From: Christensenella sp.
Lineage (GTDB): Bacteria > Bacillota > Clostridia > Christensenellales > UBA3700
Length of the DNA: 64,000 nucleotides
Direction of reading: 5' to 3'
Assembly: GCA_022784465.1 (NCBI GenBank)
Contig: JALFUR010000010.1
Location: forward strand, 62,001-126,000
The translations under genes and the position numbers were made by a program. A model generated the notes under the pieces. The model was not told the DNA's origin and made no database searches. It was given only the letters and a program-made list of their open reading frames with translations. Within the stretch, counting starts at the first letter, position 1, and each line of letters starts with the position of its first letter. Positions 1 through 64,000 of this stretch are shown piece after piece.

Positions 1-1167
1 AACATGGTAAATAATGGCCAAAATTATATTGGCGATGTAGTTAATGAAGATTTGGCATCATTAGTAAAAGAAGGGAAGTTAAGTGCTACTACAGATTTTT
101 CGTTTGTTAAAGATGTTGGTTTTATTGCTATTTGTGTGCCTACGCCATTAGATATTCATCAACAACCCGATATAAGTTATGTTAGGGATAGTGCTATTGC
201 AATATCTAAAAATCTTACAAAAGGAACCATGGTTGTTTTAGAATCAACAACATATCCTGGAACAACAGAGGAGTTAATTAAACCAATTCTTGAAGAAGGA
301 AGTGGACTTAAATGTGGCGAGGATTTTTATCTTGGTTTTAGTCCTGAAAGAGTTGATCCAGGTAATCTTATTTATAAAACAAAAAATACACCAAAAGTAG
401 TAGGTGCGATTGGTGATGATGCAAGAGAAGTAATCGCTACTATGTATCGATCTGTATTGCAAAGCGACATACATGAAGTTTCTTCTCCTGCTGTTGCTGA
501 AATGGAAAAGATTTTGGAAAACACTTATCGTAATATCAATATTGGCCTTATAAATGAACTTGCTCAACTTTGCCACAAAATGAATATAAGTATTTGGGAA
601 GTCATTGAGGCTGCTAAATCTAAACCATATGGGTTCCAAGCTTTCTATCCGGGTCCTGGTCTTGGAGGACATTGTATTCCTCTTGATCCATATTATTTAT
701 CATGGAAAGCAAGAGAGTATGGATTCCATACATCTATGATTGAAGCTTCTATGATGGTTAATGATAAAATGCCAGAATATACAGTGGAAAGAATTGGCGA
801 TATTCTTAATTCTTTTAGTAAATCATTAAAAGGTGCTAAAGTATTGCAAGTAGGAGTAGCTTACAAGCAAGATATTGATGATTATCGCGAAAGTCCAGCT
901 TTAGTAGTTGGAGATTTATTACGAAAAGAAGGATGCGATGTTACTTATTACGATCCATATGTACCAAAATATAGATATAAAGGTCAATGGTATGAGGGCG
1001 TTGCAAGCATTAATCCTAAGATGGTAGAAGAATTTGATATAGTTATTGTTACAAGCGGACATACAAAGATAGATTATGATATGATTGCTCAAAATGCAAA
1101 GGTTGTATTCGATACAAAGAACGCTATGAAAAACGTTAAAAATAGAGAAAAAATTAAACTGTTATAA
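1..1167 (+). CDS. UDP-N-acetylhexosamine 6-dehydrogenase, 5' end missing
   Basis: Oxidises UDP-HexNAc to the uronic acid with NAD, supplying a sugar nucleotide for surface polysaccharide. The reading frame is already open at base 1 and the N-terminal GxGxxG Rossmann segment is absent, so the gene starts before the window; roughly 40 residues are missing against the usual ~430. The central GPGLGGHCIPLDPYYLSW block carries the catalytic Cys (codon 673-675), and the C-terminal UDP-binding domain is present (YKQDIDDYRESPA). The family is clear (WecC/WbpA type). GlcNAc versus ManNAc specificity cannot be read by eye. The following WbpB-like gene favours the WbpA route to diacetamido-uronic acids. 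Confidence 0.9.
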   Translation, partial: NMVNNGQNYIGDVVNEDLASLVKEGKLSATTDFSFVKDVGFIAICVPTPLDIHQQPDISYVRDSAIAISKNLTKGTMVVLESTTYPGTTEELIKPILEEGSGLKCGEDFYLGFSPERVDPGNLIYKTKNTPKVVGAIGDDAREVIATMYRSVLQSDIHEVSSPAVAEMEKILENTYRNINIGLINELAQLCHKMNISIWEVIEAAKSKPYGFQAFYPGPGLGGHCIPLDPYYLSWKAREYGFHTSMIEASMMVNDKMPEYTVERIGDILNSFSKSLKGAKVLQVGVAYKQDIDDYRESPALVVGDLLRKEGCDVTYYDPYVPKYRYKGQWYEGVASINPKMVEEFDIVIVTSGHTKIDYDMIAQNAKVVFDTKNAMKNVKNREKIKLL

Positions 1168-1293
1168 TAATATAAAATATTAAATAATCACATATAAAAA
1201 AACATGTTTTTTATCATTAAATAGAATTAGGATTATTAAGATTAAAAAAGTCGAGATAATAATGAAAAGGATAAAGCAAAAGGAGAAGGGTAG

Positions 1294-2379
1294 ATGAAAT
1301 ATGCATTGATAGGATGTGGAAGAATATCCACTAATCATATAAAGGCAGCAGTGGCCAACAAATTAGAAATTGTTGCAGTATGTGATGTAATTCCTGATCG
1401 CATGGAAGAAGTTCTTGCTAAACATGACTTGCAAAACAATAAAAGTATTGCAAGGTATACAAATTATAAGGAAATGCTTGCTGAACATAAGGAAATTCAA
1501 TTATGTTCTATTGCTACAGAAAGCGGTTTGCATGCCGAAATTGCTTTGTATTGCATTGACCATGGCATAAATGTCATTATTGAGAAACCAATGGCAATGA
1601 GTATTGCTGATGCAGAAGAGATTATTAAGAGAAGTGAAAATAATGGGGTAAAGGTATCCGCATGCCATCAAAATCGTTTTAATATTGCTGTTCAGCAAAT
1701 GCGCAAAGCATTGGAAGAAGGTAGATTTGGTAAAATATCTCATGGTTCAATACATGTAAGATGGAATCGTAACAAGGATTACTATGATCAAGCAAAATGG
1801 AGAGGCACTTGGGCTCAAGATGGGGGAGCTTTAATGAATCAATGCATTCATGGCATAGACCTTTTGCGTTGGATGATGGGCAATGAAGTAGATGAGGTAT
1901 ATGGTGTAACCAAGCAACAATTTCACAATTATTTACAGTGTGAAGATGTTGGTATGGCAGTTGTTAAATTTAAAAACGGAGCAGTCGGGACTATTGAAGG
2001 TACAACCAATGTTTATCCAAAGAATTTAGAAGAAACACTATATTTGTTTGGAGAGAAAGGTACAGTAAAACTTGGCGGCAAGTCGACAAATGCGATTGAT
2101 GTATGGGATTTTGCAGACAGTTGCGATAGAGACGATCAATACAAGGGATATTTTGAGGAAACAACCAATGTATACGGCAATGGACATACTAGTTTGTTTG
2201 CGGATGTAATAGATGCAATTAATAATAATCGTAAACCTTATGTCGATGCAGTGGCCGGTCGAAATGCTTTAGAGATGGTTCTTGCAATATATAAATCATC
2301 GTTTACAGGCAAACCTGTTAAGTTGCCTCTTGAAAAATGTTCATCTATAGATTTTGTAGATGGATTTAACAAAGAATAA
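1294..2379 (+). CDS. Gfo/Idh/MocA family oxidoreductase, WbpB/WlbA-like
   Basis: NAD(P)-dependent sugar oxidoreductase of 361 residues. The N-terminal Rossmann motif is GCGRISTNHIKA and the classic EKPMAMS motif follows the nucleotide fold. The catalytic-region helix reads GGALMNQCIHGIDLLRWMMG. Members next to a UDP-GlcNAc 6-dehydrogenase are often UDP-GlcNAcA 3-dehydrogenases (WbpB/WlbA), and that is the inferred role here. The matching acetyltransferase and aminotransferase (WbpD/WbpE) are not in the window and could lie upstream of base 1. The start is set by AAAGGAGAAGG about 5 bases before ATG. An inositol or other sugar dehydrogenase cannot be excluded. Confidence 0.8.
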   Translation: MKYALIGCGRISTNHIKAAVANKLEIVAVCDVIPDRMEEVLAKHDLQNNKSIARYTNYKEMLAEHKEIQLCSIATESGLHAEIALYCIDHGINVIIEKPMAMSIADAEEIIKRSENNGVKVSACHQNRFNIAVQQMRKALEEGRFGKISHGSIHVRWNRNKDYYDQAKWRGTWAQDGGALMNQCIHGIDLLRWMMGNEVDEVYGVTKQQFHNYLQCEDVGMAVVKFKNGAVGTIEGTTNVYPKNLEETLYLFGEKGTVKLGGKSTNAIDVWDFADSCDRDDQYKGYFEETTNVYGNGHTSLFADVIDAINNNRKPYVDAVAGRNALEMVLAIYKSSFTGKPVKLPLEKCSSIDFVDGFNKE

Positions 2380-2381
2380 AT

Positions 2382-3632
2382 ATGAAAATAGTACTATTGT
2401 CTGCTAATTATCCATATGGCCAAGGTGGAGATAACAATTTTATTGTTAACGAAATTCAAGCTTTAACCGAGACTTTTGATCAAGTAGTGGTTATTTCAAC
2501 GGGCGAGGGAGAACTTAGAAAAGATATCCCAAAGACAGTAAAGGTTGTTAAATGTCCCATTATTTCAAAACATATTTTTTATATGTTTAAAGCTTTATTT
2601 TTATCTATAGACAGACAAGCGTATAGAGCCCACAAAGAACTTAAACATTTTTATCCAAATTTAGGATTTTTTACACGATTTAAGCAGATAGTTAAATATA
2701 ATTATTCATATGAGTGTTTAAAGAAAACTTTGGTAAAAGAATGTATTAATGCGGACATAGTGTATTCTTATTGGCTTTCTTCGAGGGCATATGCTTATGC
2801 TAGAGTGAAGAAAAACAAAGGGTATAATAATGTATTCATATCTCGTTCGCACGGATTTGATTGTTATCTTTCAAGAAACGCATATTTGCCATATCGAAGA
2901 TTTACAAGTGAACAACTAAACGAAATCATTTTTATATCTAAAAACGGGAAGGAGTCTTTTGAAAGGGAGACTTATCCAATGCTTGACAAAAACTGTAGGC
3001 TAAGTGTTCATTATTTAGGCGTAAATAAAAACGTAGAAAATCAGATATACAAATCGAGTAATATCATTAATATTGTGACATGTTCTTCAATAATCGAGGT
3101 TAAAAGATTGGATATTATTATTAATGCGCTTTCGTTTATTAATGACATAAAAATTTGCTGGGTTCATTTTGGTGACGGAAATATGGCAAAAAAAATAAAA
3201 GATTTTGCGTTTGAAAAATTGGGAGACAAACATAACATTGAATATCAATTTAAAGGCAATGTAGATAATGAAGATCTTATAGAGTATTACCGAAATAACA
3301 ATGTGGATTTATTTGTTAATACATCTGATAGTGAGGGAATACCAGTTAGCATTATGGAGGCATATTCTTTTGGCATACCGGCTATTACTAGGGATGTTGG
3401 AGGTAATAGAGAAATTAATTGTGGAAATAATAAGGGTTATTTGTTAGATAAAAACGCCACAGCTAAAGATTTTGCAAAGGCTATTACTGAGTATGCTTAT
3501 CAGAGTGAAGAGGAAAGAGTAATCAGAAGAAATGAGGTAAAAAAAATTTTTAAAGAGAAGTTTTCAGCAAAAGCAATAAAAGATTATTGTGAAAGTATTA
3601 GGGGCATCAGAAGCAAGGAGCATGCTAAATAA
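2382..3632 (+). CDS. Glycosyltransferase family 4 (GT-B)
   Basis: Transfers a sugar from a nucleotide donor to a growing surface glycan on the cytoplasmic face. It has 416 residues: an N-terminal acceptor domain beginning MKIVLLSANYPYGQGGDNN, then a GT1-type donor domain with the signature SEGIPVSIMEAYSFGIPAITRDVGGNREI, the E-x7-E nucleotide-sugar region. It starts 2 bases after the oxidoreductase and is in one transcription unit with it. Linkage and sugar cannot be told from sequence. Confidence 0.88.
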   Translation: MKIVLLSANYPYGQGGDNNFIVNEIQALTETFDQVVVISTGEGELRKDIPKTVKVVKCPIISKHIFYMFKALFLSIDRQAYRAHKELKHFYPNLGFFTRFKQIVKYNYSYECLKKTLVKECINADIVYSYWLSSRAYAYARVKKNKGYNNVFISRSHGFDCYLSRNAYLPYRRFTSEQLNEIIFISKNGKESFERETYPMLDKNCRLSVHYLGVNKNVENQIYKSSNIINIVTCSSIIEVKRLDIIINALSFINDIKICWVHFGDGNMAKKIKDFAFEKLGDKHNIEYQFKGNVDNEDLIEYYRNNNVDLFVNTSDSEGIPVSIMEAYSFGIPAITRDVGGNREINCGNNKGYLLDKNATAKDFAKAITEYAYQSEEERVIRRNEVKKIFKEKFSAKAIKDYCESIRGIRSKEHAK

Positions 3633-3633
3633 T

Positions 3634-4902
3634 ATGGTGGTTTCATTTGTTGGTTTAAGCATGTTATTATTCCAAATAATATGGACAATAAAAGATATTG
3701 AAAAAGGAACTAAACTCTCAATAATTTTTTTGTTGATAGGTCCAAATATATTTGGAATTTCATATGAACTAATATCAGTGTTTTGTTTGTTGATATGTTG
3801 GTTATTATTTGATAGACAGCGTAGACTTATTAATACGCCTTTAGGATTCTATGAAAAATGTGCGATGCTTATAGTGTGTTCTAATATTGTAATGACTATG
3901 ATTTATTCCAACACATATCAGATAACATTTAATCTTATTGGGATACTAGGCGTAATAAGAGTATTTGTTGCAATATATATTTATAAAATTTACTTTGCTA
4001 AAGATGGATTTGAAAAACTAAAAGAAATTCTTATATGGGTTGTTATGATTAATGCGATTGTTGTTATAATTCAGATGACAATCCCATCAACAGTCAATTT
4101 GTTTTATAAATTGTATTGGAAATCGTCGCTTACGCCGCTTGATACGATGGTAAAATTGGGTTATTTTTCAAGAGCGTTTGGTACGTATGGAACGCCGTTA
4201 TATCTCAGCCTAATTGTTTTGCTTTCATTTATATTTTTTTTCTATTTATGGCTTACCGAAAAAAAATGGGGGAAATGGGCTGTTTTATGTGCCATTTCTA
4301 TGATTTGTTGTTTTCTTTCATACAGTAAAACATCATATTTTGGATTAGTTATAATTATTGTAGTAGAATATATATTAGTTTTGTCAAAGAAAAGAGGATG
4401 TGACATTACAATTAAGACAGGTTTATTGTTCTTATGTTTCGTTGTAATAATAACAACGCTTTTAGCGCAAGCAAAAGACAATCTTAAATTGCAATATTAT
4501 CTAAAATTCTTTAAAGATCCACTTTCTGTTTTTGACACTAGATATGGCGATCAAGGAAACCTTAAAGAACTTGTTGAGGTTTTTAAGTCCAACTGGCTTT
4601 TTGGAGTTGGCATTTCGGCAATACAAGGTGAGTTTGTAGGAGACAGTTCATATTATGTAGCTTTGCATGATGGTGGAGTATTTTTGCTTGCAATATATTT
4701 GATATTATTTGGAAATATGACCATTAAAGCAATTAGGCGTAAAGACATAGTATGTATAACAATAATGTTGATTTACTTTTTAATTGGTTTTGGAACAGTA
4801 ATATTTACAAACTTTATTGGGGCAATATATATTGGCTTTGTATTAGCTAGACAAAATTGCAAAAGGAGAAGTATGTATGAAAAAAATATTGCATTGTGTT
4901 AA
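3634..4902 (+). CDS. O-antigen polymerase/ligase-like membrane protein (Wzy-like)
   Basis: Very hydrophobic protein of about 420 residues with roughly ten membrane segments and a larger extracytoplasmic loop before the last helices, as in Wzy/O-antigen-ligase proteins that polymerise lipid-linked repeat units. The open frame extends upstream to a GTG at 3589, overlapping the previous gene. In-frame ATGs at 3622 and 3634 follow an AGGAG at 3616-3620. The 3622 ATG is only one base from it, so 3634, which begins directly in the first membrane helix, is preferred although the spacing is long. The assignment rests on topology, length and locus context because Wzy sequences are poorly conserved. 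Confidence 0.72.
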   Translation: MVVSFVGLSMLLFQIIWTIKDIEKGTKLSIIFLLIGPNIFGISYELISVFCLLICWLLFDRQRRLINTPLGFYEKCAMLIVCSNIVMTMIYSNTYQITFNLIGILGVIRVFVAIYIYKIYFAKDGFEKLKEILIWVVMINAIVVIIQMTIPSTVNLFYKLYWKSSLTPLDTMVKLGYFSRAFGTYGTPLYLSLIVLLSFIFFFYLWLTEKKWGKWAVLCAISMICCFLSYSKTSYFGLVIIIVVEYILVLSKKRGCDITIKTGLLFLCFVVIITTLLAQAKDNLKLQYYLKFFKDPLSVFDTRYGDQGNLKELVEVFKSNWLFGVGISAIQGEFVGDSSYYVALHDGGVFLLAIYLILFGNMTIKAIRRKDIVCITIMLIYFLIGFGTVIFTNFIGAIYIGFVLARQNCKRRSMYEKNIALC

Positions 4903-5962
4903 TTCTATGAATATGGGAGGAATAGAAACTCTTTTAATGAATATATTTAGAAATATTGATCGTAAGGAGTATCAATTTGATTTTGCTTGTGTAGAAAGAG
5001 AAAAGGCGGTCTATGATGACGAGATATTTAGTCTTGGCGGAAAAATAAAATATATGCCTCCTTTTAGATATAAAAATCCTTTTAAGATTTTTGCAGATTT
5101 GAGTGCTAGAAAAAAATTCTTTAAGAATAATAACGAATATGACGTGTGTCATATACATTCTTCTAATGCGTTTAATGCATATTATAGAGCTAAATATGCA
5201 ATACAAGCGGGTATAAAAACTGTGATTGTTCATAGCCATAATTCGAGCGGAATTAATAGAAAACTTAATTCTTTTTATCAAAAAAGATTAAGCAAACTAA
5301 ACATTGTTCGTCTTGCTTGTTCGCAACAAGCAGGAGAATGGATGTTTGGCGCGAAAGAGTTTCAGATAATAAACAATGCTATAGATTTAGACAAATTCTA
5401 TTATAATCCAAGTGTACGCGAAAAGATTCGCGCTGAACACAATTGGCAAAATATGTTTATTGTGGGACATATTGGAAGATTTAATATACAAAAAAATCAC
5501 AAGTTTCTTATAGAAGTTTTTGCAAAGGTAGCACATGACTGCGATGATGCAATCCTCGTATTAATAGGAAAGGGAGAACTAGAAGCAGAAATAAAAGAAC
5601 AAGTTAGCAATTATGGAATGCAAGACAAAGTATTTTTCCTAGGAATTAAGCAAAATGCAAATGAGTATTTACAAGCAATGGATGTTTTTGCTTTTCCTTC
5701 ATTATATGAAGGATTGGGAATCGCATATATTGAAGCTCAGGCAAGTGGTGCGAAGACATTAATTTCCAATACTATACCATTTGTTCCAATAACAGATAAT
5801 TTAAATAGTCTCTCTATTCAAAACGTTGACCAATGGGTCGATGAAATTAAATCGGAGCATGGAAAAGAAAGAAAAGAAGCATTATTTTGTGATTTAAAAA
5901 ACGAATATGATATACATAAGACAATAGAGAAACTATGTAAAATATACAATCAAAGTGTGTAA
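4877..5962 (+). CDS. Glycosyltransferase family 4
   Basis: GT-B fold glycosyltransferase of 361 residues. The N-terminus MKKILHCVNSMNMGGIETLLMN is typical of capsule/exopolysaccharide GT4 enzymes. The donor domain shows GHIGRFNIQKNH and then SLYEGLGIAYIEAQASGAKT. It overlaps the polymerase gene by 26 bases and has AAAAGGAGAAG just before its ATG, so translation is probably coupled. It is the last gene of the AT-rich part of the locus before a gene-poor gap. Confidence 0.88.
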   Translation: MKKILHCVNSMNMGGIETLLMNIFRNIDRKEYQFDFACVEREKAVYDDEIFSLGGKIKYMPPFRYKNPFKIFADLSARKKFFKNNNEYDVCHIHSSNAFNAYYRAKYAIQAGIKTVIVHSHNSSGINRKLNSFYQKRLSKLNIVRLACSQQAGEWMFGAKEFQIINNAIDLDKFYYNPSVREKIRAEHNWQNMFIVGHIGRFNIQKNHKFLIEVFAKVAHDCDDAILVLIGKGELEAEIKEQVSNYGMQDKVFFLGIKQNANEYLQAMDVFAFPSLYEGLGIAYIEAQASGAKTLISNTIPFVPITDNLNSLSIQNVDQWVDEIKSEHGKERKEALFCDLKNEYDIHKTIEKLCKIYNQSV

Positions 5963-6446
5963 CGGTTGTAAGAAAGAATTTGTAGTAAAAGAAAGAAGCA
6001 GTTTTTGTTTTTTCTTAAAGAGGGGGGGTAAGATGATTGGGTTAGTGTCGATATGGCTGATTCTTAATCCTTTTAAAGTGGTACTTTAAATAATTCTTTA
6101 GATGAAACGTGATGCGCAAGAGAAAGTTTTTTAAATGAGATTTTTGATTATATCTAAGCGTGTATAAGAAACAGTTTAATAAATTTAAAAATGCTAATAA
6201 TTATCGGAAAGATCCATAAACATATTGATGTTCAAATCAGTTAGCGCATTTTAGTTTAGTATTTGACCATTTCATTTTACAATTAACCATATTATGAAAG
6301 AAAAGTACAATATCAATATATTAGTAGCCAATTTTTGCTATCATGGTATAATAGTTATGGCGAAGTATTTTGCGGATAGATTTTCGATCAAAAGATGGTG
6401 TATACGGCAAAGTGTTGCAACGGCATCGTCAAGCGAGGGATAAAAT
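5963..6446 (+). other. 484-base gap between two parts of the polysaccharide locus
   Basis: No convincing gene is visible. A run of seven G at 6021-6028 precedes an 18-codon frame at 6033-6089, and a small perfect hairpin (TTTAAAGT, 3-base loop) lies at 6072-6090. The rest is AT-rich with scattered stops in all frames. It ends with a promoter for the next operon. It looks like decayed sequence at the junction between the AT-rich and GC-richer blocks. Confidence 0.5.
6344..6352 (+). promoter_or_regulatory. Extended -10 promoter for the galactofuranose-type operon
   Basis: The sequence TGGTATAAT is a perfect extended -10 (TGnTATAAT) with no good -35. Transcription would begin near 6359 and leave about 88 bases of 5' UTR before the ATG at 6447. 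It is the only convincing promoter between the two halves of the locus. Confidence 0.6.
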
Positions 6447-7439
6447 ATGCAAGTTATATTTTTCAAAGAGACGGCAAACGAAACTTTCAATGCGGGCTAC
6501 AAGGCGCGTGTCGATATCGATTATATTATGACCAAGCGAGGCAGTAAGAGTATAGATGTTAGTTTTGCCTACGCTGACATCAGCAAAGTTAGCAAAGTTT
6601 TCGGCTATTTGTTCCTTGCCCTCAAGTTGCTATTTATTCATAAGGGTACCGCCCTTTTGGTGCAATATCCTTGTAGACAAATCTCCACTTTGCTTGGCAA
6701 ATTGGCGAGAGGCAAGAGGATAATCTATCTCATACATGATCTTGAGGGACTAAGACGCCAAGACAAGGAGCAACAGCATAGAGACATTGCAACTCTCGGC
6801 AAGGCGTACAAAATCATCGCTCACAATCGTGCGATGAAGAATTATTTGGTAGGCAATGGCATAAGCGAGGACAAAATTGTTACACTTGGCGTGTTCGACT
6901 ATATCGCCGATAAGGATAGAGAGCCTAACACCGATTATAGCGCGCAACTTTGCTTTGCGGGCAATCTCAACAAGAGCGTCTTTTTGGACAAACTGCCGCA
7001 AGATATCACCGTCAATCTATACGGACTCAAAGGAGACGATAGGGAGTTTGGCGACAATATGCGCTATATGGGCAGTTTCCCGTCGGACGAGATACCTTTC
7101 GTATTGGACGGCAAGTATGCGTTGGTATGGGACGGTGACTCGGCGGATACTTGCACGGGGCTTATGGGAGAATACACCCGATACAACAATCCGCACAAAC
7201 TGTCGCTGTATATATGTGCTGGTAAACCCGTAATCGTATGGCGACAAGCGGCAATCGCCGAGTTCGTTATAGAGCAAGGTATAGGCGTAGCGGTAGAGGG
7301 GCTATCTGATTTATCCTCCGTGATAGAGGGTATTGACGACGAGCAATACAGGGCCATGCAAGATAGAGTTATGCAACTGAGAAGTTTAGTAATACAAGGA
7401 GATTTTTTCGAAAAGGCGCTAGGCAAGGCGTTAGGATAA
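6447..7439 (+). CDS. Galactofuranosyltransferase-like glycosyltransferase
   Basis: 330 residues with the layout of the small glycosyltransferases annotated as beta-1,6-galactofuranosyltransferase (WbbI/Gtf3-like): an N-terminal domain ending in LVQYPCRQISTLLG, then RIIYLIHDLEGLRRQ, KAYKIIAHNRAMKNYL and VTLGVFDYI, and a donor domain with HKLSLYICAGKPVIVW. UDP-galactopyranose mutase two genes downstream makes the UDP-Galf donor and supports the call. G+C is visibly higher than in the genes before it. Other hexose donors in the Gtf3 group remain possible. Confidence 0.72.
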   Translation: MQVIFFKETANETFNAGYKARVDIDYIMTKRGSKSIDVSFAYADISKVSKVFGYLFLALKLLFIHKGTALLVQYPCRQISTLLGKLARGKRIIYLIHDLEGLRRQDKEQQHRDIATLGKAYKIIAHNRAMKNYLVGNGISEDKIVTLGVFDYIADKDREPNTDYSAQLCFAGNLNKSVFLDKLPQDITVNLYGLKGDDREFGDNMRYMGSFPSDEIPFVLDGKYALVWDGDSADTCTGLMGEYTRYNNPHKLSLYICAGKPVIVWRQAAIAEFVIEQGIGVAVEGLSDLSSVIEGIDDEQYRAMQDRVMQLRSLVIQGDFFEKALGKALG

Positions 7440-7443
7440 AGAT

Positions 7444-9102
7444 ATGATAAAGACGAAATCGGTCAAACTAAACATGTTTCTCAACGTCGTTCTAACGATA
7501 ACGTCGTTGATTTTTCCACTCATAACCTTCCCTTACGTATCCAGAATTCTCATGCCGGAGGGTATAGGCAAGGTATCGTTCGTACAGTCTTTTGTCAGTT
7601 ATTTTTCTACGTTCGCAATGCTTGGAGTATCGACGTACGGAGTCAAGGCTTGCGCGCAGGTCAGGGACGACAAAGTTCAATTATCCAAAACTGTTCACGA
7701 AATTCTTGCCGTTTTGTTTATCACTACGGTAATAGCTTACATTGCGTTGTTTATATGTACTTTTATGATAGAAAAACTCAGGATGGAGAAGGTGCTCGTA
7801 TTGGTAGTGTCGACATCGTTGATGTTGACCACTATAGGTATGAACTGGCTATTTTCGGCGGTAGAAGATTATCTATATATCACAGTTAGGAGCATATTAT
7901 TCAACGTTGTATCTCTCGTATTGATGTTTGTACTTATTAAAGATTCGAGCGACTACTTGTATTACGGGGCAATCAGCGTAATAGCGTCGGGCGGTTCCAA
8001 CGTGCTTAACTTGTTTTATTCGAGGAAGTACGTTTCTTATAAGAGGCAAAAGGGATACGACTTTAAACGGCATATCAAACCTTTGATTATGTTGTTCGGG
8101 TTGGTTGCCATCACTCAAATATATACTAATCTCGACAAGACGATGCTCGGCTTTATGGTCAATGACCAAGACCACACTGTCGGCATATACGAGACAAGCG
8201 TCAAAATATATCGTATTTTGACAGCGGTATGCACTTCGGTCAGTGCGGTATTGTTACCAAGACTATCGTACTATATCAAAAACAAAGAAAACGAAAAATT
8301 CAACGAACTTCTACGACAAATCATGTCGTTTATGTTAATATTTTCGATACCCGTCGCTATTTATTTTATAATAATGGCTAAGGAATGTATCTTATTTTTG
8401 GCAGACCAACAATATATCGCGTCAATCGTGCCGATGAAGATAATGATTCCTGCGATAGTGTTCGTTTCTTTGACCAATATCATTGGAATACAAATGTTAA
8501 TTCCGCTTGGCAAGGAGAACAAAGTGGTAATATCTGTGGCGGTGGGTGCGGCTGTGGACTTGTTACTCAACATATTGCTCATCAATTATTTTACAGAGAG
8601 GGGCAATGGTGCGATAGCCACGGCAATATCTACGTTGTGTGCGGAGTTTTGCGTGCTCGTTGTACAACTAATCATAGCGCGTAAGTATCTCAAGGGTATT
8701 TTCAAAAGTCTCAAGTGGTGGCGAATTATCTTGATAGACGTATTGTTTTTCGGCGTAGCCTACGGCATAAGTTTCATCGATTTTAATATCGAAGGCACGC
8801 GCAAGTTGGCTTTTGTCCGATTGGCGGTGACGGCGGTTATATGCGTAGCGGCATACGTCGTGATACTATGGATATGCAAGGAGCCTATGCTCAGAGATAT
8901 AGTATCTGCTATGGTAAACAAATTTAAGAAAAAAACCGTTGTGCAAGACGAGGACGGAGACGGTGTGATTGATGTTAAAGACATTATCGTCGAAGAAGTC
9001 AATCAAAACAGCACGGCAAAAGACGACTTGCAACAAGATACGACCAACGGCGACGATATACAAAATCCACAAGACCAAAGCATAGGAGAGAGAGATGAAT
9101 AA
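7444..9102 (+). CDS. wzx: Wzx-type oligosaccharide flippase with acidic C-terminal tail
   Basis: MOP-superfamily polysaccharide flippase that moves lipid-linked repeat units across the membrane. About 14 membrane segments; the start (LNMFLNVVLTITSLIFPLITFPYVSRIL, shown here in part by its FPYVSRIL end) is typical of RfbX/Wzx. At 552 residues it is longer than the usual 420-490. The extra part is a hydrophilic tail from about residue 495 rich in D, E, Q and N. This tail holds one EF-hand-like loop, DEDGDGVIDVKD (residues 502-513), with Asp at positions 1, 3, 5, 9 and 12 and Gly at 6. The tail DNA also carries the ribosome-binding site of glf, which overlaps it by 8 bases. Confidence 0.88.
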   Translation: MIKTKSVKLNMFLNVVLTITSLIFPLITFPYVSRILMPEGIGKVSFVQSFVSYFSTFAMLGVSTYGVKACAQVRDDKVQLSKTVHEILAVLFITTVIAYIALFICTFMIEKLRMEKVLVLVVSTSLMLTTIGMNWLFSAVEDYLYITVRSILFNVVSLVLMFVLIKDSSDYLYYGAISVIASGGSNVLNLFYSRKYVSYKRQKGYDFKRHIKPLIMLFGLVAITQIYTNLDKTMLGFMVNDQDHTVGIYETSVKIYRILTAVCTSVSAVLLPRLSYYIKNKENEKFNELLRQIMSFMLIFSIPVAIYFIIMAKECILFLADQQYIASIVPMKIMIPAIVFVSLTNIIGIQMLIPLGKENKVVISVAVGAAVDLLLNILLINYFTERGNGAIATAISTLCAEFCVLVVQLIIARKYLKGIFKSLKWWRIILIDVLFFGVAYGISFIDFNIEGTRKLAFVRLAVTAVICVAAYVVILWICKEPMLRDIVSAMVNKFKKKTVVQDEDGDGVIDVKDIIVEEVNQNSTAKDDLQQDTTNGDDIQNPQDQSIGERDE

Positions 9103-10192
9103 GTATGATTATTTGATAGTAGGGGCAGGGCTTTACGGAGCAGTCTTTGCTCATGAGATGACCAAGAGGGGGAAAAAGTGTTTGGTCGTAGACAAGCGTG
9201 ACCATATAGCGGGCAATATTTATTGCGATAAATGCGAGGGAATTACCGTGCACCGATACGGCGCGCATATTTTTCATACTTCCAACAAGAGGGTGTGGGA
9301 GTGGGTAAATCAGTTTGCCGAGTTCAATCGCTACACTAACTGTCCTATAGCCAACTATCGGGGTAAACTATACCATTTGCCTTTTAATATGGACACTTTT
9401 TACGCTATGTGGGGAGCAGTTACTCCTCAACAAGCGAGGGCAATCGTCTACGAGCAAGTGGCTCACGAAAATATTACCGACCCGCAAAACCTTGAAGAAA
9501 AGGCACTGTCTTTGGTTGGTAGAGATATTTACGAGACTCTAATCAAGGGCTATACCGAGAAGCAGTGGGGTACAAAGGCAACCCAACTTCCCGCATTTAT
9601 CATACAGAGATTGCCGCTCCGATTTAACTACGATAACAACTATTTCGATTCTAAGTACCAGGGCATACCAATAGGCGGATATACCCAAATGGTAAGCAAC
9701 ATGTTGCAAGGTATAGAGGTTAGGCTAAATTGTGATTACCTTGCTCATAGAAAATATCTCGACGCCCTTGCCGACAAAGTATTGTACACGGGCGAGATAG
9801 ACAGACTATTCGACTATTGCTACGGCGCACTCGAGTATCGCTCTCTCAATTTCAAGACTGAGGTTCTCGATCAAGACAATTATCAAGGCGTTGCCGTAAT
9901 GAACTTTACCGACATAGATGTGCCATATACTCGTATTATCGAACACAAGCACTTCGACAACGAGCAGTCCGCCAAAACTGTCATCACGCGCGAGTACCCC
10001 GCTGATTGGGATGTCGACAAAGAACCTTATTATCCAATCAACAATTCCCGCAACGACCAATTATATCGTAAGTACTACGATTTGGCTTGTCAAAATCCTC
10101 GCCTCATAGTTGGAGGAAGACTCGGCAGTTATAAGTATTTTGATATGGATAAGACTATTGAGGAGGCGCTTGCTCTCGTCTCCACTCTTTGA
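9095..10192 (+). CDS. glf: UDP-galactopyranose mutase
   Basis: Flavoenzyme interconverting UDP-Galp and UDP-Galf, the donor for galactofuranose in surface glycans. 365 residues, the normal family length. The FAD-binding start is YDYLIVGAGLYGAVFAHEM. The mutase signatures RYGAHIFHTSNKRVWEW, GYTEKQWG and the C-terminal GRLGSYKYFDMDKTIEEAL are all present. The start is fixed by GGAGAGAGAG six bases upstream, inside the flippase gene. It ends the GC-richer block and uses TGA as its stop. Confidence 0.95.
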   Translation: MNKYDYLIVGAGLYGAVFAHEMTKRGKKCLVVDKRDHIAGNIYCDKCEGITVHRYGAHIFHTSNKRVWEWVNQFAEFNRYTNCPIANYRGKLYHLPFNMDTFYAMWGAVTPQQARAIVYEQVAHENITDPQNLEEKALSLVGRDIYETLIKGYTEKQWGTKATQLPAFIIQRLPLRFNYDNNYFDSKYQGIPIGGYTQMVSNMLQGIEVRLNCDYLAHRKYLDALADKVLYTGEIDRLFDYCYGALEYRSLNFKTEVLDQDNYQGVAVMNFTDIDVPYTRIIEHKHFDNEQSAKTVITREYPADWDVDKEPYYPINNSRNDQLYRKYYDLACQNPRLIVGGRLGSYKYFDMDKTIEEALALVSTL

Positions 10193-10231
10193 TATCAGAG
10201 AGAGATTTTGTTTTATTAAAATCGTAGAATT

Positions 10232-11333
10232 ATGAAAGAAATAGTGTCAAATAATTTAAAAACAGATATTCACAATTACGGGATTGATATAGCTCGTATA
10301 GTAGCTATGATAATGATTTGTTTGCTTCATACAGTAAATCAAGGAGGAGCAATAGGAAACGTAGAGATAAATAGTCCTCAGTAGTATGCAGGTGTATTTA
10401 TCAGAGTAATAACTTATTCGTGTGTAAATATATATATGGATTAATAAGTGGCATTGTAGCATGTAATTCAATAGAATTTCGACCTTCAAAAGTGTTGTAT
10501 ATTGTACTTGAGGTATTAACGTATACTTTAGTAATTACGTTGTTTTATAAAATCTTTAATCCGGATTTGGTTACTAAGGAAGTTTTGTTAAAACAAATGT
10601 TGCCTATTTTGAAACAGCAATATTGGTACATCACTGCTTATGTGGGCCTAATGTTTTTTATGCCTATCATTGCTTGTGGAATTAAATATATAGATAAAAA
10701 GTATTTATTATTGTTTACAATAGTAGCAATCTATTTTTATTCATATTTATATAACAAGTATAAGATGCCATCATTTCAATTTGGGGAAGGATACACCTTA
10801 ATTTGGCTTATGATTTTGTTTTGCCTGGGTGCAGCTTTAATAAAATAAATTTCTTTTCAAAAGTTCCTTTTTGGATTGGAATAATAATGTTCATAATCAG
10901 TGCAACGATAACTTATCTATTATGTCTAAAAGGCAAAGAATTATATTTGTCATATTGTTCTATTACTGTATTAGTAGGAGCAATTTCTATGATATTAGTT
11001 TTATATAATATAAAAATCAAAAATAAAATTGCAAAAGAAGTTTTAAAATTGTTTGGGGAAGCCACTTTAGGAGTATATCTAATTCATGTAAATCCACTAA
11101 TATGGAATTCAGTAATTTATAATTTTACAGTAAAATATCAGATAGTAAATAAACCTGTTGTTATTTATGTGTTATTGATTATTTTATCTGGCGTTTGTAT
11201 ATTTTTATTATGCGCTTTATGTGATATTGTAAGAATTGTTTTGGTGAGATTATTACATTTAAAAACAATATTGAAAAAAGTTGATACAATTTATAATAAA
11301 ATAGGTAATAAATTGTTTAAAGAAGAAACATAG
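10232..11333 (+). pseudogene. Acyltransferase family 3 (O-acetyltransferase-like), broken
   Basis: One ancestral gene of about 365 codons now split over three frames. It starts at ATG 10232 (NYGIDIARIVAMIMICLLH, typical of OatA/WecH-like membrane acyltransferases) and meets TAG at 10382-10384. It continues in the same frame to about 10435 and resumes in a second frame (YGLISGIVACNSIEF) until TAA near 10846. It then continues in a third frame (INFFSKVPFWIGIIMF) through GVYLIH to a stop at 11333. There is thus one nonsense codon and two frameshifts. It probably once acetylated the polysaccharide. It is AT-rich, unlike glf just upstream. Confidence 0.85.
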
Positions 11334-11546
11334 ATTTTCTATAATTTATCAAAAGACAGTATTCTTTAGGAGCATAATAAAAAGGGCCGAAGAACTAAAA
11401 TACAAAAAATAACTTAAAACGCAAAAGAGATAATAGTTTTTAATCAAGTCATCGCAGTTTCTTTATGAGAATAAATGTTAAAAATGGCATTATATTGGTG
11501 CTAGCTTTTTTATTTTGCAAATCGTTAATTATTTAACATTTATTGC

Positions 11547-11575
11547 TTGACTCAATATATTTGCTATTCTATAAT
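11547..11575 (+). promoter_or_regulatory. Promoter of the hydrogenase/Nfn operon
   Basis: TTGACT at 11547-11552 and TATAAT at 11570-11575 are separated by 17 bases, a near-perfect vegetative promoter. Transcription would start near 11582. The 295-base gap from 11334 holds no other recognisable feature. Confidence 0.75.
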
Positions 11576-11628
11576 TTATATGATTTAATGATTTATTATA
11601 TAATAATAAAGGAATAGAAGAGGAGTAT

Positions 11629-12378
11629 ATGTCAGGAAGGGTTATATTAGCGGAAAAAAAGACAAAACTTATTTATGTAGAAGACGGAAAGCGTTTTAAA
11701 CTTTTTGATAACTCATATAAAAAACCAGAAATTTTTAATGAAGCATTAAATCAAGTTAGAGCTGAGCAAATTGGCTTTAATGTTCCAAAAGTATTAGATG
11801 TTACATCAATAGATGGTAAGTGGACCATTGTTTCAGAATTTGTCGATGGTGAACCATTAGATAGCATTATAAAAAAGAATCCAGATAAGATAGGGGAATA
11901 TCTAAATAATTTTGTAGAACTACAATTAGAAATTCATAAGCATAAAGCGAGTGCTTTAGTTGTTATGAGAGAAAAAGTTCAATATAAAATTACTCAAGCA
12001 GATATCCCAGCAACTACTAAGTGTGATTTAATAATTAGACTTGCAAAGCTTCCTAAGAAGAACAATGTATGCCATGGAGACTTTCAGCCAAGTAACATTG
12101 TAGTAACAAAAGATGGTACTTATTATATGACAGACTGGTCACATATAACACAAGGTAATGTATATTCAGATGTAGCAAAGACATATCTACTTTTAGGATT
12201 AAATATGTCTGAAGAACTTGCAGAAGAATATTTGTCTTTATATTGTGAAAAAGGACAAGCAGATAAAAATGAAGTATTAAAATGGATGCCAATAGTGGCA
12301 GCAGCTTTACTTGCAAAAAGTAGAGAAGATGAAAGAGCTTATCTTTTAAGATGGGTAAATGCTGAAGAGATTGAATAA
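11629..12378 (+). CDS. APH/choline-kinase-like phosphotransferase
   Basis: Protein-kinase-fold small-molecule kinase of 249 residues. The catalytic loop is VCHGDFQPSNIVV (HxDxxxxN) and the metal-binding Asp lies in YYMTDWSHIT, at the DFG-equivalent position. The N-lobe has an FKLFDNSYKKPEIFNEAL segment with a candidate ATP-binding Lys. The substrate is unknown; this group is often annotated aminoglycoside phosphotransferase family without conferring resistance. GAAGAGGAG lies just before the ATG. It heads the operon, and its link to the redox genes that follow is unclear. Confidence 0.75.
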   Translation: MSGRVILAEKKTKLIYVEDGKRFKLFDNSYKKPEIFNEALNQVRAEQIGFNVPKVLDVTSIDGKWTIVSEFVDGEPLDSIIKKNPDKIGEYLNNFVELQLEIHKHKASALVVMREKVQYKITQADIPATTKCDLIIRLAKLPKKNNVCHGDFQPSNIVVTKDGTYYMTDWSHITQGNVYSDVAKTYLLLGLNMSEELAEEYLSLYCEKGQADKNEVLKWMPIVAAALLAKSREDERAYLLRWVNAEEIE

Positions 12379-12390
12379 GAGGTAAGCAGT

Positions 12391-13830
12391 ATGTATAAAT
12401 TTGACACTAAAGTACAATATTTAAAATATAAAGTATTAAAAGAAGTTGCTAAGCATGCATGGGAAGATGATCTATATGACACATATATGGATATTCCGGA
12501 CGAGATCATTACAGATAATAAACCTTCTATGCGTTGTTGTATTCATAAAGAAAAAGCAATACTTGCACAAAGAGTAAAACTTGCAATGGGTGCAGGTAAG
12601 AATAAAAAGAATCATAATGTTATAAACGTAATAGATATAGCTTGCGACGATTGTCCAAGTGGAGGTTTTGAGGTAACAAACGCTTGTCGTGGTTGTTTAG
12701 CTCATAGATGCCAAGAAGCGTGCAGAAAAGACGCTATAGTTTTAGATAGCAATATGCATGCGCATATAGACAAAACAAAGTGTATAGAATGTGGAATGTG
12801 TTCAAAAGCTTGTCCATATTCAGCTATTATTAATTTAAAAAGACCATGTCAACTTTCATGTAAGGTTAAAGCTATTTCTATGAGAGAAGATAAAGCGTCT
12901 CAGATTAATGACGAAAAATGTATTTCATGTGGAGCGTGTGTATATGCGTGTCCATTTGGTGCCATTACAGATAGATCATTTATCGTAGATGTAATAGATT
13001 TAATTAAGCAAAGTGAAAATAACACTAAATATAAAGTTGTAGCTGCTGTTGCTCCATCAATTGCGGGTCAATTTAGCTATGCAAAATTACCACAAATTGT
13101 TACAGCTATAAAAGAGATAGGATTTGCTCAAGTTGTGGAAGTAGCATTGGGTGCGGATATGGTTGCAAAGGAAGAAGCTCAAGAATTAATGGAAAAAGGA
13201 TTTTTGACATCTTCATGTTGCCCAGCGTTTGTAAAATATGTTCAAACGCAATTTCCTACATTAAAAGATAAGGTATCTCATAACTTATCTCCTATGGGAA
13301 GACTTGGAAAACATATTAAAGAAATAGATCCAAATGTTAAAGTTGTATTTATTGGACCATGTACTGCTAAAAAAATGGAAATTCAAAAAGAAGAAGTAAG
13401 CAAATATATTGATTCTGTACTTACTTTTGAAGAGTTACAAGCTTTAATGGATAGCAAGAATATTGATGCATCAATCTTGGGAGAAACAGAATTAGATAAT
13501 GCATCATACTATGGAAGAATTTTTGCTAGAAGCGGCGGTGTTACTGACGCGATTACTCAAGCAGTAAAAGAAAGCGGAAAAGATTTTGCATTTAATCCAT
13601 GTGTATGTGATGGTATAGAGGCATGTAAGGTTGCTCTATTAAAGGCAAGTAAGGGAATACTTCCAAACAACTTTATAGAGGGTATGGCATGTGTTAGTGG
13701 ATGTATTGGCGGTGCAGGTTGTTTGACACATGGTGAAAAGAATAAAGCAAATGTAGATATATATGGAAAGGAAGCGGGCTCAAAGACAATTGAAGAAGCA
13801 GTTTCTAATTCAAAAGATTTAATAAGATAA
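12391..13830 (+). CDS. [FeFe] hydrogenase, group-B-like, monomeric
   Basis: Iron-sulfur hydrogenase of 479 residues. A Cys-rich N-terminal region (CDDCPSG, CRGCLAHRCQEAC) is followed by two ferredoxin-type motifs (CIECGMCSKACP, CISCGACVYACP) up to about residue 195, then the H-cluster domain. Its three motifs are SSCCPAF (Cys276, Cys277), GPCTAKKMEI (Cys324) and MACVSGCIGGAGCL (Cys434, Cys438). These match the group B pattern more than the classical group A TSCCPxW / MPCxxKxxE form. It probably exchanges electrons between ferredoxin or the Nfn-like partner and protons/H2. HydEFG maturases are not in the window. A sensory or non-hydrogen role cannot be excluded. Confidence 0.8.
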   Translation: MYKFDTKVQYLKYKVLKEVAKHAWEDDLYDTYMDIPDEIITDNKPSMRCCIHKEKAILAQRVKLAMGAGKNKKNHNVINVIDIACDDCPSGGFEVTNACRGCLAHRCQEACRKDAIVLDSNMHAHIDKTKCIECGMCSKACPYSAIINLKRPCQLSCKVKAISMREDKASQINDEKCISCGACVYACPFGAITDRSFIVDVIDLIKQSENNTKYKVVAAVAPSIAGQFSYAKLPQIVTAIKEIGFAQVVEVALGADMVAKEEAQELMEKGFLTSSCCPAFVKYVQTQFPTLKDKVSHNLSPMGRLGKHIKEIDPNVKVVFIGPCTAKKMEIQKEEVSKYIDSVLTFEELQALMDSKNIDASILGETELDNASYYGRIFARSGGVTDAITQAVKESGKDFAFNPCVCDGIEACKVALLKASKGILPNNFIEGMACVSGCIGGAGCLTHGEKNKANVDIYGKEAGSKTIEEAVSNSKDLIR

Positions 13831-13850
13831 TAAAATAAAGAGAGGTAGGT

Positions 13851-14666
13851 ATGAATAAGATTTTAGCTATCAAAGAAATGGCACCAAATGTTAAGGAATA
13901 TCTAATTGAGTCAAAAGAAATTTCTAAGCATTGTTTGCCTGGACAATTCATAATCTTAAGAGTTGATGAAGATGGAGAGAGAGTTCCATTTACTATTTGT
14001 GATTATGATAGAGAAGCTGGAACGATAACACTACTTGTTCAAGAAGTAGGTTATTCAACACACAAAATGGGATTATTAAAAGTTGGGGATAGTATCCATG
14101 ATATGGTTGGACCTTTAGGTAACCCTACAGATTTGGATGAGTACGACAATGTACTTTTAGTTGGAGGAGGAATTGGTACTGCAGTTATTTATCCTCAATC
14201 TAAATTGAGAAAATCCAAGGGATTAAAATGCGATGCTATACTAGGAGCAAGAACAGAAAACTTGTTATTTAGCGTAGATGAATTTAAGAAAAACTGTGAA
14301 AATGTATACATTGCAACAGACGACGGATCTTTAGGAACAAAGGGCTTTGTTACAACAGTATTACAACAACTTATTGATGAAGGCAAAAAGATTGACTGTG
14401 TACTTGTTGTTGGACCAATGATTATGATGAAGAATGTTGCTGAACTTACACGTCCATATGGTATTCCAACAATTGTTTCTATGAACTGCATTATGGTTGA
14501 TGGAACAGGAATGTGTGGTGGATGCAGATTAACAGTAGATGGAAAGATTAAATATGCTTGTGTAGATGGACCAGAGTTTGATGGACATAAAGTGGATTTT
14601 GCAGGAGCAATGAATAGAAGCAGATTTTATAAAGAGCACGAAGACAAGTGCAGATTGAGAGGTTAA
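13851..14666 (+). CDS. Ferredoxin-NADP reductase alpha subunit (NfnA/SudB-like)
   Basis: FAD- and [2Fe-2S]-containing subunit of the Nfn-type transhydrogenase/sulfide-dehydrogenase family, 271 residues. The flavin domain has GQFIILRVDEDGERVPFTICD, and the NAD(P)-binding domain has LLVGGGIGTAVIYP. The C-terminal Cys cluster reads GTGMCGGCRLT...YACVDGPEFDGH. It is followed after one base by its large-subunit partner. A dihydroorotate dehydrogenase electron-transfer subunit (PyrK) is the main alternative, but no pyr genes are near. Confidence 0.88.
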   Translation: MNKILAIKEMAPNVKEYLIESKEISKHCLPGQFIILRVDEDGERVPFTICDYDREAGTITLLVQEVGYSTHKMGLLKVGDSIHDMVGPLGNPTDLDEYDNVLLVGGGIGTAVIYPQSKLRKSKGLKCDAILGARTENLLFSVDEFKKNCENVYIATDDGSLGTKGFVTTVLQQLIDEGKKIDCVLVVGPMIMMKNVAELTRPYGIPTIVSMNCIMVDGTGMCGGCRLTVDGKIKYACVDGPEFDGHKVDFAGAMNRSRFYKEHEDKCRLRG

Positions 14667-14667
14667 T

Positions 14668-16059
14668 ATGGCAGCTATAAATCAAACACCAAGACATGCA
14701 ACAAGAGTTCAAGACGCTCAAGAAAGAATAAACAATTTTAAAGAAGTATCATTAGGCTTTGATGACGAAACAATGCACGAAGAGGCATTGAGATGCTTAA
14801 ACTGTAAAACGGCTCCTTGTGTAAAGGGATGTCCAGTTAATATTAATATTCCAGGTTTTATTGCTAAGCTTGTTGAAAACGATAAAGATGGAGCATTAGA
14901 TGTGATTTCTCAATCATCATTATTGCCTGCAATTTGTGGAAGAGTATGTCCACAAGAAAAACAATGTGAAAACAATTGCGTAAGAAAGCTTAAATTAGGC
15001 GGTTCAGTTGCAATTGGAGCTTTGGAAAGATACGTAGGAGACTATGGTTTACAAAAAGGCACTGCAGATATAAAGATGCCAGAAAAGAAAGGAAAGAAAG
15101 TAGCCGTAGTTGGTTCAGGACCTTCTGGACTAGCATGTGCTGCAGATTGTGCAAAAGCAGGATGCCAAGTTACAATTTTTGAAGCATTCCATAAACCAGG
15201 TGGAGTTTTAATTTATGGAATTCCAGAATTCAGATTACCAAAGAAGAATGTTGTAGAAAAAGAAATAGATAAATTAAGAGCATTAGGCGTTGAAATTAAA
15301 CTAAATATGGTAGTTGGAAAAACTATTACATTTGCTGAACTAGAAGAAGAATATGATGCAATATTTATCGGCTCTGGAGCAGGACTACCAATGTTTATGA
15401 ATATTCCAGGAGAAGACTTAAATGGTGTTTCTTCAGCAAATGAATTCTTAACAAGATCAAATCTAATGGGTGCATATAATCCAGAAGCGATTACTCCAAT
15501 TTATTGTGGTAAAGCTGTAGCTGTAATAGGCGCTGGTAACGTTGCTATGGATGCTGCAAGAACAGCAAAGCGTATTGGTAAAGGCGAAGTATATATCATT
15601 TATAGAAGATCAAGAGAAGAGATGCCAGCTAGAAAGGAAGAAATCGAACATGCTGAAGAAGAAGGAATCAAATTTGTTTTACTTACAAATCCAGTAGAGA
15701 TGATTGGAGAAAATGGAAGAGTATCTGGACTTAAGTGTGTAAAGATGGAACTAGGTGAACCAGACGCTTCAGGCCGTCGTAGACCAGTTGCTATTGAAGG
15801 AAGCGAATTTGTTCTTCCTGTAGATCAAGTAATTGTTTCTTTAGGTACATCTCCTAACCCAATGATTAAAAATAGTTGTAAGGATATTGAATTCTCTCCA
15901 AAAGGAACAATCCTTGTAGATGAAAATACAAACAGAACTAGCGTAGATAACATCTATGCAGGCGGAGATGCTGTTACAGGCGCTGCTACTGTTATTTTAG
16001 CAATGGGTGCAGGTAGAAAAGCTGCAAAAGCGATCATCGAACAATTAGGACTAAACTAA
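14668..16059 (+). CDS. gltA: NADPH-dependent glutamate-synthase-like flavoprotein (NfnB/SudA/GltA type)
   Basis: 463 residues with two [4Fe-4S] sites in the N-terminus (CLNCKTAPCVKGCPVNINIPGF and CGRVCPQEKQCENNC, cited by their Cys pattern). FAD- and NAD(P)-binding Rossmann motifs follow (VAVVGSGPSGLACAADCAKAG, AVAVIGAGNVAMDAARTAKR). GGVLIYGIPEFRLPK is the family hallmark. Paired with NfnA it would form the bifurcating complex coupling NADH, ferredoxin and NADP. Without a GltB large subunit nearby, the Nfn role is better supported than glutamate synthase. It is the last gene of the operon. Confidence 0.9.
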   Translation: MAAINQTPRHATRVQDAQERINNFKEVSLGFDDETMHEEALRCLNCKTAPCVKGCPVNINIPGFIAKLVENDKDGALDVISQSSLLPAICGRVCPQEKQCENNCVRKLKLGGSVAIGALERYVGDYGLQKGTADIKMPEKKGKKVAVVGSGPSGLACAADCAKAGCQVTIFEAFHKPGGVLIYGIPEFRLPKKNVVEKEIDKLRALGVEIKLNMVVGKTITFAELEEEYDAIFIGSGAGLPMFMNIPGEDLNGVSSANEFLTRSNLMGAYNPEAITPIYCGKAVAVIGAGNVAMDAARTAKRIGKGEVYIIYRRSREEMPARKEEIEHAEEEGIKFVLLTNPVEMIGENGRVSGLKCVKMELGEPDASGRRRPVAIEGSEFVLPVDQVIVSLGTSPNPMIKNSCKDIEFSPKGTILVDENTNRTSVDNIYAGGDAVTGAATVILAMGAGRKAAKAIIEQLGLN

Positions 16060-16080
16060 TAAAAAATCTAACATAATTAT

Positions 16081-16136
16081 AAATTGTCAACCAAATTACA
16101 AAAATGGTTGACAATTTATTTTTTATTTCTTATTAT
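16081..16136 (+). promoter_or_regulatory. BirA-type biotin operator overlapping the bioY promoter
   Basis: A perfect 13-base inverted repeat (16081-16093 and 16105-16117) contains TTGTCAACC-N13-GGTTGACAA, close to the Gram-positive BirA operator as I recall it (TTGTTAACC-N13-GGTTAACAA). The right arm supplies a consensus -35, TTGACA (16108-16113), followed after 17 bases by TATTAT (16131-16136). Biotinyl-BirA bound here would block the promoter. The T-rich stretch after the right arm means the same hairpin could also terminate the upstream operon. Confidence 0.75.
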
Positions 16137-16157
16137 AGGCGCAAGGAGATAATTGTT

Positions 16158-16793
16158 ATGGAAATAAAAAAGATTAAAATTAGTACTAAAGACATTGCTT
16201 TAATGGCATTGTTTGTTGCACTTATTATTGCTGGTGGATTTATTAAAATTCCAACTCCAATTGTTCCTGTTACGCTTCAAGTTGAGGTTGCGCTTTTAGC
16301 TGGTTTGTTACTAGGTGGAGTTAAGGGCGGAATCTGTATGCTTATATATTTGGTTATGGGGGTTATTGGAATTCCTGTATTTACTGCTGGTGGTGGTTTT
16401 AGTTATGTTTTATATCCAACATTTGGATATATTATAGGCTTTGTTGTTGGTGCATTTGCTGTAGGTGCAAGTGTTAATTGTTTAAAGAAAAACAATAAGC
16501 TAAATGGAAAACTAAAATATTTATGGATATTGCTTGTAACAATTGGAGCTTTGTTGATTGTATATGCCATTGGTGTTGTGTATATGTTTTTGATAAAGAA
16601 CTTCTATCTTCAAACAACAATGACATTTGCCAGTGCTTTATATTATGGATTTGTACTATTCTTGCCATTTGATCTATGTGGATGTGTGGTAGCGTCATTA
16701 GTATACATAAAATTAGCACCAATCCTAAATAAAGAAAAACAAGGAAAAGAAAAAGAGCAAATATTAAATAGTGAAGATAGTTCTCAGCAATAA
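16158..16793 (+). CDS. bioY: Biotin ECF transporter S-component BioY
   Basis: Substrate-binding membrane subunit for biotin uptake, 211 residues and about six helices. BioY signatures are GGFIKIPTPIVPVTLQVEVALLAGLLLGG (cited by its IPTPIVPVTLQ core), MGVIGIPVFTAGGG and YPTFGYIIGF. The frame is open from 16104, but that ATG lies inside the operator; AAGGAG at 16143-16148 selects ATG 16158. The predicted start of transcription is almost at the ribosome-binding site, so the 5' UTR is very short. No EcfA/EcfT is next to it; a shared module elsewhere is expected. Confidence 0.93.
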   Translation: MEIKKIKISTKDIALMALFVALIIAGGFIKIPTPIVPVTLQVEVALLAGLLLGGVKGGICMLIYLVMGVIGIPVFTAGGGFSYVLYPTFGYIIGFVVGAFAVGASVNCLKKNNKLNGKLKYLWILLVTIGALLIVYAIGVVYMFLIKNFYLQTTMTFASALYYGFVLFLPFDLCGCVVASLVYIKLAPILNKEKQGKEKEQILNSEDSSQQ

Positions 16794-16964
16794 TTAAAAA
16801 TAGAAGAGCTTAAGTTCACTTAATAGTTTTTTTTGCTTGATATGTGCGTAATTGCAATATTTGGCATATAAATATTAGACAAAATTATATGTAAAATATA
16901 TTTTCAAAAAAATAAAATGTTTATCTCAATTAACCAGCTTATATATTATGTTAGGTGAATGATT

Positions 16965-17573
16965 TTAGTTGTTTTGAGGAAGTATATTTTCCTTTTTTTC
17001 TTTTTTTATCATAGTAATAATTGAAACAATAATAGAAATAACAATAATTATTTCTCTTATAGCTCCAATATATGCACCGGTAATGAAATTGTAAAGAATA
17101 TATGAACCTTCAAGCAAAATTGCGGCACCTTTTAATATATAGAAATTCTTTTGAATTGCTGCAAGATTGAATATTGTTAGGAAAATACAAGGCATAAAGA
17201 AATACCATTTTAATTCTTCAATAAATAAGCCAGGAATAAAGAATGGAATATTTGCAGCCCAAGTCAATCCTAGTAAAACTAGAGCAAACCATAAAGGCAT
17301 TTCCGTATTCTTTTTCTTTAAATAGAAAATCATAATGATATTTCTAATTGCGGCAACTGAAGATATAATAATATCTGCATATCTTGGAGAATCAGGAGCA
17401 GAAAAAGTTATAACAACGGACTCTGCAGCAAAGAAAAAGTATGCAAATATTGAAATAGATAAGAATTTTAATTTCTTAGATTGAATGTATGCAAATAATA
17501 GAATAAAAGCTCCTACTAAATCTAAAACTTGTGCAACCCAGTTTATGCTTTGACCAAACAATGTAATATACAT
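16965..17573 (-). CDS. YgjV-family inner membrane protein
   Basis: 202 residues with about seven hydrophobic segments. The N-terminus (INWVAQVLDLVGAFILLFAY) and the central IISSVAAIRNIIMIFYLKKK resemble the YgjV/Imp family of unknown function. The C-terminus is a short Lys-rich tail. It is transcribed toward bioY. A weak stem with a T run at 16811-16834 lies between the two genes. GAGGG precedes the ATG on the minus strand. Confidence 0.65.
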   Translation of the reverse strand: MYITLFGQSINWVAQVLDLVGAFILLFAYIQSKKLKFLSISIFAYFFFAAESVVITFSAPDSPRYADIIISSVAAIRNIIMIFYLKKKNTEMPLWFALVLLGLTWAANIPFFIPGLFIEELKWYFFMPCIFLTIFNLAAIQKNFYILKGAAILLEGSYILYNFITGAYIGAIREIIIVISIIVSIITMIKKEKKENILPQNN

Positions 17574-17928
17574 ATTTCCCTCAAAAAAAAACGATTTTTA
17601 ACACACAAAATATACCACTAATAATTTAAAAAGTTAAACACTTTAAATAAGATATTAAAAAAAACAATGCAATATCGTCAAATATAAAACCAAATTTTGT
17701 TAATGGCAAAAAACTCGATATTGACAAACCAAAATGCGTATTACGCAGGCAAGATTTTCAAAAAGCAAATAATATGCTAGTATAGAAGTATAAAAAAGAA
17801 ATGCATAGTAAATAGATGAAAAGCAAATGCGTTTGTAGAACTTTTTTAATAGATTATTATGTTCTTATGGCTGGAGTGGATATTCTAGTATAATAGTAGC
17901 TAAAAAAATTAATTAGGAGAATGTACTC
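17574..17928. other. Divergent intergenic region, 355 bases
   Basis: Lies between the minus-strand YgjV-like gene and the plus-strand small membrane protein. TATAAT at 17889-17894 with a weak TTCTTA upstream is the likely plus-strand promoter. No RNA motif or coding frame was recognised in the rest, which is strongly AT-rich. Confidence 0.5.
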
Positions 17929-18273
17929 ATGTTTGCAAATAAGAAAATTCTAAAATATTTCATAGTAGACATTGTTTTGTTGATATTGAATTTTATTCCT
18001 ATTTTTAAGTATTCATTAGTAATAGATTATCCTAATAATATCAAGACAACTTTTTATTCTTTATTCAGTTTTTGCATATCTGGCCCAGCTCATAATTCTG
18101 TATGGTACATAGTAATAGAATCTATATTTTTACTATTAAGTGTTGTTGCATGTGCAATGATTTTAAAGAATGCAAAAAGAGAAAATTATAATTTTAAAGC
18201 AGAGATTGTTTTATCAATAATTCAATATTGCTTATATATTCCATTGTTGTATTTTGCAATCTTTATTTATTAA
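17929..18273 (+). CDS. Small membrane protein of unknown function
   Basis: 114 residues with three or four predicted membrane helices: residues ~9-28, ~57-82 around SVWYIVIESIFLLLSVVACA, and a C-terminal pair ending LLYFAIFIY. I do not recognise the family. TTAGGAGAATG precedes the ATG, so it is probably expressed. It is monocistronic, with its own promoter and a separate downstream unit. Confidence 0.6.
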   Translation: MFANKKILKYFIVDIVLLILNFIPIFKYSLVIDYPNNIKTTFYSLFSFCISGPAHNSVWYIVIESIFLLLSVVACAMILKNAKRENYNFKAEIVLSIIQYCLYIPLLYFAIFIY

Positions 18274-18358
18274 TTAAATTAATAAAGAATTAAAGCCCAA
18301 TTTATTTCATAAATAAATTAATTGTATGTTATCATAGTAGCAAAAGGAAGGTGCCGCT

Positions 18359-20149
18359 ATGATTAACACGTTTTGTAGATATCCATTATGGGAAGTAAGT
18401 AAGGATTTAGTTGATGTAGCACAAGGAAGAAAGCCTGCTGACATCGTTATAACTAATTCAAGATTAATTAATGTTTGCACAAAAGAAATCCAAGATAATA
18501 TGCAAGTGGCAATTGTTAAAGGAAGAATTGCTATGGTTGGAGATTGCTCTCACTGTATTAAAGAGGGTACAAAAGTTATTGATGCAAATGGTCAATATAT
18601 AGCTCCAGGATTTATGGATGGACATATTCATATTGAATCTTCAATGCTTTCTGTTGGAGAATATGCAAAAGCAGTTGTGCCTCATGGAACAACTGGAGTA
18701 TATATAGATCCTCATGAGATTTGTAATGTTCTTGGACTTGAAGGCGTAAAATGCATGATACAAGATTCAAAAAGAGTTGCGCTAAAAACGATGGTTACAA
18801 CTCCTTCTTGCGTTCCAGCAATTCCTGGTTTTGAAGATACAGGTTCATTTATTGGACCTAATGAAATAAAGCAAACTATGGAATGGAAAGAAGTAGTTGG
18901 GCTTGGCGAAATGATGAACTTTGTAGGCATCAATGCGAGCAATGAGACTACGCATGCCATTGTAGGAGAAACTCTAAAAGCAGGGAAAATAGTTACAGGT
19001 CATTATTCTATGCCAGAGACAGAGAGAGGACTAAATTCATATATTGCATCAGGTGTTAGATGCTGCCATGAATCAACAAGAGAGATAGATGCTCTTGCAA
19101 AAATGAGAATGGGAATGTATGCAATGCTCAGAGAAGGCTCTGCTTGGCACGATTTACAAGAAGTAGCAAAGGCAATAACAAAGCATGAAGTAGATTCAAG
19201 ATTTGCTTGTTTAATTTCTGATGATTCTCATCCGCACACATTAATCAACGAAGGGCATTTAGATCATATTGTAGCAAGAGCTATAGAAGAGGGAATTGAT
19301 CCAATTTCTGCTATTCAAATGGTTACAATAAATTGCGCTCAATGTTATCAAATTGATCACGATTTAGGTTCAATTGCTCCAAGTAAGTGTGCAGATATTG
19401 TGTTTATTGACAATTTAGAAAAATGTCATGTAACAAAGGTAATAGTAGATGGAGAAGTTGTTGCTGAAAATGGAGAATATATAAAAGAAATTAAAGATTA
19501 TGTATATCCAGAGTGGGCAACTCATTCAATTCATATTAAAGATAAGATTAATAAAGAAACTTTTATAATTCCATCAAATAACGAAAAAGAGACAGTTAGG
19601 GTAATAGAAGTAATTCCAGCAAAAGTGGCGACTATTGAAAGACACATAACACTTCCTGTTATAAATGGTTCAATTGCAGCAGATACAACTCAAGACACCC
19701 TAAAAGCTTTTGTATTTGAAAGACACCACGAAACAGGAAAAATAGGAAAAGGTTTTGTAAAAGGGTTTGGAATAAAAGGTGGAGCATTGGCTCAAACTGT
19801 TGCTCACGATGCTCATAATCTATTTGTTGTTGGAGATAACGATGAAGACATGGCGCTTGCTTGCAATGAACTAATTAAATGCGGCGGCGGAATGGTTGTT
19901 GTAAAAAATGGCAAAATTATTGGCAAAGTAGAATTGCCAATAGCGGGACTAATTAGCGACAAAAGCCTAGAAGAGACAAACAAGCAAGTAATAGGGGTTG
20001 AAAAAGCATGGAGAGAGCTTGGATGTACACATCCATCACCGTTCATGACTATGGCAATTATTCCTCTTGCATGTTTGCCAACACTTAGATTAACAGACAG
20101 AGGAATTGTTGATTGTACAACATTTAGTTTTGTTGATTTAATAGTGTAA
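18359..20149 (+). CDS. ade: Adenine deaminase
   Basis: Converts adenine to hypoxanthine and ammonia in purine salvage. 596 residues, the standard amidohydrolase-type Ade length. Metal-binding and catalytic blocks are APGFMDGHIHIESSM, VVPHGTTGVYIDPHEICNV, and SDDSHPHTLINEGHLDHIV. The C-terminal ADE domain contains GFGIKGGALAQTVAHDAHN and IPLACLPTLRLTDRG. It is monocistronic with AGGAAGG before the ATG. It complements the guanine-regulated xpt and nucleoside importer near 46-52 kb. Confidence 0.95.
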   Translation: MINTFCRYPLWEVSKDLVDVAQGRKPADIVITNSRLINVCTKEIQDNMQVAIVKGRIAMVGDCSHCIKEGTKVIDANGQYIAPGFMDGHIHIESSMLSVGEYAKAVVPHGTTGVYIDPHEICNVLGLEGVKCMIQDSKRVALKTMVTTPSCVPAIPGFEDTGSFIGPNEIKQTMEWKEVVGLGEMMNFVGINASNETTHAIVGETLKAGKIVTGHYSMPETERGLNSYIASGVRCCHESTREIDALAKMRMGMYAMLREGSAWHDLQEVAKAITKHEVDSRFACLISDDSHPHTLINEGHLDHIVARAIEEGIDPISAIQMVTINCAQCYQIDHDLGSIAPSKCADIVFIDNLEKCHVTKVIVDGEVVAENGEYIKEIKDYVYPEWATHSIHIKDKINKETFIIPSNNEKETVRVIEVIPAKVATIERHITLPVINGSIAADTTQDTLKAFVFERHHETGKIGKGFVKGFGIKGGALAQTVAHDAHNLFVVGDNDEDMALACNELIKCGGGMVVVKNGKIIGKVELPIAGLISDKSLEETNKQVIGVEKAWRELGCTHPSPFMTMAIIPLACLPTLRLTDRGIVDCTTFSFVDLIV

Positions 20150-20218
20150 AATTGTTTATAAAAAAAACGTTAAAGTATGCTATATATCAACCAAAAAAGC
20201 ATAAATAACAAAAAAAGA

Positions 20219-20248
20219 TTGACAATAAAAAAATGCTAGATTTATACT
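20219..20248 (+). promoter_or_regulatory. Promoter of the aromatic amino acid operon
   Basis: TTGACA at 20219-20224 and TATACT at 20243-20248 are separated by 18 bases. The expected start of transcription is near 20255, about three bases before the leader-peptide ATG. Confidence 0.7.
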
Positions 20249-20257
20249 ATAAGCACT

Positions 20258-20332
20258 ATGAATAGAGTTTTAAACTTTACAAACGGATATTATTACTTTA
20301 GCAACTATTACTTTAGCAGTTGTAAGTTTTAA
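20258..20332 (+). CDS. Tyr/Phe-rich attenuation leader peptide
   Basis: A 24-codon frame starting MNRVLNFTNG and then reading YYYFSNYYFSS before its end. Ten of 24 residues are Tyr (5) or Phe (5), clustered in codons at 20288-20314, ahead of an operon for Phe and Tyr synthesis. There is no Shine-Dalgarno sequence, and the predicted transcript start is only about three bases upstream, so it would be translated as a leaderless or nearly leaderless message. The stop (20330-20332) is one base before the antiterminator strand. The layout fits ribosome stalling at Tyr/Phe codons. Confidence 0.75.
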   Translation: MNRVLNFTNGYYYFSNYYFSSCKF

Positions 20333-20333
20333 T

Positions 20334-20424
20334 GCGGTTTTGTTATAAATAAAAAAAACATTTCATAAATAGGAAAAATAAATATTTTGATAATTAAGCC
20401 GCCGATACAAAGGTGGCTTTTTTT
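20334..20424 (+). terminator. Attenuator: antiterminator strand and intrinsic terminator
   Basis: AAGCCGCC (20396-20403) and GGTGGCTT (20412-20419) form an 8-bp stem followed by a run of T to 20424, 18 bases before the DAHP synthase start. Upstream GCGGTTT (20334-20340) can pair with AAGCCGC (20396-20402) and prevent the terminator. A ribosome at the leader stop would cover GCGGTTT and let the terminator form. One stalled at Tyr/Phe codons would leave it free. Confidence 0.75.
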
Positions 20425-20442
20425 ATCAGGTAGGAGCAAAAT

Positions 20443-21456
20443 ATGATTATTGTAGTAAAAAAGGATTGTGAAAAGAAACAGTTAGACAATTTAACAAAGT
20501 GGATTAAAAGTCTTGGTTTAAGAATTGACTTATCAAAAGGTGATAATTCAATAATTATGGGTCTTATTGGCGATACATCTAAAGTAGATATCGATTTAAT
20601 TAGATCACTAGATATTGTTGATACAGTAAAAAGAATTCAACAACCATATAAACTTGCTAATAGACAATTCCATCCAGAGGATACTATTGTTGATGTTTGT
20701 GGACACAAATTCGGTGGAAATAATTTCCAATTAATTGCTGGTCCTTGCTCTGTAGAAAATGAAAAGCAAATTATTGGAATTGCACAAGCTGTTAAAGCTT
20801 CAGGAGCAAACATTTTAAGAGGAGGAGCATTCAAGCCAAGAACATCACCATATGCATTCCAAGGACTAAAAGGTGAAGGATTAAAATTGCTTCTAAAAGC
20901 AAAGGCTGAGACAGGTATGCCAATTTGTACTGAACTTATGGCAGAAAAGTATATAGATATGTTTGAAGATGTAGACATTATTCAAATTGGCGCTAGAAAC
21001 ATGCAAAACTTTGATTTACTTAAAGCAGTAGGTAAGTTGAAAAAGCCAGTTTTGTTAAAAAGAGGTCTTGCAAATACAATAGAAGAATGGTTAATGAGTG
21101 CTGAATACATTATGTCAGAGGGAAACGATCAAGTAATTTTATGCGAAAGAGGTATAAGAACTTTTGAGCCAATGACAAGAAATACACTTGATTTATCTGC
21201 TATTCCTCTTCTTAGAGAATTAACACATTTACCAATTATTGTTGACCCATCTCATGCAACAGGACTTAATAGACTTGTAGATCCTATGTCTCTTGCTTCT
21301 GTTGGCGCTGGTGCTGATGGTCTTATTATTGAAGTTCATAACGACCCAACACATGCTCTTTGTGATGGTGCTCAATCATTACGCCCGGAGCAATTTGATG
21401 CATTAGTAAAGAAGATAGACGTTATGCTTCCACTTGTAAATAGAGAGAGAAAATAA
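20443..21456 (+). CDS. aroF: 3-deoxy-7-phosphoheptulonate synthase, type I-beta with regulatory domain
   Basis: First step of the shikimate pathway: PEP + erythrose-4-phosphate to DAHP. 337 residues. Residues 1-~75 form a ferredoxin-like (ACT-like) domain as in the Thermotoga enzyme, where it mediates Tyr/Phe feedback. The barrel has LIAGPCSVE, RGGAFKPRTSPYAFQGL, IGARNMQNFDLL and VDPSHATG. It is the first gene of the operon after the attenuator, with TAGGAG before the ATG. Feedback inhibition by Phe/Tyr is inferred from the family. Confidence 0.95.
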   Translation: MIIVVKKDCEKKQLDNLTKWIKSLGLRIDLSKGDNSIIMGLIGDTSKVDIDLIRSLDIVDTVKRIQQPYKLANRQFHPEDTIVDVCGHKFGGNNFQLIAGPCSVENEKQIIGIAQAVKASGANILRGGAFKPRTSPYAFQGLKGEGLKLLLKAKAETGMPICTELMAEKYIDMFEDVDIIQIGARNMQNFDLLKAVGKLKKPVLLKRGLANTIEEWLMSAEYIMSEGNDQVILCERGIRTFEPMTRNTLDLSAIPLLRELTHLPIIVDPSHATGLNRLVDPMSLASVGAGADGLIIEVHNDPTHALCDGAQSLRPEQFDALVKKIDVMLPLVNRERK

Positions 21457-21457
21457 A

Positions 21458-22324
21458 ATGAATATAGGAATTATTGGTTTAGGTTTAATAGGAGGCTCTA
21501 TTGGTAGAGCAATAAAAAAGAAAACAAATCATGTTGTTTATGGTCTAGATAAAGACGAAAAAACCATGATAAAAGCGACTCTTGTTGAAGCAATAGATGC
21601 ACCTTTAGATGATGCAAATGTCAAAGACGTAGACATATTGATTATTGCTCTATATCCTAAAGCAATAATTGATTGCATAAAAGAATATGCTCCAAAGTTA
21701 AAAGATGGCGCAATAATTATAGATTGCGGCGGAAATAAAAGAGAGATATGTAAGTTTATGGAGCAAATGCATATAACCTACCCAAATATAGATTTCATTG
21801 GCGGACATCCAATGGCAGGTAGAGAATTCAGTGGATTTTCTCATTCTACAGCTTCATTGTTTGAAAAGGCTACTATGCTTATGGTGCCAATTCATAATTC
21901 TATAGAAACATTATATAAAGTTAAAGAATTTATATTAGAACTTGGCTTTGAAGGGGTTGTTATTACAAACCCAACCGAGCACGATGAAATGATTTCCTTT
22001 ACATCTCAACTTGCTCATATTGTTTCATCTAGTTATATTAAAAATCCTCTTACTACAACGCACTATGGATTTTCAGCAGGATCTTTTAAAGATATGACTA
22101 GAGTAGCTAAGTTAAATCCTGAAATGTGGACTGAAATAATGTTAGACAATAAGGATTATTTAATTGCTCAAATAGACGTATTAATTAAAAATCTAGAAAA
22201 CTTCAAAAAAGCAATGCAAGAAAATGACAAAGAAGAACTTTCTAAGTTGTTAGATGAAGGAAGAGCAATTAAAGAAGAAGCAGAAAAACTAAGAAACGAA
22301 AAGACATCTCAAAGGATTAAATAA
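21458..22324 (+). CDS. tyrA: Prephenate dehydrogenase
   Basis: NAD-dependent oxidative decarboxylation of prephenate to 4-hydroxyphenylpyruvate, toward Tyr. 288 residues: Rossmann start IGIIGLGLIGGSIGRAI, then the substrate block IGGHPMAGREFSGFSHS and the helical C-domain with TSQLAHIVSSSYI. There is no C-terminal ACT domain and no fused chorismate mutase, so regulation would fall on the leader and DAHP synthase. It begins one base after aroF. Confidence 0.93.
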   Translation: MNIGIIGLGLIGGSIGRAIKKKTNHVVYGLDKDEKTMIKATLVEAIDAPLDDANVKDVDILIIALYPKAIIDCIKEYAPKLKDGAIIIDCGGNKREICKFMEQMHITYPNIDFIGGHPMAGREFSGFSHSTASLFEKATMLMVPIHNSIETLYKVKEFILELGFEGVVITNPTEHDEMISFTSQLAHIVSSSYIKNPLTTTHYGFSAGSFKDMTRVAKLNPEMWTEIMLDNKDYLIAQIDVLIKNLENFKKAMQENDKEELSKLLDEGRAIKEEAEKLRNEKTSQRIK

Positions 22325-23380
22325 ATGGAAAAACTTACAGTAAAGGTAGATAAAAGCTACGACATATTAATTGGACAAGATATACTAGGCTCAATTGGAC
22401 ATAGAGCTAAAGATTTAAATGGGCTTGGTAAGGTTTTAGTTGTATCTGACGATATTGTGCATTCTTTATATGGAGAAGTTGTATACAATTCTTTAAAAGA
22501 CGCTGGATATAATGTATTTGAGTTTACATTTAATCATGGAGAAAAAAGCAAAAATCTAAATACGTTTTCGCAAATTATTAATTTTTTGGCAGAACAAGGA
22601 TTTGTAAGATCAGATTTAATCATAGCGCTTGGTGGCGGTGTAGTTGGAGATATATCTGGATTTGTTGCCGCTTCGTATATGAGAGGCATTGACTATATTC
22701 AAGTTCCAACAACACTTTTGTCCATGATAGATTCTTCTGTTGGAGGAAAAACAGCGGTAGATTTAGAAGCAGGCAAAAATCTAGTTGGAGCTTTTTATCA
22801 ACCAAGATTAGTTTTAATAGATACAAATACTCTGTTGACTCTTCCTTGTATTGAATATAAAAATGGAATGGGAGAAGGCATTAAATATGCAGTGCTTGAA
22901 GGCGGAGAACTTAAGGATTTAGTTCTTGATGGGGTAAAATTGTCAGATAGTAAAAGCATAACTAGATTTGTATATTTATGTGTTGATTCAAAGAGAAAAA
23001 TCGTAGAAGAGGATGAAAAGGAATCTAATATTAGACGTTTATTAAACTTAGGACATACTTTTGCGCATGCTATAGAAAAACTAAGTTTATATGAAATACC
23101 ACATGGATTATGTGTTGCGGCGGGACTAGATATAATAGCAAGAATAAGTAATGCTCATTCAAAGCTTAGTGATATAGATTACATGACTATTTTAAATATT
23201 TTAGAAAAATATGAATTAAATAATATGAATCCTTATACTATCGATCAAATGATAGACATTATAAAACTAGACAAAAAAGTAGAAAGCGATAATATAAACT
23301 TTGTTATGCCATATGCTTTTGGTGATTGCAGAATAGAAAAAGTACAATTATCTAAAATAAAGGAGTTTGTAAAGTGCTAG
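22325..23380 (+). CDS. aroB: 3-dehydroquinate synthase
   Basis: Cyclises DAHP to 3-dehydroquinate using NAD and Zn. 351 residues. Signatures are ALGGGVVGDISGFVAASYMRG, QVPTTLLSMIDSSVGGKTAVD and KNLVGAFYQP. Zn ligands are in GEGIKYAV, NLGHTFAHAIE and PHGLCVAAGL. It starts directly after the tyrA stop and overlaps aroA by 7 bases. Confidence 0.96.
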   Translation: MEKLTVKVDKSYDILIGQDILGSIGHRAKDLNGLGKVLVVSDDIVHSLYGEVVYNSLKDAGYNVFEFTFNHGEKSKNLNTFSQIINFLAEQGFVRSDLIIALGGGVVGDISGFVAASYMRGIDYIQVPTTLLSMIDSSVGGKTAVDLEAGKNLVGAFYQPRLVLIDTNTLLTLPCIEYKNGMGEGIKYAVLEGGELKDLVLDGVKLSDSKSITRFVYLCVDSKRKIVEEDEKESNIRRLLNLGHTFAHAIEKLSLYEIPHGLCVAAGLDIIARISNAHSKLSDIDYMTILNILEKYELNNMNPYTIDQMIDIIKLDKKVESDNINFVMPYAFGDCRIEKVQLSKIKEFVKC

Positions 23381-24630
23381 CAAAAATTAAACCTCATACA
23401 ATGGGAGGCGTAATAAAAGCAATTCCATCTAAATCTTATGCTCATAGAATTATGCTATGTGCAATGCTTTCTAATATGCAAACACAAATTGTTGGCAATT
23501 ATGAAAGTAAGGATATGGAAGCAACACTTTCGTGTATTAAAGCTCTTGGCTGCAAAGTGAATATTCAAAATGGGGTTTTGTATCTTTCTAAAGAAAAGAA
23601 AATGCAAGATGAGATAATTTTAGATTGTATAGAATCAGGCTCAACTGTTAGATTTATTTTGCCTATAGTTGCTGCTTTAGGAGTAGAGGCAAAAGTAATA
23701 GGCAAAGAAGGATTACAAAAACGACCACTAAAAGATCTTATAGATGTATTAAAAGAACATGGGGAGTATATAGATAGCGATTTTCTACCTATTGTTATGA
23801 AGGGAAAGATTAAGCCTGGTGAATACAAAATTAGAGGAGATGTTTCATCTCAATATATAACAGGACTACTTCTTGCACTTCCTATTTTAGAAGGTGACAG
23901 CGAAATAGTAATTGAGGGAGAATTGGTTTCTAAAAAATATATAGACATCACACTTGATGTTCAAAAGGAGTTTGGAATACAAATTGAACAAACAAATAGT
24001 GGATTTAAAGTTAAAGGAAACCAAAAGTACATTGCTCCAAAGAAAATAGTTGTACAAGGCGATTGGTCAAATGCAGCATTTTGGTTATCTTTAGGTGCAA
24101 TTAATAATGATATAGAGATCTCTGGTCTTTCTCTAGATACACAACAAGGAGATAGAGAGATTCTTCAAATACTAATGGGAATGGGTGCAAAAGTTCAAAT
24201 AATGAACGACGTTATTTCTGTCAAAAAGTCTAAGTTAAATGCTACTACAATAGACATGCAAAACATTCCAGATTTAGCTCCAATTGTAAGCATATTAATG
24301 GCAAGTGCTGAAGGTATTAGCGTAATGAAGAATGTAGATAGATTAAGAATAAAAGAAACAGATAGACTTGCAGCAATTATTGAGACTCTTCAAAAGATGG
24401 GAGTTAAATGCAGATATCAAAACAATGAATTATCTATTTTAGGTGGAGATAAGTTGTGTGCATTTTCAAATGGGGCATATAATGACCATAGAATGGTTAT
24501 GACACAAGCAATAGCTGCTTCCGTTGCAAAAGGGGAATGCGTTATTGAAGGAGTCGAAGCTAAAGATAAATCTTACCCAAGTTTCTTTGTGGATTATAAG
24601 GCATTAGGAGGAGATGTATATGTTAAGTAG
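23374..24630 (+). CDS. aroA: 5-enolpyruvylshikimate-3-phosphate synthase
   Basis: Joins shikimate-3-phosphate with PEP. 418 residues. Motifs are PSKSYAHRIMLCAML, GSTVRFILPIVAALG, the RGDVSSQYITGLLLALP region, RIKETDRLAAI and YNDHRMVMTQAIAA. It begins with GTG inside the aroB end, behind AAAGGAG. Its last 11 bases overlap the chosen aroC start. Confidence 0.96.
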   Translation: MLAKIKPHTMGGVIKAIPSKSYAHRIMLCAMLSNMQTQIVGNYESKDMEATLSCIKALGCKVNIQNGVLYLSKEKKMQDEIILDCIESGSTVRFILPIVAALGVEAKVIGKEGLQKRPLKDLIDVLKEHGEYIDSDFLPIVMKGKIKPGEYKIRGDVSSQYITGLLLALPILEGDSEIVIEGELVSKKYIDITLDVQKEFGIQIEQTNSGFKVKGNQKYIAPKKIVVQGDWSNAAFWLSLGAINNDIEISGLSLDTQQGDREILQILMGMGAKVQIMNDVISVKKSKLNATTIDMQNIPDLAPIVSILMASAEGISVMKNVDRLRIKETDRLAAIIETLQKMGVKCRYQNNELSILGGDKLCAFSNGAYNDHRMVMTQAIAASVAKGECVIEGVEAKDKSYPSFFVDYKALGGDVYVK

Positions 24631-25696
24631 TTTAGATAATTTAAAAATAGAAATTAATGGTGCGTCTCATGCCGAAAGCATAGATGTTACAGTGTGGGGA
24701 ATTCCACAAGGAATAAAAATAGATTTAGATGAGTTACAAGAATATGTAGATAGACGTAAAGCAAGAAAAACAATATATTCTACAAAAAGACTAGAGGAAG
24801 ATAAAATTAATGTTTTATCTGGAATAGAAAATGGTGTAACAACAGGAGATGCAATTAAATGTGTTGTATACAACTTAGATCCTCATTCTAATGATTATAC
24901 TAAACTTCAAGATACACCTCGTCCTTCTCATGCTGATTATGTAGCAAAAGTTAAATATAATGGCAAAGAAGATATGAGGGGTGGTGGAAGATTCTCAGGA
25001 AGAATGACACTAACAATTTGTATCTTAGGTGGTATTGCAAAACAGATTTTAAAAAACCACAACATACAAGTTGAAGGATATGTGCAATCAATTGCGGGCA
25101 TTAATTCAACGAGCTATAAAGATAGAGATATAAAAGCAGAAGAGATACAAGCTTTAGATAATAGCTTTAGAGTTATTGATTTAGATAAAAAAGAGCTAAT
25201 GCTTGAAAAAATACAGCAAGCTGCAGCGAATAAAGATTCGGTAGGTGGAGTTGTTGAAGCTATTGCATACAATTTACCTGTTGGCCTTGGAGGTCCTTTA
25301 TTTGAATCCATGGAAGGAAAAATCTCATATGCAATGTTTGCAGTTCCTGCAGTTAAAGGCATTGAATTTGGATCAGGTTTTGACATATCTAAAATGACAG
25401 GCTCAACTGCAAATGATTGTTTTTATTATGATGAGAACAAGAATGTTAAAACATATACAAACAATAATGGTGGTATAAATGGTGGAATCACAAATGGAAT
25501 GCCATTGACTATACGAGTTGCTCTTAAGCCAACACCATCTATTGCTCAAGAACAAAAGACTATAGATATGGCAACAAAGACAAATACAACGATACAAATA
25601 AAAGGAAGACATGATTCTTGTATTGTTCCAAGAGCAGTAGTATGCGTTGAATCAGTACTTGCATTATGCATATTAGACAGTATAATAAAACAATAA
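24620..25696 (+). CDS. aroC: Chorismate synthase
   Basis: FMN-dependent conversion of EPSP to chorismate. 358 residues. The N-terminal NGASHAESIDVTVWGIPQG and the GGGRFSGRMTL and SGFDISKMTGSTAND blocks are recognisable, as is NNNGGINGGITNGMP. ATG 24620 is preferred over the in-frame ATG at 24614 because the GGAGGAG at 24606-24612 is then properly spaced. The family needs reduced FMN, which ties this operon to the flavin-transport gene that follows. Confidence 0.95.
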   Translation: MLSSLDNLKIEINGASHAESIDVTVWGIPQGIKIDLDELQEYVDRRKARKTIYSTKRLEEDKINVLSGIENGVTTGDAIKCVVYNLDPHSNDYTKLQDTPRPSHADYVAKVKYNGKEDMRGGGRFSGRMTLTICILGGIAKQILKNHNIQVEGYVQSIAGINSTSYKDRDIKAEEIQALDNSFRVIDLDKKELMLEKIQQAAANKDSVGGVVEAIAYNLPVGLGGPLFESMEGKISYAMFAVPAVKGIEFGSGFDISKMTGSTANDCFYYDENKNVKTYTNNNGGINGGITNGMPLTIRVALKPTPSIAQEQKTIDMATKTNTTIQIKGRHDSCIVPRAVVCVESVLALCILDSIIKQ

Positions 25697-25715
25697 TATA
25701 AAGGAATATATAGTT

Positions 25716-26855
25716 ATGTTGGAAGATTACAGAAACAAAATTGATGAAATTGATAACGAGATAGCAAGATTATTAAATGAAAGAATGTTAATGTCAAAAG
25801 CTATTGGAGAAGAAAAGGCTAAATCAAACACAGGTGTTGTAGATAAAAACCGTGAAAAAAACATTTTAAATAGAGTAACTAAACTTGTTAATCCTGAATA
25901 CAGGGTTTATACCAAACTTATATATGAAATGATTTTTGAAACAAGTAAAGCATACCAAAGACAATTTATATGCAAAGAATCCGCAATTGTTTCTGAGATT
26001 AAGCAAGTGCTTGCTTCAGGCGTTGAAAAGTTTCCAACTAGCGCCACAGTTGCATGTCAAGGAGTACAAGGCGCATATTCAAATCTTGCAGCAGAAAAGC
26101 TATTTGAATTATCCGATATTATTTATCTAAAAACATGGGAAGCGGTTTTTGATGCGGTTGAAAAAGGTTTTTGCGAATATGGCATTTTGCCAATAGAAAA
26201 CTCTTCTGCAGGTTCTGTTATGGCTGTATATGATTTAATGAAAAAACATAATTGTTATATTGTTAAATCATGTAAGCTTCGTGTTCAACATCATCTTCTT
26301 GCAAAAAATGGTGTTAAATTGCAAGATATCAAGGAAATTGTTTCTCATCAACAAGCCCTTGATCAATGCTCTGAATTAATTAATAGTTTAAAGGGCGTAA
26401 AAATCACAGTTTGTGATAATACAGCTATGGCGGCAAAGATGGTTGCTGAGAGCAATAGAACAGATATTGCATGTATCTCTTCAAGAGAATGTGCAAACTT
26501 ATATAACCTAGGAATTGTAGAAAGCAACATTCAAAACAACGATAACAATTACACAAGATTTATTTGTATTTCTAAAAAACTACAAATATTTGAAAACTCA
26601 AATAAAATAAGTATTATGGTTACTCTTCCTCACGAAAAAGGAAGTCTAAATAAGACATTAAATAAATTTTCTGCACTTGGATTGAATTTAACAAAACTTG
26701 AATCAAGACCAATGCCAAATACAGATTTTGAGTTCTGGTTCTATTTTGATTTTGAAGCAAACATAAAAGATGAAGAAGTGCAAAAGCTAATAGCAGAATT
26801 TGATTCAGGTACAGAGCAATTTACATTCTTAGGTAGTTATTCAGAGGTAATGTAG
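25716..26855 (+). CDS. pheA: Bifunctional chorismate mutase / prephenate dehydratase (P-protein)
   Basis: Two steps to phenylpyruvate. 379 residues in three parts. AroQ-type chorismate mutase occupies ~1-90 (RNKIDEIDNEIARLLNERM). Prephenate dehydratase occupies ~110-290 (VACQGVQGAYSNLAAEKLF, GILPIENSSAGSVMAVYDLM, NYTRFICIS). A C-terminal ACT domain carries the Phe-binding ESRPMPNTDFEFWFY block. Phe feedback inhibition is expected from the family. It also supplies the only chorismate mutase in the operon. Confidence 0.95.
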   Translation: MLEDYRNKIDEIDNEIARLLNERMLMSKAIGEEKAKSNTGVVDKNREKNILNRVTKLVNPEYRVYTKLIYEMIFETSKAYQRQFICKESAIVSEIKQVLASGVEKFPTSATVACQGVQGAYSNLAAEKLFELSDIIYLKTWEAVFDAVEKGFCEYGILPIENSSAGSVMAVYDLMKKHNCYIVKSCKLRVQHHLLAKNGVKLQDIKEIVSHQQALDQCSELINSLKGVKITVCDNTAMAAKMVAESNRTDIACISSRECANLYNLGIVESNIQNNDNNYTRFICISKKLQIFENSNKISIMVTLPHEKGSLNKTLNKFSALGLNLTKLESRPMPNTDFEFWFYFDFEANIKDEEVQKLIAEFDSGTEQFTFLGSYSEVM

Positions 26856-26856
26856 G

Positions 26857-28092
26857 ATGGCACTATACGGTCTAATAGGTGAAAAACTAGGACATAGTTT
26901 TTCTAAGATAATACATGAGAAAATGGGGTACAGTTACGACCTTGTTGAATTAAAAAAGGAAGAGGTAGAGTCCTTTGTAAAGAGTAAAAAATATAAAGGC
27001 TTTAATGTTACTATTCCTTATAAGCAAGTTGTAATGCCATTTTTAGATGTAATTGATGAATCTGCAAAACTTATTGGATCTGTAAATACTGTAATTAATA
27101 AAGACGGCAAACTTATTGGATACAACACAGACATTTTTGGCATGGAGTATGCATTCAAACAAGCTGGAATAGTTGTCGAAAATAAAAAAGTTATAATACT
27201 AGGCTCTGGTGGTACTTATGCAACTGCATATGCACTATGTAAAAAGCAAAAAGCAAAGCAAATAATTAACGTTTCAAGAAGTGGCGAAAATAATTATTCA
27301 AATTTAGATAAGCATTTTGATGCGCAAGTAATTATTAATACAACGCCTGTAGGAATGTATCCAAACAATTATAATTGTCTAGTAAATCTAAAAGATTTTA
27401 CAAAACTTGAAGGAGTTTTTGATGCAATATATAATCCGTTGAAAACACAATTGTTATTACAATGCGAAGAAAAATTTACCGCTAAATCAGGATACTGCAA
27501 TGGACTAAAAATGCTTGTTGCTCAAGCAAAATATGCAAGGGATATTTTCTTTGGCAATCAAGCGGATTTTAACATAATAGAAAAAATTGTTTCAGAAATA
27601 GAAAGCGATAAGCAAAACATCGTTTTAATTGGAATGCCAGCATCTGGTAAAAGTTCTATTGGCAAGATAGTTGCAAGTGCATTAAACAAAGAATTTATAG
27701 ATACTGACCAAAAAATAATAGAAAAAGCAGGATGCTCGATCCCAGAGATTTTTGACAAACAAGGTGAAAAAGCTTTTAGACAAATAGAAAAACAAGTCGC
27801 ATTAGAGGTAGCAATAACACAAGGTAAAGTAATAGCTACAGGCGGTGGCATTATTTTAGACAAAGAAAATATAGACGCACTAAAACAAAATGGAATATGC
27901 GTTTTCCTAGATAGAGATATTGAACTTTTAACAGGAGAGGGAAGACCGCTTTCTTCATCAAAAGAAGCAATACAAAACTTGTATGATAGCAGAATACATC
28001 TTTACAATAAATACGCAGATATAAAAGTTATGTCTAATGAATCCGTCGATAAAGTCGCTCAAGATATTTTAGAGAAAATAAAGTTAAATTAA
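26857..28092 (+). CDS. Fused shikimate dehydrogenase-shikimate kinase
   Basis: 411 residues joining two sequential pathway enzymes. Residues 1-~250 are AroE (YGLIGEKLGHSFSKIIHEKMG, FNVTIPYKQVVMPFLD, NTDIFGMEYAF, ILGSGGTYATAYA). Residues ~255-411 are AroK with P-loop GMPASGKSS (259-267), DTDQKIIEKAG, E/FRQIEKQV and ATGGGIILD. Order AroE-AroK matches the reaction order. There is one base between pheA and this gene. No dehydroquinate dehydratase (AroD/AroQ) is seen in the operon, so that step must come from elsewhere in the genome. Confidence 0.93.
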   Translation: MALYGLIGEKLGHSFSKIIHEKMGYSYDLVELKKEEVESFVKSKKYKGFNVTIPYKQVVMPFLDVIDESAKLIGSVNTVINKDGKLIGYNTDIFGMEYAFKQAGIVVENKKVIILGSGGTYATAYALCKKQKAKQIINVSRSGENNYSNLDKHFDAQVIINTTPVGMYPNNYNCLVNLKDFTKLEGVFDAIYNPLKTQLLLQCEEKFTAKSGYCNGLKMLVAQAKYARDIFFGNQADFNIIEKIVSEIESDKQNIVLIGMPASGKSSIGKIVASALNKEFIDTDQKIIEKAGCSIPEIFDKQGEKAFRQIEKQVALEVAITQGKVIATGGGIILDKENIDALKQNGICVFLDRDIELLTGEGRPLSSSKEAIQNLYDSRIHLYNKYADIKVMSNESVDKVAQDILEKIKLN

Positions 28093-28142
28093 ACTCCCTT
28101 AAATTTTTTTTTAAAAAAGTGCTAGATATTTCAATATAGCGC

Positions 28143-28171
28143 TTGACTTTTAATTCCTACCGGATTAATAT
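28143..28171 (+). promoter_or_regulatory. Promoter of the flavin-regulated transporter
   Basis: TTGACT (28143-28148) and TAATAT (28166-28171) are spaced 17 bases. Transcription would begin near 28178, immediately before the FMN aptamer. Confidence 0.65.
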
Positions 28172-28180
28172 GATATTGCA

Positions 28181-28306
28181 AAGGTCTTTGGGTGACGAAT
28201 GAGTCAACCGGTGGTAATGCCGCAGATAGCGGACGAGTCCAACAGCCCCAACAGCCGAAGTGGTGAGATCCCACTACCGCCTGTAAAGTCAGAATGGGAA
28301 AGAGTT
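28181..28306 (+). promoter_or_regulatory. FMN riboswitch (RFN element)
   Basis: The sequence contains the conserved RFN blocks in order. P1 is TCTTT (28184-28188) pairing with AAAGA (28299-28303). These are followed by GGGTGACGAATG, ACCGGTGGTAATG, a P3 hairpin CCGC/GCGG, GAGTCCAACAG, GGTGAGATCCCACTACCG and TGTAAAGTCAGAATGGGAAAG. Several positions differ from the common consensus (CCGCCTGT for CCGACAGT, CAGAATGG for CTGGATGG). The 3' compensating change CCTG...CAG keeps a stem. I see no clear terminator before the gene, so control may be translational. Confidence 0.82.
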
Positions 28307-28364
28307 ATTGTATTTATTATGATATCCCTTTAGATACTTGCATAAATCAATTTGGAGGTGCGTT

Positions 28365-28964
28365 ATGGAAACACGCAAATTTTCAACTCGTCAAATTGCA
28401 TTTACTGCAGTTATGACGGCATTGGTTGCAGTGGCAACAATGGTATTACATGTTCAAACTGGTGAATCTTACACCAATTTAGGGGATACAATGATTTTCC
28501 TAGCAGCAGCATTTTTCGGTCCAGTTCCTGGTTTAATTGCCGGCGGCATTGGTTCTTTTTTGGCCGATTTGATTACATATCCAGTAACTATGTGGTTTAC
28601 TTTGGTTATTAAAGGAATTGAAGGTTTAATTGCAGGATTGGGTATATATTATGCAAATAAGCTATTTGAAAAATCAAATAAAGAAAAGAAAGACAAAATT
28701 ATAAAAGATGTTCTATATTTAGTTTCTTGTCTTGTCGCTGCAGCTTGGATGGTTTTAGGCTACTATTTAGCAAAAGCATTTAGCTATGGTACTCCTGAAA
28801 GCGCTTTAGTGTCTTTGCCAAAAAACTGTCTTCAAGGCGGATTGTCTATAATTATTGCAGCTATTTTATACTATGCTTTAAAACCTGCAGTACAAAATAT
28901 TATATCTCCTCGTAAAAAGATTGCAGAAATTAGTAACGAAGAGGAGAAGAAGGACATAGAATAA
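28365..28964 (+). CDS. ECF transporter S-component, probably for riboflavin
   Basis: 199 residues, about six membrane helices. The block YTNLGDTMIFLAAAFFGPVP followed by GLIAGGIGSFLADLITYP is typical of the PF07155-type S-components annotated as ECF-type riboflavin transporter. The FMN aptamer just upstream independently supports a flavin substrate. The open frame extends to a TTG at 28338, but GGAGG at 28354-28358 selects ATG 28365. A charged C-terminal tail ends the protein. Related S-components carry other vitamins, so the ligand rests mainly on the riboswitch. Confidence 0.8.
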   Translation: METRKFSTRQIAFTAVMTALVAVATMVLHVQTGESYTNLGDTMIFLAAAFFGPVPGLIAGGIGSFLADLITYPVTMWFTLVIKGIEGLIAGLGIYYANKLFEKSNKEKKDKIIKDVLYLVSCLVAAAWMVLGYYLAKAFSYGTPESALVSLPKNCLQGGLSIIIAAILYYALKPAVQNIISPRKKIAEISNEEEKKDIE

Positions 28965-28989
28965 GTTAGATAAACTTAGCGGGGGAGAT

Positions 28990-29289
28990 ATGCTACAAAA
29001 TAATTCTAACTTTGAAACTACAGATAATGATTTTTCTTCTGTGGCATTTAATGGTTCTATGCAAAAGGTCTTAGATAATCACATTGGCGAGAATATAAGT
29101 GCCGAGTTTTTAATAGGATCAACTGGGATGGTAAATAAATCTGGTATTTTATATGACGTAGGCGAAAAATACATGGTTATTTATAATCCATCAAGCGATT
29201 CTTATACGCTTGCAGATATATTTAATTTAAAATTTGCAACATTCTTAAAAAATGTTCAAAACCAAAATGGAAATTATAGACCAAGATAA
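28990..29289 (+). CDS. Small protein of unknown function, GerQ-like in outline
   Basis: 99 residues: a polar N-terminus, then DNHIGENISAEFLIGSTG and GILYDVGEKYMVIYNP. A small beta-rich domain of this shape, with a short C-terminal strand (FNLKFATF), recalls spore-coat GerQ-type proteins, but the similarity is by eye and weak. GGGGGAG precedes the ATG. It follows the S-component by 25 bases and is probably in the same transcript, which ends at the next terminator. Confidence 0.5.
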   Translation: MLQNNSNFETTDNDFSSVAFNGSMQKVLDNHIGENISAEFLIGSTGMVNKSGILYDVGEKYMVIYNPSSDSYTLADIFNLKFATFLKNVQNQNGNYRPR

Positions 29290-29292
29290 TGG

Positions 29293-29322
29293 TGAAGTCT
29301 CTAAAAGAGACTTCATTTTTAT
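29293..29322 (+). terminator. Intrinsic terminator after the small protein
   Basis: TGAAGTCTC and GAGACTTCA form a perfect 9-bp stem with a five-base loop, followed by TTTTT. It closes the flavin-transporter unit. Confidence 0.85.
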
Positions 29323-29444
29323 GTAAAAGTAATTTTTTTGAAAATTGTGACAACAAAAAAACGGCTTGTTAAATTTTTGCTAAACATTTTATAATGCGTG
29401 TGCTATAATAAAAAAGCAAAAAAAACGATTTAAGGAGATTACTT

Positions 29445-30527
29445 ATGAAAGTATTTATGATTGGCGGAACAGGTCTTTTAGGCTGTGAAGCTGCTATTGA
29501 ATTAATTAAAGCTGGCCATCAAGTAAAGAGCGTTGCTCTTCCTCCATTGCCAGTTGGTGCTCCAATCCCAAAAGAAATGGAATTGGAATTCAAGGACATT
29601 AACAAATGTACTGATGAAGAAGTAGAAGCTATGCTTGCTGGATGCGATGTATTTATGTATGCTGCAGGTGTTGACGAAAGAAAAGAATGTCCACCTCCTG
29701 TATATGAAGTATACAAGAAATTCAACAATGATCCACTTGAAAGATTATTGCCAATTTGTAAAAAGGTTGGAGTTAAAAATGCAGTTATTTGCGGTTCATA
29801 TTTCTCATATATGTACAAGCTAGCTGCAGGTATTATGAAGAACCCAGCAAATCCAGATCAAAAAATTAGATATACTGGTGAAGAATTCCTAGATCACAAC
29901 CCATACATTAGATCAAGAATTGAACAAGAAAAAATCGTTGAAAAATACTGCGATGATACATTCTCTGCTTCTGTTCTTGAACTTCCATATATCTTTGGTG
30001 TACAACCAGGTAGAAGACCAGTTTGGACAATTCTTATTGAACAATTAAAGAGAATGGAATCTCTTCCATTTACTTTATACCCAGCTGGTGGTACAGCTAT
30101 GCTTACATGTAACCAAGTAGGACAAGCTTTAGCAGGTGCTGCTCTTCAAAAACCAGGATATGGATTTAGAGCTATTCCTATTTCTATGTACAACATGACA
30201 TGGAAACAATTCCTTGCTATCGTTTATGATGCTCTTGGAAAGAAAGGAAGAAAAGTTATTTCTATCCCACCTTGGATGATGAAACTAGGAATGGGAAGCG
30301 TTCAAAAGGATTACGATAGAAGAAATATCGAATCTGGTATGGATCCATTCCAATTACCATATACAATGGATTACAATTTGTTCATTGACCCACAAGAAAC
30401 AAAAGATTTAGGTGTTAAAGATGCAGATATTGAAACAGCTATCTTTGATTCTATTAAGCTTTCTGTTGAAGCAGTTAATGGTACAGCTAATCTAGTTGGA
30501 ATGATGGGCGAAGTAGAAAAGAAATAG
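29445..30527 (+). CDS. NAD-dependent epimerase/dehydratase-family (atypical SDR) protein
   Basis: 360 residues with an extended-SDR Rossmann start KVFMIGGTGLLGCEAAIELIKAGH and the strand VFMYAAGVDER. The catalytic region is less standard: GSYFSYMYK has Tyr and Lys in the order of YxxxK but shifted, and RSRIEQEKIVEKY follows. Its reaction is unknown. It has its own promoter (TTGTTA 29366-29371, TATAAT 29390-29395), AAGGAG before the ATG and its own terminator. Clean, strongly biased codon use suggests high expression. Confidence 0.75.
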   Translation: MKVFMIGGTGLLGCEAAIELIKAGHQVKSVALPPLPVGAPIPKEMELEFKDINKCTDEEVEAMLAGCDVFMYAAGVDERKECPPPVYEVYKKFNNDPLERLLPICKKVGVKNAVICGSYFSYMYKLAAGIMKNPANPDQKIRYTGEEFLDHNPYIRSRIEQEKIVEKYCDDTFSASVLELPYIFGVQPGRRPVWTILIEQLKRMESLPFTLYPAGGTAMLTCNQVGQALAGAALQKPGYGFRAIPISMYNMTWKQFLAIVYDALGKKGRKVISIPPWMMKLGMGSVQKDYDRRNIESGMDPFQLPYTMDYNLFIDPQETKDLGVKDADIETAIFDSIKLSVEAVNGTANLVGMMGEVEKK

Positions 30528-30551
30528 TTTCTTTAAACAAAATACGAATTG

Positions 30552-30596
30552 AATACCCAAGTATACCTTGGGTATTTTATTTTTTTTTGATATAAT
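30552..30596 (+). terminator. Intrinsic terminator overlapping the next promoter
   Basis: AATACCCAAG (30552-30561) and CTTGGGTATT (30567-30576) form a perfect 10-bp stem followed by a long T run to 30588. TTGGGT (30568-30573) in the right arm and TATAAT (30591-30596), 17 bases apart, make a plausible promoter for the downstream glycan operon. Terminator and promoter thus share bases. Confidence 0.8.
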
Positions 30597-30613
30597 CAAA
30601 ATCGGAGGGCTGT

Positions 30614-31858
30614 ATGAAAGATAAAATTAATATTGGCATGATTGGATTAGGCGGAAGAGGAGTAGGACTTTTAAGTCTTGCGATTTTAAGAATGAAAGAC
30701 GTTGACGTTGTAGCTGTTTGCGATGTATATGAAGATAGAATTAAAAAAACGCAAGATCTTTGCAAATCAAGAAGAAGAGTTGTTCCTCAAGGCTATACTG
30801 ATTACAATGAACTTTTAGAGAGAAAAGATTTAGATGCTGTTATTATTTCCTGCAGCTGGGCAAAGCATACAGAAATTGCACTTAAAGCTCTAGAAATGGG
30901 AATTCCTGTAGGTTCGGAAGTTGGAGGCGCATATTCTGTTGATGAATGCTGGTCGTTAGTTAATAAATACGAAGAGACAAAAACACCATTTATGATTTTA
31001 GAGAATTGCTGCTATGGTGAATACGAACTTGCCGTTTTAAATATGGTAAAGCAAGGATTGTTTGGAGATGTAGTTGCAATGGATGGTGGATACAAACATG
31101 ACTTAAGAGAGGAAATTTCTTATGGCAATGTAAATAGACACTATAGATTAAATGAATATCTAAATAGAAATTGCGAAAATTATCCAACACATGAAATTGG
31201 ACCAATTGCTAAAGTGTTAAATATAAATTACGGAAATAGATTTACAAGTTTAGCTTCAGTTTCTTCAAAATCATTAGGTTTAAAAGAATATATTTCAAAT
31301 AAATCAAAAAAGGATGATAGATTAAATGAACTTGTTGGAAAAGATTTTGCTCAAGGCGATATTGTTCATACAACAATTACTTGCGAAAATGGCGAACTAG
31401 TTCATATTGTTTTAGATACAACACTTCCAAGACCTTATTCAAGAGGCTTTACTTGTCATGGAACAAAGGCGCTTTATCAAGAAGATGGAAATTTCTTCTT
31501 CTTTGATGGTAATCCATTACATAAACTTAAGGAGTTTGATTTAACAAGATTCTTTAATAATGGAAAACGCATTGTTAGAAAATATAGACATCCAATATGG
31601 AAATGGTTTAAATCAAAAGGAGTAAAAGGTGGTCACGGCGGAATGGACTGGCTTGTTTTAAGAGCATTTTTTGAAGCAATTAAAAAGGGAGACAAGAAAA
31701 TGCCTCTAGATGTTTATGATGCTGCAACCTGGATGGTAATTACAGCGTTATCTGACGAGTCTATTAAAAAGGGTGGCGTATATGTAGATTTCCCAGATTT
31801 CACTCAAGGCAAATATAAAGATAGAAAACAAGAAGGCGAAGGATTATTCTTTATCTAA
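30614..31858 (+). CDS. Gfo/Idh/MocA-fold protein, GH109-like
   Basis: 414 residues. NAD-binding start IGMIGLGGRGVGLLSLA. The usual EKP motif is replaced by PVGSEVGGAYSVDECWSLV. The blocks FMILENCCYGEYELAVLNMV, GGYKHDLREEI, NRHYRLNEYLNRN and NYPTHEIGPIAKVLNINYGNR resemble the GH109 glycosidases (NAD-dependent alpha-N-acetylgalactosaminidases). It heads an operon with a sugar symporter, GH20 and a sialidase-like protein, which fits removal of GalNAc from mucin-type glycans. It has no signal peptide. Ordinary sugar dehydrogenase activity remains possible. Confidence 0.75.
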   Translation: MKDKINIGMIGLGGRGVGLLSLAILRMKDVDVVAVCDVYEDRIKKTQDLCKSRRRVVPQGYTDYNELLERKDLDAVIISCSWAKHTEIALKALEMGIPVGSEVGGAYSVDECWSLVNKYEETKTPFMILENCCYGEYELAVLNMVKQGLFGDVVAMDGGYKHDLREEISYGNVNRHYRLNEYLNRNCENYPTHEIGPIAKVLNINYGNRFTSLASVSSKSLGLKEYISNKSKKDDRLNELVGKDFAQGDIVHTTITCENGELVHIVLDTTLPRPYSRGFTCHGTKALYQEDGNFFFFDGNPLHKLKEFDLTRFFNNGKRIVRKYRHPIWKWFKSKGVKGGHGGMDWLVLRAFFEAIKKGDKKMPLDVYDAATWMVITALSDESIKKGGVYVDFPDFTQGKYKDRKQEGEGLFFI

Positions 31859-31896
31859 TAAAATATAAGATAGATATTGTTAAAATATTATCGTTA

Positions 31897-31926
31897 TTGA
31901 CTTGATATATTAATTAAAATTATTAT
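31897..31926 (+). promoter_or_regulatory. Secondary promoter inside the glycan operon
   Basis: TTGACT (31897-31902) and TATTAT (31921-31926), spaced 18 bases, precede the symporter gene. The 103-base gap holds no terminator, so the symporter may be read both from here and from the upstream promoter. Confidence 0.5.
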
Positions 31927-31961
31927 TATAGTGCATAAGAAATAAAAAAAAGGGTAAAGTT

Positions 31962-33545
31962 ATGAAAAATTTAATTCAATCAGTCATTAATCTGGTTAAA
32001 GGATTTTTTCAATGTTGGAATAAACCAGCAGAAGGAAAATACATAACCTCGAAAGAACTTGTGGCATATTCTGTAGGAGGAATGGGCGTATATTTTATAG
32101 GAGCAATAAATGCGCTTGTTACTTTATCAGCATCTTGTTTATTACTCGGTTCTGTTTATAGTATTAAACCAACAGCATTTGCAACAATTTTATTATTTAA
32201 TACAATATTCTCTATTGTCATTCAGCCATTAAAGAGTTGGCTTATTGATAACATTCATACAAAAGAGGGAAAAATTAAGCCTTGGATTCTATGGCTTTCA
32301 ATTCCTTCAGCAGTATTATTTACATCTTTTGCATTTTTGCCTTATGAAAGTATGTCAAATAATCAATTGACAATAACAGTAGGCGTTTTATATGTAATAA
32401 CTTTCTTTATTTTCAATTTCTTCTTGGGCATGTATGGACAACTTCCTCAAGTTATGACACCAAATACAGAAGAAAGATCAGTAGTTTATTCAGTATCATC
32501 TATTGTTTATTCTTTAGCTCCAACAATTACTGGTGCTATTTTCCCATTAATTGCAAATCTATTTGATAAAAAATTATTTGATATAAATTACTATAGAACT
32601 ATTTTCCCAATAGTTGCAGTTTTGGGTGCGGCGATGTCTTTAATTGCTTATTTTGGCACAAAAGAAAGAGTTATTGTTCCAAAGAATTTTAATAGCAATA
32701 TTAAATTCTGGGATGGAATAAAAATGATTTGTAAAAACAAATATGTTTGGGTGTTAAACCTTGGTTCAATTTTCATTTTTGCAAGAAATGCAATGGTTGG
32801 CTGCGTAACATGGATGTATACATATATGTTGCAAAACAACGTGATTTATTCGCTATTGACACTTGTTGTTGGAACTGCTTCGTTATTTGGTATGTTGCTT
32901 GCTCCAATTTTGAGCAATAAGATTGGTAAACGAAATACTACAATAATGTCGGATATTTGTATAATGGTTTCTTCGGCAATTCTAATTATATTTAATAATT
33001 CTGTTGCTATCATGGCAATTTGCTTGTATATATCATATTTTGGAATGGCAATACAAATTATCACACTCCCTGCTATGAATGGAGATATGCTTGATCATTT
33101 GCAATGGCAAACAGGAAAACGTCTAGAGGGAATGACTGGAAACATCTCTATCTTGACTTCTTTAATAGCTATTGGAACAAACTATGTCATTCCTTATGTA
33201 AATGAATATTTTGGATTAATAGACAATTATGATGTTTTATATGATTCCGCTATAAGAATACCAATGTTTAGAGTGCTTGCAATTATTGCAACAATAGGTT
33301 CATTCCTACATACGCTTACATACCTTCCTTGGGATTTAACTGAAAAAAGACATGCTCAAATTATGGAAGAGTTGAAAGAAAGAGCTAAAAAGGAAAACGA
33401 AGAAGCAGGATTTGCAGATGCTTCAATTCTATCTTCAGGTGAGAATCTAGAAGCGGCAGAACTTCATCCAGAATTATTGCAAGAGATGGCTGCTCCTCAA
33501 GTGCAAGATACTGAAATAAAAACAGAAGTGGGAGGTAATGAATAA
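31962..33545 (+). CDS. GPH-family sugar:cation symporter (MFS_2)
   Basis: 527 residues, about twelve membrane segments. QPLKSWLIDNIHTKEGKIKPWILWLSIP (core IKPWILW) is the family loop between early helices, as in LacS/MelB/YicJ-type symporters. A long hydrophilic C-terminal tail of about 60 residues, rich in Glu, is not a PTS EIIA domain. It probably imports mono- or disaccharides released by the neighbouring glycosidases. Its stop overlaps the next ATG by one base. Confidence 0.85.
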   Translation: MKNLIQSVINLVKGFFQCWNKPAEGKYITSKELVAYSVGGMGVYFIGAINALVTLSASCLLLGSVYSIKPTAFATILLFNTIFSIVIQPLKSWLIDNIHTKEGKIKPWILWLSIPSAVLFTSFAFLPYESMSNNQLTITVGVLYVITFFIFNFFLGMYGQLPQVMTPNTEERSVVYSVSSIVYSLAPTITGAIFPLIANLFDKKLFDINYYRTIFPIVAVLGAAMSLIAYFGTKERVIVPKNFNSNIKFWDGIKMICKNKYVWVLNLGSIFIFARNAMVGCVTWMYTYMLQNNVIYSLLTLVVGTASLFGMLLAPILSNKIGKRNTTIMSDICIMVSSAILIIFNNSVAIMAICLYISYFGMAIQIITLPAMNGDMLDHLQWQTGKRLEGMTGNISILTSLIAIGTNYVIPYVNEYFGLIDNYDVLYDSAIRIPMFRVLAIIATIGSFLHTLTYLPWDLTEKRHAQIMEELKERAKKENEEAGFADASILSSGENLEAAELHPELLQEMAAPQVQDTEIKTEVGGNE

Positions 33546-34372
33546 TGAAAAGATTTATAAAAGTTCTATTACCGATTTTAGCAATAGTTATTATGTGCTC
33601 AACTATGTTTTTTGCATGTAGTAAAACAATAGCTCCTCAAGAGGGTATTGAGATGCTTAAGGCAGCTTGCCAAAAAACTTTAGAAGCAAAACAATATTAT
33701 GTTCGTTGTTCAGAAGGTACTAAAGAATATACGTTAAATGTTTGGCCAGATAAAGCTGAAACAGAGTATAACGATTTAATGTGCAAGTTTGTTGAAACAG
33801 ATAATTCAAATATTCTTCAACCTATAAATAATGTTTATTATTTTACATCTTCTTTGCCAGCAAGTGTAAAAAAGGAAAAGAATGCAACATTAGATCAATT
33901 TAAAACAGCATATTTCTATACAGAAAAAGAAAATGATAAATACGTTAATAAATATACAACTAATATGACATTTGAAGAGTTTTTGGCATCAGAACATGTT
34001 AAACAATATACAGTTAACGCAATTGTAAATTCAATTATCAATATAAATGAGAATAATGCTGATATTATATCAATTATAAGAGTTGGAAATGTTACAGAAT
34101 ATATTTTAAAATTAAAAGAAACAATTAGCGTTGATCCAAATGCTAAAGATTTATACGAAGAATGCAAGAAAAATGAAAAATATGGAATTTGTATACGTAT
34201 AACAGATGGATTAATATCAAAAGTATCTATTACACCTTTGACAAATAAAAATGAAATAGACAATAACGAAATTCCATTGTTTTCTCACTACATCTCATAT
34301 GTAGGTCCAAATTTAACATTCTTTGGAGAAAATGCAGTTCCTCATTATGATGAGTGGACATGCGTTGATTAA
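33545..34372 (+). CDS. Lipoprotein of unknown function in glycan operon
   Basis: 275 residues with a signal peptide and lipobox ending FFAC (Cys25), so it should be anchored on the outer face of the membrane. The mature part shows no family I recognise. It is rich in Lys, Glu, Asn and Tyr and lacks Cys pairs typical of zinc folds. It is translationally coupled to the symporter and lies 14 bases before the GH20 gene. A glycan-binding or symporter-accessory role is inferred only from location. Confidence 0.7.
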   Translation: MKRFIKVLLPILAIVIMCSTMFFACSKTIAPQEGIEMLKAACQKTLEAKQYYVRCSEGTKEYTLNVWPDKAETEYNDLMCKFVETDNSNILQPINNVYYFTSSLPASVKKEKNATLDQFKTAYFYTEKENDKYVNKYTTNMTFEEFLASEHVKQYTVNAIVNSIININENNADIISIIRVGNVTEYILKLKETISVDPNAKDLYEECKKNEKYGICIRITDGLISKVSITPLTNKNEIDNNEIPLFSHYISYVGPNLTFFGENAVPHYDEWTCVD

Positions 34373-34386
34373 GAAGAGGTGAAAAA

Positions 34387-35994
34387 ATGAATTTAATACC
34401 AAAACCACAAAAGTTTGAGAAAAAAACAGGATATTGTAAAATTGATAATTTGCTTGTTTATTATGTTGATGATAATATTAGCGAATTAAAAGACACAATA
34501 TGTTCAATTCTTAGAATTGGACTAAAAAGAGAACTTGAATTTAAAAAGGGAAATATAGATTTTATTTATAACCCTTCAGTTAAAAAAGAAGGTTATATTT
34601 TAGATGTTTCAGAAAACTCAATTGTAGTTCAAGCTTCTACTTCAGTTGGTGCTTTATGGGCAGCTCAAACAATAAGAGTTTTAGGTGAATTTGATTTAGA
34701 AGAACCAATTCTTGAGTGTTGTCATATAGAAGATTATCCACAGTACGAATGGAGAGGATTATTATATGATGAATGCCGTCACTTCTTTGGCAAAGAAGCG
34801 ACAAAAAAACTTTTAGATATGATGTCTCTTCATAAATTAAATGTTCTTCATTGGCACTTAACAGACGATCAAGGTTGGAGAATAGAAATAAAAAAATATC
34901 CTTTGCTTACAGAAATTGGAAGTAAAAGAAAAGCTACCCACATTAATGGTTGGCAATCTTTAGATGTGGATCAAACACCTTATGAAGGATTTTATACTCA
35001 AGAAGATATAAAAGAAATAATTAATTATGCTAAAAATTTGGGAATCATGATTGTTCCAGAGATAGATATACCAGGACATTTTTCTGCAGCAATTGCAGCG
35101 TATAAGAACTTAGCTTGTAGAGAAATGGATTGTGAAGTTCCATGGTGGTTTGGCGGAAAAATTCCATTTGTACAAGGAATTAAATATGCAGGTAGACCTA
35201 TTTGCGTAAGCAAAGAATCATCGCTAAATTTCGTTCATGACATATTAGATGAAGTTTGTGATTTATTCCCAGCTCCATATTATCATGTTGGTGGCGATGA
35301 AGCAGAAATGAAAGAATGGAAAACATGTCCTGATTGCCAAAAGAAAATGAAAGAAAAAGGCTTTAGCAACGTGGCTGAATTACAATGCGATTTTATAAAC
35401 GGAATTCAAAAATATGTTGCTAAAAAGAATAAACGCCTAATTGGTTGGAACGAAGTTCTTAAAGGCGATGCTTTAGATAACGATGTCCTTGTTCAATATT
35501 GGACTTTCAATAAGGATTCTAAAGTTAAAACACATTTAAAAAATGGTGGTGATGTAATTTTATCTAAGCATCAATTCTTCTATTTTGATATGCCTTATTC
35601 TCAATATCAATTAAAAAATACATATAAGTTTACTCCAAAAGCTGTAGGTGTTCCTAAAGAACATTATAAACAAGTAAAAGGAGTAGAAGGCGCAATGTGG
35701 ACAGAATGGATACCAGACGTATACAAGTTTGAGTTCCATTTATATCCTAGATTTGAGGCTTTAGCAGAAGTTGCTTGGAATCAAAATGGAAAAGATTATA
35801 CAGAATTTTTAGCAAGACTTGAAAAATTTAAACCAATACTTAATAAGCATAAAATCAATTATGCAGAAAATGAAGTATGCAATTCTATGGGTCTTTTCAA
35901 AAGAGCAAGATATAGAGCTTGTTGGTATAATGGAGATCAAAGACTAGAATTGAAAGAAAATGATTTAATAAAACAATCTAAGAAGGATATTTAA
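34387..35994 (+). CDS. Beta-N-acetylhexosaminidase, GH20
   Basis: Removes terminal beta-linked GlcNAc/GalNAc. 535 residues: an N-terminal GH20b-like domain (~1-115), then the barrel with ECRHFFG, HWHLTDDQGWRIEIKKYPLL, PEIDIPGHFSAA, and the catalytic pair D304-E305 in YHVGGDEAEM, followed by GWNEVL. No signal peptide is visible, so it likely acts in the cytoplasm on imported oligosaccharides. GAAGAGGTG precedes the ATG. Confidence 0.94.
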   Translation: MNLIPKPQKFEKKTGYCKIDNLLVYYVDDNISELKDTICSILRIGLKRELEFKKGNIDFIYNPSVKKEGYILDVSENSIVVQASTSVGALWAAQTIRVLGEFDLEEPILECCHIEDYPQYEWRGLLYDECRHFFGKEATKKLLDMMSLHKLNVLHWHLTDDQGWRIEIKKYPLLTEIGSKRKATHINGWQSLDVDQTPYEGFYTQEDIKEIINYAKNLGIMIVPEIDIPGHFSAAIAAYKNLACREMDCEVPWWFGGKIPFVQGIKYAGRPICVSKESSLNFVHDILDEVCDLFPAPYYHVGGDEAEMKEWKTCPDCQKKMKEKGFSNVAELQCDFINGIQKYVAKKNKRLIGWNEVLKGDALDNDVLVQYWTFNKDSKVKTHLKNGGDVILSKHQFFYFDMPYSQYQLKNTYKFTPKAVGVPKEHYKQVKGVEGAMWTEWIPDVYKFEFHLYPRFEALAEVAWNQNGKDYTEFLARLEKFKPILNKHKINYAENEVCNSMGLFKRARYRACWYNGDQRLELKENDLIKQSKKDI

Positions 35995-35996
35995 TT

Positions 35997-37397
35997 ATGG
36001 CAAGACGTTTAAATAAAACTGCAACCGTCATTATTTCAATAATAGTTGTTATCATAGTTACAGCAGTCGTAACAATTATTTGCTTGGAAGGAAATTCTTA
36101 TACATCTAAAGGAAAAGCATATAATCTAGTACAAATAGATTTATCTAATAGAGCAAGTTTTGTTGAAGGTAGCCAATATGATTATCTTTATGAAAATATT
36201 GTAATAGATGATGATTCAGATTATATGGCACATCCTGATAGTATTTTAATAAACGACAAGTTAGTTACTATGTATGTTAATGGACATGGCAAAGGTCCTA
36301 TTCTAACAAAAGTGTCTTTAGATGGAGGCTTGACATATTCGGATAGATTGCAAAATACACCTTCAAGTTGGGAACATTCTGAAGAAACACCAACACTTTT
36401 TAAACTTGAGTTTAAAAATGGCGATGTAAGATATATTATGGTGTCTGCTAATCCAAAATGGAGTGGATATACTTCAGGAGATGGCTTTAATGTATCTATA
36501 TCTCAAACTTCAAATTATGACGATTTTTCAACTTGGAGTGAGTTCCAAAAGTTTTATGGTAAAAACGATCCAGTTAAATATGTAGATTGCATTGTAGCAA
36601 TGAGTTCACTTGTTCATTTAAAGGAAAATGGTGAATTTGTAGATAAATGGATGGGTATCTTCCATGACCATGACTTTAAAAATTACAAAACAATATTGTC
36701 ATTTGACGAAGAAGGAAACATGGTTTGGTCTACTCCTACAGAGTATTTCAAAGGATTAAAAGGCGATTATTTTGATATAGCAAAGAAAACAAATATGTGC
36801 GAAGTATTGATGTTTAGAAATGACAATAATACGGGAGATATTCTTTGTTTAATCACTAGATCAAATACAAAAAAATGTAATAGCTTAATTTCATTCTCAT
36901 ACGACGAGGGAGAAACTTGGTCTGAACCAAAAGAAATATTCTCAGCACTTAATGGAGAAAGACATAAACTTGTATATACTAATGACGGTAGAATTGCAAT
37001 TACATTTAGATCTATTGAAAGAGAAGAAGAAGGTGTTAAGAAATATGCTGAGCCATTTAGGAATTTCTATTCTCAAGGATGGATTATGTGGGTTGGAACT
37101 TGGGACGATTTGATGAATTATTATTGTGGATTCTCAGATAGTGAAGGACAATATAGAATTAAGCTTGCCCATACTTATTTATCTAAGCAAACTGCTCCTC
37201 AAATCTCAGCCAATGCGGATACTGGTTATGCCGGAAACGTTGTTCTTTCAGATGGAACAATTGTAACAACAAGTTATGGTACATTCTCTCCATTAGAATT
37301 AAACTCTGAAGGAGATTATAAGACTTATATAGTATCTAAGAGAATTAAATTAACAGATGTAGATGAAATATATAATTTATATCTTCAAAACTCTTAA
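35997..37397 (+). CDS. Membrane-anchored sialidase-like beta-propeller
   Basis: 466 residues with an uncleaved-looking N-terminal helix (TATVIISIIVVIIVTAVVTI) and an extracellular propeller domain. Two Asp-box-like repeats are visible, SLDGGLTYS and SYDEGETWSEP. IAITFRSIEREEEG near residue 335 could supply an active-site Arg. Sialidase/BNR proteins of this layout release sialic acid or are binding variants. The usual RIP motif is not evident, so activity is uncertain. It ends tail-to-tail with azlD, the stop codons overlapping. Confidence 0.7.
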   Translation: MARRLNKTATVIISIIVVIIVTAVVTIICLEGNSYTSKGKAYNLVQIDLSNRASFVEGSQYDYLYENIVIDDDSDYMAHPDSILINDKLVTMYVNGHGKGPILTKVSLDGGLTYSDRLQNTPSSWEHSEETPTLFKLEFKNGDVRYIMVSANPKWSGYTSGDGFNVSISQTSNYDDFSTWSEFQKFYGKNDPVKYVDCIVAMSSLVHLKENGEFVDKWMGIFHDHDFKNYKTILSFDEEGNMVWSTPTEYFKGLKGDYFDIAKKTNMCEVLMFRNDNNTGDILCLITRSNTKKCNSLISFSYDEGETWSEPKEIFSALNGERHKLVYTNDGRIAITFRSIEREEEGVKKYAEPFRNFYSQGWIMWVGTWDDLMNYYCGFSDSEGQYRIKLAHTYLSKQTAPQISANADTGYAGNVVLSDGTIVTTSYGTFSPLELNSEGDYKTYIVSKRIKLTDVDEIYNLYLQNS

Positions 37398-37696
37398 ATG
37401 ATATAAGAAAAACCGAAAACAATAATAACACATAATATGGCAGTTACTGCCATATTTATTTTAAAATAAGAAAGTCCAAGTGCAATTACAGTTCCAATAA
37501 TAGCTGTCCATATGCTATTTGTTGAGAAAAAGATTGCAGGGAACGTAAGTGCTGCTAAAACGGCATAAGGCATATAATACATAAAAGATTGAAACCATTT
37601 ATTCTTTATAGGCTTTTTGAAAAATAAAAGAGGAATTACTCTAGGCAAGTAAGTAAAAAAAGCTATTAAAAATACGCAAATTATTTTATATGTCAT
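37394..37696 (-). CDS. azlD: AzlD-family branched-chain amino acid export subunit
   Basis: 100 residues, three to four membrane helices. IAFFTYLPRVIPLLFF and SFMYYMPYAVLAALTFPAI are typical of AzlD. It works with AzlC, whose gene overlaps it by 11 bases, as a small export system for branched-chain or related amino acids. It converges on the sialidase-like gene with no terminator between them. Confidence 0.9.
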   Translation of the reverse strand: MTYKIICVFLIAFFTYLPRVIPLLFFKKPIKNKWFQSFMYYMPYAVLAALTFPAIFFSTNSIWTAIIGTVIALGLSYFKINMAVTAILCVIIVFGFSYII

Positions 37697-38420
37697 GTTT
37701 TATTTCCTCTTCTTTTATCTCTCCCTCTGTCTTTATAGGGAAGAAAAAGGCCATTATGCTTGAAGCTATAACTGCTACAATAATTACTCTAAACCCAAAT
37801 GTAATTTGAGGTATGAAAAAGTAAATTATACAAGATAGCAATATAGATATTCCAATACAAATAAATAGTTTCTTTTCTGTTTTTGCAGGGGGAATAATTA
37901 TCGCAATAAACATACAATATAGAGCTATTCCCATTGCAAGTTCAAGTCTTTGTGGAAGAATGCTGTTTGCAAGAGCGCCAATAACTGTGCCAAGTGTCCA
38001 TCCAGCCCAAGGGGTAAATCCTAGTCCCATAAAATATTTAAAATTTAAATCAGATTTTTTTGAAGAAGCAACAGCAAAGATTTCGTCCGTTACTACAAAC
38101 CCCATAGCAATTCTTTTTAAAGTTCCAGTTGATTGATCTATTTGTTGAGATAAAGATAAACTCATAAGAAAATATCTTAGATTTATCATTAATGAAGCAA
38201 CAATGATTTCAATAAACGATGAGCCTAGTAAAATCATATTTATTCCAGCAAATTGTCCAGTAGATGTTAAAGCTGTAGCTGAAAGCAGCGTTGCAAGCCA
38301 AGCTGGCATTTCGCTTTGAACTGCAGAGAATCCAAAGGTTATTGAAACAGCCAAATATGCTGCACAAATAGGCAGCCCATCTTTCATGCCGTTTAAATAT
38401 GTTAATTGCTTATTATTCAT
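37686..38420 (-). CDS. azlC: AzlC-family amino acid exporter
   Basis: About 244 residues with several membrane helices. The family block GLPICAAYLAVSITFGFSA is near the start, and TSTGQFAGINMILLGSSFIEI follows. The frame is open to a TTG at 38438, which has AAAGG upstream. The ATG at 38420 lies just inside the end of the thioesterase gene (stop at 38413) and is taken as start, assuming translational coupling. The three minus-strand genes form one operon. Confidence 0.9.
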   Translation of the reverse strand: MNNKQLTYLNGMKDGLPICAAYLAVSITFGFSAVQSEMPAWLATLLSATALTSTGQFAGINMILLGSSFIEIIVASLMINLRYFLMSLSLSQQIDQSTGTLKRIAMGFVVTDEIFAVASSKKSDLNFKYFMGLGFTPWAGWTLGTVIGALANSILPQRLELAMGIALYCMFIAIIIPPAKTEKKLFICIGISILLSCIIYFFIPQITFGFRVIIVAVIASSIMAFFFPIKTEGEIKEEEIKHDI

Positions 38421-39123
38421 ATATAAGTTCTGCTGCAAATACCTTTTGATTGTCTACAAAACCACATACATTGATTAAAGAATTGTTCTTTGTATATTTA
38501 ACAACAATTGTGTCATTAAGTTTTGCTTCTTTAGAATAGACAATTTTAAAGTTTTTGTAATTGTGTTGTTCTATTTTAGTTTCATATAGAGCATTCATAA
38601 CTAAATCAGCATATTTTGTATTATTCATATGATGATTGTAATCTAAATCGGAATATTCTACATGTTTTTCATAAGTTAAATCATATTGAAGAGTTTTAAC
38701 ATTTTGTGCAAACATATTAAAGTTTTCAATATACTTAGGATCAATACTTATGTTATATGCGTCAGGTGATACCATTACTCTAGAATTAAAGTCCATAAGA
38801 ACCCAAATAGAGCTTGCCTTTATTATGACGTTTCCATTTATATCTTTTATTTGATAAAATCTTGGAAACATAGTTCTCATTATTTCTCCTGGAGCCGTTT
38901 CAAGCACAATTTTATCTCCCATTTTTGGCATTTTTGTTATTTCAATTGTAGTTCTTGATACAACCCAAACAAGATTATGTTTGAAAATCTCGTCGTTTCC
39001 TACGCCAATCATTTCTCCATGAATTGTTGCTATATCTTGAAATAGTCTTAACATAGACGAAAATGTTAATTCTTTGTTTAAATCTACATCACTTGATACA
39101 ATTTCATATTCTTTTGTGAACAT
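38413..39123 (-). CDS. Acyl-ACP thioesterase
   Basis: 236 residues, hot-dog fold duplicated as in the FatA/B (PF01643) family. The N-terminal half has SSMLRLFQDIATIHGEMIGVG and VWVVSRTTIEI. The second half has YSDLDYNHHMNNTKYADLVMNA, where the D-x-N-x-H segment carries the catalytic residues. It releases fatty acids from ACP. GGAGGATTT precedes the ATG. Its pairing with azlCD has no obvious functional logic. Confidence 0.92.
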   Translation of the reverse strand: MFTKEYEIVSSDVDLNKELTFSSMLRLFQDIATIHGEMIGVGNDEIFKHNLVWVVSRTTIEITKMPKMGDKIVLETAPGEIMRTMFPRFYQIKDINGNVIIKASSIWVLMDFNSRVMVSPDAYNISIDPKYIENFNMFAQNVKTLQYDLTYEKHVEYSDLDYNHHMNNTKYADLVMNALYETKIEQHNYKNFKIVYSKEAKLNDTIVVKYTKNNSLINVCGFVDNQKVFAAELIYE

Positions 39124-39228
39124 AAATCCTCCAGCAAAAACATATTATACTCCGTTTTTTCTTTAAATTAAAATTAATTGACCTATTTTAAATAATAATA
39201 ATATAATTGTTATGTTTTCAGGAGTTCA

Positions 39229-40119
39229 ATGGAAGGATATTTAGAAATATTATTAGATGCTTTATTAGACACTTTAAAAATGGTGCCTATTTTGCTTATT
39301 GTATATTTATTAATAGAATTTCTTGAATATAAGAAAGTATTCAGTTTTGAAAACTCAAAATTTTTAAAGGGAAAAGCTTCTCCTTTATTTGGAACGTTAT
39401 TTGGCTGTGTTCCTCAATGTGGATTTTCAGTAATATCTACAGATTTATTCTCAAAGGGCAAAATGTCAATAGGAGCGCTTATTGCAGTTTATATTGCTAC
39501 TTCAGATGAGGCTTTGCCAATTATGCTATCTAATCCAACTCGCATATTAGATCTAATTGAACTAATTGGCGTTAAATTAATAATGGGTATTTCTATAGGC
39601 TATATAGCAATGGGCTTATATAAACTTTTATTTAATAAAACAAAGCAAGAAGAACATAATGAAGCTCACGATGAAGAACATCATGAGGAAGTTGTTCATA
39701 AAGGATGCTGCCATCATGAAATGGAGAAAAGCAAATATAATTGGGTTCATCCTGTTTTGCATTCTTTAAAAATTGCAGCATTTGTTTTAATTGCCAATAT
39801 TGTTTTTGGTGTAATAGTTTACTTGATTGGTCAAGAAAAGATCGAAGCCTTTTTGCAACAATCTTATGCTCTTCAGCCACTAGTGTCCGTTTTAATTGGT
39901 CTAATACCAAATTGCGTTTCAAGCGTAATTCTAACGCAGTTATATTTGGCAGGAGGCATTTCTTTTGGCGCAATTATCTCAGGACTTTCTGTAAATGCAG
40001 GTCTTGGCTTATTAATGCTTATTAAACAAAATAAAAATGTTAAGGAAAATATATTTATATTTTCAGTATTAATTATTTCGTCTTTAATATTTGGATATGC
40101 ATTGCATTATATTATTTAA
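39229..40119 (+). CDS. ArsP_2/MntX-type putative metal exporter
   Basis: 296 residues, about eight to ten membrane segments in two related halves. The paired motifs FGCVPQCGFSVISTDLFSKGKMSIGAL and IPNCVSSVILTQLYLAGGISFGA (cited by their PQCGFS and IPNCVSS cores) mark the 10TM heavy-metal/manganese exporter family. Between the halves lies a His/Cys/Glu-rich loop (HNEAHDEEHHEE, HKGCCHHEME) that likely binds metal. The last ~63 bases of the gene are duplicated 1.77 kb downstream. Confidence 0.85.
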   Translation: MEGYLEILLDALLDTLKMVPILLIVYLLIEFLEYKKVFSFENSKFLKGKASPLFGTLFGCVPQCGFSVISTDLFSKGKMSIGALIAVYIATSDEALPIMLSNPTRILDLIELIGVKLIMGISIGYIAMGLYKLLFNKTKQEEHNEAHDEEHHEEVVHKGCCHHEMEKSKYNWVHPVLHSLKIAAFVLIANIVFGVIVYLIGQEKIEAFLQQSYALQPLVSVLIGLIPNCVSSVILTQLYLAGGISFGAIISGLSVNAGLGLLMLIKQNKNVKENIFIFSVLIISSLIFGYALHYII

Positions 40120-40122
40120 AAA
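40060..40122 (+). repeat. Direct repeat, copy A (3' end of the exporter gene)
   Basis: The 63 bases at the end of the exporter gene recur at 41828-41890 with roughly 55 matching positions, both copies ending in TTTAAAAA. The block between them holds the DUF4143 ATPase and its promoter. This looks like an old insertion or tandem duplication that re-created the gene end. Confidence 0.75.
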
Positions 40123-40383
40123 AATATTTTTAGAATAAAATTTGCCGTTTGAATACAAATTTAGTATAAGTTTTTATAATAGGATAATCTATAATTATAG
40201 GAATAACAACAAAAGAGAATGACTATTCATTACAATTAGAATCGATTAAAGTTTTCATTAATAAAAGTTAAAATCGCATGTTATTATATTAATATCCTAA
40301 TTATTGGGATATTATTACTTATATAATCAGTTCGCATATTTGTTTAAATATTGTTTTAAGATATGCAAATTATATTAAATTGC

Positions 40384-40426
40384 TTAAAAAGTGGGGGAAA
40401 ATGTTTATTAAAAAGTGGGGGAAAAT
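40384..40426 (+). repeat. Two perfect 19-base direct repeats upstream of the ATPase promoter
   Basis: TTAAAAAGTGGGGGAAAAT occurs at 40384-40402 and 40408-40426, spaced 24 bases apart and in the same orientation. The second copy ends one base before the -35 hexamer, so the pair is placed like an activator or repressor site. The 40120-40383 stretch before it is AT-rich with no gene recognised. Confidence 0.75.
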
Positions 40427-40427
40427 A

Positions 40428-40456
40428 TTGACAATGGTGTTAGCGTGTTGTAAAAT
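40428..40456 (+). promoter_or_regulatory. Promoter of the DUF4143 ATPase gene
   Basis: TTGACA (40428-40433) and TAAAAT (40451-40456) are spaced 17 bases. Transcription would start near 40463, just before AAGGAG and the ATG at 40480. Confidence 0.8.
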
Positions 40457-40479
40457 GCAAGATATAAGGAGATAAGATC

Positions 40480-41745
40480 ATGGCTTATTTAAATAGATAT
40501 ATCGAGAGAGAAATACAACTTGCGTTAGAAACATCAGGCGTTGTGGTTGTAGCTGGCCCTAAATTTTGTGGAAAAACAACGACATGTAAACTTTTTGCAA
40601 AAAGTGATTATTCTTTAAATACTAAAAAGAAAATAGAGTTGGTCCAAAGTAATCCAGAATCTATTTTAATAGGTGAAACTCCAAGGTTAATTGATGAATG
40701 GCAAAATGTGCCTGATTTATGGAATTGCGTTCGTGCAGAAGTTGATGAACGAGAGAATAAATTTGGGCAGTTTATTTTTACGGGAAGCACAACACCTGCG
40801 GATAAAGATGAGATATATCATTCGGGTTCAGGTCGAATTGTAACGATAAAAATGCGTCCGTTGAGTTTATATGAATCTAAAGAGTCTAAAGGCATAGTTT
40901 CTCTTGCAGAGTTGTTTAATGGGAAAGAAAAGGTTTTTGCAATCAATGAAAAGTATTATTTACAAGATACCGCTTTTTATATTTGTAGAGGAGGCTGGCC
41001 ACTTTCTTTGGTTGATAATCGTGAAAGGGCATTGAGAATTACAGAGAATTATTTCTCAACTTTATTTGAGTTTGAAAACTCTAAAAATAAAAAATTTCGA
41101 AATAAGAAACCAGAAATTTTCAGGATGATATTGCGTAGTTATGCAAGGAATGTTTCCACGGAAGTAAGACGAAGGAAAATATTAGATGACATAAATGAAC
41201 ATGATGATAGAAGTTTAGATGTGGATACTTTTGACGAATATATAGAAGCGTTAAACGATTTATTTATTATTAAAGATATTGAGTCTTGGAACCCAAACTT
41301 TAGAAGTAAAACTGCAATTATGACTTCTCCAACTCGCCACTTTGTTGATACGTCAATTGCTGCTGGGGCATTAGGGGTATCCCCTGATGATTTAATGAAT
41401 GATCCTAAAACATTTGGATTATTGTTTGAGGATTTTGCAGTAAAGGAGTTGTCGATTTACGCACAAGCGTTGGGCGGAGAAATCAGACATTATCGTGATG
41501 GAAATGGATTAGAGTGTGACGCAGTAATGCACTTGAAGAATGGAGCGTTTGCTTTAATAGAAATAAAGCTTGGAGGAGAACAGTTGATAAAAGAAGGCGT
41601 ATCAACATTGACTAAATTAATGAATAAATTAACTGATTCTAAACAGGCTGCACCAGCTTTTTGTATGATATTGACTGCAGTCGGAGATGCATATACGACG
41701 AAAGAGGGTATTCATATAGTTCCTATAAATATGCTGAAAGATTAA
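40480..41745 (+). CDS. AAA_14/DUF4143 family ATPase
   Basis: 421 residues. Walker A is AGPKFCGKTTTCKLF near residue 25, Walker B-like PRLIDEWQNVPDLWN, and sensor FIFTGSTTPA. The C-terminal DUF4143 region has DTSIAAGALGVSPDDLM, LFEDFAVKELSIYAQ and a nuclease-like FALIEIKLGG strand. These ATPases are widespread in gut anaerobes, often in many scattered copies, and their role is unknown; some are considered mobile or defence-linked. Direct repeats flank it, which supports a mobile history. Confidence 0.88.
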   Translation: MAYLNRYIEREIQLALETSGVVVVAGPKFCGKTTTCKLFAKSDYSLNTKKKIELVQSNPESILIGETPRLIDEWQNVPDLWNCVRAEVDERENKFGQFIFTGSTTPADKDEIYHSGSGRIVTIKMRPLSLYESKESKGIVSLAELFNGKEKVFAINEKYYLQDTAFYICRGGWPLSLVDNRERALRITENYFSTLFEFENSKNKKFRNKKPEIFRMILRSYARNVSTEVRRRKILDDINEHDDRSLDVDTFDEYIEALNDLFIIKDIESWNPNFRSKTAIMTSPTRHFVDTSIAAGALGVSPDDLMNDPKTFGLLFEDFAVKELSIYAQALGGEIRHYRDGNGLECDAVMHLKNGAFALIEIKLGGEQLIKEGVSTLTKLMNKLTDSKQAAPAFCMILTAVGDAYTTKEGIHIVPINMLKD

Positions 41746-41905
41746 AAATCTAAACTGCAAAATCTTATGGACTTTAGTCAATAGGGACTTTAAATAAATG
41801 TAAGTCCTGGCTTATAAAAATAATTGATTTTTAGTATTAATTATTTTGTACTTAATATTTGGATAAGTATTGCATTATATTGTTTAAAAATGTTAAAAAA
41901 AATTA
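41746..41905. other. Intergenic stretch with repeat copy B
   Basis: Contains a GGGACTT/AAGTCC hairpin (about 41786-41808) after the ATPase stop and the second copy (41828-41890) of the exporter gene end. Copy B carries stop-disrupting substitutions relative to copy A and is non-coding. The T-box promoter begins 15 bases after it. Confidence 0.6.
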
Positions 41906-41934
41906 TTGACAGAATAAAGAACTAGCGCTAATAT
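41906..41934 (+). promoter_or_regulatory. Promoter of the tryptophan transporter operon
   Basis: TTGACA (41906-41911) and TAATAT (41929-41934) are spaced 17 bases; start near 41941. Confidence 0.8.
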
Positions 41935-41940
41935 TTAGGC

Positions 41941-42188
41941 ATATAGACAAAAACCTTTGAAGTGAATAAGTAGCTTTTAAAGAGATCTACAGAGAGTCTT
42001 GGGATGGTGCGACAAGATGAAATCTAGAAAGTGAATGGGTCACGGAGGGCGGCCAATAACCGACGGGAGTTCAACTCGTTAACAATAGAATATGTATGAT
42101 GGTACATAAAACAACATGAGCACATGTAGGTGGCATAATAAAAGTAAATAACAAGACTTTTATCCTTTGAGGGTAGAAGTCTTTTTTT
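41941..42188 (+). promoter_or_regulatory. Tryptophan-specific T-box leader
   Basis: Stem I carries AGAGAGTCTT (41991-42000), GGTGCGA in the apical part and the specifier loop GTGAATGGGTCAC, with TGG (42036-42038) placed as the Trp specifier. The T-box core AGGTGGCA (42128-42135) contains TGGC, which would pair with a tRNA ending GCCA, matching the G73 of bacterial tRNA-Trp. A 13-bp terminator stem (42153-42184, two G-U pairs) ends in seven T. Uncharged tRNA-Trp should allow read-through into the transporter genes. Confidence 0.88.
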
Positions 42189-42204
42189 AATAGGAGAAGA
42201 GAAA

Positions 42205-42255
42205 ATGTTTATAATCAAATTTTTTACACCAGAGTTTCGATGGCGAAAGCAATAA
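42205..42255 (+). CDS. Possible 16-residue peptide between T-box and trpX
   Basis: ATG at 42205 follows AGGAGA by seven bases and opens a 16-codon frame, MFIIKFFTPEFRWRKQ, with one Trp codon near the end. It sits after the T-box terminator and 58 bases before the transporter gene. It may be a translated upstream frame adding a second layer of control, or chance; there is no sequence family. Confidence 0.4.
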   Translation: MFIIKFFTPEFRWRKQ

Positions 42256-42313
42256 CAAAAGTTAATGCTAGCTTATTAGTGTAAAAAAATAAAAAAATAA
42301 GGAGATTATAAAT

Positions 42314-43288
42314 ATGAAAAACATAAAGAAATTATTAGTGATAGCAATAGTATTATCAATGGCAATGGTTGCCACATGTGCATTTACTGCATGTCAAGAT
42401 TCAACAAAAGGAACAATAGGTATAATTCAATTTGGAACACATGAATCATTAAATGATTGTTATAACGGAATCATTTTAGGATTAAAAGAAGAATTAGGAG
42501 ATGATTTTAATAATTACAAAATCGAACTTCAAAACTCAAACTTTGATCCATCTACATCTGGCGCTCAAGCAAACGAGTTTGTTGGCAAGAACGTAAGTTT
42601 AATCGGTGCTATTGCAACACCATCAGCTATGGCTGCAGCATCTGCTGCTCAAGATTCTCAAATTCCAGTAGTATATTGTGCAGTATCTGATCCAAAATCC
42701 GCTGGATTAACAACAATGGAAAATGTTACAGGAACATCAGATTTGCTTGATTATGCATCACAATTAGAATTGATTAAAGCTTTCATCCCAACAGTAGATA
42801 AGATTGGAGTTTTATATACAACAACAGAAGCAAACTCAGCAGCACAATTAGCGGAACTTAAAAGACATGCAAGTGAGTTAGGCATTGAAATTGTTAGTAA
42901 ATCTATTACAAATGCAAATGAAATTCCTTCAGCAACAGATGTTTTATTAACAGAAGAAGGATTAGATTGTATAACAAACTTAACAGACAATACTGTTGTA
43001 GGCGCACTTGATGTTATTCTTGAAAAAACTAATGCGTTGAACATTCCAGTATTTGGAAGTGAAATAGATCAAGTTAAAGCTGGTTGTCTAGCTTCTGCAT
43101 CATTAGATTATGTTGCTTTAGGAAAAACAACAGGAATTATGGTGGCAAAAATACTAAAAGGAGAAATAACTGCTACAAACGATGAAGCAAAACAAATAGA
43201 AGAAAGCTTTAATTGCTACAATTCAAGCGTTGCTTCAACATTAGGATTTACAGTTCCTTCAATTGCTGGCAGAGACATAGCAGAATAA
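42314..43288 (+). CDS. trpX: ABC transporter substrate-binding lipoprotein, TrpX-type
   Basis: 324 residues; signal peptide with lipobox FTAC (Cys27). The mature protein has the ABC_sub_bind (PF04392) pattern: IGIIQFGTHESLNDCYNGI, VSLIGAIATPSAMAAASAAQ, IPVVYCAVSDPKSAGLT, NVTGTSDLLD and FGSEIDQVKAGCLASASLDY. Members act with two other subunits for Trp (TrpXYZ) or Tyr. The Trp T-box selects tryptophan. AAGGAG precedes the ATG. Confidence 0.88.
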   Translation: MKNIKKLLVIAIVLSMAMVATCAFTACQDSTKGTIGIIQFGTHESLNDCYNGIILGLKEELGDDFNNYKIELQNSNFDPSTSGAQANEFVGKNVSLIGAIATPSAMAAASAAQDSQIPVVYCAVSDPKSAGLTTMENVTGTSDLLDYASQLELIKAFIPTVDKIGVLYTTTEANSAAQLAELKRHASELGIEIVSKSITNANEIPSATDVLLTEEGLDCITNLTDNTVVGALDVILEKTNALNIPVFGSEIDQVKAGCLASASLDYVALGKTTGIMVAKILKGEITATNDEAKQIEESFNCYNSSVASTLGFTVPSIAGRDIAE

Positions 43289-44202
43289 TGATCGTTTTAA
43301 ATACATTTTTAACCATAATGCAACAAGGGCTATGTTATGCCCTTGTTGCCATGGGCGTTTATATAAGTTATAAGATTTTGGATTTCCCAGACTTAACAGT
43401 AGATGGTTCTTTTCCACTTGGAGGAGTTGTTACTATTGGATTAATTCAAATGGGTTGTCCTTTTTATTTGGCAATACTTGTTGCCATTTTTGCTGGAATG
43501 ATAGCAGGTTTAATTACAGGTCTACTACATGTAAAATTAAAGATTAGCAACTTGCTTTCTGGAATATTAACAATGACTGCGCTTTTGTCTATAACTTTAG
43601 CGCTAGCAAAGTTGCAAACTCTTATTCCATATGGAAATGCAACACATTTGTTTAGAAATAGTTTTATGGATTTGTTTGCAGCTAATATTCAACTTAAGAA
43701 AGTTGCAAGAATAGGAATATTACTTGTAGTAGTTGTTTTATTTAAAATCATTTTAGATTTATTCTTAAAGACTAAGACAGGATTTATGTTAAGAGCAGTT
43801 GGAAACAACGAGCAAATGTGTACATCTTTAGGTTGCGATGCGGGTAACTATAAAATCCTTGGTCTTGTAATAGCAAATGGTATGGTAGCTCTTGGCGGTT
43901 CTATATATTCTCAATATATGAATTATTATGATAATCAATCTGGCGTGGGAATGGTAGTTCTTGCTCTAGCAAGTGTAATAATTGGTTGTGCAATTTTCAA
44001 AAACGTTAAGTTTATAAAAGGAACAACAGCAGCAATTATTGGTGCACTTATTTATACAGCTGGATTAAATATTGCCATAGTGTGCGGTATACCAACAACA
44101 TATTTAAAACTATTAATGGCCATTATGTTTGCAATAATATTAGTTTTAAATAATTCTGTTTTTTCAAAAAGTAAAAAGGGAAAGGTAATAAAAAATGCTT
44201 GA
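43288..44202 (+). CDS. trpY: ABC transporter permease, TrpY-type
   Basis: 304 residues, about nine membrane helices of the branched-chain/LivH-like permease fold, with ILDFPDLTVDGSFPLGGVV and GNNEQMCTSLGCDAGNYKILGL as family blocks. The frame is open upstream to 43213, but ATG 43288 overlaps the trpX stop (TAATG) and gives the normal start, MIVLNTFL. It forms the membrane channel of the Trp importer. Confidence 0.88.
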   Translation: MIVLNTFLTIMQQGLCYALVAMGVYISYKILDFPDLTVDGSFPLGGVVTIGLIQMGCPFYLAILVAIFAGMIAGLITGLLHVKLKISNLLSGILTMTALLSITLALAKLQTLIPYGNATHLFRNSFMDLFAANIQLKKVARIGILLVVVVLFKIILDLFLKTKTGFMLRAVGNNEQMCTSLGCDAGNYKILGLVIANGMVALGGSIYSQYMNYYDNQSGVGMVVLALASVIIGCAIFKNVKFIKGTTAAIIGALIYTAGLNIAIVCGIPTTYLKLLMAIMFAIILVLNNSVFSKSKKGKVIKNA

Positions 44203-44968
44203 ACTTAATCATATATATAAAACATTTAATATAAATACAATAAATGAAACTAAAGTTTTTAGCGACTTTAACCTTTCCGTAGATAAAGGAGAATTTGTCT
44301 CTATAGTAGGAAGCAATGGTTCAGGAAAGACAACCTTATTAAATATTATAAGCGGTAGTATCCCAGTTGAAAGTGGAGAGATATTATTAGACGGAAAAAC
44401 AATAAACAAACAAAAAGAGTTTGTTCGCGCAAGAAGAATAGGAAGAGTCTTTCAAGATCCAGCTAAAGGAACAGCCTATGGCATGAGCATAGCAGAAAAC
44501 ATGGCACTCGCAGATAATAAGGGAAAAACATATGGCTTGTCATTTGGCATAAATAAAAAAAGACTAGAGTACTATAAAGATTTATTATCTACACTTAATC
44601 TTGGTTTGGAAAACAAAATGGACACGCAAGTAGGAGCGCTATCTGGTGGTCAAAGACAAGCTTTAACATTGCTCATATCAACAATGACCCCTATAGATTT
44701 ATTACTATTAGACGAGCATACTGCAGCGCTTGATCCTAAAACAAGCCAAGATATTATGGAATTAACAAATAAAATTGTTAAAGAAAAGAATATAACAACT
44801 CTTATGGTTACACACAATTTGCGTTTTGCTGTTGAATACGGCTCAAGACTGCTAATGTTCAATAAAGGCTCAATCGTTGTAGATAAGCTAGGGCAAGAAA
44901 AAGAAGATTTAAGAGTTGATGACTTACTTTCAGTTTTCAATGAAATCTCGATAGAATGCGGAAATTAA
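44195..44968 (+). CDS. trpZ: ABC transporter ATP-binding protein, TrpZ-type
   Basis: 257 residues. Walker A GSNGSGKTT, Q-loop RVFQDP, signature LSGGQRQAL, Walker B LLLLDEHTAALD and switch His in VTHNLRFAVEYG. The D-loop Glu region reads DEHTAALDP, as in TrpZ/LivF-like proteins. It overlaps trpY by 8 bases and is followed by a terminator. Confidence 0.93.
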   Translation: MLELNHIYKTFNINTINETKVFSDFNLSVDKGEFVSIVGSNGSGKTTLLNIISGSIPVESGEILLDGKTINKQKEFVRARRIGRVFQDPAKGTAYGMSIAENMALADNKGKTYGLSFGINKKRLEYYKDLLSTLNLGLENKMDTQVGALSGGQRQALTLLISTMTPIDLLLLDEHTAALDPKTSQDIMELTNKIVKEKNITTLMVTHNLRFAVEYGSRLLMFNKGSIVVDKLGQEKEDLRVDDLLSVFNEISIECGN

Positions 44969-44977
44969 TAGAATTTG

Positions 44978-45009
44978 AACCCAGGAAAAACTGGGTTTAA
45001 ATTTTTTTA
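44978..45009 (+). terminator. Intrinsic terminator after trpZ
   Basis: AACCCAG and CTGGGTT form a 7-bp stem with a six-base loop, followed by a T-rich tail. Confidence 0.8.
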
Positions 45010-45092
45010 TAAAAAAATACATAAACTGTATTGTTAAAAAATAAACGAAGTAGTATAATACTCTTGAATGAAAAATTTATGGAGGTTTTTAT

Positions 45093-46307
45093 ATGAGATT
45101 TACTCTACCAAGAGATCTTTATCATGGTGAAAATGCTCTTGAAGCATTAAAGACATTTGAAGGAAAGAAAGCTGTTATTTGCGTAGGCGGAGGCAGCATG
45201 AAAAAGTTCGGTTTTCTAGATAAGGCAAAAGCTTATCTTGAAGAAGCTGGAATGGAAGTAGCAATTATTGATGGTATTGAACCAGATCCATCAGTAGAAA
45301 CAGTTATGGCTGGTGCTGCTAAGATGCTTGAATTTGGTCCAGATTGGATTGTAGCTATGGGTGGTGGTTCTCCTATTGATGCTGCAAAAGCTATGTGGAT
45401 TAAATATGAATATCCAGATTGTACTTTTGAGGATATGTGTAAAGTATTTGGTATTCCAAAGCTAAGAAAGAAGGCTAAATTCTGTGCTATTTCTTCAACA
45501 TCAGGAACAGCAACAGAAGTAACTGCATTCTCTATTATTACAGATTATTCAAAGGGAATTAAATATCCAATAGCAGATTTTGAAATTACTCCAGATGTAG
45601 CTATTGTTGATCCTGCACTTGCTGAAACAATGCCTAAGAAATTAGTAGCTCATACAGGTATGGATGCTATTACTCACGCAATTGAAGCATATGTTTCTAC
45701 AGCAAATTGCGATTATACAGATCCACTAGCAATTTTTGCTATTAAAATGATTCAAGAAGATTTAGTTAAATCTTATAACGGAGATATGGCAAAAAGAGAT
45801 GCAATGCACAACGCTCAATGTTTAGCTGGTATGGCATTCTCTAATGCTCTACTTGGAATTGTTCACTCAATGGCTCATAAGACAGGTGCTGCTTTTGCTG
45901 ACTATGGTGCACATATCATCCATGGTGCTGCAAATGCTATGTATTTACCTAAAGTTATTGCATTTAACGCTAAAGATGCTACAGCAAAGAAAAGATATGG
46001 CGTGATTGCAGATTATATGGGACTAGGCGGAGCTAACGATGACGAAAAAGTCGAATTATTAATAGCATTTTTAAGAAAGATGAACGATGATCTAAACATC
46101 CCTCATTGTATTAAAAACTATGGCGCAGATAGTTATCCAACAGAAAATGGATTCGTTCCAGAAAAGGTATTCCTTGAAAGATTACCAGAAATTGCTAAGA
46201 ATGCAATTGGCGATGCTTGTACAGGTTCTAACCCAAGAATTCCTACACAAGAAGAAATGGAAAAACTATTAAAATGCTGCTATTATGATTTAGATGTAGA
46301 TTTTTAA
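45093..46307 (+). CDS. Iron-containing alcohol dehydrogenase
   Basis: 404 residues. NAD-binding AMGGGSPIDAAKAMW and the Fe-ADH signature GMDAITHAIEAYVST are present, with further ligands in GIVHSMAHKTGAAFADYGAHIIHGAANA (His-containing core GIVHSMAHK and AHIIHG). Likely reduces aldehydes to alcohols (ethanol/butanol type) to regenerate NAD(P) during fermentation. GGAGG precedes the ATG. The gene stands alone between two terminators and has strongly biased codons suggesting high expression. Confidence 0.94.
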   Translation: MRFTLPRDLYHGENALEALKTFEGKKAVICVGGGSMKKFGFLDKAKAYLEEAGMEVAIIDGIEPDPSVETVMAGAAKMLEFGPDWIVAMGGGSPIDAAKAMWIKYEYPDCTFEDMCKVFGIPKLRKKAKFCAISSTSGTATEVTAFSIITDYSKGIKYPIADFEITPDVAIVDPALAETMPKKLVAHTGMDAITHAIEAYVSTANCDYTDPLAIFAIKMIQEDLVKSYNGDMAKRDAMHNAQCLAGMAFSNALLGIVHSMAHKTGAAFADYGAHIIHGAANAMYLPKVIAFNAKDATAKKRYGVIADYMGLGGANDDEKVELLIAFLRKMNDDLNIPHCIKNYGADSYPTENGFVPEKVFLERLPEIAKNAIGDACTGSNPRIPTQEEMEKLLKCCYYDLDVDF

Positions 46308-46337
46308 TTAATGAATCATAAATAACTAAATAGTTGA

Positions 46338-46369
46338 GGGGCTTCATGTAATGTGAAGCTCCTTTTTTT
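46338..46369 (+). terminator. Intrinsic terminator after the alcohol dehydrogenase
   Basis: GGGGCTTCA (46338-46346) pairs with TGAAGCTCC (46354-46362), one G-T pair, followed by seven T. Confidence 0.85.
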
Positions 46370-46418
46370 CGTGCTTGTTTTTAAGAAAAAATTTTACTTT
46401 TATATTATATATAATTGT

Positions 46419-46447
46419 TTGACTTAAATAGAGGAAAAAGATAAACT
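46419..46447 (+). promoter_or_regulatory. Promoter of the purine-regulated operon
   Basis: TTGACT (46419-46424) and TAAACT (46442-46447), 17 bases apart; transcription start near 46454, just before the aptamer. Confidence 0.6.
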
Positions 46448-46461
46448 ATATATATCAAACC

Positions 46462-46530
46462 TACCAATATAGGTTCGGATGGATGGCCCGAATGTTTCTA
46501 CCGTAATGTCATAAATTACGACTATTGGTA
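46462..46530 (+). promoter_or_regulatory. Guanine-type purine riboswitch with altered loop L3
   Basis: P1 is TACCAATA/TATTGGTA (perfect). P2 is GTTCGG/CCGAAT. J2/3 is GTTTCTACC and P3 is GTAAT/ATTAC. J3/1 is GACTAT, with C at the specificity position (46522) indicating guanine rather than adenine. Spacing matches the xpt aptamer base for base. L2 is TGGATGG, keeping the two conserved G. L3 is GTCATAA instead of the usual CCGTAAA. The downstream gene is xpt. Confidence 0.85.
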
Positions 46531-46560
46531 AAAAAAATATGGAATATTTATCTATTTATG

Positions 46561-46595
46561 GTGGGTTAGTAATGCATTAACTCACTATTTTTATT
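46561..46595 (+). terminator. Riboswitch expression-platform terminator
   Basis: GTGGGTTAG (46561-46569) pairs with TTAACTCAC (46577-46585) with two G-T pairs, followed by TATTTTTATT. The xpt ribosome-binding site begins immediately after. Guanine binding would favour this terminator. The antiterminator partner was not identified. Confidence 0.6.
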
Positions 46596-46604
46596 GAGGT
46601 GAAA

Positions 46605-47183
46605 ATGGATCTACTTAAGAAAAAGATACTTGAAGAAGGAAAGGTTATCGGAACGGATATCCTAAAAGTAGACAGCTTTTTAAATCATCAAATAGACGTT
46701 GGCCTTGCTCAAGAAATGGGTAAGGCTTTTTACGAAAGATTCAAAGATAGAGGAATAAACAAAATTTTAACAGTTGAAAGTTCAGGTATTGGTTTATCTT
46801 GTATAGCTGCTCAATATTTCAATAACGCTAAAGTTGTTTTTGGAAAAAAGAACAAAGCAAAGACTCAAGATAATTCTTGCTATGAGGCTGAGGTTTATTC
46901 TTATACTCGTGGTGTTATTAACCAAATAAGAATTGCAAAAAAATATTTAAGTAAAGACGATACAGTACTTATTCTTGATGACTTTATGGCAATGGGCGGA
47001 GCTGCTAATGGATTATTATCTATTGCAGAACAAGCTGGTGCTAAAGTTGCCGGAATTGCCATTTGTATAGAAAAAGGATTCCAAGGCGGCGGAGATAAGT
47101 TAAGAGAGCAAGGTTATGATTTGTATTCTCTTGCTATAGTTGATTCTATGGATGAGAATAAGGGAATCGTTTTTAGAGATTAA
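46605..47183 (+). CDS. xpt: Xanthine phosphoribosyltransferase
   Basis: Converts xanthine (and possibly guanine) plus PRPP to nucleotide. 192 residues, normal length. N-terminal GTDILKVDSFLNHQIDVGL is the Xpt hallmark, and the PRPP loop is VLILDDFMAMGGAANGL. ATG 46605 is chosen over the GTG at 46599 because GAGGTG (46596-46601) is its ribosome-binding site. It is cotranscribed with the nucleoside importer that follows. Confidence 0.94.
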   Translation: MDLLKKKILEEGKVIGTDILKVDSFLNHQIDVGLAQEMGKAFYERFKDRGINKILTVESSGIGLSCIAAQYFNNAKVVFGKKNKAKTQDNSCYEAEVYSYTRGVINQIRIAKKYLSKDDTVLILDDFMAMGGAANGLLSIAEQAGAKVAGIAICIEKGFQGGGDKLREQGYDLYSLAIVDSMDENKGIVFRD

Positions 47184-47224
47184 TTTGTAAAAATAACCCC
47201 GATGGGGAATGGAGGATTTTATAA

Positions 47225-48457
47225 ATGAAAAAGTTTTTAACAATTTCAGTGTCTATAGCTATGTTAATAGTTATGGTATTCTGTCTTGTTGCTTGTAATG
47301 GCGGCAAAGGTGATTTCAATACAGAAGAATTACCTGCTGTTGAAATAGAAAAAGCATGGGACACAACAGTTACAATTCCTGCTGATTTTAAAGCTGGATT
47401 AATTACACTTCATGACGAAAACTCTACATACGATAAGAACTTTATCGATGCTTTTGTATCTGCTTGTAATGACATGGGCGTAGAATATGTTATTAGTTCT
47501 GGTAAAGCAGAAGACAATACATGTTATGAAGCTGCTAAAGATTTAGTAGAACAAGGATGTGATTTTATCATGGCTGACTCTTTTGGACATGAAGATTATA
47601 TCATTAAGGCTGCTCGTGAATTCCCAGAAGTTCAATTCTGTCATGCTACAGGATATCAAGCTGCTATAGTTAATTTACCTAACTTCTCAAATGCATTTGC
47701 TGCTATTTATGAAGGAAGATATTTAGCTGGTGTTGCTGCTGGATTAAAACTAAACGAAATGATCGAAAGCGGTAAGATTACAGCTGATAAAGCTAAGATG
47801 GGATATGTTGGTGCTTACACATATGCTGAAGTTGTTTCAGGATATACATCATTCTATTTAGGTGCTAAATCTGTTTGTCCTTCAGTTACAATGGAAGTTC
47901 AATTCACAGGTTCTTGGTACGATGAAACAGCTGAAAAAGAAGCTGCTAACAAGTTAATCACTAACGGCTGTGTTCTTATTTCTCAACACGCTGACTCTAT
48001 GGGAGCTCCTTCTGCTTGCGAATTAGCTGGTGTTCCAAATGTTTCATACAATGGTTCTACTGTTGCTGCTTGCCCAACAACATTTATCGTTTCTTCAAGA
48101 ATCAACTGGGCTCCATACTACAAGTATGTTATCGCTGAAGTTGCTGCTGGAAGACATCCAAAAACAGACTGGACAGGAACAATCAAATCTGGTTCGGTAG
48201 AATTATCTGCAATCAACAATGATGCTGCTGCTGAAGGAACTGTTGCTAAATTAACAGAAGTAAGAGCTGGTATCATGAACGGAACAATCAAAGTATTTGA
48301 TGTTACAAAGTTCACAGTAGATAACGGAAAAGTTCTAGGAACAGATATTGTTGATGAAAATGTAGTAGATGGCCAATACAAAGAATCAGGCATTTACTCA
48401 GCTCCATCATTTGCTTATAGCGTTGATGGAATCACAAAATTAAACGAAAAGTTTTAA
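47225..48457 (+). CDS. BMP/PnrA-family nucleoside-binding lipoprotein
   Basis: 410 residues; lipobox LVAC (Cys24). Family motifs include DKNFIDAFVSACNDMGV, GCDFIMADSFGHEDYIIKAA, FCHATGY and FAAIYEGRYLAGVAAGLKL. It captures purine nucleosides outside the membrane for the ABC importer encoded next. The upstream purine riboswitch supports a purine ligand. A GATGGGGAATGGAGG stretch precedes the ATG. Confidence 0.9.
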   Translation: MKKFLTISVSIAMLIVMVFCLVACNGGKGDFNTEELPAVEIEKAWDTTVTIPADFKAGLITLHDENSTYDKNFIDAFVSACNDMGVEYVISSGKAEDNTCYEAAKDLVEQGCDFIMADSFGHEDYIIKAAREFPEVQFCHATGYQAAIVNLPNFSNAFAAIYEGRYLAGVAAGLKLNEMIESGKITADKAKMGYVGAYTYAEVVSGYTSFYLGAKSVCPSVTMEVQFTGSWYDETAEKEAANKLITNGCVLISQHADSMGAPSACELAGVPNVSYNGSTVAACPTTFIVSSRINWAPYYKYVIAEVAAGRHPKTDWTGTIKSGSVELSAINNDAAAEGTVAKLTEVRAGIMNGTIKVFDVTKFTVDNGKVLGTDIVDENVVDGQYKESGIYSAPSFAYSVDGITKLNEKF

Positions 48458-48478
48458 TCTTAATTGAGATTCATTAAA

Positions 48479-48506
48479 GTTAGGCGGAGCATTGTCTCCG
48501 TCTAAC
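48479..48506 (+). other. Intercistronic hairpin after the binding-protein gene
   Basis: GTTAGGCGGAG and CTCCGTCTAAC form an 11-bp stem (one G-T pair, six-base loop) with no T run after it. It is therefore not a standard terminator. Such stems often protect the binding-protein message and give it a higher level than the downstream ATPase/permease genes. Confidence 0.6.
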
Positions 48507-48525
48507 CTGATTAAAAGGGTTATTT

Positions 48526-50133
48526 ATGGAAAAATCCGTTGCAATACAATTACAAGGATTGACAAAAGTTTTTGGCTCAGTAGTTGCCAATAATCATGTT
48601 AGTTTAGATATTTATAAAGGTGAGATCCTTTCTATTTTAGGAGAAAATGGATGCGGCAAAACCACTTTAATGAATATGATTGCAGGTATTTATTATCCTG
48701 ACGATGGAGATATTCTTATTGATGGTAAGAAAGTAAAAATAAATTCACCAAGAGATGCTTATAATTTCAAGATAGGTATGATTCATCAACACTTTAAATT
48801 AGTTGATGTTTTTTCTGCTGTAGATAACATCATTTTAGGTGAAGATTTAAAATTTAATAATGAAGACAAAAAATCTGCGAAAACAAAAATTAAAAAATGG
48901 TTTAACTTTAATTTCTTGGCAAAAAATCGCGGAAAAGAAATAAAAGAAATAGCTAATAAGTATGGCTTTGATATCGATTTAGATAAGAAAATATACGATA
49001 TGTCAGTTTCTGAGAAACAAACAGTTGAAATTATCAAAGTTTTATATAGAGGAGCAGACATCTTAATTTTAGATGAGCCTACTGCTGTGCTTACTCCTCA
49101 AGAAATCAAGAAGCTATTCAATGTTTTAAGAAAAATGAGAGATGACGGCAAATCAATTATTATCATTACTCATAAATTAAATGAAGTAATGGAAATATCA
49201 GATAGAGTTGCCGTATTAAGAAAAGGCGAACATATTGGTACTGTTGAAACAAAAGATACAAACGAAAAGGCTTTAACAGAAATGATGGTTGGACAAAAGA
49301 TTGATTTGAATATCCATAGATCTGAACCTGTAAATAGCGTGGATAGATTGTTAGTAAAAGATTTAACAGTATTAAATCATGAAGGAGTTAAAGTTGTAAA
49401 TGACGTTTGCTTTGAAGCAAAATCTGGAGAGATTTTAGGAATTGCTGGAATCGCAGGCTCAGGACAAAGAGAACTTCTTGAGGCCATTGCAGGGCTTCAG
49501 AAGATTAATAAGGGAGATATTATATATAATGATCCTCAATTAAACACAGCCGTTGATTTAAGATCTAAAACCCCAAATCAAATTAGAGAACTTGGCGTTA
49601 GATTATCTTTCGTTCCAGAAGACAGATTAGGAATGGGTCTTGTTGGAAATATGGACATCATAGATAATATGATGTTGCGTTCATATAAAAAGGGTCATTC
49701 AATTTTCTTAGATAGAAAGAGCCCAAAACATTTAGCAGACAATATTGTTGATGAATTGCATGTTTCAACACCAAGCGTAAGAACAGCTGTTAGAAAATTG
49801 TCTGGAGGTAATGTTCAAAAGGTTCTTGTAGGACGTGAAATAGCAGCATCTCCAACTGTACTTATGGCAGCATACCCAGTTAGAGGATTAGACATTAATT
49901 CTTCTTATACAATTTATAATTTGCTTACAGAGCAAAAGGAAAACGGTGTTGCCGTTATATTTGTAGGTGAGGATTTAGATGTATTATTAGATTTGTGTGA
50001 TAGGATCGTTGTTATGTGTGCAGGTCGTGTTACAGGAATTGTTGACGCTCGTTCTATTACAAAAGAAGAAGTAGGTTTATTAATGACTAAAACAAAAATA
50101 GACAATGAAGCAAAGGAGGAAAAAGCACTATGA
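48526..50133 (+). CDS. Nucleoside ABC transporter, double ATP-binding protein
   Basis: 535 residues with two ABC domains as in YufO/NupA/RbsA-type proteins. Domain 1 has Walker A GENGCGKTT, signature-like MSVSEKQTVEI and Walker B ILILDEPTAVLTP. Domain 2 has AGIAGSGQRELLEAI, LSGGNVQKVLVGREI and a changed Walker B (VLMAAYPVRGLDI), so it is probably the non-hydrolytic half. It overlaps the permease gene by 4 bases. Confidence 0.93.
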   Translation: MEKSVAIQLQGLTKVFGSVVANNHVSLDIYKGEILSILGENGCGKTTLMNMIAGIYYPDDGDILIDGKKVKINSPRDAYNFKIGMIHQHFKLVDVFSAVDNIILGEDLKFNNEDKKSAKTKIKKWFNFNFLAKNRGKEIKEIANKYGFDIDLDKKIYDMSVSEKQTVEIIKVLYRGADILILDEPTAVLTPQEIKKLFNVLRKMRDDGKSIIIITHKLNEVMEISDRVAVLRKGEHIGTVETKDTNEKALTEMMVGQKIDLNIHRSEPVNSVDRLLVKDLTVLNHEGVKVVNDVCFEAKSGEILGIAGIAGSGQRELLEAIAGLQKINKGDIIYNDPQLNTAVDLRSKTPNQIRELGVRLSFVPEDRLGMGLVGNMDIIDNMMLRSYKKGHSIFLDRKSPKHLADNIVDELHVSTPSVRTAVRKLSGGNVQKVLVGREIAASPTVLMAAYPVRGLDINSSYTIYNLLTEQKENGVAVIFVGEDLDVLLDLCDRIVVMCAGRVTGIVDARSITKEEVGLLMTKTKIDNEAKEEKAL

Positions 50134-51326
50134 TCAAAACAAAAAAAATAAAAGAGCCTTTGTTTCATATTTCAAAAAGAAGCGATATTGAGCCATGGAA
50201 AGCATGGTGTATTAGAATTGGTTCTGGACTTCTTGCGTTGCTTGTTGGCGCTATTTTAACAGGTGCTTTAACGGGTCATTTCTTTGGTTTCTTTGAGCAA
50301 TTAATTAAAGGAAGTTTCGGGTCAGTTACAAGATTTGAAAAGTTAATTAAAAACACTGTAATTTTGCTTGGAATAGCTCTTGCTTTAGCTCCAGCTTTTA
50401 AAATGAAATTCTGGAATATAGGTGCAGAAGGACAAGTGTTGATTGGAGCTTTAGTTACTGCAGGTTTAATGTTCAACATAAAAGATTCTATACCTCAACC
50501 AGCATTAATCATAATAATGTTTGCATGTAGCGTTATGGCGGGTGCTATTTGGGCACTTATTCCTGCTATATTTAAAGCATTTTTTAATACAAATGAGACA
50601 TTGTTTACATTGATGATGAACTATATAGCAATAAAGTTGACTGCATATTTTATTAATATTTGGGCAACAAATGGTTCAGGAACAATGGGAATTATTCCTT
50701 ATGGACAATTGCCAAAACTATTCGGAAGTCAATATTTAATAAATATTTTGGTAGTTATTGTTTTGACTGTAATTGTATACATGTATTTGAAATATTCAAA
50801 ACATGGTTACGAATTATCCGTTGTCGGAGAATCACTAAATACAGCAAAATATGTTGGTATTAACGTAAAAAAAGTAATTATTAGAACAATGATATTCTCA
50901 GGTGTAATTTGTGGTATTGTTGGATTTCTATTAGTGTCTGGTGATTCTTATACGATTACTCAAAACTTGGTTAATGGCAGAGGATTTACAGCAATTTTAG
51001 TTGCATGGCTATCACAATTTAATCCTTTGGCTATGGTTCTTACTTCATTTTTAGTTTGTTTCTTAGAACAAACTGGTTCTCAACTTGTTATGGCATATAA
51101 CATGGGAGCAGATGCATATTCATCTATTTTGACAGGTATATTCTTCTTGTTTATTATTGGTTCTACATTCTTTATAAATTACAAAGTAGTAATAAACAAA
51201 AAACATAAGAATATAAAGGTGGAAGAATCTGCTGATGAATCAAAGGATGAATCATTATCTACATTAGAAGAGTCATCTAAAGAAGAAGTTGTATTAGATG
51301 GACCAAAAACGGAGGTGGCTGAATAA
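50130..51326 (+). CDS. Nucleoside ABC transporter permease 1
   Basis: 398 residues with eight to ten membrane segments. KMKFWNIGAEGQVLIGALVTA and NTNETLFTLMMNYIA are typical of the YufP/NupB branch, as is VVGESLNTAKYVGINVKKV. An acidic C-terminal tail of about 45 residues is longer than usual. It overlaps both neighbours (4 and 1 bases), so the genes are translationally coupled. Confidence 0.92.
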   Translation: MIKTKKIKEPLFHISKRSDIEPWKAWCIRIGSGLLALLVGAILTGALTGHFFGFFEQLIKGSFGSVTRFEKLIKNTVILLGIALALAPAFKMKFWNIGAEGQVLIGALVTAGLMFNIKDSIPQPALIIIMFACSVMAGAIWALIPAIFKAFFNTNETLFTLMMNYIAIKLTAYFINIWATNGSGTMGIIPYGQLPKLFGSQYLINILVVIVLTVIVYMYLKYSKHGYELSVVGESLNTAKYVGINVKKVIIRTMIFSGVICGIVGFLLVSGDSYTITQNLVNGRGFTAILVAWLSQFNPLAMVLTSFLVCFLEQTGSQLVMAYNMGADAYSSILTGIFFLFIIGSTFFINYKVVINKKHKNIKVEESADESKDESLSTLEESSKEEVVLDGPKTEVAE

Positions 51327-52279
51327 TGTTTGTTACATTTTTACATAACGCTATTAGATTTAGTACAGTTTTCCTTTTTGGATCAACAGGAGAAACTTTA
51401 ACAGAGAAATCTGGACATTTAAATATGGGTATTCCAGGAACCATGTGTTTTGGTGCTTTAGGTGGAATTATAGGAGAATCTATATATTTAGGCACATTAA
51501 GATCTGTTGCCTTTATTAATCCAACTTTGGCAGTATTGATTCCTATGTTAACTGCAATGTTGTTTGCTGCTATTATGGGTCTATTATATAGCTTTTTGAC
51601 CGTTACATTAAGATGTAATCAAAATGTAACTGGTTTGACAATTACAACATTTGGCGTAGGACTTACAAACTATTTTGGAAGCTCAATTAACAAGATAGGA
51701 TTTAGCATTGCAAGTACTGCATTTACAAAACCAGTATTTGCTCCAGCAACAAACTGGTTTAGCAATATATTCTTGTCTTACGGTGTTTTAGTATATTTAG
51801 CAATGTTTATAGCTATTGTTGTTCTTGTAGTTTTGAAGAAAACAAGAATTGGATTAAACTTAAGAGCTGTAGGTGAAAATCCTGGTACCGCAGACGCTGC
51901 AGGTATAAATGTTACAGCATATAAATATACAGCAACAATTATTGGTTCAGCAATTGCTGGACTTGGTGGATTGTTCTACATCATGGACTATTTAACTGGA
52001 AGCTGGGAATATACAATTGATGCTATGGGATGGCTTGCCGTTGCCTTAGTTATTTTCTCTATGTGGAATCCAGGTTGGGGTATTTTAGGAGCTATAGTAT
52101 TTGGAGGATTATATATTGCTCCATATTATCTAAATGTTAATTTTGCTCAACAAGAATTAGTTAAAATGATTCCATATTTAGTTACTATTATTGTTTTAAT
52201 TATTATCAGTATTGTTGGAAAGAAAGAAACTCAACCTCCGGCTTCATTAGGCGTTTCTTATTTCAGAGAAGAAAGATAA
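51326..52279 (+). CDS. Nucleoside ABC transporter permease 2
   Basis: 317 residues with eight to ten helices. GETLTEKSGHLNMGIPGTM corresponds to the YufQ/NupC family block GEvinERsGvlNlGveGmm, and AVGENPGTADAAGINVTAYK follows. Its final cytoplasmic residues read LGVSYFREER. It completes the importer and is followed by a strong terminator. Confidence 0.92.
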   Translation: MFVTFLHNAIRFSTVFLFGSTGETLTEKSGHLNMGIPGTMCFGALGGIIGESIYLGTLRSVAFINPTLAVLIPMLTAMLFAAIMGLLYSFLTVTLRCNQNVTGLTITTFGVGLTNYFGSSINKIGFSIASTAFTKPVFAPATNWFSNIFLSYGVLVYLAMFIAIVVLVVLKKTRIGLNLRAVGENPGTADAAGINVTAYKYTATIIGSAIAGLGGLFYIMDYLTGSWEYTIDAMGWLAVALVIFSMWNPGWGILGAIVFGGLYIAPYYLNVNFAQQELVKMIPYLVTIIVLIIISIVGKKETQPPASLGVSYFREER

Positions 52280-52297
52280 GTAATTATTTGAAAATTT

Positions 52298-52326
52298 ATG
52301 ACCTAGCGTTGTCTAGGTCATTTTTT
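52298..52326 (+). terminator. Intrinsic terminator after the nucleoside transporter
   Basis: ATGACCTAG and CTAGGTCAT form a perfect 9-bp stem, six-base loop, followed by TTTTT. Confidence 0.88.
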
Positions 52327-52406
52327 ATATATTATTAGAATAATATGATTTAATGGAAAAGGAATTGAATGTATGGTAATATAGATAATACATCAAGGAG
52401 TTTATT

Positions 52407-54830
52407 ATGAAATTAAAAACAAGAATTATTAATGCTATAACTTTATTTGTTTCAAAGTTAATGGGAGGAGTAGCCCAAGACGAATCCAATGAAGAAATGG
52501 ATGGAGTTGTAACCGAAGGAATGCCGGAAATTGTTAGGGAGGCAGCGAACGAAGGTGCTGTATTATTGAAAAATGATAACAATCTGTTGCCTTTAAAAGA
52601 AAAACAAGTTGTTTCTGTTTTTGGTAGAACTCAACTGGATTATTTTTATACAGGATATGGCTCTGGCGGAGATGTAAGAAAGCCATATATTGTTAATATT
52701 TTAGATGGGATAAGACATAGCGAATTAGAATTAAATGAAGAGCTTGCAAGCATATATTCAAATTGGTGTAAAAAATACGAAGTAGACCATGGATTTTGGG
52801 GCCATTGGCCAAGATCTCATCCAGAGATGAAATTGAGCGAAGAGGTAGTGTCTTTAGCTAAAAGCAAGTCAGATGTAGCTGTAGTTGTTATTGGTAGATC
52901 AAGTGGCGAAGATAGAGAAAATGCCTTAATAGAAGGAAGCTATTACCTTAAAAAAGACGAAAGACAAATGCTTGAAGTAGTAACTTCAAAATTTGATAAA
53001 GTAGTTGTACTATTAAATATTGGTTCAATTATGGATATGTCTTGGATTGAAGAATACAAAATCTCAAGCGTATTAATTGTATGGCAAGGTGGTATGGAAA
53101 GCGGAAACGCAATAGCTGATTTGTTATCTGGTAAAGTATGTCCAAGTGGTAGATTGTCAGACACAATTGCAAAAAGTTATAAAGATTATCCTTCTTCAAA
53201 TGATTTTGGAGCAAAAAAATACAATAATTATGTAGAAGATATTTATGTTGGCTATAGATATTTTGAAACATTCAAAAAAGATAGGGTTTTATATCCTTTT
53301 GGATATGGTATGTCATATACGACATTTGAGCAAAACTTAATCGAAGTAAAGAAGGTTAAAGATAAAATTTATTTTAAAGTCAAAATAACAAATACTGGAG
53401 ATAAAAAAGGCAAACAAGTATGTCAAGTATATCTTCAAAAGCCACAAGGAAACATTGGAAATCCATATAGAGAGCTTGTTGGATATGAAAAGACAAGATT
53501 ATTAGACCCTAAGGATAGTGAAATTATAGATATAAGCGTAGATAAATACCAAATGACATCATATGATGACAGTGGGTTAAGCGGAAACAAATCATGCTAT
53601 ATACTAAACGCTGGTGATTACATATTCTCTATAGGTGATAATGTAAAAGATGCAATAGATGTATATACTTACTCACAAGAAAAACTTGAAGTATATCAAA
53701 AACTAAGCGAGGTTATGGCTCCTAAAAAACCATTTAGAATAATTACAACAGCCAATAAAGATGGAAAGATTGTTGAATCTTATAAAATGACACCTGTTGT
53801 TACAACAAATTTAAAGCAAATTATATTAAACAATTTGCCTAAAGAAATTCCATATTCTGGGGATAAAGGAATAAAGCTAATTGACGTTAAGGAGAAAAGG
53901 GCAACAATTGATGAGTTTATAGCTCAATTAAATGAAGATGAATTAGAAGCTATTTCTAGAGGCGATTATACAATGGATTCTCCTCTTGGTGCTAGGGGAA
54001 ATGCCGGTGCTTTAGGTGGAACTAGTGAATCATTGCGCTTGAAAGGCGTTCCTGCCATGATAACAACAGATGGACCAAGTGGAATACGTTTATTTACTTC
54101 TTGTTCATTAATTCCAATTGGAACAGCACTCGCTTGTTCATTTAATAAAGACTTAGTGTATAGACTTCACAAAAAAGTTGGTGCAGAGATGGTAGATAAA
54201 GGCTCAGATATTCTTCTTGCTCCAGGAATTAATATACATAGGAATCCTTTATGCGGAAGAAATTTTGAGTATTATTCTGAAGACCCATTTTTAACAGGAA
54301 CAATTGCCTCTAGCGCGGTTAAAGGAATTCAAGCAAATGGAGTATCTGCATGTCCAAAACATTTTGCTTGTAATAACCAAGAATACAAAAGAACAACTAA
54401 TGATTCAAGATGCTCAGAACGTGCGTTAAGAGAGGTGTATTTAAAGGGATTTGAGATTTGCATAAAGGAATCAAATCCTTTAAATATAATGACATCATAC
54501 AATAAAATTAACGGAGTATGGAATCATTATAATTATGAGTTATGCGATACGGTACTAAGAAAAGAATGGGGATATGAAAACAATGTTATGACAGATTGGT
54601 GGATGCAATATTCTTCTTCACCTGAGTTTTCAAATCTAAAAGACCATGCATATAGAGTAAGATCAAGAGTGGATGTATTTATGCCTGGAGATAAACGTAT
54701 GGGAAAGAAAAAACCAGATGGCACACTTCTTGCTACATATGGTCAGAAAGATGGCATTACTTTAGGGGAGATGCAAACTATAGCTAGAGATGTTTTAACA
54801 AGTATTTTAAATTCTAATAAACAATTATAA
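52407..54830 (+). CDS. Glycoside hydrolase family 3, domain-permuted
   Basis: 807 residues with the domains in reverse order. Residues ~35-240 are the GH3 alpha/beta sandwich (NEGAVLLKNDNNLLPLK, GRSSGEDRE with E168 as candidate acid/base). Residues ~290-420 are a fibronectin-III-like domain (YPFGYGMSYTTF). Residues ~510-805 are the TIM barrel (TDGPSGIR, GRNFEYYSEDP, CPKHFACNNQE, MTSYNKING) with nucleophile D730 in VMTDWW. The same permutation is known in some Ruminococcus and Butyrivibrio beta-glucosidases. No signal peptide is visible; likely a cytoplasmic beta-glycosidase. Confidence 0.9.
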   Translation: MKLKTRIINAITLFVSKLMGGVAQDESNEEMDGVVTEGMPEIVREAANEGAVLLKNDNNLLPLKEKQVVSVFGRTQLDYFYTGYGSGGDVRKPYIVNILDGIRHSELELNEELASIYSNWCKKYEVDHGFWGHWPRSHPEMKLSEEVVSLAKSKSDVAVVVIGRSSGEDRENALIEGSYYLKKDERQMLEVVTSKFDKVVVLLNIGSIMDMSWIEEYKISSVLIVWQGGMESGNAIADLLSGKVCPSGRLSDTIAKSYKDYPSSNDFGAKKYNNYVEDIYVGYRYFETFKKDRVLYPFGYGMSYTTFEQNLIEVKKVKDKIYFKVKITNTGDKKGKQVCQVYLQKPQGNIGNPYRELVGYEKTRLLDPKDSEIIDISVDKYQMTSYDDSGLSGNKSCYILNAGDYIFSIGDNVKDAIDVYTYSQEKLEVYQKLSEVMAPKKPFRIITTANKDGKIVESYKMTPVVTTNLKQIILNNLPKEIPYSGDKGIKLIDVKEKRATIDEFIAQLNEDELEAISRGDYTMDSPLGARGNAGALGGTSESLRLKGVPAMITTDGPSGIRLFTSCSLIPIGTALACSFNKDLVYRLHKKVGAEMVDKGSDILLAPGINIHRNPLCGRNFEYYSEDPFLTGTIASSAVKGIQANGVSACPKHFACNNQEYKRTTNDSRCSERALREVYLKGFEICIKESNPLNIMTSYNKINGVWNHYNYELCDTVLRKEWGYENNVMTDWWMQYSSSPEFSNLKDHAYRVRSRVDVFMPGDKRMGKKKPDGTLLATYGQKDGITLGEMQTIARDVLTSILNSNKQL

Positions 54831-54854
54831 TTTTTTAATACGATATAAAAATTG

Positions 54855-54886
54855 GCACATGGATTAAGTTATTCATGTGCTTTTTT
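54855..54886 (+). terminator. Intrinsic terminator after GH3
   Basis: GCACATG and CATGTGC form a 7-bp stem over a 12-base loop, followed by six T. Confidence 0.75.
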
Positions 54887-54950
54887 GTATATATTAATTC
54901 GTTTTGTCAAAAATAATTTTAAAAGCATATATTTTATATTGGGGGTATTT

Positions 54951-56459
54951 ATGAATCACGAATCAAATAACATTTTATCAACAAGCTTAGGTGCTTATAT
55001 TGCTGATGATAATAATTCTATGACTACAAGAGATAATCCAGCTACAGTACTAAATGATGTAGAATTAATGGAAAAGCAGGCGCATTTCAATAGAGAGAGA
55101 ATTCCAGAGAGAGTTGTTCATGCTAAGGGCGCTGGAGCCCATGGAGTTTTTACAGTAACAAACGATTTAACAAAATACTGCTGTGCAGATTTTTTGAGTT
55201 GTGTAGGTAAACGTACGGAAGTATTTGCAAGATTTTCAACAGTTGGAGGAGAAAAGGGCAGTGCAGATACTGCAAGAGATCCAAGAGGATTTGCAGTTAA
55301 ATTTTATACTGAAGAGGGCAATTATGATATTGTTGGTAACAATACGCCAATCTTCTTTATAAGAGACGCTATAAAGTTTCCAGACTTTATTCATTCTCAA
55401 AAAAAGAATCCAATGAATAATCTTACAGATTACGATGCGTTTTGGGATTTTCTATCTTTAACTCCAGAATCAGTCTTTCAAGTTTTAAGATTGATGAGTG
55501 ATTATGGAACTCCAGACGGATTTAGATTTATGGATGGTTTTGGAACTAATACCTTTGTTTGGTATAACAAAAAGAAAGATTATTATTTTGTTAAATATAC
55601 ATGGAAATCCAACCAAGGGATAAAGAATTTAACAAGAGCTCAAGCAGAAATGCTGGCAGGAAAAAATCCGGATTATGCAGTAGAAGATTTATATTCAGCT
55701 ATAGCAAGAAAAGAATTCCCAAGCTGGACTTTATTTGTTCAAATTATGACAAAGCAAGAGGCGGAGAAATATAAATATGATATTTTTGACGTAACTAAAG
55801 TTGTTTACGAAAAAGATTTTCCATTGATAGAAGTAGGTGTTATGGAATTAAATAGAGCTCCAAAGAGTTTCTTCACAGAAGTAGAGCAAGCTGCTTTTTG
55901 TCCTGGTAATATAGTAAATGGAATAGATTTGTCTCCTGACAAAATGTTAAATGCTAGAGCTGTGTTATATTCTGATGCTCAAAGATATAGAATTGGAACT
56001 AATTTTGCCCAACTACCTATTAACTCACCTAAAAATAAGCCTCACAACTATCAAAGAGCAGGGGCTATGCAAACTTCTTTAGACAACGAGCCTAATTACT
56101 TCCCAAATAGTTACAATGGACCTCAACCTATGCCAAGTGTGATGAAGCCAATGTTAGAGACGATGGGACCAATAGCAAGATATGGCCAGCCAGTTAGAGA
56201 AATAGACTATGAGCAACCAAGATATTATTACGAAAAAGAATTAACAAAGAGCGAAAAGGAAAACTTGATTTCAAATATTATTGACCATTTATCTAGAGCA
56301 GTAAAAAGAATTCAATATAGGCAAGCGGCAGTGTTTAATAAAGTAAGCAAAGACTTAGGAGAAAAAGTTTCAATGGGACTTGATTTGGATTATTCAAAAG
56401 TAGAAGCACTATCTTTAATGAGTGACGAAGAAAGAGCAAAGGCAACACAAAGAAATTAA
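54951..56459 (+). CDS. katA: Monofunctional heme catalase
   Basis: Decomposes hydrogen peroxide. 502 residues, small-subunit (clade 3-like) catalase. Catalytic His57 is in ERVVHAKGAGAHG and the distal Asn in DIVGNNTPIFF. The heme-ligand Tyr340 is in RAVLYSDAQRYRIGTN, and FSTVGGEKGSADTARDPRGFAVKFY (core RDPRGFAVKFY) is also present. The frame is open from 54852, but that part holds the GH3 terminator; ATG 54951 behind GGGGG is the family start. No PerR-like box was recognised upstream. Confidence 0.96.
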   Translation: MNHESNNILSTSLGAYIADDNNSMTTRDNPATVLNDVELMEKQAHFNRERIPERVVHAKGAGAHGVFTVTNDLTKYCCADFLSCVGKRTEVFARFSTVGGEKGSADTARDPRGFAVKFYTEEGNYDIVGNNTPIFFIRDAIKFPDFIHSQKKNPMNNLTDYDAFWDFLSLTPESVFQVLRLMSDYGTPDGFRFMDGFGTNTFVWYNKKKDYYFVKYTWKSNQGIKNLTRAQAEMLAGKNPDYAVEDLYSAIARKEFPSWTLFVQIMTKQEAEKYKYDIFDVTKVVYEKDFPLIEVGVMELNRAPKSFFTEVEQAAFCPGNIVNGIDLSPDKMLNARAVLYSDAQRYRIGTNFAQLPINSPKNKPHNYQRAGAMQTSLDNEPNYFPNSYNGPQPMPSVMKPMLETMGPIARYGQPVREIDYEQPRYYYEKELTKSEKENLISNIIDHLSRAVKRIQYRQAAVFNKVSKDLGEKVSMGLDLDYSKVEALSLMSDEERAKATQRN

Positions 56460-56475
56460 AATATTGGTGTTTGTA

Positions 56476-56517
56476 TGACTGCTTTGGTATAATATAAAAA
56501 AAACACCAAAGCAGTCA
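56476..56517 (+). promoter_or_regulatory. 42-base palindrome covering the DUF4838 gene promoter
   Basis: TGACTGCTTTGGT (56476-56488) and ACCAAAGCAGTCA (56505-56517) are a perfect 13-base inverted repeat around a 16-base AT-rich centre. An extended -10, TGGTATAAT (56485-56493), starts in the left arm, and the right arm would be the 5' UTR. GGTGTTT (56466-56472) can also pair with AAACACC (56501-56507). No T run follows, so an operator is more likely than a terminator. Confidence 0.65.
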
Positions 56518-56520
56518 GTT

Positions 56521-58524
56521 ATGAAGAAGAAATTTTTTTATTTTATTGTATGTATAGTTTTATTGTCATTAGTTTTGTCTTTTAGTGCATGTTCATATAA
56601 AAAACAAACAAGTTATAATTTATCAGAAATGGAAGATTGGTCGTTTGAACAAGAAGCAATTGAAGCGGCAAGAGACAAAGGCGGATTAACCATTATTGAT
56701 AATAATATTTGTAATTTTGAAATAGTTTATCCGGATGCATCTTCTTTAGATGTTGAAGAAGCGGCGATATTTTTTGCATCTATTTTGTCTGAAATGTCTG
56801 GTTGCGAAATTAATGCAGTTAAAGAAGCCGAGCATACTAATTCTTTAGGAGCTTTTTATGTGGGAGAAGTAAATGCTTCAAGTTCTCTAGATTTATCAAC
56901 TATACAAAACGATGGATATAGACTATATAGCGATGGGCAAAATATATACATAAAAGGCAAAGATGATAACGCGACATTAAATGGTGTTTATGATTTTATT
57001 GAAAGCGAACTTGATTGTATGTATGTTAGATCAGATTATACATATGTACCACGCTATGAGAACTTAAAATTAAGAGCATACGATGATACTATAAATCCAT
57101 CTATCTCTTGGAGAAGAGTATATCAATATGAGGCACTAGAGAATGACTGGTATAAGAAACTAAGGATGAATGGTGCAGGTGAGCGAGAAGAGGGCAATAA
57201 TATTGAATATTATAAAGGATGGGGAAGTTGGTGTCATACTTCGTTTAAATATATAAGTCCAGATGAGTATTTTGAAACGCATCCTGAATATTTTTCATTA
57301 ATTAATGGAAAAAGATGTTATGTAACTAAGAAATATGGTAATGAAATTGCTGCTCATTTGTGTTATACAAATGAAGATGTATATCAAATTGTTAAATCAA
57401 AATTGATTCAAAACATAAAAGACAATCCAGATGTAATATATTGGGATATTAGCATTATGGATACTTATGCTCCAATGTGTGAATGTGATAATTGCAAGCA
57501 AATCAACAAAGCGGCAAAAAGTGGCATGGGCACCTTGTTAACATTTTTAAATAGATTGGGAAGAGATATCAAGGATGATTATCCTGGGGTCTTTGTTTCA
57601 ACTTTAGCGTATCAAGAGTGTCAAGAAGCACCAGTTGGAATAGAATGTGAGGATAACGTTGCCATTAAGGTATGTGCTTTTCCAGGAAGCCAAAAGTTTT
57701 CTTTTGCGGATGAAAACGGAACCAAAGAATCAAAAAGAATACAAAATCAAATAGAAGATTGGTCGAATATTTGTGATCATATTATCATTTGGGATTATGT
57801 CGTTAATTTTAGTAATTTATTAATGCCTTTCCCAAATATGGAAATACAAAAAGAAAACATTGAATTTTATATAGAGAACAATGTTGTTGGTATATTCCAC
57901 CAAGGATCACGTGAAAGCGGAGATGAAAACGCTTACATGAGAACATACTTGCTTTCGCGACAACTTTGGGATAAAGATGTCGATTTGATGAAGTTGACAA
58001 AAAAATATATTAAGGTTTCTTATGGAGAGGCAAGCGAATATATAGAACAATATTTTGATTTGCAATATGCCGAGATAGCTAAAAGCAATAAAGATTTAAG
58101 TATATACGATATGGCATCTATACATAAAAACGGATATTTATCAAAAGAAAATGTTGACGCTTACGTTGACTTAACAAAAAAAGCTTTGGATTGTGCGACA
58201 GAAGAAAGTCTATATGAACTTGAAAGTATTAGAATTTCTGCATTATATGCAAAATTAGAAGCTGACGATTGGGATTATGATGGCAAGATGGCAGTGTACG
58301 ATGAGTTTAAAACGTTAGTTATCAAACACAGCATTGAAAAAGAAAGTGAATGGGGAGATATGGATGCATATCTAGAATATTGTTTATCAAACATTGAAGG
58401 AATAAAAACAAAAAAAGTTTTGGCAATTGTTTGTCCTATTGTAGGTGTTATCACAATAGTAGGACTTGTGTGGGGAATAATTGCAATTGTTAAAAAACAC
58501 AGGAAAACAAAACAAGGATCTTAA
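56521..58524 (+). CDS. DUF4838-type glycan-related lipoprotein
   Basis: 667 residues. Signal peptide with lipobox FSAC (Cys24). An N-terminal glycosidase-accessory-like domain (~40-165) is followed by a GH-like barrel region with WDISIMDTYAPMCECDNCKQIN and IIWDYVVNFSNLLMPFPNM, as in DUF4838 proteins. A C-terminal helix (IVCPIVGVITIVGLVWGIIAIV) and a short basic tail give a second anchor, unusual for a lipoprotein. The enzyme activity is unknown. No Shine-Dalgarno sequence precedes the ATG. The promoter lies in a palindrome. Confidence 0.75.
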   Translation: MKKKFFYFIVCIVLLSLVLSFSACSYKKQTSYNLSEMEDWSFEQEAIEAARDKGGLTIIDNNICNFEIVYPDASSLDVEEAAIFFASILSEMSGCEINAVKEAEHTNSLGAFYVGEVNASSSLDLSTIQNDGYRLYSDGQNIYIKGKDDNATLNGVYDFIESELDCMYVRSDYTYVPRYENLKLRAYDDTINPSISWRRVYQYEALENDWYKKLRMNGAGEREEGNNIEYYKGWGSWCHTSFKYISPDEYFETHPEYFSLINGKRCYVTKKYGNEIAAHLCYTNEDVYQIVKSKLIQNIKDNPDVIYWDISIMDTYAPMCECDNCKQINKAAKSGMGTLLTFLNRLGRDIKDDYPGVFVSTLAYQECQEAPVGIECEDNVAIKVCAFPGSQKFSFADENGTKESKRIQNQIEDWSNICDHIIIWDYVVNFSNLLMPFPNMEIQKENIEFYIENNVVGIFHQGSRESGDENAYMRTYLLSRQLWDKDVDLMKLTKKYIKVSYGEASEYIEQYFDLQYAEIAKSNKDLSIYDMASIHKNGYLSKENVDAYVDLTKKALDCATEESLYELESIRISALYAKLEADDWDYDGKMAVYDEFKTLVIKHSIEKESEWGDMDAYLEYCLSNIEGIKTKKVLAIVCPIVGVITIVGLVWGIIAIVKKHRKTKQGS

Positions 58525-58576
58525 AAAATTCTGTTGCTGATTAATTTGCCGTATCTAAATTTGATTTTACACAAAA

Positions 58577-58601
58577 AAGCACTAGGAACAACCTAGTGCT
58601 T
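58577..58601 (-). terminator. Terminator of the minus-strand ATPase fragment
   Basis: AAGCACTAGG and CCTAGTGCTT form a perfect 10-bp stem with a five-base loop. The T run lies on the minus-strand side (A run at 58573-58578 on plus), so it terminates minus-strand transcription. It could weakly serve the plus-strand gene too. Confidence 0.75.
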
Positions 58602-58606
58602 AGTTG

Positions 58607-58889
58607 TTATATATTTTCATCAAGCAAGAAATAATATTTATTATTATCAACTATAAAAGATTTAAGTTCTTCATACATTTTATTTGAACTGAATGACTTT
58701 CCATAATCTTCGCTTGTATATTTTCTTGTGATTATGTGTTTTTCATCAACACCGCGTGAAAAAAGTTCTTGCTTCAACATTTTCTAAGATTGTAGATTTA
58801 CCACATCTTCTTATATCAGCAAGAATTTTAACCAATTTTACATTTATAAATGGTTTTAACTTTTCTAAATAGTTTGGTCTTATTATCAT
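58607..58889 (-). pseudogene. DUF4143-type ATPase fragment, frameshifted and truncated
   Basis: The minus strand starts MIIRPNYLEKLKPFINVKLVKIL and continues into a Walker A, DIRRCGKSTILENV. The frame is then lost. Reading resumes one frame over as MLKQELFSRGVDEKHIITRKY and KYYFLLDE (start of Walker B), then stops. It is thus the first ~95 residues of a ~400-residue ATPase, with one frameshift and a missing 3' part. AAAGGAG still precedes its ATG. It is a different subtype from the intact gene at 40480. Confidence 0.85.
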
Positions 58890-59175
58890 GCTACTTTCTC
58901 CTTTAATTGATTGTATATTACAAAAAACTTTTTATTTTGCAATAGTTTTTACGGAAATTCCATAAAAACTTTGTAATTTTATAAACTTTTTCGGTTGATT
59001 TTTGCAAAAATTAATTATATTTATGTAATGTAGTGTTTGAAAGTTTGTGATAATTTAAAGTGTTTTATTTTCTAGAAAGTGTATGAAAATAGTATTATTT
59101 GGAGCAAATTAAAATGCAAGTATAATTTAAAATAAAAACAAAAAAACATTTTATATTAATAAATTTCATTCATCA
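58890..59175. other. Intergenic stretch before the toxin-antitoxin genes
   Basis: AT-rich, no coding frame or RNA motif recognised. It must hold the minus-strand promoter of the decayed ATPase gene. Confidence 0.4.
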
Positions 59176-59204
59176 TTGAAAAAGTATCATTGTAATGATA
59201 TAAT
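59176..59204 (+). promoter_or_regulatory. Toxin-antitoxin promoter with a palindromic operator
   Basis: TTGAAA (59176-59181) and TATAAT (59199-59204) are spaced 17 bases. The spacer is filled by TATCATTGTAATGATA (59185-59200), a near-perfect 16-base palindrome. This is a classic repressor position and the likely binding site of the Xre-type antitoxin. A second copy lies at 61672-61687. Confidence 0.7.
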
Positions 59205-59227
59205 CCGTAATGTAAAAAGAGAATATT

Positions 59228-59911
59228 ATGTCAAAGTTAGTTATATATCATGGTTCAAAAGATATTATAGAAAAACCATATTATCACGGAGGTAAAGCGG
59301 AAAATGATTATGGTTTTGGTTTTTACTGCACAGAAAGTTTAGACCTAGCAAAAGAATGGTCTTGTAGCAATAATGAAAATAATGGATTTGCAAATAAATA
59401 CTCTATTGATATTGCGGGTCTTAAAATTTTAGATTTAACAGAAAATAGATATTCAATATTAAATTGGATTGCAATTCTTTTAAAGCATAGAACTTTTGAT
59501 TTAATCAATGAAATATCTAAAAAAGCCAAAGAATATCTAATAGAACATTTTTATATTGATGTTAATGAATATGATATTGTTATAGGATATAGAGCGGATG
59601 ACTCGTATTTTAGTTTTGCTAGAGATTTCATAAATAACACAATTTCTATTAGACAACTAAGTCACGCAATGGAACTTGGTTGGATTGGAAAACAAGTTGT
59701 TATTATTAGTAAACTTGCGTTTGGCAATCTGCATTTTGAGGGCTTTGAAACTGCTGACAAACTTGAATATTATATAAAAAGAAAAGCAAGAGATGAAAAA
59801 GCAAGAGAAGATTATATGAAAGGCACAAGAAAAGATCCATTCATTAGCAACGACTTATTTGTAACAGATATTATTAGAAGGGAGATAAAAGATGGCGATT
59901 CAATCATATAA
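59228..59911 (+). CDS. DUF3990 protein, predicted ADP-ribosyltransferase-fold toxin
   Basis: 227 residues. The N-terminus LVIYHGSKDIIEKPYYHGG and NDYGFGFYCTESLDLAKEW are the DUF3990 hallmarks; His in YHGS and Tyr in GFYCT fit the first two positions of an H-Y-E type ADP-ribosyltransferase site. It overlaps the following antitoxin gene by 20 bases, the usual toxin-antitoxin coupling. Activity and target are inferred from the family only. The start lacks a strong ribosome-binding site (AAAAAGAG). Confidence 0.8.
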   Translation: MSKLVIYHGSKDIIEKPYYHGGKAENDYGFGFYCTESLDLAKEWSCSNNENNGFANKYSIDIAGLKILDLTENRYSILNWIAILLKHRTFDLINEISKKAKEYLIEHFYIDVNEYDIVIGYRADDSYFSFARDFINNTISIRQLSHAMELGWIGKQVVIISKLAFGNLHFEGFETADKLEYYIKRKARDEKAREDYMKGTRKDPFISNDLFVTDIIRREIKDGDSII

Positions 59912-60512
59912 CGATTTATATTTACCAAATCTATCCGAAAATTTAGGCGTCATGTTTGAACATGCGGTGGATATTGGAATAAATCCTATTATCTTTTGGA
60001 ACACTTTTATCAATTCCAATGCAGCTAAACAAATTGAAAAAGGAAATCCTAAATATCTTACTTGCTCGGCACTAGACTATTTGAATGAAATATATTTTGG
60101 GAAAAAACTTATATCAGAGAAAGAAAATATAAATAAAGATATGTATTATTGGGCAGGCTGGATACTTGCTCAATACCAACATAAAAAAGGTTGTTCATTT
60201 TACAAAATAAACAATAATCTACCAATAGAAAAAGTGCTCAGCTTATATTCCACGCTTCACGAAGCTGATATAACTAAATTTTTTGATGTTGCAGATTCTC
60301 ACTTTAAAGCTCAAGAAATAACAAATCTAAAAAAAATAAGACAAGCAAGAGGGTTATCTCAAAGCGAACTTGCAAAAAAAGCAGACGTTGAACTTCGTTC
60401 TATTCAAATGTATGAACAAAGAAGAAATGATATCAACAAAGCCCAAGTGGTATCTTTATACAAACTAGCAAAAGTTTTAGGTTGCAATATTGAAGATTTA
60501 TTAGAAAATTAA
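59892..60512 (+). CDS. Xre-family antitoxin with N-terminal DUF3990-partner domain
   Basis: 206 residues. Residues ~1-135 are a domain I know only as the partner of DUF3990 proteins. Residues ~143-205 are an HTH_3/Xre DNA-binding domain (NLKKIRQARGLSQSELAKKADVELRSIQMYE, core GLSQSELAKKA). It probably neutralises the toxin and represses the operon through the palindrome at 59185. The order toxin first, antitoxin second is less common than the reverse. Confidence 0.8.
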   Translation: MAIQSYNDLYLPNLSENLGVMFEHAVDIGINPIIFWNTFINSNAAKQIEKGNPKYLTCSALDYLNEIYFGKKLISEKENINKDMYYWAGWILAQYQHKKGCSFYKINNNLPIEKVLSLYSTLHEADITKFFDVADSHFKAQEITNLKKIRQARGLSQSELAKKADVELRSIQMYEQRRNDINKAQVVSLYKLAKVLGCNIEDLLEN

Positions 60513-60576
60513 GAAAATTTTTTGCAAAAGAAAAACTCTTGAAAGTGCATATTTTACTAAGTCTTTAAGATTTTTT

Positions 60577-60620
60577 TGGAGCTACTTACGGAAATCGGAC
60601 CCGTGACCCTGCCTTAACAA
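60577..60620 (-). repeat. tRNA 3'-half remnant, possible attachment site
   Basis: Read on the minus strand it gives, in order: an anticodon loop TTGTTAA (anticodon GTT), stem strand GGCAG, variable GGTC, T-stem ACGGG, loop TCCGATT, T-stem TCCGT, acceptor strand AAGTAGC, T and CCA. Every segment has tRNA length. The 5' half is absent: similarity stops at the anticodon loop. Integrases often recombine at exactly this part of a tRNA gene, so this may be an att remnant. Confidence 0.6.
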
Positions 60621-60670
60621 CACACGAACCTTTGCCCCAAACTTGTGCCCACACTCCCAAAACCACCCAT

Positions 60671-60700
60671 AAATACTAGCATTTTCGCTAGTATTTTTTT
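60671..60700 (+). terminator. Intrinsic terminator after the toxin-antitoxin operon
   Basis: AAATACTAGC and GCTAGTATTT form a perfect 10-bp stem, six-base loop, followed by TTTT. Confidence 0.88.
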
Positions 60701-60724
60701 AATAGGTATAAAAAATTTTAAAAT

Positions 60725-60814
60725 TACTGTATCTTACTGTACCTATAGCCACTTTTTTAGCATATTTGAGTGGTCTAAACCTACCTAAAATTGCCTAAAA
60801 ATATCTAAAACTTT
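60725..60814 (+). repeat. Ten-base phased direct repeats
   Basis: TACTGT occurs at 60725 and 60735. Further on, CTAAAC/CTAAAA occurs at 60775, 60785, 60795 and 60805, exactly 10 bases apart and each preceded by T or C. This is once per helical turn, as in protein-binding arrays or bent DNA. The rest of 60513-60968 holds the tRNA remnant, a terminator and an extended -10 (TGTTATAAC, 60861-60869) for the next gene. Confidence 0.65.
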
Positions 60815-60968
60815 GCTAATAAACTTGCTTGCAATTGATATGGATTTATTTTAAAAATTATGTTATAACTTCCTTGCAAATAGATTTGCTATGAAATTTA
60901 TTCGCTCCCTGGTTGGTAAATTATTTATCAATCCCCCTCCAATTCAAACTTTAAGGAGGTAAAAAAAT

Positions 60969-61607
60969 ATGTTTGAATATGTAACGAAAAGTGAATATCA
61001 ACCTTTTAAGTTGGAGGTTGATGAAATTTTGAAATCTATTCAAAGAGATTTGAGAGAAAATGGAATTTTAACTTTTCAATTCAACTTAATTGGAAGTGCT
61101 AAAAGAAAATTGATTACAAGAGTAGAAAATGGTAATCAAGGCTTTGACTTGGATTATAATATTGTAATTCAGAGAATTTTTAACAACAGATATAAGAATG
61201 CAAAATTACTAAAACAAAAGTTTATTGATTTATTTAATAAATATTTTGATGATAGTTATGATTACTCCGAAGATTCAACCTCCGTAATAACAATAAAAAA
61301 ACTAAATGCACAGAGAAATAAAGTTATTTGTAGTGTTGATTTTGCGATAGTTAATTACTATGAAGATGAAGAAGGTTTGGAAAGACAAGAGTATATTAGA
61401 TTTGATAAAAATACTGGTAATTACTCGTGGGCTTTAAGAAAAGTTGCAACAAATCATAGACATGTTGAAGACTTAATTAAAGAAAAGAATTTGTGGGAAG
61501 ATGTAAAAGTCTTATATCTTGAAAACAAAAACAAAGAGCCAAACAAGAAATCAAGAATTGTTTATTATCAAACTCTTGAAACAATTTATCGTAGAAACTT
61601 CCAATAA
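60969..61607 (+). CDS. Minimal nucleotidyltransferase-like protein, function unknown
   Basis: 212 residues. It has the polymerase-beta-type nucleotidyltransferase pattern: FNLIGSAKRKLI (GS motif, ~residue 36), GFDLDYNIVI (DxD, ~58-60) and a third Asp in VICSVDFAIVNYY (~122). A helical C-terminus follows. I do not recognise the family. A very strong AAGGAGGT lies nine bases before the ATG, and the gene is alone between two terminators. Its setting next to AbiE and another toxin-antitoxin pair suggests a toxin or defence role, which is inference. Confidence 0.65.
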   Translation: MFEYVTKSEYQPFKLEVDEILKSIQRDLRENGILTFQFNLIGSAKRKLITRVENGNQGFDLDYNIVIQRIFNNRYKNAKLLKQKFIDLFNKYFDDSYDYSEDSTSVITIKKLNAQRNKVICSVDFAIVNYYEDEEGLERQEYIRFDKNTGNYSWALRKVATNHRHVEDLIKEKNLWEDVKVLYLENKNKEPNKKSRIVYYQTLETIYRRNFQ

Positions 61608-61613
61608 AAAGTA

Positions 61614-61645
61614 GCACCAGAATTTTTCTGGTGTTATTTTATTTG
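61614..61645 (+). terminator. Intrinsic terminator after the nucleotidyltransferase-like gene
   Basis: GCACCAGAA and TTCTGGTGT form a 9-bp stem with one G-T pair, followed by a T-rich tail. Confidence 0.8.
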
Positions 61646-61671
61646 TAATAGTAAAAAATAATCGTTGTTTG

Positions 61672-61687
61672 TATCATTGCAATGATA
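61672..61687 (+). promoter_or_regulatory. Second copy of the toxin-antitoxin palindrome
   Basis: TATCATTGCAATGATA is a perfect 16-base palindrome differing by one base from the operator at 59185-59200, and both are followed by TAA. Here a degraded TATAAA overlaps it and no gene starts directly after, so it may be a relic promoter or a trans-bound site. Confidence 0.6.
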
Positions 61688-61755
61688 TAAAAATTATTAA
61701 AAGCAGTTAAGTTTATATCATTAAGCTATGTGAATTGATTTTTTACAAATCCTTA

Positions 61756-61798
61756 TTTTCTCCAGAAAATGCACTTTTACTGCATTATTTGGAGAAAA
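61756..61798 (+). promoter_or_regulatory. AbiE distal operator
   Basis: Inverted repeat with CTCCAGAAAAT (61760-61770) and ATTATTTGGAG (61784-61794) around 13 bases, extended outward by TTTT/AAAA. AbiEi-type regulators bind two inverted repeats upstream of their operon. Confidence 0.75.
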
Positions 61799-61812
61799 TA
61801 TCGTGGAATTGG

Positions 61813-61857
61813 TTGATTTTCTCCAGATAATATTATATAATTGCATTATCTGGAGGG
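61813..61857 (+). promoter_or_regulatory. AbiE promoter and proximal operator
   Basis: TTGATT (61813-61818) and TATAAT (61836-61841) are spaced 17 bases. The palindrome CTCCAGATAAT (61821-61831)-N13-ATTATCTGGAG (61845-61855) straddles the -10, and its right arm runs into the AbiEi ribosome-binding site GGAGG (61853-61857). Its centre is 61 bases from the distal operator's centre. Confidence 0.8.
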
Positions 61858-61862
61858 AATAT

Positions 61863-62450
61863 ATGATAGTCACAACTCAACAATTAAAAGAACAATATGC
61901 TAATTATTCAAATCCAATAGCAAAAATAAATAGAGATGTAATACAAGGAAAATTATTTCCTTTGGTTAAAGGAATTTATGAAACCAATCCAAATACTAAT
62001 GGTTCAAGGCTTCCACAATTTATTTATGGGCCATCCTATTTATCCTTTGATTATGTTTTGTATCAGCAAGGATTAATTCCCGAAGCGGTTTACAACACAT
62101 TTACATGTGCAACCTACAATAAGAAAAAAATTAAGACATATACAAATCGTTTTGGAACTTTTATTTATAGAGATGTTCCTAAAGCGGTATTTAGTTTGGG
62201 AGTCCTTGCTTTTCAAGATGAAGAATATTCATATCAAATGGCAACAGCAGAAAAAGCGCTTTGCGATAAACTTTATACTATATCTCCCGTGAAAACTATT
62301 AAAGATTTAGAAAGATTGCTATTTGAAGATTTAAGAATAGATGAAGACAAGTTTTACGAATTAAACAAGCAAGATATTTTAAAACTTGCGCCACTATATC
62401 ACTCAACAAACTTAAATTTACTTGCAAAATTTATTAAAGGAGAAAAGTAA
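61863..62450 (+). CDS. abiEi: AbiEi-family antitoxin and autorepressor
   Basis: 195 residues. An N-terminal winged-helix-like domain (IAKINRDVIQGKLFPLVKGIYE) is followed by the AbiEi C-terminal region with FIYGPSYLSFDYVLYQQGLIP, FGTFIYRDVPKAVFSLGV and MATAEKALCDKLY. The frame is open from 61803, but that part is operator; ATG 61863 follows GGAGG by five bases. It blocks the partner toxin and represses the operon in known type IV systems. Confidence 0.9.
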   Translation: MIVTTQQLKEQYANYSNPIAKINRDVIQGKLFPLVKGIYETNPNTNGSRLPQFIYGPSYLSFDYVLYQQGLIPEAVYNTFTCATYNKKKIKTYTNRFGTFIYRDVPKAVFSLGVLAFQDEEYSYQMATAEKALCDKLYTISPVKTIKDLERLLFEDLRIDEDKFYELNKQDILKLAPLYHSTNLNLLAKFIKGEK

Positions 62451-62451
62451 A

Positions 62452-63318
62452 ATGCAACAAGTATTAAGCCAGATGTTATCAAAATATCAAATTAACAATA
62501 TCGAAGACAAGAAGAATGCCATAAAAGAGATTGTTCAAGAAATAGTTCTTTGTGGACTATCTCGTGGTGGATTTTTTAAAGAAGCGGCATTTTATGGTGG
62601 AACAGCACTAAGAATATTTTATGGATTGGATAGATTTAGTGAAGATTTGGATTTTTCATTAATAACACAAAATCCAGATTTTGATTTAACCAAATATTTT
62701 CCATATATTGAAAACGAAACAAAATCACTTGGCTTAAATTTCAATGTGACAGAGAAAATTAAATCTGTTGATTCCAATATAAAATCTGCTTTCTTAAAGG
62801 GTAACACCAAAGAACATATTTTATCTTTCTATGAAGATAGTGAAGATTCTAAATTTATCAATAAAGAAGAAGCAATACGAATTAAGTTTGAAGTGGACAT
62901 TAACCCACCAACTGGGGCAAATTATGAAACTAAGTTTGGACTGTTGCCTTCTCCTTATCAAGTAAGATTATATGATTTGCAATCATTATTTGCAGGTAAA
63001 ATTCATGCTTGCCTTTGCAGGAATTGGAAATCAAGAGTGAAAGGTAGAGATTTTTACGATTATATTTTCTTTTTGTCAATCGGTGCAAAAGTGAATTTGG
63101 AAAATTTGAAAGCAAAGTTGGTTCAGTCAAAGTTTATTAATGAAAATTATGATTTAACTATTGATAATTTAAAAGCATTACTGAACGAAAGATTTGAAAA
63201 TCTAGATATAGAACAAGCAAAGCAAGATGTATTGCCTTTCATAAAAGACAAAACAAAACTTGATTTGTGGAGTAAAGAATTTTTTATTGAAATAACAAAA
63301 AAATTGCAGTCAGTTTAA
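62452..63318 (+). CDS. abiEii: AbiEii-family nucleotidyltransferase toxin
   Basis: 288 residues. Nucleotidyltransferase core FYGGTALRIFYGLDRFSEDLDFSLI (GG-T-x-LR then S-x-DLDF, residues ~52-76), followed by INPPTGANYETKFGLLPSPYQVRLYDLQSLFAGKI, with YDLQSLFAGKIHACL as the typical downstream block, and RVKGRDFYDYIFFLS. The frame extends back to 62422, but ATG 62452 follows AAAGGAGAAAAG, one base after the abiEi stop. AbiE systems cause abortive infection or stabilise mobile DNA. Confidence 0.92.
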   Translation: MQQVLSQMLSKYQINNIEDKKNAIKEIVQEIVLCGLSRGGFFKEAAFYGGTALRIFYGLDRFSEDLDFSLITQNPDFDLTKYFPYIENETKSLGLNFNVTEKIKSVDSNIKSAFLKGNTKEHILSFYEDSEDSKFINKEEAIRIKFEVDINPPTGANYETKFGLLPSPYQVRLYDLQSLFAGKIHACLCRNWKSRVKGRDFYDYIFFLSIGAKVNLENLKAKLVQSKFINENYDLTIDNLKALLNERFENLDIEQAKQDVLPFIKDKTKLDLWSKEFFIEITKKLQSV

Positions 63319-63332
63319 AATTAGAGGTTTTT

Positions 63333-64000
63333 ATGAAATATTTTGTATCTGGCGATATACACGGATTCTTTGACGAGTGGCAAAGTGCTTTGAATGAGAA
63401 AGGCTTTGACTTGAATAACCCTGAACACAAAATAATCCTTTGTGGCGATTTGTTCGATAGAGGAAGCCAGCCAAAAGAAATAATTGATTTTGTTCTGGAA
63501 CACAAAGACAAAGTAATTCTTATTCGTGGCAATCATGAAGACTTGATGGAACAAATGATTGAAAGAAATTCTAGTAATTATGGCGACCTTTGTAATGGCA
63601 CAGAGCAAACAATTGTTGATTTGTATCCAGAGTGGCAAATAAGCGAATTTGACCTTAAAAAGATAGCAAAAGAAACTAGACTCCAAGAAGTTCTAGATAT
63701 GTGTGTTGATTACTATGAAACAAAACATTATATATTCGTTCACGGTTGGATACCAATCATTGAAAATTGTTACTTGTATGATAGCAATTGGCGAACGGCA
63801 AGAAAAGAACGTTGGGAAAAGGCTCGCTGGGCAAACCCAGTAGAAATGTATAGATATGAAATCTACGAACCAAACAAGACAATAGTTTGTGGACATTGGC
63901 ATTGTTCTGCTCTGTGGCACGAACAAAATCCAGACGAATACGAAGAATTTGGAGATAAAGCCAATTTTGAACCTTTCATAACAAAAAATATGATAGCCAT
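63333..64000 (+). CDS. Metallophosphoesterase, 3' end cut by window
   Basis: Open to the last base; 222 complete codons seen. Calcineurin-like phosphoesterase motifs in order: YFVSGDIHGFFDEW, ILCGDLFDRGSQP, LIRGNHEDLMEQM, YIFVHGWIP and VCGHWHCSALW. This is the full metal-binding set of a PP1/PP2A-like bacterial phosphatase (PrpE/ApaH type). GAGG lies 8 bases before the ATG and only 14 bases separate it from abiEii, so it may be read from the AbiE promoter. Confidence 0.88.
   Translation, partial: MKYFVSGDIHGFFDEWQSALNEKGFDLNNPEHKIILCGDLFDRGSQPKEIIDFVLEHKDKVILIRGNHEDLMEQMIERNSSNYGDLCNGTEQTIVDLYPEWQISEFDLKKIAKETRLQEVLDMCVDYYETKHYIFVHGWIPIIENCYLYDSNWRTARKERWEKARWANPVEMYRYEIYEPNKTIVCGHWHCSALWHEQNPDEYEEFGDKANFEPFITKNMIA

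Follow-up and report, generated by a model that had tools for sequence, protein, structure and literature searches.

The window, a stretch of 64,000 nucleotides from a Christensenella sp. contig, derives from a gut-type Clostridia bacterium and contains a mini-message rich in Tyr and Phe codons that precedes genes of Phe and Tyr biosynthesis. These genes, of which that for DAHP synthase is the first, follow one another with gaps of no more than ∼20 bases or overlap (Table 1). On the same strand, upstream of the mini-message, lies a gene for adenine deaminase (NCBIfam) with its stop codon at 20149. An initial annotation, made from the letters of the window, had placed a 24-codon frame with five Tyr and five Phe codons between a near-consensus promoter and an intrinsic terminator, 5′ of the DAHP synthase gene. 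This placement is confirmed, as are the 24 codons and the five Tyr codons, but the Phe codons number four. The short open reading frame, predicted to be translated, thus carries tandem codons of the amino acids that the operon would supply.

Table 1. Features of the Tyr/Phe leader region and of the operon that follows it (positions in the window).
Feature	Position	Strand	Basis and remarks
-35 element TTGACA	20219-20224	+	Promoter scan; aligned and conserved across the genus
-10 element TATACT	20243-20248	+	Promoter scan, 18-bp spacer; conserved across the genus
Predicted 5′ UTR, ∼3 nt (ACU)	20255-20257	+	Promoter geometry
Leader peptide ORF	20258-20332	+	24 codons, MNRVLNFTNGYYYFSNYYFSSCKF then stop; 5 Tyr and 4 Phe (translation)
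Control codons Tyr-Tyr-Tyr-Phe (codons 11-14)	20288-20299	+	Sequence, stalled-ribosome folding
Control codons Tyr-Tyr-Phe (codons 17-19)	20306-20314	+	Sequence, stalled-ribosome folding
Antiterminator strand 2, GCGGTTTT	20334-20341	+	Invariant in four genus genomes
Strand 3, terminator 5′ arm, partner of strand 2 or strand 4	20396-20403	+	Terminator scan, duplexes, folding
Strand 4, intrinsic terminator 3′ arm and U-run	20412-20424	+	Terminator scan
GGAG Shine-Dalgarno of the DAHP synthase gene	20433-20436	+	Sequence
DAHP synthase (3-deoxy-7-phosphoheptulonate synthase, TIGR01361 type)	20443-21456	+	NCBIfam
Prephenate dehydrogenase (tyrA)	21458-22324	+	NCBIfam
3-Dehydroquinate synthase (aroB)	22325-23380	+	NCBIfam
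EPSP synthase (aroA)	23374-24630	+	NCBIfam
Chorismate synthase (aroC)	24614-25696	+	NCBIfam
Chorismate mutase-prephenate dehydratase (pheA)	25716-26855	+	NCBIfam
Shikimate dehydrogenase-shikimate kinase fusion (aroE-aroK)	26857-28092	+	NCBIfam

Random aromatic-rich frames are present elsewhere in the AT-rich window, where several others were found, and the arrangement could in principle be fortuitous, with the hairpin serving as the terminator of the adenine deaminase gene and the frame being a chance product of AT-rich DNA. Such an origin is scarcely credible, as at least seven Tyr/Phe residues within 12 codons of an ATG frame arise in only 3 of 5000 dinucleotide shuffles of 20150-20442, and the combination of promoter, adjacent ATG, short ORF and terminator occurs at this site alone in the 464 kb scanned (∼324 kb of the window genome, window included, and 140 kb of one relative; the genome baselines are thus drawn from samples rather than from the whole genome). 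No further leaderless attenuator was found in these 464 kb of two genomes. Moreover, the architecture is conserved beside different upstream genes, a conservation that already refutes coincidence. DAHP synthase upstream regions were assembled through a genome search of relatives, named genomes and extracted upstream regions; these relatives are mostly MAGs that are not independent of one another and include near-copies. At least six Tyr/Phe residues in 12 codons of an ATG frame are present in 74 of 108 upstream regions (0.8% of shuffles), and at least five in 12 codons in 171 of 214, mostly from Clostridia (3.9% of shuffles), so that the Tyr/Phe codons are conserved in relatives, contrary to the lack of conservation that the initial annotation had named as grounds for refutation. 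By name, the carriers include Christensenella sp., Oscillospiraceae and Lachnospiraceae Clostridia, together with a few MAGs that bear the labels Lentisphaerae or Kiritimatiellae (labels as given). In other genera of the window's own family the leader is absent from most genomes examined, with candidates in G009, G014 and G018. As a separate observation, genera g3 and g4 of this family (L015, L018, L020, L021, L023 and L026-L029) possess a DAHP synthase gene that lacks an aromatic leader and is ∼60% identical to that of the window, which is lower than the identity of genes from other families and suggests gene exchange.

The promoter upstream of the leader, TTGACA-18-TATACT, scores 11 of 12 consensus matches and is the single promoter-like site on the + strand within 20050-20500. 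Its -10 box lies 9 bases from the leader ATG, within the ∼12 bases taken as the limit for a leaderless ORF, and no Shine-Dalgarno match of four or more bases precedes the ATG at the window locus. Taken as 7 bases past the -10 box, the transcription start is predicted at about A20255, leaving a 5′ UTR of 3 nt. The three genus relatives share this geometry, with -10 to ATG distances of 9-10 bases in all four and predicted 5′ UTRs of 3-4 bases. Across all leaders whose promoter could be recognised, the -10 to ATG distance is bimodal, falling at either 6-11 or 13-44 bases; it is exactly 6 in 32 of 125 leaders, where transcription with the usual spacing would start at the A of AUG itself, and 7-11 in the other short ones. 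Short distances go with the lack of a Shine-Dalgarno and long ones with its presence (33:2 versus 7:67 unique peptides, Fisher p = 1e-18). The choice of start codon had itself weighed promoter and Shine-Dalgarno signals, and the same association among leaders with a single possible start (18:1 versus 6:42, p = 2e-10) is therefore an important control. The prediction of a leaderless leader, read from promoter spacing and from relatives, is thus well supported, in agreement with the ∼3-base 5′ UTR lacking a Shine-Dalgarno proposed in the initial annotation.

Starts directly at the 5′ end are not the norm in this genome, in which 197 of 268 sampled ORFs are led by a Shine-Dalgarno. Each of three genomes nevertheless contains 17 copies of the pattern TTGACA-N16-18-TANNNT-N5-10-ATG, as opposed to 2-3 of the reversed control (∼6- to 8-fold), and some copies start ordinary genes; 5′-end initiation is therefore plausibly available. 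When the DAHP synthases are arranged in a tree, a single supported clade holds almost all of the leaderless leaders, with Shine-Dalgarno ones intermixed, and the state changes at least five times, a rough count given that the bootstrap is unsettled. A set of leaders in which 13-17 bases separate the -10 box from the ATG (L116, L127, L134, L135, L139, L141, L144, L146, L149 and L160, mainly f3 and g66), most of them with GGTGA or GAGG near the ATG, has a 5′ UTR of very few bases, perhaps representing a transition between the two types of start. In family f16, the Tyr/Phe leaders L168, L170, L173, L180-L183 and L186 have neither promoter nor Shine-Dalgarno beside the ATG; the preceding bases resemble a conserved gene end, and these leaders may be translationally coupled to the upstream gene.

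It is conceivable that the Tyr/Phe attenuator is not leaderless in practice, with most transcripts starting further upstream, by read-through from adenine deaminase or from an unrecognised promoter, and the AUG being reached by some other route that dispenses with a Shine-Dalgarno. A terminator scan found none between the adenine deaminase gene and the promoter, so that transcription of the former might enter the leader region, and the genus distances of 9-10 bases exceed the precise 6-base spacing of the most clear-cut leaderless relatives. We consider an upstream start rather unlikely, as TTGACA...TATACT has no good competitor nearby on its strand, Shine-Dalgarno loss tracks the short distance across relatives and, when judged by comparison, the promoter stays beside the ATG in each of the four genus members that gave a match, although their upstream sequences differ. 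The last of these bears on the start well upstream that the initial annotation had named as grounds for refutation.

Between the leader and the first structural gene, an intrinsic terminator (AAGCCGCC-8-GGTGGCTT followed by a T-run) spans 20396-20424, the scan returning 1 where 0.1 was expected. The heptamer GCGGTTT (20334-20340) starts one base past the leader stop codon. Its partner is AAGCCGC (20396-20402) in the terminator 5′ arm, with one G-U in the duplex, which confirms the antiterminator of the initial annotation. In the alignment of the four genus genomes, strand 2 (GCGGTTTT) is unchanged, as compared with a mean leader column identity of 67%, whereas strand 3 occurs as AAGCCGC, AAGAACCGC and AAAGCCGC with complementarity to strand 2 retained. 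As strand 2 is invariant in these four sequences, covariation counts are not pressed. The strand 2:strand 3 duplex outperforms shuffles in all four genus genomes (p 0 to 0.04). Outside the genus, p < 0.05 is reached in 38 of 139 leaders (∼7 expected), and in 9 of 34 for the other leaderless relatives, which are weaker individually; the support there is collective, per-sequence p-values being modest.

We modelled the effect of the ribosome by folding the RNA downstream of it before strand 4 is made. With the A site on the Tyr/Phe codons 7-19, strand 3 of the window leader is predicted to be sequestered at 0.85-0.88, the main aromatic codons giving 0.86-0.88 and a stall at codons 11-14 ∼0.87, and the value falls to 0.05 at the stop codon; in the model the antiterminator thus forms on stalling and is excluded at the stop, consistent with its conservation in the genus. 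In a set of 139 leaders, the mean difference between stall and stop is 0.25 for leaderless leaders and 0.37 for the others, against 0.09 and 0.14, respectively, on shuffling. A pause or protector 1:2 hairpin is common, though not universal, among known attenuators, and for this reason was not counted as defining. The minimum free energy fold of the window leader exhibits a long-range leader hairpin; a 1:2 hairpin is not detectable in this leader against shuffles (p = 0.87), and the model therefore predicts read-through if the leader is untranslated. G004 differs in this respect (p = 0.01), and p < 0.05 is obtained in 55 of 139 relatives.

An alternative in which translation of the leader ORF acts in some other way, for example through Rho-dependent polarity or translational coupling, and the hairpin is of minor importance, would accommodate those leader-bearing relatives in which no terminator is recognised by the criteria used, as well as leaders (L168, L170, L180-L183) devoid of an adjacent promoter or Shine-Dalgarno. 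We regard it as very unlikely given the strong terminator in the window and genus, the invariant strand 2 directly past the stop codon, and the Shine-Dalgarno that the DAHP synthase gene itself carries.

Sequence and comparison show the leader, the geometry of its promoter, the terminator, the pairing of the antiterminator and the conservation of these parts, and the locus is most probably a ribosome-mediated attenuator with a leaderless start, responding to charged tRNA-Tyr and tRNA-Phe and governing the operon of the Phe/Tyr branch. The attenuation reading of the initial annotation is thereby supported by the relatives, by the genus-invariant strand 2 and by the stalled-ribosome folding. We infer the transcription start, 5′-end initiation, stalling and starvation response to proceed as follows. 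Transcription would begin ∼3 bases 5′ of the leader AUG, a proximity that would allow a ribosome to engage the 5′ end on its emergence, with no need of a Shine-Dalgarno. When Tyr-tRNA and Phe-tRNA are ample, the ribosome would reach the stop codon and mask GCGGTTT in strand 2, so that strand 3 would pair with strand 4 and transcription would stop. When either Tyr or Phe is scarce, the ribosome would stall in the YYYF...YYF stretch with strand 2 unmasked, and the pairing of strand 2 with strand 3 would preclude the terminator and permit transcription of the operon.

Clostridia are usually credited with T-box control, and a T-box, or another RNA that binds a tRNA or metabolite, might be held responsible for the operon, with the short ORF being incidental. 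The genome does make use of T-boxes: seven matches lie elsewhere in it, with following genes that include pheS and trpX (for a TrpX-type substrate-binding protein) and others that we take, from their translations, to be thrS, cysE, a TrpB-type synthase and asnB. At the leader itself, Rfam RF00230 gave no match in 20100-20460, and both T-box and other Rfam RNAs were rejected, none being found at gathering score and none convincing at E up to 5. The leader region is also shorter than a T-box needs, and the aromatic codons are conserved in translation among divergent leaders; control by such an RNA is thus highly improbable. With a T-box before pheS and the leader before the biosynthesis genes, tRNA-Phe would be sensed in two ways, one of them apparently by leader peptide. 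Within the window, a T-box-like RNA of 72.8 bits, which is under the Rfam cut-off, lies at 41948-42170 (+) and precedes a gene at 42314 for a TrpX-type tryptophan ABC transporter substrate-binding protein, and a purine riboswitch aptamer (56 bits) lies at 46445-46544 (+).

Enteric bacteria have classical ribosome-mediated attenuators before amino acid operons (trp, his, pheA), which share with the window a leader rich in the regulating residue, mutually exclusive antiterminator and terminator, and a terminator before the first gene. The window differs from them in its lack of a Shine-Dalgarno, its predicted 3-base 5′ UTR, its undetectable 1:2 hairpin and the predicted joint sensing of Tyr and Phe for a complete shikimate-Phe-Tyr operon. 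In Streptomyces, RNA-seq has defined leaderless leader peptides ahead of amino acid genes (TrpL1, LeuL1/2 and IlvL), of which TrpL1 and LeuL2 have terminator hairpins (PMC8079986); these examples concern other amino acids in Actinobacteria, in which leaderless genes are common. Similarly, the poly-Cys attenuator ORFs reported for mycobacteria are short and leaderless, sense one amino acid and control an operon (Canestrari et al. 2020, as cited in PMC9094748); there the amino acid is cysteine, and the cys operons are devoid of conserved upstream intrinsic terminators (PMC1262725).

Closer in phylogeny, the Acholeplasma uORFC-13-1 motif upstream of aroF is a proposed uORF with an RBS (PMC8632094). 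It has in common with the window a short ORF with Phe codon(s), an intrinsic terminator, a position upstream of a DAHP synthase gene and a host that is a Gram-positive relative, but, compared by description, it has the RBS that the window lacks and no Tyr run is described; it is confined to Acholeplasma and unassigned environmental sequences (PMC8632094). Leader-peptide attenuators of Firmicutes are also described for his (PMC9413887, PMC2965389) and for ilv-leu in Staphylococcus aureus (PMC5794164) and Listeria (PMC5864092). Those of his and of S. aureus ilv-leu belong to the same mechanism class with different amino acids, and no leaderless start is described in the passages and abstracts consulted. 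The initial annotation held that Gram-positives use such attenuation rarely for aromatic genes, T-box or TRAP being usual; in view of his, ilv-leu and the Acholeplasma aroF uORF, it is less rare in Firmicutes than this implied. The open-access literature, to which our search was confined, yielded neither a Tyr/Phe attenuator from Clostridia nor a leaderless attenuator from Firmicutes. A leaderless Tyr/Phe attenuator in Clostridia therefore appears new, within a known class of attenuator.

Clostridia would thereby gain a widespread, predicted Tyr/Phe leader-peptide attenuator, of which close copies that differ mainly in a Shine-Dalgarno versus a 5′-end start offer a natural comparison. A previous survey found the predicted leaderless genes of Firmicutes mainly in Lactobacillales and Mycoplasma (PMC3160421), and a regulatory ORF that is both conserved and leaderless in Clostridia therefore makes it testable how leaderless initiation handles the tight timing of attenuation. 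More tentatively, it is possible that, within a single clostridial lineage, this one attenuator has alternated repeatedly between starts with a Shine-Dalgarno and strictly leaderless ones, the latter with transcription starting on the A of AUG, and that leaderless initiation has then become part of the mechanism. If so, the ribosome would engage the first RNA bases to leave RNA polymerase and thereby set the synchrony of ribosome and polymerase, and the attenuator would be sensitive to the 70S/30S state of ribosomes as well as to charged tRNA.

In a search of the order for other leaderless leader peptides, those for His gave no match, and recurrent Trp candidates were rejected as they represent a conserved leaderless membrane protein. 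In other genera of the window's family (L292-L297), this small protein begins MKKYNFVTWW or MQKYNFLTWW, and its ATG follows the -10 box at a distance of exactly 6 bases, a promoter spacing that identifies its gene as a conserved leaderless ordinary gene.
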